A stretch of 40,958 nucleotides of DNA, taken from assembly GCA_902530635.1 (NCBI GenBank), contig CACABC010000002.1, positions 122,501 to 163,458 on the forward strand, in the 5' to 3' direction. Positions 1 through 40,958 of the stretch are shown piece after piece. The notes under the pieces are model-generated. The model was not told where the DNA came from. It ran no database searches and saw only the letters and a program-made list of their open reading frames with translations. Within the stretch, counting starts at the first letter, position 1. Each line of letters starts with the position of its first letter. Source of the DNA: an uncultured Pelagibacteraceae bacterium. Its GTDB lineage: Bacteria > Pseudomonadota > Alphaproteobacteria > Pelagibacterales > Pelagibacteraceae. Position numbers and translations under genes: made by a program.

Positions 1-480
<480 letters not shown>

Positions 481-489
481 TTTAATGCA

Positions 490-506
490 CAGAAAAAAAT
501 TTTCTG
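490..506 (-). repeat. Short inverted repeat just before 23S
   Basis: Seven-base arms CAGAAAA and TTTTCTG flank a three-base AT loop, about ten bases upstream of the 23S 5' end in the transcript. It could form part of the 23S precursor leader, but it is short and AT-rich, so chance is possible. Confidence 0.35.
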
Positions 507-526
507 TAAAAATTAAATTTTTGTTG

Positions 527-577
527 GAATGTTCATCTATTCGAACATTCATTGATTGTTCATCTATTCGAACAATC
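527..577 (-). repeat. Tandem twin hairpins in the 16S-23S spacer
   Basis: Two adjacent perfect 8-bp hairpins occupy 527-550 and 554-577, separated by three bases. The arms are GAATGTTC/GAACATTC in the first and GATTGTTC/GAACAATC in the second, and both loops are ATCTATTC. The arms differ at one base pair, which is exchanged on both sides, so pairing is kept. They lie between tRNA-Ala and 23S and will be present in the primary rRNA transcript. A role in precursor processing or rRNA antitermination is inference. Confidence 0.8.
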
Positions 578-633
578 GGATATAGATATTGATAAAATTA
601 TTTACGATTTGAAAATGCTAAAAGTGTCAATTT

Positions 634-709
634 TGGTGGAGGATAGCGGGATCGAACCGCTGACCTCCTGAATGCAAATCAGGCGCTCTCCCAGCTGAGC
701 TAATCCCCC
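634..709 (-). tRNA. tRNA-Ala (anticodon TGC)
   Basis: This is a 76-nt cloverleaf on the minus strand with the CCA end encoded (634-636 on the plus strand as TGG). The acceptor stem begins GGGGGAT, the D arm carries GCTCAGCTGGGAGAGC, and the seven-base anticodon loop TTTGCAT gives anticodon TGC. The T-loop is regular (TTCGATC). It is the second spacer tRNA of the rRNA operon. Confidence 0.97.
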
Positions 710-716
710 GAAAATA

Positions 717-793
<77 letters not shown>

Positions 794-822
794 CTAAAGT
801 CATTTTTTATAGAGACACTTTA

Positions 823-845
823 AAGAAGAGAAATGAGGACGGTCA
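823..845 (-). other. 3' arm of the 16S precursor processing stem
   Basis: Bases 823-832 are complementary to 2468-2477 (ten pairs), and 837-845 to 2455-2463 (nine pairs, one of them G-U in RNA). The two blocks therefore flank the whole 16S gene and form a long stem in the primary transcript, interrupted by a four-base internal loop. This is the expected geometry of an RNase III processing stalk. The cleavage itself is inferred. Confidence 0.75.
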
Positions 846-862
846 CATTAAAATATATTTTT

Positions 863-2368
<1,506 letters not shown>

Positions 2369-2454
2369 ATAACGGCGCACACTAGCTTTAATAACTTTAA
2401 AATTAATTAAAGTTACTTTCGTTAAAGTGTGTACGACAAATTTCTCAATTAACC

Positions 2455-2477
2455 TAACCGTCCACACTTCTCTTCTT
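2455..2477 (-). other. 5' arm of the 16S precursor processing stem
   Basis: This is the partner of 823-845: TTCTCTTCTT at 2468-2477 and TAACCGTCC at 2455-2463 are complementary to blocks downstream of 16S. About 90 bases separate this arm from the mature 16S 5' end. Confidence 0.75.
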
Positions 2478-2594
2478 CTATATCTACAATTTAAAAAAGC
2501 TAAATTTTCTAAAAAATTTTAGAAAATTACGTACATCAAACTGCCCAAAAACTCGCTAAAAGCTTAGATTTTTTGCTGATAGATGCGAAACGCA

Positions 2595-2622
2595 GTTATA
2601 TAAAAAAATAGAAATTAATCAA
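2595..2622 (-). promoter_or_regulatory. Probable rRNA operon promoter
   Basis: Read on the minus strand there is a -35-like TTGATT (2617-2622), a 16-base spacer and a -10-like TATAAC (2595-2600), followed by the small palindrome TGCGTTTCGCA. This places transcription start near 2588, giving a leader of about 220 bases before 16S. It is the best sigma-70-type match upstream of 16S. No experimental support is available here. Confidence 0.5.
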
Positions 2623-2677
2623 GACGTATATTTGGCAAAAATACCAGCAAAAACAGTGTTTTTTGCACTACCTAGCA

Positions 2678-2706
2678 TTGAATATCCTAATTTTTTTTTA
2701 TATAGA
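2678..2706 (+). promoter_or_regulatory. Promoter of the M23 peptidase gene
   Basis: TTGAAT (2678-2683), a 17-base spacer and TATAGA (2701-2706) form a good sigma-70-type promoter. Initiation seven or so bases after the -10 would fall near 2713, leaving a leader of about eight bases before the ATG at 2721 and no room for a Shine-Dalgarno sequence. Confidence 0.55.
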
Positions 2707-2720
2707 AAAGTCTATAGAAA

Positions 2721-4052
2721 ATGAAAACTATTTTATCAAATTTCAGCTTAATTATTCAGTATCTAAAAAGAGAGTATCCAATATTTAAAAAGATAAAGCC
2801 TGTCTATGTTTTTATCTTAATATTGCTGTTTATTACTATTTACTCTTCAATTATTTACAATTCTAGTCTGAAGCAAAAAAGAATTAAAGAAATTAATTCT
2901 TTTTTATCAAATGATCAGACTGTACTTCTAAAAAACTACATAATTAATAAGATTAAATCTCCATATTTAGAGTATGACTATATTGTCAAAAATAATGATA
3001 CTATAGAAACCATATTAAAAAAATTCAGTGTAAAGAAAGAAGAGGTAGATTGGATAGTAAAAAAAATTAAAAAAAAAGATTTATCTAATATAATACCTAA
3101 ACAAAAGATCAAATTTATTCTTAAAAAATCAAGAGATGGTAAAGATATTGAGGTTGTTAAAATTAATTATCCAATTTCTAAGACAACATTTGTTAGAATA
3201 GATAAAAGTAAAGATCGTTTAGAAATTACAAAAAATATTACACAGCTTTTTAAAAAGAATGTTATAGTTCAGGGCAATATCACTAATAACCTATACAGCT
3301 CTGCTATTAAATCTGGTATGGAGCCAAATATAATTGTCGAATATGCAAGAATTTTTGGTTTTGAAGTAGATTTTCAAAGAGACATAAGAAAAGGAGATGA
3401 ATTTCAAGTAATGTATGAAAGATATTTCGATGATAGAAACAAAAAAGTTAAAACAGGAAAAATTCTTTATGCTTATCTTGACGTAAACAACCAAAAAATA
3501 AAATTATATAGATTTGGAAAAAAAAATGATTATGACTTTTACGATGAGAGAGGCAGAAGTATTAGAAAAGCTCTTATGAAGACACCTATCAATGGTGCTA
3601 GGCTCTCTTCACCGTTTGGAAATAGAAAACATCCTATTTTAGGATTTACAAAACATCATAACGGTACAGATTTTGCTGCACCAACAGGAACACCTGTGAT
3701 GGCTTCAGGAAATGGAACTGTAATAAAAGCCGGTTGGTGTGGTAACGGAGGAAACTGTGTGAGAATAAGACATAACTCTTCCTACACTACTGGCTATGGC
3801 CATCTTTCTAAATTTGCAACAAAAAGAGGAAGAAGAGTTCGACAAGGACAAGTGATAGGTTATGTGGGCAACACCGGGATGTCAACTGGGCCCCATCTTC
3901 ATTATACTGTATCATATAACGGCAAGTTTATAAATTCACAAAAGTTAAAACTTCCATCTGGAAAAATTTTAAAGGGTGAAAGTAGAAATCAGTTTGAGAT
4001 AGAAAGAATTAAATTGGATGTTACTCTTGGAGAATTACTTTCAAGACTTTAG
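2721..4052 (+). CDS. M23-family metallopeptidase, membrane-anchored
   Basis: This is a predicted peptidoglycan endopeptidase of the LytM/NlpD-EnvC type, acting in the periplasm. An N-terminal hydrophobic segment (residues about 27-46) after a basic stretch looks like a signal anchor. Residues about 88-135 look like a LysM/OapA-type cell-wall-associated domain. The M23 domain covers about 290-400 and keeps the zinc ligands: the H-x(3)-D motif (H313, D317) and HLH at 392-394, so it should be catalytically active rather than a degenerate activator. It is transcribed divergently from the rRNA operon, and its end almost abuts the convergent DUF4167 gene. Whether it cleaves cross-links itself or activates amidases cannot be read from sequence. 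Confidence 0.9.
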   Translation: MKTILSNFSLIIQYLKREYPIFKKIKPVYVFILILLFITIYSSIIYNSSLKQKRIKEINSFLSNDQTVLLKNYIINKIKSPYLEYDYIVKNNDTIETILKKFSVKKEEVDWIVKKIKKKDLSNIIPKQKIKFILKKSRDGKDIEVVKINYPISKTTFVRIDKSKDRLEITKNITQLFKKNVIVQGNITNNLYSSAIKSGMEPNIIVEYARIFGFEVDFQRDIRKGDEFQVMYERYFDDRNKKVKTGKILYAYLDVNNQKIKLYRFGKKNDYDFYDERGRSIRKALMKTPINGARLSSPFGNRKHPILGFTKHHNGTDFAAPTGTPVMASGNGTVIKAGWCGNGGNCVRIRHNSSYTTGYGHLSKFATKRGRRVRQGQVIGYVGNTGMSTGPHLHYTVSYNGKFINSQKLKLPSGKILKGESRNQFEIERIKLDVTLGELLSRL

Positions 4053-4056
4053 TATT

Positions 4057-4395
4057 TTATTTTGTGAGATTGTCTGTTTGTGGTTTTGAGTTTTCTGAAG
4101 ATTGGTTTTTTTGATTTACTTCCATCAAAATTCTTGAATAATGATCTGAGTGTTGTAAATAGTTTTCGTGTAAAATTTGATCACCAACTCCTAAGGCTTC
4201 TTTTGCTAAATTTTTAAATTTTTCAATAATTCTCTCCAGGTTATGAGGATTTTTTGTTAAATTATTTCTAGTATAATTATTTCTTTGTCCATCTATATTA
4301 TGAATACTATTATTTTTGATTTGACCATTAGACCTTCTGCCAGAAAAATGCCTATTTTGTCTTGGTCTGAACCTTCTTATTTTTCCGTTTTTCAT
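4057..4395 (-). CDS. DUF4167 domain protein
   Basis: This is a 112-residue basic protein. The N-terminal third is rich in Arg, Asn and Gly and looks disordered and RNA-binding-like. Residues about 48-92 carry the conserved segment with LAKEAL-x-GD-x-ILHENYLQHSDHY-x-RIL, which I recognise as DUF4167. Alphaproteobacteria usually keep this gene directly downstream of prmC and prfA, as here (64 bases after prmC). Its function is unknown to me. The basic tail and its place next to translation-termination genes suggest a link to ribosomes or RNA, but that is inference. Confidence 0.85.
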   Translation of the reverse strand: MKNGKIRRFRPRQNRHFSGRRSNGQIKNNSIHNIDGQRNNYTRNNLTKNPHNLERIIEKFKNLAKEALGVGDQILHENYLQHSDHYSRILMEVNQKNQSSENSKPQTDNLTK

Positions 4396-4459
4396 ATATT
4401 TTTAAATTTAATTTTCATAATTTTATTATTAAAATATCTGTAATCTAATTTTTTTTATA

Positions 4460-5308
4460 TTATTTTGTTTTATTTTTCAAAAGCGTGCTAAAAATACAAC
4501 GAACATTATTTTTATAATCTTTTACAATTCTCGATTTTCTAAAACCATTTTCTTTCAAAAATTTTACCACGGAGAAATATTGTCCTCTTCCAATTTCTAA
4601 TGCTAAAACACCATTTAATTTGAGGATACTTTTAGACTTGTAAATAATTTTTCTGATTACGTCAAGACCATCATTGCCCCCATCTAAGGCAAGTTTAGGC
4701 TCAAATTTTTTAATATCATTTGAAAGTCGATTAATATCTCTTCTAACTACATATGGTGGATTTGAAACAACTAAATCAAATTTGTGGTTAAAAATATTCT
4801 TAAACGATCTATTTAAAAGCCTAGATCTATTTTGTACCTTTAGGTTAAATAGATTTATTTTTGCATTCAAAATAGTATCTTTACAAATATCAATACCTAC
4901 ACCTTTGCTATGACTCAATTCTTTTAAAATTGAACTCATTATACATCCAGAACCAACACCGATATCTAAAAAGAAAAGCCTTTTATTTTTAAAATTTTTT
5001 ACTATTGGATCTATTATTAATTCTGTTTCTGGTCTAGGTATCAAAGACTTTTTATCAACAAAAAAATCTTTACTTCTAAATTCTTTTTTATTTAATATAT
5101 ATGCAATAGGTTCATTATATAGTCTTCTGTTAATTAGGTATTTAAATTTTGAAATATTTTTTTTTGAAACCTTGTTTTCGCTGATTAGAATTTTTTCCCT
5201 TGAAATTTTCAATATATGAGAAAGAATGATTTCAGCATCAATTCTATGACTATTAGTACTTTTACTCAAGATTTTTGATCCAAAGTTAATTAGTTCTGAT
5301 GTTTGCAT
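4460..5308 (-). CDS. prmC: Release factor glutamine N5-methyltransferase PrmC
   Basis: PrmC (HemK) methylates the glutamine of the GGQ motif in release factors using S-adenosylmethionine. It has the family's N-terminal helical domain (about 1-85), the LIPRPETE block at 89-96, the SAM-binding DIGVGSGCI at 115-123 and the catalytic NPPY at 183-186. At 282 residues it is of normal length. It starts one base after the stop of prfA, whose product is its substrate, so the two are almost certainly cotranscribed and translationally coupled. Confidence 0.96.
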   Translation of the reverse strand: MQTSELINFGSKILSKSTNSHRIDAEIILSHILKISREKILISENKVSKKNISKFKYLINRRLYNEPIAYILNKKEFRSKDFFVDKKSLIPRPETELIIDPIVKNFKNKRLFFLDIGVGSGCIMSSILKELSHSKGVGIDICKDTILNAKINLFNLKVQNRSRLLNRSFKNIFNHKFDLVVSNPPYVVRRDINRLSNDIKKFEPKLALDGGNDGLDVIRKIIYKSKSILKLNGVLALEIGRGQYFSVVKFLKENGFRKSRIVKDYKNNVRCIFSTLLKNKTK

Positions 5309-5309
5309 T

Positions 5310-6383
5310 TTATATTAAGTTTTTTAATTTTAAATCTTGATCTTTTAGCCTCAAATTTTCGTTCATCTCTTCATGAATTTCTCCTTTTAGAAACTCATCC
5401 AATTTGTGAAGAGTTAAATTTATCCTGTGATCAGTTACGCGACCTTGTGGAAAATTGTAAGTACGTATTCTTTCAGATCTATCACCAGTACCTATTTGAT
5501 TTTTTCTTTCACTTGATCTTTTTTGTTCTTTTTTTTGTCTCTCAGACTCGTAAAGCCTTGCCCTTAAAATTTTTAAAGCCTTAGCTTTATTTTTATGTTG
5601 AGATTTCTCATCTTGTTGCGTAACAACAATGTTGGATGGTATATGTGTTACTCTTACAGCACTGTCGGTTGTGTTGACTGATTGACCCCCTGGTCCGCTT
5701 GATCTAAATACATCAATTCTTAAATCTGTATCTTTTATCTTAATATCTACCTCCTCTGCCTCAGGCAATATTGCTACAGTTGCAGCAGAAGTGTGGACTC
5801 TACCTTGGGTTTCTGTTGTAGGAACTCTTTGGACTCTATGCACTCCTGACTCATATTTTAAGTAAGAATAGATATTATTACCTTTCACTGAAAAAATAAC
5901 TTCTTTGAAACCTCCTGCCTCACTTTTAGAAATACTTATTATTTCTATTACCCAATTTTTTTTAGAACAAACCTTTTCATACATTTTGAACAAATCTGCT
6001 ACAAACAATGTGGCTTCTAAACCTCCTGTTCCTGCTCTAATTTCAACTATAGCATTTTTTTCATCATCTTGATCTTTTGGTAAAAGAAAAATCTTTAGTT
6101 TTTTTTCGTATAGATCTTTTGTTATTTCGGCTGACTCTAATTCTTTCTGGGCAAGAGTAATCATTTCTTTATCGTTATTTTTATCATTAATCAAATTACT
6201 TAGGTCTTTTTTATTCTTTTCAAAATTTAGATATTGTTTTGCTGGATTAATTATATTTTTTAAATCTGAGTATTCCTTTGACTTTTTGGCAAATAATTTA
6301 GAGTCAAATTCACCAGTAGATAATTCCTTTTCCAAAGACTCATATCTTTCTATAATTTTTTTTACCTTATCAGCTGGTATCAT
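5310..6383 (-). CDS. prfA: Peptide chain release factor 1
   Basis: RF1 recognises UAA and UAG stop codons in the ribosomal A site and triggers peptide release. The full-length 357-residue protein has the GGQ motif at 232-234 within [16 protein letters not shown], and the decoding loop R-x-P-x-T at about 186-190. That loop reads P-T-T here, where P-A-T or P-V-T is usual; see findings. It lies in the order ispG-prfA-prmC-DUF4167, with spacers of five and one bases. Confidence 0.97.
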
Positions 6384-6388
6384 TAAAT

Positions 6389-7483
6389 TTAATTTACTTT
6401 TTCTTTTGCTTTTGACTCAACCAATTCAACAACTTTTTCAATAATATCGTTGCTAGCTACTTTGTGGTGAGGAATTCCAGATAGATAGAATAGATTATTT
6501 CCATCACCTCCACCGGTCAGACCAATATCTGTTTGAGAAGCTTCTCCAGGACCATTAACTACACACCCGATAATTGATAGTGTTAAAGGTTTCTTTATAT
6601 GTGAAAGTCTATCCTCTAAAATTTTTACAGTATCAATTACTGGAAAAGCCTGTCTTGCACATGAGGGGCAAGAGATTATTTGAACACCTCTCGATCTTAT
6701 ACCTAAAGCACTTAATATTTCAAATCCTGCCTTAACTTCTTCAACTGGATCTGCTGACAAAGAAACTCTTATTGTGTCTCCAATTCCTTGCATTAAAAGC
6801 TTACCCATTCCGATTGAAGATTTTATACTGCCTGTAAGTAGTCCTCCTGCTTCAGTAATTCCAAGATGTAAGGGATAATTATATAATTTAGATAATCCTT
6901 CATAAGCTTTTACTGCTAAAAAAACATCAGAAGATTTAACACTAATTTTAAAATTAAAAAAATCATTATCTTCTAAAAGTTTTATATGATGTGTTGCACT
7001 TTCTATCAAGGCTTCGGGGCATGGCTCTTTGTACTTTTCTAAAATATTTTTCTCCAAAGATCCAGCGTTAACCCCAATTCTAATTGCACAATCAAAATCT
7101 TTTGCAGCTTTTATTACTTCTTTAACTCTTTCATGAGAACCAATATTTCCTGGATTGACTCTTAAACATTTTGCACCAGATATTGCCGACTCTATTGCTC
7201 TTTTATAATGAAAATGGATGTCTGCAACTATTGGTACTTTTACCTCTTTCGTTATAATCTTTAGTGCTTTTGTGGACTCTACATCTGGACAAGAAACTCT
7301 AACTATATCTGCGCCTGCATCCTCTAGACTTTCAATCTGTTTTATAGTTGCTTTATAATCTGTGGTGAGAGTATTTGTCATAGATTGGACAGAAATAGGC
7401 GAGTCTCCTCCAACATAAACATTTCCTACTTTTATTTTTTTTGTTTTCTTTCTTTTAATAACTCTGTGTGGTCTGACTTCCAT
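6389..7483 (-). CDS. ispG: 4-hydroxy-3-methylbut-2-enyl diphosphate synthase
   Basis: IspG (GcpE) is the iron-sulfur enzyme of the methylerythritol phosphate pathway that converts MEcPP to HMBPP. The 364-residue protein has an N-terminal TIM-barrel part (Q33-S-M-T-N onward) and a C-terminal cluster domain. Cysteines C272, C275 and C307 are placed as the [4Fe-4S] ligands (SCPSCARQ and GCVVNGPGE), with the ligand glutamate E314. It lacks the large insert domain found in plant and some bacterial forms. It is followed after five bases by prfA and preceded after eight bases by lysC. Confidence 0.96.
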
Positions 7484-7491
7484 CTTATCTA

Positions 7492-8703
7492 TTAATCCAA
7501 ATTAAAAGTTTTATGTAATTTTTTTATAGCATCAATTGTATGATTTTCATCAATGATTACTGAAATTTTTATTTCTGATGTAGAAATAGCCAATATATTT
7601 ATTTTTTCTTCTGATAAAGATCTAAACATTTTATATGTTATTCCTGGAGTTGCTACCATTCCAGCACCAACTATGGATATCTTCGAAACTCTATCATTCA
7701 TATGCATTTTTTCATACTTTATTTTTTTGTTTGCTTTAATTAATGAAATAGCATTTTTGCTCTCTTCTCTTTTTGTTGTAAATGTTAAATCTGTTTTTTT
7801 TCCATCTGTAGAAATATTTTGTATAACCATATCTACATTTATTTGGTCATTTGACAAAGGTTCAAAAATATCTGCGGCAACACCAGGTTTATCCTCGACA
7901 CCTAAAAGAGTTATTTTTGCATCATCTTTTGAATAAGCTACACCTGTTACTGCTTTGCTGTAATCTATGTTTCCTTGATTATTTATCTCTGTACCTTTTC
8001 TATTTGTAAATGTTGATTTTACTTGTATTGGAATATCATTCATCATTGCAGCTTGAACTGCTGACGATTGCATCACTTTTGCACCTAAAGAAGAAAGTTC
8101 TAACATTTCTTCATATGAAATTTTATCAATTTTTTTTGCTAACGGTATTTTATTTGGATCAGAGGAATAGACTCCGTCAACATCTGTATAAATTTCACAG
8201 CTATCTGTTTGAAAAATTTTTGCTATTACTACAGCTGTAGCATCTGAACCACCTCTTCCAATCGAAGTAATATTTCCTGTTTTTGAAATACCTTGGAAAC
8301 CAGGAACAACTGCAACACCACCATCTGATAAATAATTATTAATATCTTTAACATTAATACTTACAATTCTTGCATTAGAATGATCGCCTTCCGTTAAAAT
8401 AGGTATTTGCCAATTCATCCAGGATTTTGCCTTAACACCTAAATCATTTAAAGCTCCGGCCATTAGAGCACTACTGACCTGCTCTCCTGAGGTTAACAAA
8501 ACGTCAAGTTCTCTTTTATTAAATTTTTTTGAAATTTGTTGTGAGTGAGCAATTAAATTATTAGTAGTACCTGCCATTGCAGACACAACCACAATAATTT
8601 TACTACCATTATCGTGTTCTTTTTTTACTAATTTTGCCGCATGTACAATTCTTTGAATTGAACCAACGGATGTACCACCAAATTTTAATACTTTTTTTGT
8701 CAT
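7492..8703 (-). CDS. lysC: Aspartate kinase
   Basis: This enzyme phosphorylates aspartate, the first step towards lysine, DAP, threonine and methionine. The amino-acid kinase domain opens with KFGGTSVG (residues 7-14) and carries GRGGSDATA near 150 and the TDVDGVY(S)SDP segment near 175. Two ACT domains follow from about 265 to the end, so feedback regulation by lysine and/or threonine is likely. The length (403) is normal for the monofunctional type. The start lies just downstream of a -10-like TATAAT on the minus strand (8715-8720). dapD and dapE of the same pathway are also in this window, about 20 kb away. Confidence 0.96.
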
Positions 8704-8769
8704 AGTTAGATTTTATTATAAAAATAAATAAGTTAAAATTAAGTTTATTAAAATATAATACTGGAATTA
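8704..8769. promoter_or_regulatory. Divergent lysC / ubiG promoter region
   Basis: The 66-base spacer has a TATAAT on each strand: 8754-8759 for ubiG and 8715-8720 for lysC (minus). Neither has a convincing -35. Starts of transcription would fall about four to five bases before each ATG. It is very AT-rich, so either -10 could be fortuitous. Confidence 0.4.
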
Positions 8770-9495
8770 ATGACTACAATAAATAAAGAAGAAATTCAAA
8801 AGTTTTCAAAAATAGCAGACGAGTGGTGGGATGCTAAAGGAAAATTCAAACCTTTGCATGTTTTTAATCCTATTAGGATTAAATATATTAGAGATAAATG
8901 CATATCTCATTTTAAATTGAACCAGGAAAAAGACAGACCGTTATCTTCCTTAAAAATTCTTGATATTGGATGTGGTGGAGGTTTAATAAGTGAACCTATG
9001 AGTCGACTTGGCGCAAAAGTAACTGGTATAGATGCATCAAAAAGAAACATAGCTGTTGCAAAACTTCATGCAGAAAAAAATAAGTTAAGTATTAATTATA
9101 TTAACGCCTCTCCTGAAGAAAATGATTTGAAAATAAAGTTTGATGTTATTTTAAACCTAGAAATAATCGAGCATGTTAATGATGTTAATTTATTTTTAAA
9201 GTCATCTAGCGAAATGCTTGCTAAAAATGGAATAATGTTTATTGCAACCATTAACAGAACCTTTGAGTCTTATATAAAAGCAATAGTTGGAGCAGAATAT
9301 ATTTTGAGATGGCTTCCAATTGGGACACATGAGTGGAGTAAGTTCTTAAAGCCAGAGGAAATAGAAGAAAAAACAAAAAATTTGAATCTAGAGAGTATTA
9401 ATAGGGACGGCTTTAAATTTAATATATTGAAACAAGAATGGAATAAAAGCCTAGATTGCTCTGTGAATTATATTTTGGTTGTAAAAAAAAATTAA
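8770..9495 (+). CDS. ubiG: Ubiquinone biosynthesis O-methyltransferase UbiG
   Basis: UbiG carries out the two SAM-dependent O-methylations of the ubiquinone ring. The 241-residue protein has the characteristic N-terminal FSKIADEWWD block (12-21), the SAM-binding LDIGCGGG at 64-71, the GIDAS acidic-loop strand near 86, and the EH of LEIIEHV near 136-142. A hydrophobic/amphipathic stretch around 155-175 matches the membrane-contacting insertion of the family. Its end overlaps the convergent DUF1178 gene by four bases. Confidence 0.95.
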   Translation: MTTINKEEIQKFSKIADEWWDAKGKFKPLHVFNPIRIKYIRDKCISHFKLNQEKDRPLSSLKILDIGCGGGLISEPMSRLGAKVTGIDASKRNIAVAKLHAEKNKLSINYINASPEENDLKIKFDVILNLEIIEHVNDVNLFLKSSSEMLAKNGIMFIATINRTFESYIKAIVGAEYILRWLPIGTHEWSKFLKPEEIEEKTKNLNLESINRDGFKFNILKQEWNKSLDCSVNYILVVKKN

Positions 9496-9914
9496 TTATC
9501 CTTATTATTTATCCAAGGAATTGTAGTAAGTTCAATACCTTCTTCGCTTAATTCTTTTGTTTCTTCCTCAGTTATATTTCCATAAATATTTTTATTTTTC
9601 CTTTTATCATAATAAATACTTCTGACCTCGTATGGAAAATTATCTCCTACATACTCAAAGTTTTTCTCAACAAATTTTCTCATTTTTAGTAAATTTTTTT
9701 TAATTTTTTTAATCTCTTGTAATGAAATATTTTCTTTTTCTCTCTGTTTCTTACTTACTATTTTTGGAGACATTATTGATTTTTTAACAGACTTTGTTTT
9801 ACAAAAAATACATTCGATCATATTTTTTGATTTTAACTTTTCAAATTCTTTAGAATCTGAAAACCAGCTTTCAAATTCATGTTTGTTTTTACATTTCAAA
9901 TTATATTTAATCAT
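9492..9914 (-). CDS. DUF1178 family protein
   Basis: This 140-residue protein opens with MIKYNLKC-x-NKHEFESWF, and a later C-x-x-C pair (C35, C38) completes a probable small zinc ribbon together with C8. This pattern is DUF1178, widespread in alpha- and betaproteobacteria and of unknown function. The middle is lysine-rich and likely helical. Its ATG shares one base with the argJ stop codon (TAATG), so its translation is probably coupled to argJ. Confidence 0.88.
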   Translation of the reverse strand: MIKYNLKCKNKHEFESWFSDSKEFEKLKSKNMIECIFCKTKSVKKSIMSPKIVSKKQREKENISLQEIKKIKKNLLKMRKFVEKNFEYVGDNFPYEVRSIYYDKRKNKNIYGNITEEETKELSEEGIELTTIPWINNKDN

Positions 9915-11218
9915 TAGTTTCTATAGTCTGCATTAATTTTAATATAATCGTCTGTTAAATCACAGGTATAACAATCAAAAGATCCTTGACCTAATTTAAG
10001 ATTAACCTGTACGACTAATGCATCCCACTTCATATATTCTTTTAATTTCTCTTCATCATATTCTTCAGAAATTTTTCCTTTTTCCGCAACCTTTAATTCT
10101 CCAAATTTTATTTCAATTTTGTCAACAGAAACCTTTTCTCCCGATTTTCCTATAGCCATAATAATTCTTCCCCAATTAGGATCCTCACCTGCCATTGCTG
10201 TTTTAAATAGAGGTGAGTTTGCTATAGAGAAAGCTATGTTCTTTGCCATCTGCTGTGATCTTGCATTAATGACTTTAACTGTAATAAATTTTTTTGCTCC
10301 TTCTCCGTCACTTACAATTTGTTTTGCTAAATTAAGAAGTAATCTTTGAAGAGCCATTTCAAAATCTTTTAGTTTTGGATCCAGAACATTATAAATCTTT
10401 CCAGTTTTAACTTTATTGCTTGAAAAAATTGCGACCATATCATTTGTGGATGTATCGCTATCTACAGTGATAGCATTAAAGGTGTTTGTCATCGCTCTTT
10501 TTAATAAACTTTTTAAGAAGATAGATGGAATATCTGCGTCTGTGAAAACAAATGCCAACATTGTTGCCATATTTGGCGAAATCATTCCTGAGCCTTTTGC
10601 AATTGCAGAAAGTCTAATATCTTTATTCCAAATTCTACATTCCTCATACGCTAACTTGGGTCTTGTATCGGTTGTCATAATAGATGTTGCAGCCTTAAAC
10701 CAAACAAATTTATTTTGTCTTTCTCTAAGTTTGTCTACTAAATTGGGTATACTGCTTTTTATCTGTTGGGTTGGAAATTTTTCTCCAATAACTCCTGTGG
10801 AGGCAAACAATATTTCATTTGCTTTAATTACTTGAGAAGTTCCATCTTTTTTTTGTGATTCTTTTAAAGTTAAGGTTTTAGCAAGAGTTTTTGAAATGCT
10901 ATCCAATGCCTCAGAGCCTTGCGAACCAGTGAAGGTATTTGCATTCTTTGTGTTTACAAGTAAAGCTTTTACAAATTTTTTTCTTATATGTCTATTCCAA
11001 GTTATTGACTCTGAACAAATTGTATTATTTGTATAAACTGCAGCATAATTTGCTCCATCTCTAAAATAAAAAAGACAAAGATCATCCCTTCCAGTTCCAT
11101 ACAAATCTGCTGAAACCGCTGAAACTTCTAAACCATCAATTTCCTCTAATTTTTGAAAATCCCCCATTTTTGATAGTTTAGGTTTGTCTTTTAAAAAATT
11201 TTTTACGTTTATTGTCAT
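9914..11218 (-). CDS. argJ: Ornithine acetyltransferase / glutamate N-acetyltransferase
   Basis: ArgJ transfers the acetyl group from N-acetylornithine to glutamate, recycling it in arginine synthesis. The 434-residue precursor keeps the autocleavage motif GSGMISPNMATM at 209-220, where Thr219 is expected to become the N-terminal nucleophile of the beta chain. The oxyanion-hole pair T141-G142 lies in the STGVIGE segment. The presence of argB on the other side of the window supports the cyclic acetyl pathway. Whether the enzyme can also use acetyl-CoA (bifunctional form) is not decidable by eye. Confidence 0.95.
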   Translation of the reverse strand: MTINVKNFLKDKPKLSKMGDFQKLEEIDGLEVSAVSADLYGTGRDDLCLFYFRDGANYAAVYTNNTICSESITWNRHIRKKFVKALLVNTKNANTFTGSQGSEALDSISKTLAKTLTLKESQKKDGTSQVIKANEILFASTGVIGEKFPTQQIKSSIPNLVDKLRERQNKFVWFKAATSIMTTDTRPKLAYEECRIWNKDIRLSAIAKGSGMISPNMATMLAFVFTDADIPSIFLKSLLKRAMTNTFNAITVDSDTSTNDMVAIFSSNKVKTGKIYNVLDPKLKDFEMALQRLLLNLAKQIVSDGEGAKKFITVKVINARSQQMAKNIAFSIANSPLFKTAMAGEDPNWGRIIMAIGKSGEKVSVDKIEIKFGELKVAEKGKISEEYDEEKLKEYMKWDALVVQVNLKLGQGSFDCYTCDLTDDYIKINADYRN

Positions 11219-11286
11219 GTAAATATTTTATTTAATACCTATATATACATATATATATAAAATTAATGATTATATAAACTGAACAT

Positions 11287-13848
11287 ATGAATTTTATAAC
11301 CAAAGCATTAAATAGATTATTTAAAAGTGGTAATCAACAAGAATTGAATAAAATTAAGCCTATCATAGTAAAAATTAATGATTTGGAGAAAAATTTCTCG
11401 AGCTTAAAAACAGAAAATTTTACAGAAAAAACCCAGCAATATAAAAAGAACATTTTAGAAGGTAGAGATATGAATGAGATTTTACCAGAAGCTTTTGCTT
11501 TGGTAAGAGAGGCATCAAAAAGAGTCCTGGGTGAAAGGCATTTTGATGTACAGCTTGCTGGAGGTATTATCCTTCACCGAGGCAATATAGCTGAAATGAA
11601 AACTGGAGAAGGAAAAACTTTAGTTTCAACTCTTCCAGCATTTTTGAATGCTCTAGAAAATAAAGGTGTTCATATAGTAACTGTCAATGACTATCTAGCA
11701 AAACGTGATTCGGTTTGGATGGGTCAGATTTATAATTTTTTAGGGTTAAAAACCGGGTGCATCACAAACGAATTAAGTGATCAAGAAAGAGAGAGAAATT
11801 ATAGCGCAGATATAACTTATGCAACAAATAATGAATTGGGATTTGATTATTTGAGAGATAATATGAAATATGAAATTTCTGAAATGGTACAAAAAAATAG
11901 AAATTTTTGTATTATCGATGAAGTTGATAGCATATTAATAGATGAGTCAAGAACTCCATTAATAATTTCAGGGGGAATAGAAGATAAATCAGATCAATAT
12001 TTTCTAGCAAATAAATTCATTAATAGTTTACAAAAAAAAGATTTTGAATTAGATGAAAAAAATAAAAATGCCATTCTAACTGATGTTGGGATTGATAATA
12101 TTGAAAAAATGTCAAGAACTTCTGGTATTTTAAAAAACAATAATTTTTACGATCCAGAAAATTTAACTTTGGTACATCATATTAATCAAGCATTAAAAGC
12201 AAATTTTTTGTTTCAAAAAGATAAAGACTATATTGTTAAAGATGGTAACGTTCAAATCATAGACGAATTCACAGGAAGAGTTCTCGAAGGAAGAAGATTC
12301 TCTGATGGATTACATCAGGCTATCGAAGCTAAAGAAAATGTTGATATTCAAAAAGAAAATCAAACTCTTGCATCAATAACATACCAAAATTACTTTAGAT
12401 TATACAAAAAACTTGCTGGTATGACTGGAACTGCTATGACAGAAGCTGAGGAATTTTTTGATATTTATAAATTAAATGTGGTAAGCGTTCCAACAAATAA
12501 AGATATGATTCGTAAGGACACAAATGATCTGATTTTTAGAACAGAAGAAGAAAAAAATTACGCAATTTTAAATAAAGTTAAAGAGTGTCATAAAAAATAT
12601 CAACCAATTCTAGTTGGAACAACTAGTATAGAGAAATCTGAAAAAATATCTGACTTGCTTAAAACAAATAAACTTAAGCACAATGTTTTAAATGCAAAGC
12701 AACATGAGAAAGAAGCAAAAATTATAGCAGAGGCAGGAAAAATCGGAACAATTACAATTGCAACAAATATGGCTGGAAGAGGTACAGACATCCAGTTAGG
12801 GGGAAACAAAAATTTTTTAAAAAATAATGAACAGGAAACTCCAGAAATATTAAAAAAACTAGATATAGAAAAAGAAAAAGTTAAAAGTCTTGGGGGGTTA
12901 TGTATTGTGGGAACAGAGAGACATGAAAGCCGCAGGATTGATAACCAGCTTAGAGGAAGATCGGGTAGACAAGGAGACCCAGGATCATCAATATTTTACA
13001 TTAGTCTTGAGGATGATTTAATGAGAATTTTTGGAGGTCAATCAATTGATGGTATGCTTAAAAAACTAGGTTTGAAGAAAAACGAATCTATCAATCATCC
13101 ATGGATAAACAAAGCAATAGAAAGAGCACAACAAAAAGTTGAGGCTAGAAATTTTGAGATACGTAAAACACTCTTAAAATTTGACGATGTCATGAATGAT
13201 CAAAGAAAAGTGATTTTTGGACAGAGAATAGAGGTTTTGAAAACAGAGAATGTAAAAAAAATGATTTTTTCTTTTCTAGAAGAAATTAATAAAAACATTA
13301 TATTAGCACAACAAAATTTCTCTAAAACTAATGATTTAAAAGTTTTTTCCAGCGAAATTAAAGCAAATTATGGGAATGCTTTTGACGAAAAAAAGATAGA
13401 ATTGTTTTCTAAAATAAAAGAAGTGGAACTTACACAAAATCTTAATAATTTTTTTGAGGAAAAAAGAAATGAACGAATTAAAATTTTAGGTGAACAACAA
13501 AATAATGATATTGAGAAGAAAATATTTTTACAGATTATGGACTTTTTATGGAGATCTCATCTACAATATTTAGAACAACTAAGACAAGTGATAGGTTTAA
13601 GAAGTTATGGACAAAAAGATCCACTGGCCGAGTTTAGAAGAGAGTCTTTTCAACTTTTCGAGAATTTATTGTTAAAAATAAAAACAGAAACTATAAAATT
13701 TTTAATTAATACAAATATCATAGTTGAAGATAAAAGAAATCAGCCTAAAACAGATAACTTTGAAAAAAAAAGAAAAATATCTAGGAATGCACCTTGTACA
13801 TGTGGTTCAGGTAAAAAATATAAACATTGCCATGGAAAGGTTGCTTAA
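11287..13848 (+). CDS. secA: Protein translocase ATPase SecA
   Basis: SecA drives unfolded preproteins through the SecYEG channel. The 853-residue protein has the Walker A MKTGEGKT at 104-111, the Walker B DEVD at 211-214 followed by ILIDESRTPL, helicase motif blocks NMAGRGTDIQLGG and ERHESRRIDNQLRGRSGRQGD, and the helical scaffold after about 600. The C-terminal SEC-C tail keeps the zinc ligands C837, C839, C848 and H849, which in this family contact SecB and the ribosome. It is transcribed divergently from argJ, across an alternating TA tract. Confidence 0.98.
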   Translation: MNFITKALNRLFKSGNQQELNKIKPIIVKINDLEKNFSSLKTENFTEKTQQYKKNILEGRDMNEILPEAFALVREASKRVLGERHFDVQLAGGIILHRGNIAEMKTGEGKTLVSTLPAFLNALENKGVHIVTVNDYLAKRDSVWMGQIYNFLGLKTGCITNELSDQERERNYSADITYATNNELGFDYLRDNMKYEISEMVQKNRNFCIIDEVDSILIDESRTPLIISGGIEDKSDQYFLANKFINSLQKKDFELDEKNKNAILTDVGIDNIEKMSRTSGILKNNNFYDPENLTLVHHINQALKANFLFQKDKDYIVKDGNVQIIDEFTGRVLEGRRFSDGLHQAIEAKENVDIQKENQTLASITYQNYFRLYKKLAGMTGTAMTEAEEFFDIYKLNVVSVPTNKDMIRKDTNDLIFRTEEEKNYAILNKVKECHKKYQPILVGTTSIEKSEKISDLLKTNKLKHNVLNAKQHEKEAKIIAEAGKIGTITIATNMAGRGTDIQLGGNKNFLKNNEQETPEILKKLDIEKEKVKSLGGLCIVGTERHESRRIDNQLRGRSGRQGDPGSSIFYISLEDDLMRIFGGQSIDGMLKKLGLKKNESINHPWINKAIERAQQKVEARNFEIRKTLLKFDDVMNDQRKVIFGQRIEVLKTENVKKMIFSFLEEINKNIILAQQNFSKTNDLKVFSSEIKANYGNAFDEKKIELFSKIKEVELTQNLNNFFEEKRNERIKILGEQQNNDIEKKIFLQIMDFLWRSHLQYLEQLRQVIGLRSYGQKDPLAEFRRESFQLFENLLLKIKTETIKFLINTNIIVEDKRNQPKTDNFEKKRKISRNAPCTCGSGKKYKHCHGKVA

Positions 13849-13864
13849 CTAGTATAGTGAATTT

Positions 13865-14491
13865 ATGTTAGAAAAATTTCCGATTAAAATTCCGGTTTTC
13901 CCTTTAAGGAATGCTATTTTTTTTCCTGAAACAAATTTGCCATTAAATATATTTGAGCCTAGGTATCTAAAAATGGTTGAGAAAGCAATCAAAAGTGATG
14001 GTGTAATAGGAATGATACAATCTAAGGAAGTTGATGGAGAAGTTTTTAAAGTTGGATGTCTCGGTAAAATAAATGATCACAAAAAAACAGGTGACGGTAG
14101 AATCTTAATAAATTTGTATGGATTATCACGTTTTAAAATTGATAAGGAAATTAATAACAATGAACCTTTCAGAGAGTTTCAAGTTAATTATGATTTTTTT
14201 AAAAATGATACAAATAATAAATACTTAGTTGAAGAAAATACATTCAAAAAATTTATTGAAAACTCAAAGAAATTATTTGAAAAACAGGGCATGGGTTTGA
14301 ATTGGCAAGAACTTTCTAAAATAAAGAAAACACAACAAATTTATACTTTGGTTATGGTTTCACCATTTTCTGTAAGTGAAAAACAAAAATTATTGGAGAT
14401 CCCGCAAGTAAATGATATTGCAAAGACATTTGTTGAGTTGACTAGCTTTGCTTTCTATGAGGATACGACAAAAAATAATATTATTCAGTAA
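13865..14491 (+). CDS. Lon N-terminal (LON substrate-binding) domain protein
   Basis: This 208-residue protein consists of the LON domain only: the hallmark FPLRNAIFFPE-x-NLPLNIFEPRYLKMV near residues 12-40 and a helical C-terminal half, without ATPase or protease domains. It follows secA after 16 bases, probably in one transcript. Such stand-alone proteins are common in alphaproteobacteria. Their role is not established; binding of proteins or peptides is inferred from the domain. Confidence 0.9.
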   Translation: MLEKFPIKIPVFPLRNAIFFPETNLPLNIFEPRYLKMVEKAIKSDGVIGMIQSKEVDGEVFKVGCLGKINDHKKTGDGRILINLYGLSRFKIDKEINNNEPFREFQVNYDFFKNDTNNKYLVEENTFKKFIENSKKLFEKQGMGLNWQELSKIKKTQQIYTLVMVSPFSVSEKQKLLEIPQVNDIAKTFVELTSFAFYEDTTKNNIIQ

Positions 14492-14492
14492 C

Positions 14493-14909
14493 TTAAATAT
14501 ATATTTTATCTGCTAGACCGTAACAGAGTATTGCACTTAAAACTGTAAGAATAGCTGGCGCAATAACTTGCTCGATTGATGTTTTTTTTGTATGGCCAAG
14601 TTTGTTGATAAAATGGTTATAGATGCCAATAAAAAATAAAACAAAATTTTGAACAAAAACAAGATTAAAAAAAGCCCAAGTAGCCTGAACTCCATTATCT
14701 CTTACAAAAAGTATGTATAAAGCCATTAAAATTGATCCAATAAAAAATCCCCCAAAAAATCTAACTATACCTGCTGAGGTTACATCCATTCCGTATTGTT
14801 TAATAAAAGATTTTGTACCGATTACAGACTTAAAAGCATAAATACCATAAGCCGTAAAGTGAATTAAAAATACTATTAAATAAAAAATGTTATTAAATTT
14901 CGCAATCAT
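14493..14909 (-). CDS. Small integral membrane protein, four predicted helices
   Basis: I do not recognise this 138-residue protein. Hydrophobic segments near 7-28, 47-66, 75-97 and 115-135 suggest four transmembrane helices with short loops. It lies 27 bases after the DmdA-like gene on the same strand and is probably its cotranscribed third member, so it may serve the same substrate, for instance in uptake or sensing; this is only inference from position. Its end is one base from the convergent LON-domain gene. Confidence 0.75.
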   Translation of the reverse strand: MIAKFNNIFYLIVFLIHFTAYGIYAFKSVIGTKSFIKQYGMDVTSAGIVRFFGGFFIGSILMALYILFVRDNGVQATWAFFNLVFVQNFVLFFIGIYNHFINKLGHTKKTSIEQVIAPAILTVLSAILCYGLADKIYI

Positions 14910-14936
14910 AAAAAATAAATTTAAAAATGTCTTAAA

Positions 14937-16307
14937 CTACTTAGACTCTCTGGTATTCTTATTGAATGACTCAGTAAATGGTATTGGCACAACTGTCGCA
15001 TTCACAGGTTTGTTTGAGTATTTTTTTGGCAAATGCACTTTATATTTTTTCCCAAAGTTACCAATTGGATAACCATTTGTGTTTAAATTTCCTTCAAATG
15101 GAACGTATCCCATAGCTATATTTGTGCCTTTCTCAGGATGATACCAAGGAGAAGTTATAAAACCGACAGGCTTACTTCCTTTATCATTTGATATTAACCA
15201 AAAATCATTTGCATAATCTTCGATGGGCTTTCCACCCATTTCTAAACCAACTAGTTGAAGTTTGTATGGTTTTTCGCCGTTTTTTATTTGTTCTCTCATT
15301 TTTTCCAGTGCCTCTTTGCCCACATAATTTGTTTGTTTGTTCCATACTCCTTTGCCAGATAATGAAACTTGATATCCAAGATTGCATTGAAATGGATTGT
15401 GTTCATGATCTAAATCTTGGCCCCAAGATAATATTCCAGCCTGAATTCTTCTATGATGTGCTGGTGCTATAACCATTAATTTATGTTTTTTTCCAGCTTT
15501 AAGAACTGTGTTCCACATATCTTCTGCATATAATGTTGCGTTTCTTAAATAAATCTCGTAGCCAGCTTCTCCAGAAAATCCTGATTGAGAAATCACACAG
15601 TCTCTTCCACCAATTTTTGCCTTGGCCAAACCATAGAATGGAATATTATCCATATCTACCTGGTTACCGACCAAATCTTTCATTAAAGCTTTGGACTTTG
15701 GTCCTTGAATTTGAACTGGACAAGCATCTATTTCGTCTATTTCAACATTAAATCTTTTATCTGCATTAACACCTTGTAAATATAAACCAATGTCAGAGTC
15801 CGACAAACTAAACCAAAACTCATCGTCTTCAACTCTCAGCAAAACAGGATCATTAAGAACTCCACCCTTATAATTACAAAGAATAACATAACGAGCACGC
15901 ATAATTGAAATTTTTGTTGCATCTCTTGTAATTACATAATCTACAAATTTTTCTGCGTCTGGACCTTTAACACGAATTTGTCTTTCAACTGCAACATTCC
16001 ACAATGTAACGTGATTTTTTATAGCTTGATATTCGACCATCGCACCACCTTTTTCAGGTCTTACGTATCCTCTTGGATGGTAAACTCGATTATAAACTGT
16101 AGCTCTCCAACAACCAGCTTTCATAGATAAATGCCAGTATGGTGATTTTCTTACTCGAGTTGAGATCAGCATTTCTACTTTTGTAGGTCCACTTTGTCTT
16201 AAATTATAAGGAACTTGTCTATCTGATTGATCAACTGAAGTTTCGTGTTTAACTTTGTCGTAATTTACTTTTTCAACTTTATAGGAGTTGGGTACCTTTT
16301 TAGGCAT
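14937..16307 (-). CDS. DmdA/GcvT-like tetrahydrofolate-dependent demethylase
   Basis: This 456-residue protein belongs to the GcvT fold family and most resembles DMSP demethylase DmdA. Aligned blocks include STRVRKSPYWH-x(4)-AG (49-65), W-x-VAVERQIRVKGPDAE (103-119), NDPVLLRV (152-159), QIQGPKSKALM (199-209) and SGFSGEAGYEIY (242-253). By family knowledge such enzymes move a methyl group from a methylated substrate to tetrahydrofolate. It is about 90 residues longer than the DmdA of Pelagibacter as I remember it, with roughly 45 extra residues at the N terminus and an extended C-terminal barrel ending VVPIPFTESF. Larger O-demethylases such as LigM share that plan, so the substrate should not be assumed to be DMSP. 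Its start overlaps the MetF-like gene by eight bases. Confidence 0.85.
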   Translation of the reverse strand: MPKKVPNSYKVEKVNYDKVKHETSVDQSDRQVPYNLRQSGPTKVEMLISTRVRKSPYWHLSMKAGCWRATVYNRVYHPRGYVRPEKGGAMVEYQAIKNHVTLWNVAVERQIRVKGPDAEKFVDYVITRDATKISIMRARYVILCNYKGGVLNDPVLLRVEDDEFWFSLSDSDIGLYLQGVNADKRFNVEIDEIDACPVQIQGPKSKALMKDLVGNQVDMDNIPFYGLAKAKIGGRDCVISQSGFSGEAGYEIYLRNATLYAEDMWNTVLKAGKKHKLMVIAPAHHRRIQAGILSWGQDLDHEHNPFQCNLGYQVSLSGKGVWNKQTNYVGKEALEKMREQIKNGEKPYKLQLVGLEMGGKPIEDYANDFWLISNDKGSKPVGFITSPWYHPEKGTNIAMGYVPFEGNLNTNGYPIGNFGKKYKVHLPKKYSNKPVNATVVPIPFTESFNKNTRESK

Positions 16308-17028
16308 AATTATTTTTAATTAACCACTTGTTGGTTTCTTTTAATCCACCAAAAGTATAAATATGAAAATTACTTGTTGATTTTTTCACTTGGCTAATTA
16401 AATCGTTTGGATCAGAGGGTTTAAGTAGATTAATTGCTTTTGCAGCATTAGATTTTATGAAGTTTAAAGAATTTTTAGCACCAACAATGTTTGCGAACTT
16501 TATTAAACTAGTTAATTTTAAAGGGCCAGTAATACCAACGTGAACTGGTAAACTTTGTTTAGAAATAAATTTATTAATTGGTTCTGGATTTATAAGCCAT
16601 TGCGTTACAATGTAGTCTGCAAAAGGTTTTTTATCTTTCATTGCTTTTTCCAAATCAGAATCCGATATATCAGGGGACCCCTCTGGATGTCCAGCAATTC
16701 CTATCTTAAAGCCCTCAAATAATCCTGTCTCTAATATCTGTAATGAACAGTGAAAATCTCCAATCGGTTGAGCGCTTCCCCCTATCACCAGTGCTTGTTT
16801 TACGCCAAAATCTTTACACATAGAAACATAATCTTTTAAATCTCCAATATTTTTTATTGATCTGGCTGGAAAGTGAGGTACTGGATTAAACCCGGATTGG
16901 ACTAGCTCTCTTGCTTTCCTCGCAACCTCTTTAAAATCATTTCCGGGTAACATGGTTATGTAAACATCTTTAACCTTTGGCAAAACCGAAAGATCTGTTT
17001 TCATAGTTATTTCTAATGAAAAATGCAT
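16300..17028 (-). CDS. MetF-like methylenetetrahydrofolate reductase family protein
   Basis: This 242-residue flavoprotein-type barrel resembles MetF. It starts F-S-L-E-I-T (the glutamate E6 matches the catalytic Glu of MetF), then has VYITMLPG (22-29), VPHFPARS (50-57), ALVIGG (79-84), GIAGHPEG (110-117) and IVTQWLIN (140-147). It is about 50 residues shorter than standard MetF. Next to a THF-dependent demethylase, the likely role is to oxidise the resulting 5-methyl-THF to methylene-THF, or the reverse; the direction is inferred from context. The start at MHFSLEIT is preferred over an internal Met because SLEIT aligns with the conserved first strand. Confidence 0.85.
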   Translation of the reverse strand: MHFSLEITMKTDLSVLPKVKDVYITMLPGNDFKEVARKARELVQSGFNPVPHFPARSIKNIGDLKDYVSMCKDFGVKQALVIGGSAQPIGDFHCSLQILETGLFEGFKIGIAGHPEGSPDISDSDLEKAMKDKKPFADYIVTQWLINPEPINKFISKQSLPVHVGITGPLKLTSLIKFANIVGAKNSLNFIKSNAAKAINLLKPSDPNDLISQVKKSTSNFHIYTFGGLKETNKWLIKNNYA

Positions 17029-17031
17029 ATT

Positions 17032-17061
17032 TCCCCGGATATACCAGTGAAGTCTAGGGGA
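17032..17061 (-). promoter_or_regulatory. Candidate leader stem in front of the MetF-like gene
   Basis: On the minus strand TCCCC (17057-17061) can pair with GGGGA (17032-17036), enclosing a 20-base loop in which ACT/GGT could add three more pairs. The GGGGA arm ends three bases before the ATG, so the stem would occlude the start region. It lies in the 51-base gap between tRNA-Phe and the gene. The stem is short and no covariation was examined, so regulation is a guess. Confidence 0.3.
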
Positions 17062-17079
17062 TGTCCAGAATTATTGTGG

Positions 17080-17154
17080 TGGTGGCCTTGGTTTGAATCG
17101 CACAAACGACACATACCTTTTCAGGGTACTGCTCTACTACTGAGCTACAAGGCC
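17080..17154 (-). tRNA. tRNA-Phe (anticodon GAA), non-consensus T-loop
   Basis: This is a 75-nt cloverleaf on the minus strand with encoded CCA. The acceptor stem GGCCTTG/CAAGGCC is perfect, the D stem is GCTC/GAGC, and the anticodon stem GTACC/GGTAT (one G-U) with loop CTGAAAA gives anticodon GAA. Two oddities stand out. The T-loop is TGCGATT, with G at position 55 instead of the near-universal U. The D-loop is only AGTAGTA, without the usual GG. The stems are intact, so it is probably functional. It sits between infA and the MetF-like gene on the same strand. Confidence 0.9.
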
Positions 17155-17162
17155 ACAATATA

Positions 17163-17378
17163 TTAAAATCTAAAAGTAATTCTGCCTTTAGTCAAATCGT
17201 ATGGTGTCATTTCAACTAAAACTTGATCACCGGCTAAGACTCTTATTCTATTCTTTCTTAATTTTCCAGCAGTATGAGCTAAAACTTCGTGATTGTTTTC
17301 AAGCTTAACTCTAAACATAGCGTTAGGTAACAATTCTGTTACTTTACCTTTAAACTCAAGTTTTTCTTGTTTAGTCAA
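17163..17378 (-). CDS. infA: Translation initiation factor IF-1
   Basis: IF-1 is an OB-fold protein of the 30S initiation complex. The 71 residues align end to end with the family: [42 protein letters not shown] and [16 protein letters not shown]. The start codon is TTG (17376-17378), the only one that gives a normal N terminus. It overlaps the hisD stop within TTGACTAA. It is followed by tRNA-Phe after eight bases, so the tRNA may be processed from the same transcript. Confidence 0.96.
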
Positions 17379-18681
17379 ATTTTAATCCTTTTTTAATTCT
17401 GAGCTTAACAGAATTTGCATGGCCATATAAATCTTCATATTTGGATAAAGTTATAACTGATGGACCTAATCTTTCAATGCCCCTTTTAGTTATATTAATT
17501 ACCGATTGTCTTTTCAGGAAATCATAAACGGATAAGCCTGAAGAAAATTTTGCTGTTCCTGAAGTAGGGAGAACATGATTTGGCCCTGCAAGGTAATCCC
17601 CTATAGCTTCCGGAGAATAAGGACCTAAAAAGATTGAACCTGCGTTAGTTATAGATTTTAGATAAATGCCTGGTTTTTTTGTGTATATCTCCAAGTGTTC
17701 TGGAGAAATTTTATTCACAATATTAGATATTTCTTTTGAACTTTTTGCTAAAATTGAAATACCAAACTTTCCTAGACTCGATGATGCAATTTTCTTTTTT
17801 GGTAAGAATTTTAATTGCATTTTCAAAAAATTTTGTACATTTTTGGTTACATCTTTACTATCTGTCACTAATATAGATTGTGACATTTCATCATGTTCGG
17901 ACTGCGCGATTAAATCTGCTGAAATCCATTCTGGATTGGAGTATTTATCTGCGATTATAGTTACTTCAGAAGGTCCAGCAAACATATCAATACCAGTTTC
18001 TCCCAAAACCTCTTTTTTTGCTAATGCAACATATTCGTTTCCAGGACCAACGACTTTATCAACTTTATTTACAGTTTCAGTTCCAAAAGCAAAAGCAGCA
18101 ATTGCTTGAGCGCCGCCTAATTTGAAAATTTTTTTAACTTTACATTTTTTAGCTGCATATAATATTCCAGGATTCGCTTTGTTTTTTAAAGCTGGAACAG
18201 TCATAAAAATTTCTTTAACTCCTGCAATAATAGCTGGTATACAATTCATTAAAACCGAGCTCGGATAACTGGCTTTTCCTCCGGGAACATAAACCCCAAT
18301 TTTGTTCATTGGTTTCGATCTATAAGAAAAAACATTATTATATTTATCTTTTGTTTTAAAACCTTGAAATTTTTGTTTTTTGTGAAAATTTTTAATCCTG
18401 CTAAATGCTAAATCTATTGATCTTTTAACCTTTGGATCTAAATTATTTATACTGTTCTTAATTTCAGTTTTAGTAAAAAATAATTGATTTTTATTTAATT
18501 TTTTTAAACCATTAAATTTTTTTTCATACTTAATTAGGGACTTATCTTTATTTTTTCTAATATCTTGAACAATTTTTTTAACTATCCTCACTGTAGAAAC
18601 TGAATATTTTCTTCTTAAATTTAGACTATATTCCAACTGCCTTTCAAAATTTTTGGATTTTGTATTTAATATTTTAATCAT
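17371..18681 (-). CDS. hisD: Histidinol dehydrogenase
   Basis: HisD is a zinc enzyme that performs the last two NAD-dependent oxidations of histidine synthesis. Family blocks are [52 protein letters not shown], the zinc-site [16 protein letters not shown] and [22 protein letters not shown] chose the ATG at 18679-18681 (436 residues), which overlaps the DUF2948 stop by eight bases. An upstream ATG at 18726 would add 15 residues not seen in the family and a 53-base overlap. The C terminus overlaps the start of infA. Confidence 0.95.
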
Positions 18682-19123
18682 TAAATGGATCAAGTTTGGG
18701 TTTATTTTTGGTCTCCCAAGGATCACTGATGTCCTCGAGAAAACATTCTATAACTTCAGAGTTTAGCTTTATCAATATACCACCTGCAAAATTTAATTTT
18801 ATTTCATAATTTTTATCAGACAAAAATTTAGTTTCAATTGCTAAAAAATCTAGAAAACGATCTACGTTCTTTTGGCTTAAATTCATGGAATAAACATTGA
18901 TTACATTTTCAAACTTAAGAATAGATTGCACCCTTTTGTTTTTCCTAAAAACTCCTTTTTCTATATCCTCCCACATAAACCTGTTAAACTGTATTAAAAA
19001 TATTCTATTTTTTTTTAAATGCGCTATATTTTTAACTTGAGTGATCGAATCTTGAAGGTGTGCGGAAATAACCTTTAAATCTTCTTCTGAGGTAGCATTT
19101 AGTTTTAAACTTTTTTTTTCCAT
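18674..19123 (-). CDS. DUF2948 family protein
   Basis: This 149-residue protein carries the features of DUF2948: an N-terminal DLKVISAHLQDS, an FLIQFNRFMWE strand, a central VQSILKFENVINVYS, and a C-terminal GGI-x-IKLNSEVIECFLEDISDPWET. The family is alphaproteobacterial, of unknown function, and typically lies between murA and hisD, as here. Its ATG shares one base with the murA stop (TAATG), so translation is probably coupled. Confidence 0.88.
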   Translation of the reverse strand: MEKKSLKLNATSEEDLKVISAHLQDSITQVKNIAHLKKNRIFLIQFNRFMWEDIEKGVFRKNKRVQSILKFENVINVYSMNLSQKNVDRFLDFLAIETKFLSDKNYEIKLNFAGGILIKLNSEVIECFLEDISDPWETKNKPKLDPFND

Positions 19124-20388
19124 TAATAATTTAGTCTAGAAATATTTGCTCCACATTTTTTAAGTTTTTTTTCTATAAATTCGTAACCTCTGTCTAAATG
19201 GTAAACTCTGTTAATAGACGTTCTATTTTTCGCAATTAAACCTGCTAAAACTAAACTTACTGAAGCTCTCAAGTCTGTTGCCATAACTTCAGCTCCATTT
19301 AATTCCTGAGGGCCGTTTATAAGCGAAAGATTACCTTTGACTTTAATTTTAGCTCCCATTCTATTAAGTTCAGGGACATGCATAAATCTGTTCTCAAAAA
19401 TATTTTCTCTTATTTTTGATAGGCCTTTAGCTTTTATCATTAAGACCATTATTTGTGCTTGAAGATCAGTAGGAAAACCTGGGTATGGTTCTGTAATAAT
19501 AGAGATAGGTTTTATTTCTTTGGAGTAGAGAACTGTCACTTCATTTTTAGAAATTTTTAAATTAATACCCATTTTCCTTAAGATCGTCATTTCTTTACTC
19601 AAAATTTTTGACTCTATATCCGTAATTCTCAGTTTTTTTCCTGCTACCGCTCCAGCAATGATAAATGTGCCTGCCTCTATTCTATCAAACATAATTTTAT
19701 GTTTAACAGATTTTAATTTTTGATTTCCTACCACTTTTATTTCCCTTTTGTTTACCCAAGATATTTTTACACCCATTTTTTTTAAAAAATCTGTTAGATT
19801 TTTAATTTCTGGTTCACACGCACAATTTTTTATATGTGTATTTCCTTTTGCATAACTTGCAGCTATAATAATATTTTCTGTTGCACCAACTGATATTGAA
19901 GGAAGAGTAATCTTTGTGCCAACAAGTCCATTTTTTGCCTCCGCTAATATATATCCATCCTTTATTTTAATCGTTGCGCCCATTTTTTTTAAACCAAAAA
20001 GGTGAATGTCAACTGGTCTTGGACCAATTGCGCAACCGCCTGGTAAAGATACTTTTGCTTTTCCGAATTTGGAAAGTAAAGGTCCCAAAATAATTACTCC
20101 TGCTCTCATAGTTTTGAGCAAGCTATATGGGGCAACTGTATTTAATTTTCGTCCATTATTATTAATAAAAATTTTTTTTTTTTTTAAATTTAGTTTTATA
20201 TTTGAACCAATATGCTTTAGAAGTTCAGACATTGTTATTACATCTTTAACTATAGGAAGGTTGCTCAATTCTATTTTTTTATCGCTAAGTATCGAAGCAG
20301 CTAGTATTGGCAGAGTTGCATTTTTTGAACCAGATATTTTAACAGTTCCAGATAAACTTTTTTTACCTTTAACAACTAATTTTTGCAT
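19123..20388 (-). CDS. murA: UDP-N-acetylglucosamine 1-carboxyvinyltransferase
   Basis: MurA makes the first committed step of peptidoglycan synthesis, moving enolpyruvate from PEP to UDP-GlcNAc in the cytoplasm. The 421-residue inside-out barrel keeps the SGSKNA motif (19-24, with the substrate lysine K22), R95 in the TMRAG segment, and the catalytic cysteine C119 in PGGCAIGPRPVD. The cysteine predicts fosfomycin sensitivity, unlike Asp-type enzymes. It starts three bases after the stop of dcd. Confidence 0.97.
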   Translation of the reverse strand: MQKLVVKGKKSLSGTVKISGSKNATLPILAASILSDKKIELSNLPIVKDVITMSELLKHIGSNIKLNLKKKKIFINNNGRKLNTVAPYSLLKTMRAGVIILGPLLSKFGKAKVSLPGGCAIGPRPVDIHLFGLKKMGATIKIKDGYILAEAKNGLVGTKITLPSISVGATENIIIAASYAKGNTHIKNCACEPEIKNLTDFLKKMGVKISWVNKREIKVVGNQKLKSVKHKIMFDRIEAGTFIIAGAVAGKKLRITDIESKILSKEMTILRKMGINLKISKNEVTVLYSKEIKPISIITEPYPGFPTDLQAQIMVLMIKAKGLSKIRENIFENRFMHVPELNRMGAKIKVKGNLSLINGPQELNGAEVMATDLRASVSLVLAGLIAKNRTSINRVYHLDRGYEFIEKKLKKCGANISRLNY

Positions 20389-20391
20389 TAA

Positions 20392-20946
20392 TTAAATTTT
20401 AGGAAGCGTGACACCTTTTTGCTTCATGTATTTACCTTTTCTTTTAGAATACGTAATTTCAGGTTTTTCGTTACCTTTTATAAAAACAAATTGTGCAGCA
20501 CCCTCGTTTGCATAAATCTTAGCAGGAAGTGGTGTACTGTTGGAAAATTCAAGTGTAACATGACCTTCCCAGCCTGGTTCTAATGGGGTTACATTAACTA
20601 TAATACCACATCTTGCATAAGTAGATTTTCCCAAACAAATCACTATTACATTTTCAGGTATTTTAAAATATTCTACAGTTCTTGCTAAAGCAAATGAGTT
20701 AGGTGGTATTACACAAACCTTTGATTTCTTTGAAACAAAGCCATCTTTTTTAAAATTTTTTGGATCTACAGTTGTTGAATTTACATTTGTAAAAATTTTG
20801 AAATCATTTGAAACTCTTGCATCATATCCATAAGAGGAAAGTCCGTATGATATTTTTCCTTTTCTAGCTTGTTTGGAGATAAATGGTGATATCATCTTAT
20901 GACTTTTTACCATTTTTTTAATCCACTTATCTGACAAAACACTCAT
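20392..20946 (-). CDS. dcd: dCTP deaminase
   Basis: This enzyme deaminates dCTP to dUTP, feeding dTMP synthesis. The 184-residue protein has the dUTPase-like beta fold with [12 protein letters not shown] (35-46), [11 protein letters not shown] (105-115), the core [15 protein letters not shown] (122-136) containing the catalytic glutamate E133, and the C-terminal GAAQFVF. The length is that of the monofunctional enzyme. It lies three bases downstream of a 37-codon reading frame and three bases upstream of murA. Confidence 0.96.
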
Positions 20947-20949
20947 TTT

Positions 20950-21063
20950 TTAATTTTTATTTTTTTTATACTTATTTTTAAATTCTTTTCTTTTTTTTAA
21001 ATTAACCTTTAAAGCTAAACTCTTCCTAGAAAGAGATTTCTCTTTTTTTAAAAGAACTTTCAT
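20950..21063 (-). CDS. Small basic protein of 37 residues (hypothetical)
   Basis: An ATG at 21061-21063 opens a frame for MKVLLKKEKSLSRKSLALKV followed by a lysine-rich tail, ending at TAA 20950-20952. It fits exactly between the 63-residue gene (five bases upstream) and dcd (three bases downstream), which is the spacing used elsewhere in this window. The segment LALKVNLKKRKEFK resembles the end of small basic proteins I have seen in other alphaproteobacteria, but I cannot verify this. Lysine-rich frames arise easily in A-rich DNA, so it may not be coding. Confidence 0.45.
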   Translation of the reverse strand: MKVLLKKEKSLSRKSLALKVNLKKRKEFKNKYKKNKN

Positions 21064-21068
21064 TTGGA

Positions 21069-21260
21069 CTAATTTTTGTTTGGATCGGTTAAATCCTCTA
21101 AAGTAATAGTTTTTTGAATATCGTGCATCTTGTCGTTCTCTTCATTTTTTGTCTTTGACCCTTTTCTGGCTCTTCGTTGCTCTAGGCGTGCTTTTCTTTT
21201 TGCCTCTTTCTTCATGGCTTTTTCGCCCCTAGTAGATTTATAATCGTAATGAATTCCCAT
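21069..21260 (-). CDS. Small basic hypothetical protein, 63 residues
   Basis: I do not recognise this protein. It begins MGIHYDYKSTRGEKAMKKEA and continues with a strongly basic Lys/Arg/Ala helix to about residue 35 and an acidic C-terminal tail, with no membrane segment. A well-formed promoter (21277-21305) points at its ATG, which supports expression. It heads the series 63-aa, 37-aa, dcd, murA, DUF2948, hisD, infA. A nucleic-acid-binding role would fit the charge but is inference. Confidence 0.65.
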   Translation of the reverse strand: MGIHYDYKSTRGEKAMKKEAKRKARLEQRRARKGSKTKNEENDKMHDIQKTITLEDLTDPNKN

Positions 21261-21276
21261 ATTTGCACCATATATT

Positions 21277-21305
21277 TTAATAACGTTTTACTTTGAAGAA
21301 TTCAA
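21277..21305 (-). promoter_or_regulatory. Promoter of the dcd-murA-hisD-infA series
   Basis: On the minus strand TTGAAT (21300-21305), a 17-base spacer and TATTAA (21277-21282) precede the ATG at 21260. Initiation near 21270 leaves a leader of about ten bases. The -35 and spacer are the same as in the M23 gene promoter at 2678-2706. Confidence 0.5.
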
Positions 21306-21377
21306 TTATGCAAGCCTCTACTGAAAAAGTAAGTAAATATCCTCTAATAAAATGTGAAATTTAATGTTCTATTTGAA

Positions 21378-22829
21378 CTAGAAGTTTTTTTTTAAATCTT
21401 TTTCAATTGTATGAAATGGATTTTCCCAATTATCGATTTTTTTGGATCTATAAAGAGTAACGTTTTCATACCATTTTGAATTGTTATCTTTTAAGAACCA
21501 TCTCCAATCGCTTATAAATGGAATGGGTATCCAAGTTTTTTTTCCTAATGTTGCAGATATGTGAGCCAAAGAGGTATCTGCTGTAATAATTAAATCCAAA
21601 TTTTTTATTATTTCTATACTGTCAACAAAAGCATTATTTGAGGTATCTATATCAGGTAAATATATTAAATTTTTTTTTCCTGATATTTGCTTTAATTGAC
21701 TTTCTTCAATTGTTTTTTGCAGGATTATAAAATTGAAATTGAATTTTTCTGCAAGTTTTATAAAATATTGCATTGGGATATTTTTTGTTGATTGGGAAGT
21801 TAGAGAATTTATCCCTATTTTCGGGCCTTTGTATTTTTTTAAATTTGAATACCATTTATCTTCGGCTTCCTTATTTTTCTGAAAGAAATTTACTGTTTTG
21901 CAGAAAAGATTATTTTCTCTTAAAAAGACTCTTAATAAACTAACTAGGTGATTATGGTAATCATGAGGAGGAATTTTATCGCCTTCTGAGATTAATTTGA
22001 ACTTTTTTTTGTCGAAGAAATGAAAAAATTTATTACTTTTCACATATAAAATAATTTCTAACTTATATTTTTCCTGCAAAAAGTATAAATATCTTGTAAA
22101 TTGAATTAAATCTCCTATTCCTTGTTCTGCAATTACAAAGAGTTTCTTGTTATTAAGATTCTCACCATTCCAGACCTTACTTTTTAAATTTAGTTTAGAA
22201 TAATTAATATAGTCAGAGAATGACTTGCTTTTTTTTCTCCATTCGTATTCCTCAAAACCTTTTTCTAGTTTTCCCATCATTAACAACAACGTGCTATAGT
22301 TTATATGGCCATCAATATAATTTTGATTAATTTTGATTGAGTTTTCAAATGATTTTGATGCATTCTCAAAATTTCCAATATTTTTATAAGCTAGAGCTAA
22401 GTTATTGTGAGCTAAGAAATTTTCTGGGTTAGCTTTGATTGACTTATTAAAAGCAAAAATCGCCTTTTCGAATTCTCCTTTCAAAGAATATATGTTACCA
22501 ATGTTATACATAGAAAAGTTTTTTGTTGGATTTATTTTGAAGGATTTTTCATAAAATTTAATAGCCTCATGATAAATTTTCTGATCATGACATAATTTTC
22601 CATAATTATATAAAAGAATAGGATCATTTGGCTTGAGCTTGATACATTTTTTAAAAATATCTTCTGCTTTTTTAAATTCTTTTGTTTGAGACAACAAACT
22701 TCCATAATTTTCTAAAACAGCTAAATCATTTGGATTCTTTTCTAATAAATTTTCGTAAATTTCTTTTGCTTTTGAAAAGTTGCCTTTGCTATGGTGAAGT
22801 ACAGCGGTTTTAAAAATATCTATTGTCAC
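21378..22829 (-). CDS. TPR protein with glycosyltransferase-like C-terminal domain
   Basis: Residues about 1-190 form some five tetratricopeptide repeats (N-Y-G / A-I-x-F-x-K-S-I-K-x-N-P pattern, roughly 34 residues each). From about 215 on, a Rossmann-type domain includes LFVIAEQGIGDLIQFTRYL, KGPKIGINSLTSQST and LDLIITADTSLAHISATLGK-x-W-x-P, resembling heptosyltransferase (GT9)-like and O-GlcNAc-transferase-like C-terminal domains. The protein probably glycosylates a surface polymer or protein; substrate and activity are not determinable. The start is GTG at 22829, two bases after the stop of a 51-residue gene, suggesting coupling. The VTT membrane protein is the first gene of the group. Confidence 0.82.
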   Translation of the reverse strand: MTIDIFKTAVLHHSKGNFSKAKEIYENLLEKNPNDLAVLENYGSLLSQTKEFKKAEDIFKKCIKLKPNDPILLYNYGKLCHDQKIYHEAIKFYEKSFKINPTKNFSMYNIGNIYSLKGEFEKAIFAFNKSIKANPENFLAHNNLALAYKNIGNFENASKSFENSIKINQNYIDGHINYSTLLLMMGKLEKGFEEYEWRKKSKSFSDYINYSKLNLKSKVWNGENLNNKKLFVIAEQGIGDLIQFTRYLYFLQEKYKLEIILYVKSNKFFHFFDKKKFKLISEGDKIPPHDYHNHLVSLLRVFLRENNLFCKTVNFFQKNKEAEDKWYSNLKKYKGPKIGINSLTSQSTKNIPMQYFIKLAEKFNFNFIILQKTIEESQLKQISGKKNLIYLPDIDTSNNAFVDSIEIIKNLDLIITADTSLAHISATLGKKTWIPIPFISDWRWFLKDNNSKWYENVTLYRSKKIDNWENPFHTIEKDLKKNF

Positions 22830-22831
22830 TA

Positions 22832-22987
22832 TTATTTTTTTAAAGTTTTTAATATTGTTATATTTATTAAAGATAATAGAATTGCAATCAAAACATCTAG
22901 GAATGGACTAGCTTCTGGGTAGCCATAATTCCATAAGATAACAAGTACGGCCCAGACAAACCATATAATTAAATTTAAATTTTTCAT
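22832..22987 (-). CDS. Small membrane protein of 51 residues
   Basis: An ATG at 22985-22987 opens a frame beginning MKNLNLIIWFVWAVLVILWN and ending at TAA 22832-22834. It has two hydrophobic stretches (about 4-20 and 29-46) separated by NYGYPEASPF, so it is probably a two-helix membrane protein. It begins one base after the stop of the VTT gene (TAAAATG) and ends two bases before the GTG of the TPR gene. That exact fit and the balanced composition argue for a real gene. I do not know the family. Confidence 0.72.
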   Translation of the reverse strand: MKNLNLIIWFVWAVLVILWNYGYPEASPFLDVLIAILLSLINITILKTLKK

Positions 22988-22988
22988 T

Positions 22989-23717
22989 TTATTTTTTATT
23001 AAAAAAAATTTTTTTTAATATTATTCCTAAAATTGCAACAACCAAAAACCCTATAATAGGTAAATAAATATCTGGATAAGTAATTATTTTAAAAAAACTG
23101 GGTTCTTCGTTTTTCTCAATAAAATTTTCTATACCAGCTCCTAAAGCTACTGTAACGAACATTGGAGGGCCACATCCTAATAAAGTCCCTAAAAAATAAT
23201 TTTTTGTAGATATGTTAAAAATAACAGGAAGAATATTTTGAATTCCAAAAGGTATACCGCCACCTCCCATAAACCTAAATACGGAAAAATAAAACAATTC
23301 TTTTTTTTGAAAAGAATTTTTAAAATTAGAAAATTTTTTTTCTAACTTTTGTTTTACTAAATCTGCAAAAAAGAGTTTTGCTAAAAGATATAACAAGGTA
23401 GTTCCAAATGTTGCAGACAATAAAGCAATTAGAATTCCAAACCACTTACCAAAGACAAAACCCGAAAATATTAAAATAGGACTAGCAAAACCTAAAAGCA
23501 AATACCAAATCACAGAGAAAATAAAAAAGCTTAATGTTAAAAATAAAAGGTTATTATTTTTATATTGAATTATAGTATCTTGATTTGATCTGATTAGTTC
23601 ATAACTGGTGAGATCTCTCAGATCAATAAAAGAGAACAAAAAGTAAAGCCCAACAAAAAGTACTAATAAATATAAGGCTCCAATTATAAGTTTTAGTTTT
23701 GTAGAACTGAAATTCAT
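22989..23717 (-). CDS. TVP38/TMEM64 (VTT-domain) membrane protein
   Basis: This 242-residue protein has about six hydrophobic segments, including 11-31, 55-75, 77-100 and 218-236. The central VTT region holds [11 protein letters not shown] near 148 and T-L-L-G-C-G-P-P near 178, where the family usually has a Phe-Arg-x-x-P pattern and a G-x-x-P pattern. VTT/DedA-like proteins are linked to lipid scrambling and membrane homeostasis. It is transcribed divergently from rpmH and leads a group with the 51-residue and TPR genes. Confidence 0.85.
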
Positions 23718-23795
23718 AAATTAACTTTTAACTGTACTTATACAGGCTTATTACCTATAAATATCAAAAAATTTATTAGGAACCAAAGAAATCTT

Positions 23796-23930
23796 ATGAA
23801 AAGAACCTACCAACCCAGTAAGCTAGTAAGAAAAAGACGGCATGGCTTTAGATCAAGAATGTCAACAAAAGCAGGAAGAAAACTTTTGGCGAGACGAAGA
23901 GCAAAAGGTCGTAAAAAACTTTCTACTTAA
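23796..23930 (+). CDS. rpmH: 50S ribosomal protein L34
   Basis: L34 is a 44-residue, very basic protein beginning [20 protein letters not shown], followed by the conserved [21 protein letters not shown] core, and ending at TAA 23928-23930. It heads the classical rpmH-rnpA-yidD-yidC cassette, with rnpA starting eleven bases after its stop. The dnaA-side neighbours found in other bacteria are absent; a divergent VTT gene lies upstream instead. Confidence 0.97.
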
Positions 23931-23941
23931 AAAACAATATA

Positions 23942-24304
23942 ATGACAAAGCTTGAAAGTTTAAAAAAAAGCTCTGATTTTGCAAAAGTATTAAAACATAG
24001 AGTAGTTAGCGGAGACTGTTACACAATATATCGTGTGAAAAATTTTATAAATAAAAATAGAGGAAGTAAAAAATTATACATAAGTTTTGTAATGAGAAAA
24101 AAAATTGGAAATGCTGTAAAAAGAAATAGAATAAAAAGGAAATTAAAATCTATAATTTTAAAACTATTAAAAATAAACAGTGCAATTGATTTAAATTACG
24201 TATATGTAATTTTTGGAAAAGATAAAGCTTATGAGGAATATCATGATTCTTTATTTGAAAAGATGAAAAAAAGTTTTAAAAGAATGGATGGTGTAAAGTC
24301 ATGA
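23942..24304 (+). CDS. rnpA: Ribonuclease P protein component
   Basis: RnpA binds the RNase P RNA and helps cut the 5' leaders from pre-tRNAs. The 120-residue protein has the conserved RNA-binding block G-N-A-V-K-R-N-R-I-K-R-K-L near residues 57-69 (the RNR motif). The N-terminal sequence LKKSSDFAKVLK fits the family start. Its last four bases overlap the ATG of yidD (ATGA). Confidence 0.94.
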   Translation: MTKLESLKKSSDFAKVLKHRVVSGDCYTIYRVKNFINKNRGSKKLYISFVMRKKIGNAVKRNRIKRKLKSIILKLLKINSAIDLNYVYVIFGKDKAYEEYHDSLFEKMKKSFKRMDGVKS

Positions 24305-24558
24305 AAATAATAATTTTTTTTATTATATCTTTAATTAAATTTTATAAATTTTTTATATCACCTTTATTTGGTCAAAATTGTAGATTTCTCCCATCTTGTT
24401 CGGAATACTTTATTGAGTCTTTAGAAACTCATGGTCTAATAAAGGGATTGTCTCTTGGATTTAAAAGAATATCTAAATGTCATCCTATAAAATTTTTAGG
24501 TGGCAGTTCAGGACTAGATTTCGTTCCAAAAAAAGAAGGTTTAAAGAAAAAATATTAA
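24301..24558 (+). CDS. yidD: Membrane protein insertion efficiency factor YidD
   Basis: This 85-residue amphipathic protein has the invariant C-R-F-L-P-S-C-S-x-Y and G-x(4)-K-R-I-S-K-C-H-P motifs, with three cysteines. In other bacteria it assists YidC-dependent insertion at the inner membrane. Start and stop overlap or abut rnpA and yidC, so the three are cotranslated from one mRNA. Confidence 0.95.
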   Translation: MKIIIFFIISLIKFYKFFISPLFGQNCRFLPSCSEYFIESLETHGLIKGLSLGFKRISKCHPIKFLGGSSGLDFVPKKEGLKKKY

Positions 24559-26253
24559 ATGGATCTTAGAAACGTAATTTTTGCAATCGCCCTTTCATTT
24601 GCAGTTTTATTTGGATGGTCTGTAATTTTTGAAACACCTCAAATAGAAGAACAAAATAAATCTCAACAAACACAAAGATCTCAAAAAACAGATAAACAAA
24701 CATCTGATGCTCCTAGTGTGAATTTTGAAAACAATAAAGCGCTTAATATATCTAGAGAAGATGCAATTAATACTGGAAAAAGAATTAAATTTGAAAATGA
24801 AAATGTTAAAGGTTCTATTTCACTTAAAGGAGCTCTAATTGATGATATTACTTTTAAAAATTATAAAGACAAACTTGGTTCAGATAAAAATGTTACATAC
24901 TTAAACCCCGCAGAAACAAACGATGGATATTTTGTTGAAACAGGTTGGGCAGCAAGTAATGTAGGAAAAATATCTCTTCCAACTTCAGATTCAGTTTGGA
25001 ATGTTAAAGGAAATAATAAATTATCATTAGATAATCCTGTAATAATAGAATGGAATAATAAGTCTGGACTTATTTTTAGAAAAAAAATTGAAATAGATGA
25101 AAAATTTTTATTTAGAATTACTCAAGAAATTCAAAATCAATCAGGCAATAGAGTTGAGCTTTATCCTTATGCTCAAATAACTAGAAATGTGGCACCTAAT
25201 GTTACAGATTTTTATATTTTACACGAGGGCTTTATTGGAGTTTTTGATGAAGAGCTCAAAGAGGAAAGTTACGACGATATAGAGGATAAAAAACAAGAAT
25301 ACAATGCTGGAGAAGGTTGGATAGGAATAACTGATAAATATTGGTTGACCGCATTGGTGCCTGAAAAAAACCAATCTTTTAAAGGAGAATTTATTTTTAA
25401 AAATGGTTTTAAAGCTAATTACATTCAAAATAAACCTGTTGTTATTCAGCCATCAGGATCTGGAATATCTGAGACTAAAGTTTTTGTAGCTGCAAAAGAG
25501 GTAAAAATAATTGATGGGTATGCAGAAACCGAAAATATTAATAAGTTTGATTTAACTATCGACTGGGGATGGTTCTATTTTTTTACTAAACCATTATTTT
25601 TTATAATGAACTATTTATTTGAGTTAACCAAAAACTTTGGGATCGCCATAGTTTTAGTTACAGCAGCTGTAAGATTATTATTCTTTCCGCTGGCAAACTA
25701 TTCTTTCAGATCAATGGCAAAAATGAAAATTTTGCAGCCAGAATTATTAAGACTGAAAGAATTACATAAAGAGGATAAGGTTAAACTTCAACAAGAAATG
25801 ATGTCTCTTTATAAGAGAGAGAAAGTGAATCCTTTATCTGGATGTTTGCCTATTTTAATTCAGATACCTTTCTTTTTCGCAATTTATAAAATGCTTTTCA
25901 TTTCACTTGAAATGAGACATCAACCATTTTTTGGCTGGATAAAAGATTTATCTGCGCAGGATCCGACTTCAATTTTTAATCTATTTGGTCTCATTCCTTG
26001 GGACCCACCATCATTTTTAATAATTGGAGCATGGCCAGTTTTGATGGGTGTTACTATGTATCTGCAACAAAAGTTGAACCCTACACCACCAGATCCTATA
26101 CAAGCAAAAATATTTATGTTCTTTCCACTTTTCTTGGCAATAATTTTAGCTCCATTCCCCTCAGGATTAGTTGTTTACTGGACAATAAATAATATCTTAA
26201 CAATTGCTCAGCAGTGGGTAATAATGAGAACTACAACAGTCAAAACCAAATAA
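24559..26253 (+). CDS. yidC: Membrane protein insertase YidC
   Basis: YidC inserts and folds inner-membrane proteins, alone or with SecYEG. The 564-residue Gram-negative form shows a first transmembrane helix at about 5-24, a large periplasmic beta domain (about 60-335) and a C-terminal 60KD_IMP domain with five helices (about 345-555). Conserved segments there are AIVLVTAAVRLLFFPL (with the groove arginine), Y-K-R-E-K-V-N-P-L-S-G-C-L-P and PSGLVVYWTINNILTI. It begins directly at the yidD stop, and its own stop TAA abuts the ATG of argB. Confidence 0.97.
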   Translation: MDLRNVIFAIALSFAVLFGWSVIFETPQIEEQNKSQQTQRSQKTDKQTSDAPSVNFENNKALNISREDAINTGKRIKFENENVKGSISLKGALIDDITFKNYKDKLGSDKNVTYLNPAETNDGYFVETGWAASNVGKISLPTSDSVWNVKGNNKLSLDNPVIIEWNNKSGLIFRKKIEIDEKFLFRITQEIQNQSGNRVELYPYAQITRNVAPNVTDFYILHEGFIGVFDEELKEESYDDIEDKKQEYNAGEGWIGITDKYWLTALVPEKNQSFKGEFIFKNGFKANYIQNKPVVIQPSGSGISETKVFVAAKEVKIIDGYAETENINKFDLTIDWGWFYFFTKPLFFIMNYLFELTKNFGIAIVLVTAAVRLLFFPLANYSFRSMAKMKILQPELLRLKELHKEDKVKLQQEMMSLYKREKVNPLSGCLPILIQIPFFFAIYKMLFISLEMRHQPFFGWIKDLSAQDPTSIFNLFGLIPWDPPSFLIIGAWPVLMGVTMYLQQKLNPTPPDPIQAKIFMFFPLFLAIILAPFPSGLVVYWTINNILTIAQQWVIMRTTTVKTK

Positions 26254-27123
26254 ATGTCTGGGGAAAAAAGTTTAGATGAAATAAAAAAATTTTGGCCTAA
26301 GGAAGCGCCTGATATAGAGAATGTACCAAAGTATATCAAAAAATATAAAGAAGACTTAATAGTTATTAAGTATGGAGGCAATGTTTTAATAGATAGAAAT
26401 ATATTTAATAATTTTATAGAGGATATAAGCGTAATAAATAAACTGGGTCTTTCAATTATAGTTGTACACGGAGGAGGTCCAAGAATAGAAAGGGAACTAA
26501 AAAAATATAATATTCAAACAAAGTTTATTAATGGTTTAAGAGTAACAGACAAAAAGGTAATTAAAATTGTTGAAGAGGTATTGATTGATTTTAATAATGA
26601 TATTGTAAGCTCTTTAAAGAAAAAAGGCTCAAGAGCAGTCTCAATAAATTCTAAAATAAATAATGTAATTAATGTAGTTCCAAACAAACAGGAACTAGGT
26701 TTTGTTGGTGTGCCAGATAAAATTAATTTAGATACTATTAAGTATATGATTAGTCAAAATCAAATTCCTATAGTAGCGCCACTAGGTTTAGACAAAAATA
26801 ATCAAACATACAATATTAATGGAGACACTGCTGCTAGTGCTATAGCAAAAAAACTAAAATCTAGAAGACTTATTCTAATGACAAACGTTGAGGGGGTTTA
26901 TGACGATAGGAAAAAACTAATACCAGAAATTAAACCACTTGATCTTGAAAATTTAATAAAATGGAAAATAGTTGGTGAAGGAATGATACCAAAGATAGAA
27001 AATTGTGTAGATGCCGTCGAAAACGGTGTTAGAGGTGTCGTTATACTTGATGGCAGAAAACCTCACTCTATATTAGACGAAATTTTCTCTGACAAAGGTT
27101 CTGGCACCTTAATAAGAAAATGA
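26254..27123 (+). CDS. argB: Acetylglutamate kinase
   Basis: ArgB phosphorylates N-acetylglutamate, the second step of arginine synthesis. The 289-residue protein has the amino-acid kinase motifs V-I-K-Y-G-G-N (38-44), V-V-H-G-G-G-P-R-I near 69-77 and N-G-D-T-A-A near 189-194, plus NVEGVYDD. An N-terminal segment of about 30 residues before the first strand looks like the mobile helix that lets arginine-sensitive enzymes form hexamers, so feedback inhibition is possible (inference). Its stop overlaps the next start in ATGA. Confidence 0.95.
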   Translation: MSGEKSLDEIKKFWPKEAPDIENVPKYIKKYKEDLIVIKYGGNVLIDRNIFNNFIEDISVINKLGLSIIVVHGGGPRIERELKKYNIQTKFINGLRVTDKKVIKIVEEVLIDFNNDIVSSLKKKGSRAVSINSKINNVINVVPNKQELGFVGVPDKINLDTIKYMISQNQIPIVAPLGLDKNNQTYNINGDTAASAIAKKLKSRRLILMTNVEGVYDDRKKLIPEIKPLDLENLIKWKIVGEGMIPKIENCVDAVENGVRGVVILDGRKPHSILDEIFSDKGSGTLIRK

Positions 27124-27791
27124 AAGAGCTTATAAATATTAAGTACTGGTTGTTTGATTTAGATAACACACTTTATTCAGGTGATACTAAAGTCTTTGAT
27201 CAAGTAGATAAAAGGATGTCTAAATATATATCCAGTAAACTTAAGGTAAGTATTGAAGAGGCTAGAAAAATTCAAAAAAACTATTTTCATGAGTACAATA
27301 CAACGCTCAATGGAATGATTAAAAATCACAAAATTGATGCTCAGGAATTTTTAGATTTCGTACATGATGTAGATTTAAGTTTCCTAAAAAATGACAAGGG
27401 ATTAGAAAAAGAGTTGAGCAAAATAAAAGATAAAAAAATAATTTTTACTAATGGGTCAAGAGCCCATGCAGAAAATGTTACCAAAAGAATAGGTATCAAT
27501 AAGCTATTTGATGGAATTTTCGATATTGTTGACTCAGATTTTGTACCCAAACCAGCAATCAAAACCTATAAAAGATTAATTGATAAATACAAAATTGAGC
27601 CACAATATTGTATATTAGTAGAGGATATCGCTAGAAATTTAAAACCAGCGCATGAACTAGGTATGAAAACTGTTTGGATTAAAAATAAAGAACCATGGGC
27701 TGCTGAATTCTCTAACGAGAATTTTATAAATTATAGAACAGAAAATTTGACTAACTTTTTAAAGGAAATTAATGAACTTAGAAAAAATTGA
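27120..27791 (+). CDS. HAD-superfamily hydrolase, pyrimidine 5'-nucleotidase type
   Basis: This 223-residue phosphatase has HAD motif I F-D-L-D-N-T-L-Y (12-19; nucleophile D13, acid/base D15), a helical cap, motif II I-F-T-N-G-S, and motif III/IV with K-P and L-V-E-D (near 167-171). The family (SDT1/PHM8-like) dephosphorylates pyrimidine nucleotides in yeast, but the bacterial substrate is open. In alphaproteobacteria it often lies between argB and dapD. Its end overlaps the dapD start by 20 bases. Confidence 0.87.
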
Positions 27792-28596
27792 AAAATCTAT
27801 AAACGAAGCTTTTAAAAATAAAGATAAAATAGATAGCTCAGATAAAACACTTGGCGAACTAGTTGGTGAAACTATAGAATTATTAGATAATGGTAAAATT
27901 AGGGTTGCTGAAAAAAAAAGTGGTAAATGGCAAGTTAATCAATGGATTAAAAAGGCTATACTTTTAAGTTTTCGAGTAAATAAAATGAAAGCATCACAAG
28001 GTCCTTACTCAACTTGGTATGATAAAGTAGTTGGTAAAACTCAGGGATGGAGCGAAGAAAAAATTAAAAAAGCAGGTTTCAGATATGTTCCTAACGGTGT
28101 TATTAGAAAAGGAGCTTACATAGCAAAAAATGTTGTACTGATGCCATCTTTCATAAATGTGGGTGCTTTCGTTGATGAAGGAACGATGATTGATACTTGG
28201 GCATCAGTAGGTTCTTGCGCACAGGTTGGAAAAAATTGTCATATTTCTGGAGGTGCTGGTATTGGTGGTGTTTTAGAACCAATGCAAGCTAACCCAACTA
28301 TTATTGAGGATAATTGTTTCTTAGGAGCAAGAGCAGAAATTGCAGAAGGTGTTATTATCGAAAAGGGTTCAGTATTGTCCATGGGCGTTTACATTGGTTC
28401 TTCTACTAGAATTATTGACAGAGCTACTGGACAAATTCACTATGGAAAAGTTCCTGCTTACTCAGTGGTTGTTCCTGGTTCAATGCCAAGTAAAAATAAT
28501 CCAAACGGACCATCACTATATTGTGTGGTAATTGTAAAAAAAGTAGACGAGAAAACTCGAAGTAAAACTTCTATAAATGATTTATTAAGAGATTAA
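27772..28596 (+). CDS. dapD: Tetrahydrodipicolinate N-succinyltransferase
   Basis: DapD succinylates tetrahydrodipicolinate in the succinylase route to meso-DAP and lysine. The 274-residue protein has an N-terminal helical domain and then a left-handed beta-helix of hexapeptide repeats (about 105-225), with the segments [20 protein letters not shown] and [13 protein letters not shown] that hold the conserved catalytic region. The ATG at 27772 lies inside the end of the preceding gene. The family N terminus fits this start. Confidence 0.96.
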
Positions 28597-28602
28597 AAAA
28601 TC

Positions 28603-29745
28603 ATGCAAAAAATAAGTGAATTAAAATTAGCTAAAGACTTGATTCGTAAACCAAGTATTACACCAAAAGATGCCGGGGCAATAAACTTATTAGCTAAAAA
28701 TTTAAGATCAATTGGTTTTAATTGTAAAATAATTAACTTTAAAAATGTAAAGAATTTATATGCCAAACTCGGAAGATCTTCTCCTAATTTTTGTTATGCG
28801 GGACATACAGATGTGGTTCCCCCAGGAAATATAAAGAATTGGACTACTAATCCATTTAAACCAATTGTAAAAAATAATAAATTAATTGGACGAGGCGCAA
28901 ATGATATGAAGGCCTCTATCGCCTGTTTTGTAGCAGCTGTAAGTAGATTTAAAAATCAAAATAAAAATTTTAAAGGCTCTATAAGCTTACTGATTACTGG
29001 AGATGAAGAAGGAATAGCGGTAAATGGAACAAAAAGAGTTGTTAGATATTTAAAAAGAAAAAAAGAAAAAATTAATTTCTGTATAGTGGGCGAACCTACT
29101 AATCCAAATAAACTTGGTGAAATGATAAAAATTGGAAGAAGAGGAAGTTTGACTGGTAGACTTACAGTTATAGGTTCACAGGGTCATGTAGCTTATCCTC
29201 ACAGGGCAAATAATCCCTCAAATACTTTAATTAAAATTTTAAGAAGAATTAAAGATTTAAAACTAGACAGAGGAACAAAGAATTTTCAACCTTCTAATTT
29301 AGAGGTAACAAAAATTAATATTGATAATCATGCAGATAATGTAATTCCTGAGTCTGCTGAAGCTGTTTTTAATATAAGATTTAATGACAAACATACTTCT
29401 AGTTCTTTGAAAAGAAAACTAAACAAAATATTTAAAATGGTTACTAAATCTAATAAATCTAAGTTCAAAGTAAGTTTTGAGGTTTCAGGAGAAGCATTTT
29501 TAACGAAGCCAAATAAAACCACTTATATGATTCAAAATACCATAAAAAAAATCACTGGTATTAAACCAAAATTATCTACTTCTGGCGGAACATCAGATGC
29601 AAGATTTATTAAAAATATTTCCCCTTGTTTAGAATTTGGTTTGGTAGGTAAAACTATGCACAAAATAGATGAAAGTGTATCTGTTTCTGATTTAAAAAAA
29701 TTAACTAAAATATATGAAAACATTTTGGTAAGTTATTTTAAGTGA
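28603..29745 (+). CDS. dapE: Succinyl-diaminopimelate desuccinylase
   Basis: DapE removes succinate from N-succinyl-L,L-DAP. The 380-residue M20-family di-zinc hydrolase keeps A-G-H-T-D-V-V-P-P-G (zinc ligand H68, D70), G-R-G-A-N-D-M-K (ligand Asp), T-G-D-E-E-G (catalytic and ligand Glu pair) and G-E-P-T, with the final ligand His near M-H-K-I-D-E. A dimerisation domain fills about 180-290. It follows dapD after six bases and ends in GTGA overlapping the next gene. Confidence 0.96.
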   Translation: MQKISELKLAKDLIRKPSITPKDAGAINLLAKNLRSIGFNCKIINFKNVKNLYAKLGRSSPNFCYAGHTDVVPPGNIKNWTTNPFKPIVKNNKLIGRGANDMKASIACFVAAVSRFKNQNKNFKGSISLLITGDEEGIAVNGTKRVVRYLKRKKEKINFCIVGEPTNPNKLGEMIKIGRRGSLTGRLTVIGSQGHVAYPHRANNPSNTLIKILRRIKDLKLDRGTKNFQPSNLEVTKINIDNHADNVIPESAEAVFNIRFNDKHTSSSLKRKLNKIFKMVTKSNKSKFKVSFEVSGEAFLTKPNKTTYMIQNTIKKITGIKPKLSTSGGTSDARFIKNISPCLEFGLVGKTMHKIDESVSVSDLKKLTKIYENILVSYFK

Positions 29746-30662
29746 AAACAGGAATTATTACTACCGACTCATATTTAAAACATAATACAGGTCAGGGCCA
29801 TCCTGAAAGAGCAGATCGTGTAAAAGTTGTAATCGAAAACTTAAAAAAAAATAAAAAATTAATTTGGAAAAAACCATTAATGTTTGACAGCAAATATTTA
29901 AAAATTACTCATAAGTCTAATTACATTAGTGAAGTAGAAAATTCATTTCCTAAGGAGGGTTTGCATTTTTTAGACGGTGATACCATTGTATCCCCGGGTA
30001 GTAAGCAGGCTGCATCAGATGCAGTAGCATCGATAATAACTGCTATTGACAGTGTACAAAATAAAGAATTTAAAAATGTTTTCTGTCCTGTAAGACCGCC
30101 AGGTCACCATGCTGAAAAAGATAAGGCTATGGGTTTTTGTATCTATAATAATATAGCAGTAGGAGCCAACTATCTTATAAAAAAATACAAACTAAAAAAA
30201 GTTGCTATAATAGATTTTGATGTTCATCATGGAAATGGAACTCAAGATATTTTTTATGAAAATGAAAAGGTTTTATATATATCAACACATCAATATCCCT
30301 TTTATCCTGGAACAGGTGCGAATAATGAAAAAGGCAAACACAATAATATTTTAAACATTCCATTACCAGCTGGCACAAACTCAGAAGAGTATATGAATGC
30401 ATATGAACATGTTTTAAAAAAACTTAAAGAATTTAAACCAGAATTTTTATTATTTTCAGCAGGATTTGATGCCCATCAAGATGATCCTCTTGCTCAATTT
30501 AAATTAAAATCAAAAGATTTTTACGATATTACAAAAAGAACTTTAGAAGTTATAAACAAAAGTATTAATAATAAAGTTGTTTCAATTTTAGAGGGTGGTT
30601 ATGATTTAAATGCACTCAAAGAGAGTTCTGAATACCACTTAAATGCTTTATTAGAAAATTAA
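29742..30662 (+). CDS. Histone deacetylase-family amidohydrolase
   Basis: This 306-residue arginase-fold deacetylase has R-P-P-G-H-H (H122, H123), zinc ligands D160 and H162 in D-F-D-V-H-H-G-N-G-T-Q, and D243 in G-F-D-A-H-x-D-D-P-L. It should therefore be an active zinc amidohydrolase. Bacterial members include acetylpolyamine amidohydrolases and AcuC, so the substrate could be an acetylated polyamine, a protein lysine or a small amide. The start is GTG, sharing GTGA with the dapE stop, so it is coupled to lysine synthesis genes. Its end lies 21 bases from the convergent truA. Confidence 0.9.
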   Translation: MKTGIITTDSYLKHNTGQGHPERADRVKVVIENLKKNKKLIWKKPLMFDSKYLKITHKSNYISEVENSFPKEGLHFLDGDTIVSPGSKQAASDAVASIITAIDSVQNKEFKNVFCPVRPPGHHAEKDKAMGFCIYNNIAVGANYLIKKYKLKKVAIIDFDVHHGNGTQDIFYENEKVLYISTHQYPFYPGTGANNEKGKHNNILNIPLPAGTNSEEYMNAYEHVLKKLKEFKPEFLLFSAGFDAHQDDPLAQFKLKSKDFYDITKRTLEVINKSINNKVVSILEGGYDLNALKESSEYHLNALLEN

Positions 30663-30683
30663 AAGAAAAATTCAAGAGCTCTG

Positions 30684-31424
30684 TCAATATTTTACTTTAA
30701 ATAAATATAAACCATGCGCTGGGGCTGGAGGAGCACACATTGACCTTTTTTTTGATTGGAATGCTCTTTTAAAATCTTTTAAATTCCATTTTCCTTCTCC
30801 TAAATATTTTATAGATCCTACCATTGATCTTACTTGTTGTTGTAGAAAAGACTTTGATTGAAACGTAAATACTATCTTATTTTTATTTTTTTTAATTAAA
30901 GGTTTCTTTAGAGTTCTTATTGGAGATTTGGCCTGACAGTTTGAAGCTCTAAATGTTGAAAAATTATGTGTTCCTTTTAAAATTGCAGCACCTTTTTTCA
31001 TTAATTTTACATCTAGTTTTTTTTTAATATGCCAAGCTTTATTTTTATCTATAGCAAGAGATGAGGGTCTATTAATAATAAAATACTTATAAATTCTTTC
31101 TTTAGCACTATGTCTTGCATGAAAATTATTAGGTCTTTTCTGAATATTTAAAATAGATACAGGATGTTTCTTTAAAAAAAAATTCACTGAATTTATGAAA
31201 ATACTCCTATTATTTATCTTATTTTTTGTTTTAAAATGCGCTGATTGTTCGCTGGCATGAACACCTGAGTCAGTTCGGCCAGATCCTATTACCCTTATAT
31301 TTTCTTTTAAATATTGCGATAAAGCTATTTCCAAAACTTCTTGAATCGAAAGACCATTTTTTTGAAATTGCCACCCAACAAAATTCGTACCGAGATATTC
31401 AACTCTAATTTGATAAGTTGTCAT
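30684..31424 (-). CDS. truA: tRNA pseudouridine synthase A
   Basis: TruA forms pseudouridine at positions 38-40 of the tRNA anticodon arm. The 246-residue protein has the catalytic G-S-G-R-T-D-S-G-V-H-A motif with D52, the N-F-H-A-R-H-S-A-K-E-R-I-Y segment, and Q-Q-V-R-S-M-V-G near the C terminus. Its ATG shares one base with the fmt stop (TAATG), giving the series def-fmt-truA, which is common in alphaproteobacteria near dapDE. Confidence 0.96.
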   Translation of the reverse strand: MTTYQIRVEYLGTNFVGWQFQKNGLSIQEVLEIALSQYLKENIRVIGSGRTDSGVHASEQSAHFKTKNKINNRSIFINSVNFFLKKHPVSILNIQKRPNNFHARHSAKERIYKYFIINRPSSLAIDKNKAWHIKKKLDVKLMKKGAAILKGTHNFSTFRASNCQAKSPIRTLKKPLIKKNKNKIVFTFQSKSFLQQQVRSMVGSIKYLGEGKWNLKDFKRAFQSKKRSMCAPPAPAHGLYLFKVKY

Positions 31425-32344
31425 TATACAATTTTTTCACCCTTAGGAATTTTGCTGCCAAGTAGAAATTGACCAGTTGCTTGTCTACTTTTCCCCTCTT
31501 TTTGTATTTCAAGGATACTTATTGATTTATCTTTACATGCAATGGTTAAGTTATTATCAATAGTTGATCCCTGTAAACCACTCGCATTGGATATTTTTGC
31601 TTTCCACACTTTATATCTTTCGTTTTTATATTTAAACCAAGCTCCAGGATTTGGATTTAACCCATTAATTTTTGCTAAAATTATATTTGCATTTTCACTC
31701 CATTTTAATTCAGCCTCTTCTTTTGTAATTTTTTTTGCATATGTGGCTTCATCATGATTTTGCTCAATAAGGTTAACTTCGTTCTTCTCTATTTTTTCAA
31801 TTGCGTTCATCAAAGATTTTGCACCTAACTGGGAGAGCAACTTTGATAGAATTGAAGTATCAATATTTTCATTTAAATTAATTTTATCCTGATGAATAAC
31901 AGGACCCGCATCAAGTTTTTCAACAATTTTCATAATACTTACACCAGTTTCCTTATCTAAATTCATTATAGATCTTTGCATAGGAGCTGCCCCCCTCCAC
32001 TTTGGTAACAATGAAGCGTGAATATTAATAAAACCAAATTTAGGAATATCTAAAAATCTTTTGGGTATTATTTGGCCATAAGCGACGACTATGGCAATAT
32101 CTGGTTTTAATGAACTAAAAAATTTAAACTCCTCATCGCTATTTAATGTTTTAGGTGTTCTTAAACTTAAAGAGAATTTTTTTGCTAAACTTCCAATTTT
32201 TGAGTCTATTAATTTTTGACCCCTATTTGCTTTGCTAGCTGGTTGAGAATAAACAACTATAATCTCATTGTTAGAATTTCTTAAAGCTTCTAAAGTAGGA
32301 ACTGCAAACTCTGGTGTCCCCATAAAAACAATTTTTTTTGACAT
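31424..32344 (-). CDS. fmt: Methionyl-tRNA formyltransferase
   Basis: Fmt formylates initiator Met-tRNA with 10-formyl-THF. The 306-residue protein starts F-M-G-T-P-E-F-A-V-P and has the catalytic N-I-H-A-S-L-L-P-K-W-R-G-A-A-P segment near 107-121 and the D-A-G-P motif near 145. The C-terminal OB-like domain (about 205-300) binds tRNA. It is 13 bases downstream of def, whose product removes the formyl group after translation. Confidence 0.96.
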   Translation of the reverse strand: MSKKIVFMGTPEFAVPTLEALRNSNNEIIVVYSQPASKANRGQKLIDSKIGSLAKKFSLSLRTPKTLNSDEEFKFFSSLKPDIAIVVAYGQIIPKRFLDIPKFGFINIHASLLPKWRGAAPMQRSIMNLDKETGVSIMKIVEKLDAGPVIHQDKINLNENIDTSILSKLLSQLGAKSLMNAIEKIEKNEVNLIEQNHDEATYAKKITKEEAELKWSENANIILAKINGLNPNPGAWFKYKNERYKVWKAKISNASGLQGSTIDNNLTIACKDKSISILEIQKEGKSRQATGQFLLGSKIPKGEKIV

Positions 32345-32357
32345 TAAATTTTTTAAT

Positions 32358-32882
32358 TTAAACTACTACTCTTTCTGTCTCTTTTTTATCTTTTGACACT
32401 TTCTTAATAATTATATCTTTTTTAAGTTTTGACAAATAATCAATAAATAAGACGCCATTTAGATGATCAATTTCATGTTGGATACAAGTTGATAGAAGTC
32501 CTTCGGCTTTTATTTCTTTAGGGTTTCCATCATAGTCTAGAAACTTAAGATTACATTTTTCAGGTCTATCAATTTTTGCAAATTGATTTGGTATTGAAAG
32601 ACATCCTTCTTCATAAGTTGATTTTAAATCAGACCTCCAGGTGATTTCTGGATTCACAAAATACATTGGATTTTTCTTCTCAGGGTCTTTGGATAAATCC
32701 ATAACTACAATTCTTTTTGGAATACCAATTTGTATAGCGGCTAGACCAATTCCTGGTGCATCATACATTGTGTTCAACATGTCATCCATAAGGTTTTTGA
32801 TTTCTTTATTTACCTTTTCTACTGGTAAAGATTTTTCTCTTAAAATAGTGTCCGGAATTGTTAAAATTTTTCTTATTGCCAT
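32358..32882 (-). CDS. def: Peptide deformylase
   Basis: Def removes the N-formyl group from nascent proteins at the ribosome exit. The 174-residue metalloenzyme has all three motifs: G-I-G-L-A-A-I-Q-I-G (44-53), E-E-G-C-L-S-I-P (91-98; metal ligand C94) and Q-H-E-I-D-H (135-140; H136 and H140 ligands, E137 catalytic). The first 17 bases upstream separate it from the end of a large exported-protein gene. Confidence 0.96.
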   Translation of the reverse strand: MAIRKILTIPDTILREKSLPVEKVNKEIKNLMDDMLNTMYDAPGIGLAAIQIGIPKRIVVMDLSKDPEKKNPMYFVNPEITWRSDLKSTYEEGCLSIPNQFAKIDRPEKCNLKFLDYDGNPKEIKAEGLLSTCIQHEIDHLNGVLFIDYLSKLKKDIIIKKVSKDKKETERVVV

Positions 32883-32899
32883 GAGAGTTTATAATACAA

Positions 32900-34660
32900 T
32901 TATACTCTCAAAGGTAGAGCGAGATTGAGAATTTGATTTCTTACTTTTTTAATTTTTCCTTTATTTAGTAAATTGTTAATAAAATATAAAGTTTCAGGAT
33001 CTAAATTCTCTATGTCGTCGCTTCCTATAATCTCAACAAGTTTCAACATGAATAGACCTATTTGACCCTCATCTATTAGTGATTCCATACTATTTGGGAT
33101 TGTCAAATCCTTAGAAAGACTTTTCACATTTAACTCGGATGGTATTGAAATTCCGTCTGCAATTAGAGTTTCTAAAAGCATAATATCTTTTATAGAGTAA
33201 AAATATTTTTTATTTCGTTTAATTTTTTTATAAACACTCGCAAGATCCTTATTTACTTTATCTTTTTTAATATCATCTTCAGTAAAAATTTTAATTACTT
33301 TGGACCTGTGTAAGACTTTGTCATCAAATTTTATTTTCCCTAGCTCAAACTTTTCTTCAACAATTATATTTTTTTCAACTATTTTTTGTAAATCTTCAGG
33401 TACATCACTAGGATCTATTTCTTTAAGTATTTCACTAAATTTATCTTTAAAAATATTACTTAATTTTTCCTTATCAAAAGAGTCTTTCAATAGAAAAAAT
33501 AACTTTAATTTATTTTCTGTATTATCTGATAATAAAGCTCTTTGATAAATTAATGCTCTTCCCTCGTAACCTTCAAGACCTTGGTAGATTGTCTGTGCAT
33601 TTAATAGTTGATTGATACTGAATGGTATCGACATATATATTTCAAATATTTTATTTTTATCAAAAGATCCATCGTTTGCTGCAGCCTCATATTTTTGAAT
33701 AGTCTCGGCATCCTCTAGTTCATCAATAATAATTAAGTTTGAAGCTGCAAGATATTTCCAAATATTTTTATCCGTTTTTTTTGAAGGTTCATATTTAAAA
33801 CTTTCAACTGTTATTGAAGATAAATAAAAATTTAATAAATTATTATCTAATATTTTATTATCTGGTTTTTCTTTTATACCTAATAAAAAAGAAATTTTAT
33901 CATTAAAAAATTTATCTGACCTACCCTCTTCTCTGAGTAAATCAAAATTTAAAATGGCCTCTTCATTTTTTTTATTTAAAACTAAACAGTAAATTCTAAA
34001 TTTTTCTAAATAATTATCTTTTATTTCTTTATTTATAAAATCAGCTTTTTTACACCCCTCGATTAAGTTTGCTGATGAAATATAATGATCAACTAGATAT
34101 TTTATTAACTTTGACTTTCCTTCAAATTCTAAATTTTTATTTAAAAAATTTTCGATAATTTCAATTTTATTATTTTTAATTAACCAATTAATTTTTATTT
34201 TTAAAAACTCTTTTTCAGACAAATTTTTTTGAGGAGAATAAGAGTATGTCAAAATTGTATTAAGAAATATTTCCTCTGAAAACTTAGATAAATTAATTTT
34301 TTCAATCCTCTTAAGCGACTCTCTTATAAGATCTCCATTAGTTCCCAACCACATCTCTAAGCTAAGGTCATTTTGCCCCGGATCATACAAGCCTATTAAT
34401 TGAACAGGGGCGTCGATATTTTTATTGTCTGATATTTGAATCTCTTCTAATTTTTTTTTATTTATTTTTGAAATATCTATTTTTTTTTCTTCATTAACTA
34501 TATTATCTTTTTTATTTTCTTCGGTTGACTTGATGCTATTTTTTTTACTCCAAATATCAACAGATTTTTCTTCAGCAATTACTGACAAACAAAGGAAAGT
34601 TGTAAAACCAAGAAGGGTTAAAAAATTCCTACTTGAGTTTAATAATTTGATTAGTAACAT
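32900..34660 (-). CDS. Large exported helical protein, function unknown
   Basis: I do not recognise this 586-residue protein with confidence. It opens with a basic stretch and a hydrophobic core (about 12-28), with a plausible signal-peptidase site after V-I-A (residue 29). A charged low-complexity linker then runs to about 90. The rest appears almost entirely alpha-helical, suggestive of a TPR- or Sel1-like solenoid, without cysteine pairs or catalytic motifs that I can see. The ATG at 34660 overlaps the preceding 60-residue gene by 32 bases; no later start preserves the signal peptide. A periplasmic scaffold role is possible but unsupported. Confidence 0.75.
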   Translation of the reverse strand: MLLIKLLNSSRNFLTLLGFTTFLCLSVIAEEKSVDIWSKKNSIKSTEENKKDNIVNEEKKIDISKINKKKLEEIQISDNKNIDAPVQLIGLYDPGQNDLSLEMWLGTNGDLIRESLKRIEKINLSKFSEEIFLNTILTYSYSPQKNLSEKEFLKIKINWLIKNNKIEIIENFLNKNLEFEGKSKLIKYLVDHYISSANLIEGCKKADFINKEIKDNYLEKFRIYCLVLNKKNEEAILNFDLLREEGRSDKFFNDKISFLLGIKEKPDNKILDNNLLNFYLSSITVESFKYEPSKKTDKNIWKYLAASNLIIIDELEDAETIQKYEAAANDGSFDKNKIFEIYMSIPFSINQLLNAQTIYQGLEGYEGRALIYQRALLSDNTENKLKLFFLLKDSFDKEKLSNIFKDKFSEILKEIDPSDVPEDLQKIVEKNIIVEEKFELGKIKFDDKVLHRSKVIKIFTEDDIKKDKVNKDLASVYKKIKRNKKYFYSIKDIMLLETLIADGISIPSELNVKSLSKDLTIPNSMESLIDEGQIGLFMLKLVEIIGSDDIENLDPETLYFINNLLNKGKIKKVRNQILNLALPLRV

Positions 34661-34811
34661 CTTCTTTTACTTCATTCTCGGGTGATGGAAAGTTTATCTT
34701 ATCTATTAAATAAAAAGTTAAGGCAATGAATACAACAACAAATAAACCTTTTAAGATTATGTTCAGAAAAGATGATTCGTTTTTTGATCTTAATTTTAAT
34801 CTCGGTTGCAT
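34629..34811 (-). CDS. Small single-pass membrane protein
   Basis: This 60-residue protein has a basic N terminus (QPRLKLRSK), one transmembrane helix at about 18-38, and an acidic, probably periplasmic tail. I chose the ATG at 34809-34811. A promoter at 34821-34849 would begin transcription near 34814, downstream of the alternative ATG at 34865, and the extra residues of the longer form look like spacer. It overlaps and precedes the large exported protein gene, so the two may act together. Confidence 0.6.
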   Translation of the reverse strand: MQPRLKLRSKNESSFLNIILKGLFVVVFIALTFYLIDKINFPSPENEVKEDVTNQIIKLK

Positions 34812-34820
34812 AGTCGATAA

Positions 34821-34849
34821 AATATATTTAAACTCGAAAATTAAGACAA
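34821..34849 (-). promoter_or_regulatory. Promoter of the 60-aa / exported protein / def series
   Basis: On the minus strand TTGTCT (34844-34849), a 17-base spacer and TATATT (34821-34826) precede an ATG at 34811 by about ten bases. The expected leader is three to four bases. This position decides the start chosen for the small membrane protein. Confidence 0.5.
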
Positions 34850-34885
34850 ATTTGTGATAAATCAAATTAAAAATTTAGGTATAAA

Positions 34886-35395
34886 TTGAAAAAAAACCTT
34901 GTATTAACTGGAATGATGGGTGTTGGTAAATCTTCTGTCGGTGAAGATTTGTCTCGAAAACTAAATACTGGTTTTAAGGATATAGACAAAATTATTGAAA
35001 CAAAACTTTCCCTTTCTATTTCAGATATTTTTGAGAAAAAAGGAGAAAAGTTCTTTAGAGAAATTGAGGAAAAAGAAACACTAATTCATCTAAAAGATGA
35101 AAATATTGTAATAGCCTTAGGTGGGGGTGCCTTTATGAACGAAAAAATCAGACAAAATATAAAAAAATTTTCTGCTTCATTTTGGTTGGATTTGAATAAC
35201 AAACAAATTTTCCAAAGAATCAGTGTTAACAAAAAAAGACCTTTATTAAGTGATAAAAGTACTGAAAAAGATGTAGAAAAACTATATGAAGAAAGAAAGG
35301 GCATTTATTCATTAGCTGACTATAAAATTAATTGTAATTTAAAAAACAGAAATGAAATTGTAAAAGAAATATTAAAAATTTATGAAAATATCTAA
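34886..35395 (+). CDS. aroK: Shikimate kinase
   Basis: This enzyme phosphorylates shikimate in aromatic amino-acid synthesis. The 169-residue P-loop kinase has G-M-M-G-V-G-K-S-S (9-17), the D-x-D pair in F-K-D-I-D near 33, R-x-x-E near 58 and the G-G-G motif (A-L-G-G-G-A near 78). The start is TTG (34886-34888), placed seven bases after AGGT. It gives the normal M-K-K-N-L-V-L-T-G N terminus, and no usable ATG lies nearby upstream in frame. The gene overlaps aroB by 14 bases. Confidence 0.95.
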   Translation: MKKNLVLTGMMGVGKSSVGEDLSRKLNTGFKDIDKIIETKLSLSISDIFEKKGEKFFREIEEKETLIHLKDENIVIALGGGAFMNEKIRQNIKKFSASFWLDLNNKQIFQRISVNKKRPLLSDKSTEKDVEKLYEERKGIYSLADYKINCNLKNRNEIVKEILKIYENI

Positions 35396-36491
35396 AATAC
35401 GTGTGAAAAACAAAAATACAGATTATTCAATATTTATTGGAAATAAATCCTTAAATTTACTAAAAAAACAAGTTAAGAAATTATGTCCTAAAACAAAAAA
35501 AGTAGGTTTAATTTTTGATAGAAAAATACCTGGTAAATATAAAAAAAAAATTAAAAAACAATTAAGTAATTACAAATTACATATATACGAATATCAACCC
35601 AATGAAAATTTAAAGTCTTTTAGTAAAGCAAATAACTTAGTTGAAAAATTATTAAAAAATAATTTAAGTAGAAACGATACTATTGTTGCAGCAGGTGGAG
35701 GTATAATTGGAGATTTTGCTGGATTTGTTGCTAGCATTTTAAAGAGAGGTGTTAACTTTATTAATTTACCATCTACGCTACTTGCACAGGTAGACTCATC
35801 AGTTGGGGGTAAAACTGGTGTTAACTCAAAGAAAGGTAAAAATCTTATAGGATCATTTCACCAACCAAGATTAGTAATCAGTGAACTTGGTTTACTTAAA
35901 AGTTTATCAAAAAGAAATATGGTGTGTGGATTTGCAGAAATTTTAAAACATTCTTTAATTCACGATAAAGTTTTTTTTAAATCTTTAACAAAAAATTCAA
36001 AAAAAATATTAGAAAAACTTGATTTTGAAATAATAAAAAAAACAATAAGCAGAAGTTGTAAAATTAAATTATTTTTTGTTAATCAGGATGAGAAAGAAAA
36101 AAATAAAAGAATGGTTTTAAATTTTGGTCATACTTTTGCTCATGGTATTGAAGCAGCAAATAATTACTCGAGAAAAATAAATCATGGTGAAGCAGTATTA
36201 TTAGGGATGATTTTAGCAACAAGACTTTCATTCAAAAAGAAAGTTTGTTCTCAAGATACCCTAGATAAAATTGAAAACTTTTATAAAACTAATAATCTAC
36301 CTAAAAATTTAAAAAATTATTTTTCTTCAAATCATTTAAATAAAATAGTTAACTTCATGCAGATAGACAAAAAAAATTATGATAATAAAATAAATTTAAT
36401 TCTTCTAAAAAAAATAGGTAAAACCACTATTCCTGGAAAATTTCGATTAAGTCTGAAAGATATGAAAGCAGAATTAAGAAAAATTAGTTAA
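35382..36491 (+). CDS. aroB: 3-dehydroquinate synthase
   Basis: AroB cyclises DAHP to 3-dehydroquinate, using NAD and a divalent metal. The 369-residue protein has A-G-G-G-I-I-G-D-F-A-G-F, L-P-S-T-L-L-A-Q-V-D-S-S-V-G-G-K-T-G-V-N, and the metal ligands in C-G-F-A-E-I-L-K-H, N-F-G-H-T-F-A-H and I-N-H-G-E-A-V. The overlap with aroK implies coupled translation of two steps of the same pathway. Its 3' end overlaps the convergent bolA gene by eight bases. Confidence 0.96.
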   Translation: MKISKIRVKNKNTDYSIFIGNKSLNLLKKQVKKLCPKTKKVGLIFDRKIPGKYKKKIKKQLSNYKLHIYEYQPNENLKSFSKANNLVEKLLKNNLSRNDTIVAAGGGIIGDFAGFVASILKRGVNFINLPSTLLAQVDSSVGGKTGVNSKKGKNLIGSFHQPRLVISELGLLKSLSKRNMVCGFAEILKHSLIHDKVFFKSLTKNSKKILEKLDFEIIKKTISRSCKIKLFFVNQDEKEKNKRMVLNFGHTFAHGIEAANNYSRKINHGEAVLLGMILATRLSFKKKVCSQDTLDKIENFYKTNNLPKNLKNYFSSNHLNKIVNFMQIDKKNYDNKINLILLKKIGKTTIPGKFRLSLKDMKAELRKIS

Positions 36492-36738
36492 TTTTTATTT
36501 CTAATGAATGAATCTTGGTTTCTATTTCTTCTTTTAAAAGATCTATTATTTTTTTGTGAGATTCAATCTTACTAAGGGATTTTAAACTTTCCGATTTAAT
36601 TATTATTTTTAAATGAATTTTACTTTTGTTAAAAGATTTATGTCTTTTGTGTAAATGAGTATTATCAATTATTTCTATATTGTTTACTTGGATATTATTT
36701 GCAATTTTTTCTTTAATTGTTTCTATAAAACTTTTCAT
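36484..36738 (-). CDS. BolA family protein
   Basis: This 84-residue protein of the BolA class II fold has H-K-R-H-K-S-F-N-K-S-K-I-H-L-K-I-I-I-K-S in the middle and the C-terminal I-H-S-L-E-I-K-I. BolA proteins pair with monothiol glutaredoxins in iron-sulfur or iron regulation. I prefer the ATG at 36736-36738; a TTG one codon upstream is also possible. It is transcribed divergently from the J-domain protein across about 35 bases, an arrangement found in other alphaproteobacteria. Confidence 0.87.
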   Translation of the reverse strand: MKSFIETIKEKIANNIQVNNIEIIDNTHLHKRHKSFNKSKIHLKIIIKSESLKSLSKIESHKKIIDLLKEEIETKIHSLEIKIN

Positions 36739-36773
36739 CAATCTATCATTGTACTATATATTAAAAGGTTATT
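36739..36773. promoter_or_regulatory. Compact divergent bolA / J-protein promoter
   Basis: Within about 35 bases lie a -10-like TATATT for the plus strand (36757-36762) and TATAGT for the minus strand (36753-36758), overlapping by two bases. Neither has a strong -35. Both would give leaders shorter than ten bases. Confidence 0.4.
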
Positions 36774-37286
36774 ATGAAAAATATTTGTGAGTGGAGTAAG
36801 TGTAATAAAATTGGAGTTTATAAGGCTCCAGTTGAAAAAGATAATAGTAAAAAATTCAGACTCCTTTGTCTTGAACATATTAAAGTTTTTAATAAAAGCT
36901 GGAATTACTTTTCTGATATGAATGATCGAGAAATTGAGCACTTTATAAAATCAGATTTAACTTGGCACAAACCAACCAAAAGTTTTGGTTCGTCAGAAAA
37001 TTTTTTTAGAATTTTGTGGGTAAATGCCTTAGATGATAAATCAAGTATATTTAAAAATTCGGTATTTAAAAATTTCAAAAGATCTAAATTATCTGATAAG
37101 GATAAAGATGCTTTAAAAATTTTGGGCTTAAAAAATGACACAAATTGGTCTGATATACAAAAAAGATTTAAAATGCTTGTAAAGAAATATCATCCTGATA
37201 AAAACCAGGGCAGTAAAAAATATGAAGATATTTTGAAAAAAATAACTTTGGCATACAGTCAATTAAGATTAAGTATGAGTAAATAA
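36774..37286 (+). CDS. J-domain protein with N-terminal zinc-ribbon-like motif
   Basis: The J domain is at the C terminus (about 110-168), with H-P-D at 140-142, the residues that stimulate Hsp70 ATPase. The N-terminal part has C5, C10, C32 and H35 in the pattern C-x(4)-C and L-C-L-E-H, a likely zinc site, followed by F-N-K-S-W-N-Y-F. This architecture recurs in alphaproteobacteria directly upstream of cobS, as here (the stop TAA abuts the cobS ATG). A chaperone for CobST or for an iron-sulfur partner of BolA is conceivable but unproven. Confidence 0.88.
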   Translation: MKNICEWSKCNKIGVYKAPVEKDNSKKFRLLCLEHIKVFNKSWNYFSDMNDREIEHFIKSDLTWHKPTKSFGSSENFFRILWVNALDDKSSIFKNSVFKNFKRSKLSDKDKDALKILGLKNDTNWSDIQKRFKMLVKKYHPDKNQGSKKYEDILKKITLAYSQLRLSMSK

Positions 37287-38261
37287 ATGAATTTAGAAAA
37301 TCAAAAACCAGATATAAAAATTTCTGTTAGGCAAACTTTTGGTCTAGATACAGATATGGAAATTGATGGTTTCTCAAAAAGAAATGAATATGTTCCAGAA
37401 TTAGATGAAAATTATAAATTTGATCGTGACACAACGTTAGCAATTCTTTCTGGATTTGCATTTAATAAGAGAGTCTTAATTCAAGGTTATCATGGAACAG
37501 GCAAATCTACCCATATAGAGCAGGTTGCTTCAAGACTCAATTGGCCTTGTGTTAGAGTCAACCTTGATAGCCATATCAGTAGGATTGACTTAATCGGTAA
37601 AGATGCAATTGTCATCAAAGATGGAAAACAAATAACTGAATTCAAGGAGGGAGTTCTGCCTTGGTCTGTTCAAAATCCAGTAGCGTTAGTTTTTGATGAA
37701 TATGATGCTGGTAGACCAGATGTTATGTTTGTCATTCAAAGAATTTTGGAAAGCGATGGCAAGTTTACACTTTTAGATAAAAATAAAGTTATAAAACAAA
37801 ACAAATTTTTTAGAATGTTTGCAACAACCAATACTATAGGTCTTGGAGATACTACAGGTCTTTACCATGGAACACAGCAGATCAATCAGGGTCAGATGGA
37901 TAGATGGAATGTTGTTACTACTTTAAATTATCTTAAGGCTGAAAAAGAGTTAGAAATCGTTTTGGCAAAAAATAAAAAGCTAAATAATGCAAAGGGGAAA
38001 GAAAAAATTTTAAATATGATAAAGGTAGCCGACCTAACAAGAAATGGATTTATGAATGGGGATATATCAACGGTTATGAGCCCAAGAACTGTTATTTACT
38101 GGGCTGAAAACGCAGAAATTTTTAAAGATACTGGCTACGCTTTTAGAGTTACATTTTTAAATAAGTGCGATGAACTCGAAAGAAAAATCGTTGCAGAGTA
38201 TTATCAAAGATGTTTTGGAGAAGATCTTCCCGAATCTTCCATTAATGTAAATATTAGTTAA
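37287..38261 (+). CDS. cobS: CobS-type AAA+ ATPase (cobaltochelatase subunit family)
   Basis: CobS is a MoxR-like AAA+ ATPase that, with CobT and CobN, inserts cobalt into hydrogenobyrinate diamide in aerobic cobalamin synthesis. The 324-residue protein has Walker [10 protein letters not shown] (67-75) and Walker B L-V-F-D-E-Y-D (134-140), with F-A-T-T-N-T as sensor 1. Full family length and intact motifs indicate a working motor. No other cobalamin gene is in the window; see findings for the question of its true client. Confidence 0.93.
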
Positions 38262-38264
38262 AAA

Positions 38265-40034
38265 ATGCAAAAAAAAGAAGACCGCTTGGAAGTTTTTAAA
38301 AGCGCTTTGATTTCAACAGTTAGATCAATATCAAAAAAAAAGGACTGTGAGGTAAAATTTGGAAAGTCACCAAATTTAAAAGACAACAATAAGATTGTGA
38401 ACCTTCCTGATTTTAGCAAAGTTGATAATATTAATGATTTTTCATTAATTAGAGCTAAAGCTGATTCTGAAGCTTTAAGACTTAGATATAGCAATATTGA
38501 TATTTTTGAGGAATATGAACCAAAAGGAGAGATGTCTAGGAAACTTTATAAAATTGCAGAAAAGATTAGATATGAAAAAATTGGTAGCGAAAGCTTTTTA
38601 GGAATTAAAAAAAATTTATTTTCAGAATATAAAAATGACAAAAAAGCACAAGATTCAAACAAAAACCAACTTGAAGAGTCTTTTGATAAATATTTAAAAA
38701 GTTACTTTTTTGATATTAAAGAAACAAAAAAATCTAAAATAAATTTTGCTAAAAACTTTAAAAAAAAACTAAATTTTTTAAAAAATAATCTTAAAGATCA
38801 GAGGAGATTTAATAGTTTAGTTTCAGAAATTATTGCTGAATTGGACATTGAAGATAAAGAGTTAAATGAAGATAGAGAAGAGAGTGATCAAAATTTAAAA
38901 AATCCTGAAAGTCAAAAATCTGATAAAGGTTCTAACAATCAGTTAACTGAAAAGGAGCAAAATCATGAACTTTCCATAGACTCTAGACCGCTAGATACAA
39001 AAGATATGTCAGGAGAAGACGAAAATAGTATAGAGGAAATCGAAGAAGGTAGTAACAAAACTGATCTAAGAACAAAAACAATTTTTTCAGAAAACAATAA
39101 AAAGTATCGAGTATATTCAGAAGAGTTTGATGAAGTTATCAAAGCAGAAAGTTTGGAAAGTAAAGAAGAATTAGAAAGACTTAGAATAAATTTAGACCAA
39201 CAACTTTTACAATTAAAAAGTTTTGTATCTAAATTAGCAAATAAATTACAAAGAAGACTTTTAGCAAAACAAAACAGATCCTGGAATTTTGATTTAGAGG
39301 AAGGTGTTCTTGATACATCTAAATTAACCCGAGTTATAATTGATCCATTAAATTCATTATCTTTTAAAAAAGAAAAAGAAACAGATTTCAAAGATACTTT
39401 GGTTACAATTTTAATTGATAATTCAGGATCAATGAGAGGTAAACCAATTTCTGTAGCAGCTATATGCGCAGATATATTGGCGAGAACTTTGGAAAGATGC
39501 TCTGTCAAAGTTGAGGTATTAGGTTTTACTACAAAACATTGGAAAGGTGGTTCAAGTCGAGAAAAATGGATTAATAGTGGAAAGCCAAAATTTCCTGGAA
39601 GATTAAATGACTTAAGACATATAATTTATAAATCAGCAGACACACCTTGGCGACAATCAAAAAATAATATTGGTTTAATGCTAAAAGAAGGATTGTTAAA
39701 AGAAAATATTGATGGAGAAGCCCTAAGATGGACGTTTAACAAAATGAAAAGAAGAAAAGAGGAAAGAAAAATATTGATGGTTATATCAGATGGTGCACCA
39801 GTAGATGATTCGACTTTATCTACAAATGCAAATGATTACTTAGAAAGTGATTTAAAGAATACCATAAATTCAATTGAAAAGTTTTCCTCTGTTGAATTAT
39901 TAGCTATCGGAATTGGCCATGATGTTACTAGGTACTATAATAGAGCCTTAAAAATAACCGATGTTCATGATTTAGGTGATGCCATGATAAATCAATTAAC
40001 AGAACTTTTCTCTAATAAAAAAAATCTACACTAA
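38265..40034 (+). CDS. cobT: CobT-type von Willebrand A protein (cobaltochelatase subunit family)
   Basis: CobT is the partner of CobS. The 589-residue protein has an N-terminal helical domain, an acidic low-complexity linker (about 195-265) and a C-terminal VWA domain with the metal-ion site D385-x-S387-x-S389 in [10 protein letters not shown], then a second family block with F-T-T-K-H-W-K-G-G and [11 protein letters not shown]. It starts three bases after cobS. The intact MIDAS suggests it still binds a client through the VWA domain. Confidence 0.93.
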
Positions 40035-40612
40035 AACAATTTACCTGAAAATTGTACTTCATTAGGCATAGTTTTTTTCAAAAGCATTTTAAACGGTATT
40101 AACATCAATAATGTTATTAATAGTTTTACAATAAAATCTCCTAGTGCCAATGAAATCCAGGGAATATCTGTGTTGTAAAAAGATATAGAAAAAAATAAGA
40201 AAGTATCTACTATTGATCCAAGTAAAGAAGATGTCAATGGTGCTACAAACCATTTTCTTTTTCTCAAGATATCAAAAATACTAACATCTAATAATTGCGC
40301 AAATAAAAACGCAGTTCCAGATCCAATTGCAATTCTAATGGAAATTAGATCTTCAAAATTAGTTGAAAAATATAATGTAAGTAAAACTCCTGTTAAAAAA
40401 CCTAAATAAACGATTCTTCTGGCAATGAATTTTCCATATTTTCTGTTTGCAAGATCTGTTATTAAAAAAGTTATGGGATAAGTAAATGCTGCATAAGTCA
40501 GTATGCTTTCCATTCCAAAATAATTCACCGGAAACTGAACTAAAAAATTTGAGATAGCAACTAGGCTGGCCATTAGAAATGCCAATCCTAATATAAATTT
40601 AGAGATAAACAT
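40031..40612 (-). CDS. VUT-family transporter, probable queuosine precursor transporter (YhhQ-like)
   Basis: This 193-residue integral membrane protein has about six helices. The signature [20 protein letters not shown] lies near residues 41-60, and a later segment with [10 protein letters not shown] and [10 protein letters not shown] is typical of the YhhQ/VUT family. Known members import queuine or preQ0/preQ1, so a queuosine-salvage role is likely. It overlaps cobT convergently by four bases and follows rpmB after six. Confidence 0.88.
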
Positions 40613-40618
40613 TAAATT

Positions 40619-40900
40619 TTAAGCTTCTTTTAGCACTATCTTACTTCTATATTTCTTGGCTTTTTTTGAAAGTCTGAATGCTTTTGCAGATTTAAGAAAT
40701 TTATCAATACCACCTTTAAAATCTACTGTTCTCAAGGCAGCATTAGAAACTTTAAATGTAATGTTTTTTTTTAAAATATCGCTTTTAAATTTTATTTTTT
40801 TAATGCTAGGGCTAAATTTTCTCTTTGTCTTGTTATTAGCGTGACTGACATTGTGCCCTTTTAGTGGTCTTTTTCCTGTAAGCTCGCATTTTTTACTCAT
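40619..40900 (-). CDS. rpmB: 50S ribosomal protein L28
   Basis: L28 starts M-S-K-K-C-E-L-T-G-K-R-P and has the conserved N-V-S-H-A-N-N-K-T-K-R-K-F block at about 17-29. The length of 93 residues is usual for alphaproteobacteria (longer than E. coli). It is preceded by a good promoter at 40916-40944 and followed by the VUT transporter gene, probably in one transcript. Confidence 0.96.
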   Translation of the reverse strand: MSKKCELTGKRPLKGHNVSHANNKTKRKFSPSIKKIKFKSDILKKNITFKVSNAALRTVDFKGGIDKFLKSAKAFRLSKKAKKYRSKIVLKEA

Positions 40901-40915
40901 AAAATATCCAATAGC

Positions 40916-40944
40916 TATATAATTCGTGCCGAATATATAATCAA
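40916..40944 (-). promoter_or_regulatory. Promoter of rpmB
   Basis: On the minus strand TTGATT (40939-40944), a 17-base spacer and TATATA (40916-40921) precede the ATG at 40900. Initiation near 40909 gives a leader of about eight bases. The -35 equals that of the rRNA promoter. Confidence 0.55.
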
Positions 40945-40958
40945 GTGAATATATGTAT

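Follow-up and report, generated by a model that had tools for sequence, protein, structure and literature searches.

Two kinds of described system stand close to the locus examined here. The first is DmdA (structures 3tfh–3tfj; model PRK12486), which transfers a methyl group from an onium carboxylate to tetrahydrofolate (THF), a substrate logic related to that of the reaction that we propose below. The second is the set of enzymes that demethylate glycine betaine, an abundant marine osmolyte. The routes described are those of GbcAB, a Rieske system, of BHMT, and of the cobalamin-dependent MtgB/MTTB (PMC12478193 and PMC12093977, in excerpt). How the first demethylation proceeds is still described as 'elusive' in the available part of a paper from 2025 (PMC12478193). 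Nearest of all, Sun et al. (2011) noticed the pair SAR11_1264 (metF)/SAR11_1265 in three SAR11 genomes, called its substrate unknown, and speculated that SAR11_1265 acts on the second methyl of DMSP (PMC3160333, in excerpt).

Judging from gene order and from the description of HTCC1062 in that excerpt, the locus considered here carries the same pair, a metF beside a DmdA-related aminomethyltransferase. The difference is in the substrate: the second methyl of DMSP was the paper's guess, while the present comparison points to glycine betaine. Genomic association leads us to propose that the aminomethyltransferase, a protein of 456 residues, is probably a THF-dependent glycine betaine demethylase of the GcvT/DmdA superfamily, feeding methyl-THF to MetF. 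The pair itself has been in print since 2011; what appears to be new is that the orthologues of the 456-aa protein (hereafter the 456-aa family) form a group of their own, set in a betaine context. Our search of the open-access literature, most subscription papers and preprints lying outside it, found neither a THF-dependent GcvT-type glycine betaine demethylase nor an assignment of the pair to glycine betaine.

The locus and its two-gene unit

The window is a stretch of 40,958 nucleotides from an uncultured Pelagibacteraceae bacterium. The initial annotation had read in it a MetF-type gene overlapping a DmdA-like GcvT-fold gene, then a gene for a small membrane protein, and all three open reading frames were confirmed (Table 1). 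The overlap of the first two is consistent with a single transcript.

Table 1. Features of the window considered in this work
Feature	Positions	Strand	Basis and size
MetF-like gene	16300–17028	minus	open reading frame, 242 aa
GcvT-fold, long DmdA-like gene	14937–16307	minus	open reading frame, 456 aa
Overlap of the end of the MetF-like gene and the start of the GcvT-fold gene	16300–16307	minus	8 bases, read in the sequence
Four-helix membrane protein gene, 3′ of the GcvT-fold gene	14493–14909	minus	open reading frame, 138 aa
rRNA operon at the window edge (16S, tRNA-Ile, tRNA-Ala, start of 23S)	1–2367	minus	

A MetF-like gene lies immediately upstream of the 456-aa-family gene, on the same strand, in 86 of 87 SAR11 loci (the window, 80 loci found by scanning genomes and six fetched ones, of which L067 belongs to a genome that is related but of a different family). 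Only six of these 87 have a relative of the membrane protein, and we therefore take the unit to consist of two genes. The membrane protein, with its four hydrophobic segments (residues 8–26, 51–69, 78–96 and 115–133), had been presented as a working part of the module; that rarity rules it out as a third member and leaves it as a local neighbour. In L093 it is 51% identical to that of the window, against 96% for the adjoining demethylase, as would follow from fast change or replacement. An Rfam scan of the window returned rRNA and tRNA only, hence no riboswitch at the gene pair. Some matches within the SAR11 order contain an in-frame TAG, which probably lies 5′ of the true start; in the two loci read (L184 and L186) the open frame starts after it, at about query residue 9–10.

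A family next to DmdA, and distinct from it

The 456-aa protein belongs to the GcvT/aminomethyltransferase superfamily by its Pfam matches (GCV_T, 141.8 bits for a cut-off of 25.6; GCV_T_C, 28.9 for 25.9), and falls short of both NCBIfam models of GcvT (157 bits against 300; 138 against 236). The model that fits it best in that collection is DmdA, and the best solved relative is likewise DmdA (3tfh, E 2e-46). With DmdA it shares the GcvT fold, and the Asp, Glu and Tyr residues discussed for folate binding in DmdA are retained in the alignment as D153, E251 and Y253. This kinship, together with the position of the family as sister to a DmdA clade (see below), might suggest that we are dealing with nothing else than a divergent DMSP demethylase. 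Yet the protein reaches only 242.9 bits for the DmdA equivalog cut-off of 410, three relatives score 262, 245 and 337, and all four members scanned (243–337) remain under it. The genome of the window has, furthermore, a separate DmdA-type gene (C6) at 502 bits, 28.6% identical to the 456-aa protein; a second dmdA in the same genome, which the initial annotation had advised looking for, is thus present. Cut-off, tree and separate DmdA together indicate, at the level of sequence, that the 456-aa protein is not DmdA, and make a divergent DMSP demethylase very improbable.

A LigM/DesA-type aromatic O-demethylase, with the same fold and a link to MetF, is the least credible of the identities considered. 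The LigM and DesA models give 35.4 bits (cut-off 580) and 45.7 bits (cut-off 800), a profile of the 456-aa family finds LigM structures at 48 bits and DmdA at 251, and aromatic pathway genes are absent among the neighbours scanned. Both the aromatic methyl donor and the LigM-like extended C-terminal barrel of the initial annotation lose their footing here: DmdA aligns from residue 49 of the 456-aa protein, so that the extra length comprises some 40 N-terminal residues, the rest being about 35 C-terminal residues (read from alignments) and small insertions.

Two active-site stretches of the alignment differ: where DmdA has YNHMLLP and SKQ, the aligned members of the 456-aa family have the motifs YNR-YHPRG--PE-GG and SGE. 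A tryptophan of DmdA, W171, is said to be specific for DMSP (PMC7487153); by our own count it is W197 of 3tfh, and the 456-aa family has Phe there. We dropped this site as proof against DMSP, the DmdA of the same genome having Phe too. An AlphaFold2 model built with 36 SAR11 relatives (mean pLDDT 54, pTM 0.48) was too poor for use.

In a 70-row tree, built after removal of rows in which a gene recurred with a different locus identifier, the 456-aa family forms one clade of 34 rows (support 98/96; 100/100 without the most distant row), sister to a 17-row clade that holds the DmdA of the window's genome. The phylogeny that had been called for thus sets the protein beside the clade that holds DmdA, and not inside it. 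The 34-row clade spans SAR11, other Proteobacteria and haloarchaea. A clade of DmdA-like proteins of about 380 aa (L056–L066, L092, L187 and L188:9659-10825) scores 371–387 bits where scanned, just under the DmdA cut-off of 410; in L092 the gene stands beside OsmC, enoyl-CoA hydratase and acyl-CoA synthetase genes.

Orthologues were found in 160 of the 197 genomes sampled from the SAR11 order, 20 more having weaker paralogue matches only. In a sample of the class, 19 of 385 genomes match (53–100% identity across 425 or more query positions), and the SAR11 family accounts for three, counting the genome of the window; in a sample of the phylum, six of 398 match at E ≤ 1e-100, four from outside the class. 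Among plasmid records 17 matched, 16 of them haloarchaeal, with 50–58% identity over 89–95% of the protein. A scan of viral sequences gave one partial match.

Neighbourhoods across the family

What lies around these genes supports glycine betaine. We set 31 family loci (20 + 6 + 5 plasmid stretches; a sixth plasmid stretch holds a paralogue) against 20 control stretches taken from their genomes. A gene of the dimethylglycine dehydrogenase (DMGDH) type is nearby in 16 of the 31 and in none of the controls, a MetF-like gene in 17 and none, Fhs in 11 and one, and true SoxB (at least 59% identity) in seven and none. Against this reading, neither DMGDH nor a Sox gene appears in the stretch fetched for 14 of the 31. 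Two alphaproteobacterial genomes (L068, L069) have the order soxB-soxD-soxA-soxG-DMGDH-MetF-family on one strand. In another class of the phylum, L179 and L180 carry family-MetF-Fhs beside genes for GbdR, L-serine ammonia-lyase and DMGDH, and L178, of the same class, has a like arrangement in which no MetF was detected. The L179 proteins are equivalogs by score (GbdR 500.8 bits for 480; L-serine ammonia-lyase 682 for 345). In the available parts of the source, glycine betaine and dimethylglycine act as inducers of GbdR, and the same catabolic pathway includes sdaB (PMC12093977). In the genomes of L178, L179 and L180 no match to GbcA reaches its cut-off, and MTTB is absent.

The haloarchaeal plasmid copies stand among genes for MetF, FolD, Fhs, GlyA, a BCCT transporter and FAD oxidoreductases with a GcvT domain, one of the five (L090, from GH36) having none of these markers nearby. 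A Haloarcula cluster includes also a Rieske oxygenase, at 132 bits for a GbcA cut-off of 670, which counts against glycine betaine. Dimethylglycine pathways have been noted in haloarchaea (PMC3102087, in excerpt).

The family differs from DmdA also in its neighbours, which are those of glycine betaine breakdown and not of DMSP breakdown. The earlier surmise that the substrate is something other than DMSP, a betaine-like compound being among the guesses, gains support.

Presence and absence in SAR11 genomes

Profiles were drawn for the 149 of the 197 SAR11-order genomes that are at least 90% complete. As these genomes are related, the counts are associations that are not independent of phylogeny. 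The family and DMGDH (E ≤ 1e-200) are both present in 118 and both absent in 24, leaving seven discordant genomes (2 + 5); ten are discordant at E ≤ 1e-150. DMGDH at the stricter threshold is present in five of the 29 good genomes devoid of the family, which is against the betaine reading.

The family and DmdA, by comparison, disagree in 32 of the 149, 22 having the family without DmdA and ten DmdA without the family. This bears on the speculation of Sun et al. (2011), in which the second methyl of DMSP breakdown would be removed, turning methylmercaptopropionate into mercaptopropionate. Kinship with DmdA (3tfh again), the adjoining MetF and the common occurrence in SAR11 would all suit that reaction. 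The mismatch with DmdA does not, nor do the haloarchaeal members of the family and its placement next to genes for GbdR, DMGDH and Sox, so that the genomic evidence argues against the speculation as given in the excerpt (PMC3160333) and makes it improbable, if slightly less so than a divergent DmdA.

Coming back to glycine betaine, no S-methyl_trans (BHMT-family) gene is found in 36 of the 149 good genomes. DMGDH (E ≤ 1e-200) is present in 28 of these 36, and all 28 carry the 456-aa family; with DMGDH taken at E ≤ 1e-150 the family is present in 28 of 31 and missing from G129, G150 and G156. Among 36 chosen family-bearing genomes (16 SAR11 without S-methyl_trans, 16 other alphaproteobacteria and four others), GbcA passes its cut-off in one and MTTB in three.

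The genome of the window (985 kb, 86% complete) has no S-methyl_trans match at that completeness. Its DMGDH matches rat DMGDH at 663 bits over 797 residues; both points favour the betaine reading. Three others speak against it: no OpuAC was found in this genome, its DMGDH is on another contig than the window, and the window itself contains neither a DMGDH nor an ETF gene. A SoxA-like fragment of the same genome (L181:2-1363) is cut at a contig edge, so that sarcosine oxidase is probably present and broken by the assembly.

The proposed reaction and its MetF-like partner

The 456-aa protein would hand one methyl of glycine betaine straight to N5 of THF. The products would be dimethylglycine and 5-methyl-THF, and neither cobalamin nor oxygen nor homocysteine would take part. 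The MetF-like enzyme of the overlapping gene would oxidise 5-methyl-THF to 5,10-methylene-THF, and FolD, Fhs and formate dehydrogenase would complete the oxidation of the methyl group. Dimethylglycine would be taken to sarcosine and then glycine by DMGDH and a sarcosine oxidase, the genes for which lie outside this locus. The genomic comparisons support, as a reading, the methyl-catabolic pair of the initial annotation, a THF-dependent demethylase feeding MetF. We know of no enzyme that passes a methyl group from a quaternary ammonium straight to THF with no corrinoid involved, and this weighs against glycine betaine; aromatic O-demethylases of the same fold act on leaving groups of probably similar basicity. 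DMGDH and sarcosine oxidase deliver methylene-THF, and for this reason a MetF would be needed only if the product were methyl-THF. SAR11 bacteria are without MetH and MetE according to excerpts of two papers (PMC5069961, PMC12478193), so that methyl-THF would have no other obvious use in them. With GbcAB, BHMT and MtgB/MTTB, as these appear in the parts consulted (PMC12478193, PMC12093977), the proposed route would share its first step, from glycine betaine to dimethylglycine, and its later enzymes. It differs in that the 456-aa family is unrelated to them, and in a direct transfer to THF where they use oxygen, homocysteine or cobalamin.

The MetF-like protein scores 17.1 bits for Pfam MTHFR, under the cut-off of 24, and matches over residues 14–238 a solved 5,10-methylenetetrahydrofolate reductase (7xg9, E 4.2e-33). 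This best solved relative, which we take to be the LigM-associated MetF of strain SYK-6, is a point in favour of the LigM/DesA reading. In a 15-row alignment Glu at position 6 and a TQ motif are invariant; presumably these are the catalytic residues of MetF. The genome of the window contains a single match to the protein, which may therefore serve DmdA as well. In R. pomeroyi, metF2 adjoins mtgD (PMC12478193, in excerpt). The window's protein resembles such catabolic MetF2-type enzymes (R. pomeroyi metF2, 7xg9) in being a second or only MetF paired with a demethylase and, as proposed here, oxidising methyl-THF; it is unlike them in being short and under the Pfam cut-off.

If the proposal is right, a near-universal SAR11 gene pair gains a function, and most SAR11 have a new way of demethylating glycine betaine, its methyl group being put onto folate and burned for energy. 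BHMT would no longer be needed for this step, in keeping with the at least 28 good genomes that are without the whole BHMT family. DmdA and the 456-aa enzyme would be sister solutions for the sea's two main methylated osmolytes, and a missing first step would be supplied for the haloarchaeal dimethylglycine pathways (PMC3102087, in excerpt). It is about evenly balanced whether one orthologous family, independent of cobalamin and oxygen, carries glycine betaine methyls to THF in SAR11, other marine Proteobacteria and haloarchaea alike, and forms the main entry of glycine betaine to C1 oxidation in much of SAR11, with BHMT as a side route.

SAR11 neighbourhoods and other quaternary amines

Within SAR11, DMGDH lies in the fetched stretch at 37 of the 87 loci, or at 25 of the 48 with full flanks. 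Also near the pair are NAD-dependent formate dehydrogenase, in 11 of the 87, and Fhs, in 13; the window's genus is among those concerned. In favour of glycine betaine, MetF-family is directly preceded in G164, a close relative, by genes for a ProX-type binding protein (335 bits for 215) and a ProW-like permease on its own strand. Such a permease occurs at nine of the 87, and the binding protein of eight of them is of another OpuAC type, under the ProX cut-off where scanned.

That second type, together with two further neighbours, brings in the possibility that THF receives its methyl from a different betaine or quaternary ammonium, be it choline, carnitine or a cyclic betaine, or from dimethylsulfonioacetate, the sulfonium analogue, with MetF acting as proposed. 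The L162-type binding protein has 152 bits for the OpuAC family and only 39.6 for ProX (cut-off 215), and its permease scores equally high for choline ChoW and ProW. At 32 of the 87 loci a Rieske oxygenase is near the pair, with carnitine monooxygenase (CntA) as best solved relative (E 4e-34), and an EgtD-type methyltransferase gene is near the demethylase at nine. Given the CntA-like oxygenase, we regard another quaternary amine as a serious rival, albeit an unlikely one: the enzymes most constantly encoded nearby use dimethylglycine and sarcosine, which are products of glycine betaine, and GbdR is found in the neighbourhoods. Glycine betaine is thus retained as the preferred substrate.

Some arrangements deserve mention for themselves. 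The Rieske gene is beside the MetF–demethylase pair in, for example, L083:11260-12489 and L222:8154-9386, and is under the GbcA cut-off. The EgtD-type gene of G164 (L225:1911-2816; also in L094 and others) lies 3′ of the demethylase and reaches 282 bits for 290.9. L162:3698-9206 is an apparent operon of S-methyl_trans, a second DMGDH-like gene, an OpuAC-type binding protein, a ChoW/ProW-like permease, MetF and the demethylase. It counts against the proposal that seven of the nine transporter-linked SAR11 loci have S-methyl_trans and a second DMGDH-like gene, and that G921 combines the 456-aa family with a GbcA over the cut-off of 670 (G494 comes close, at 636), so that a second entry for glycine betaine is possible there.
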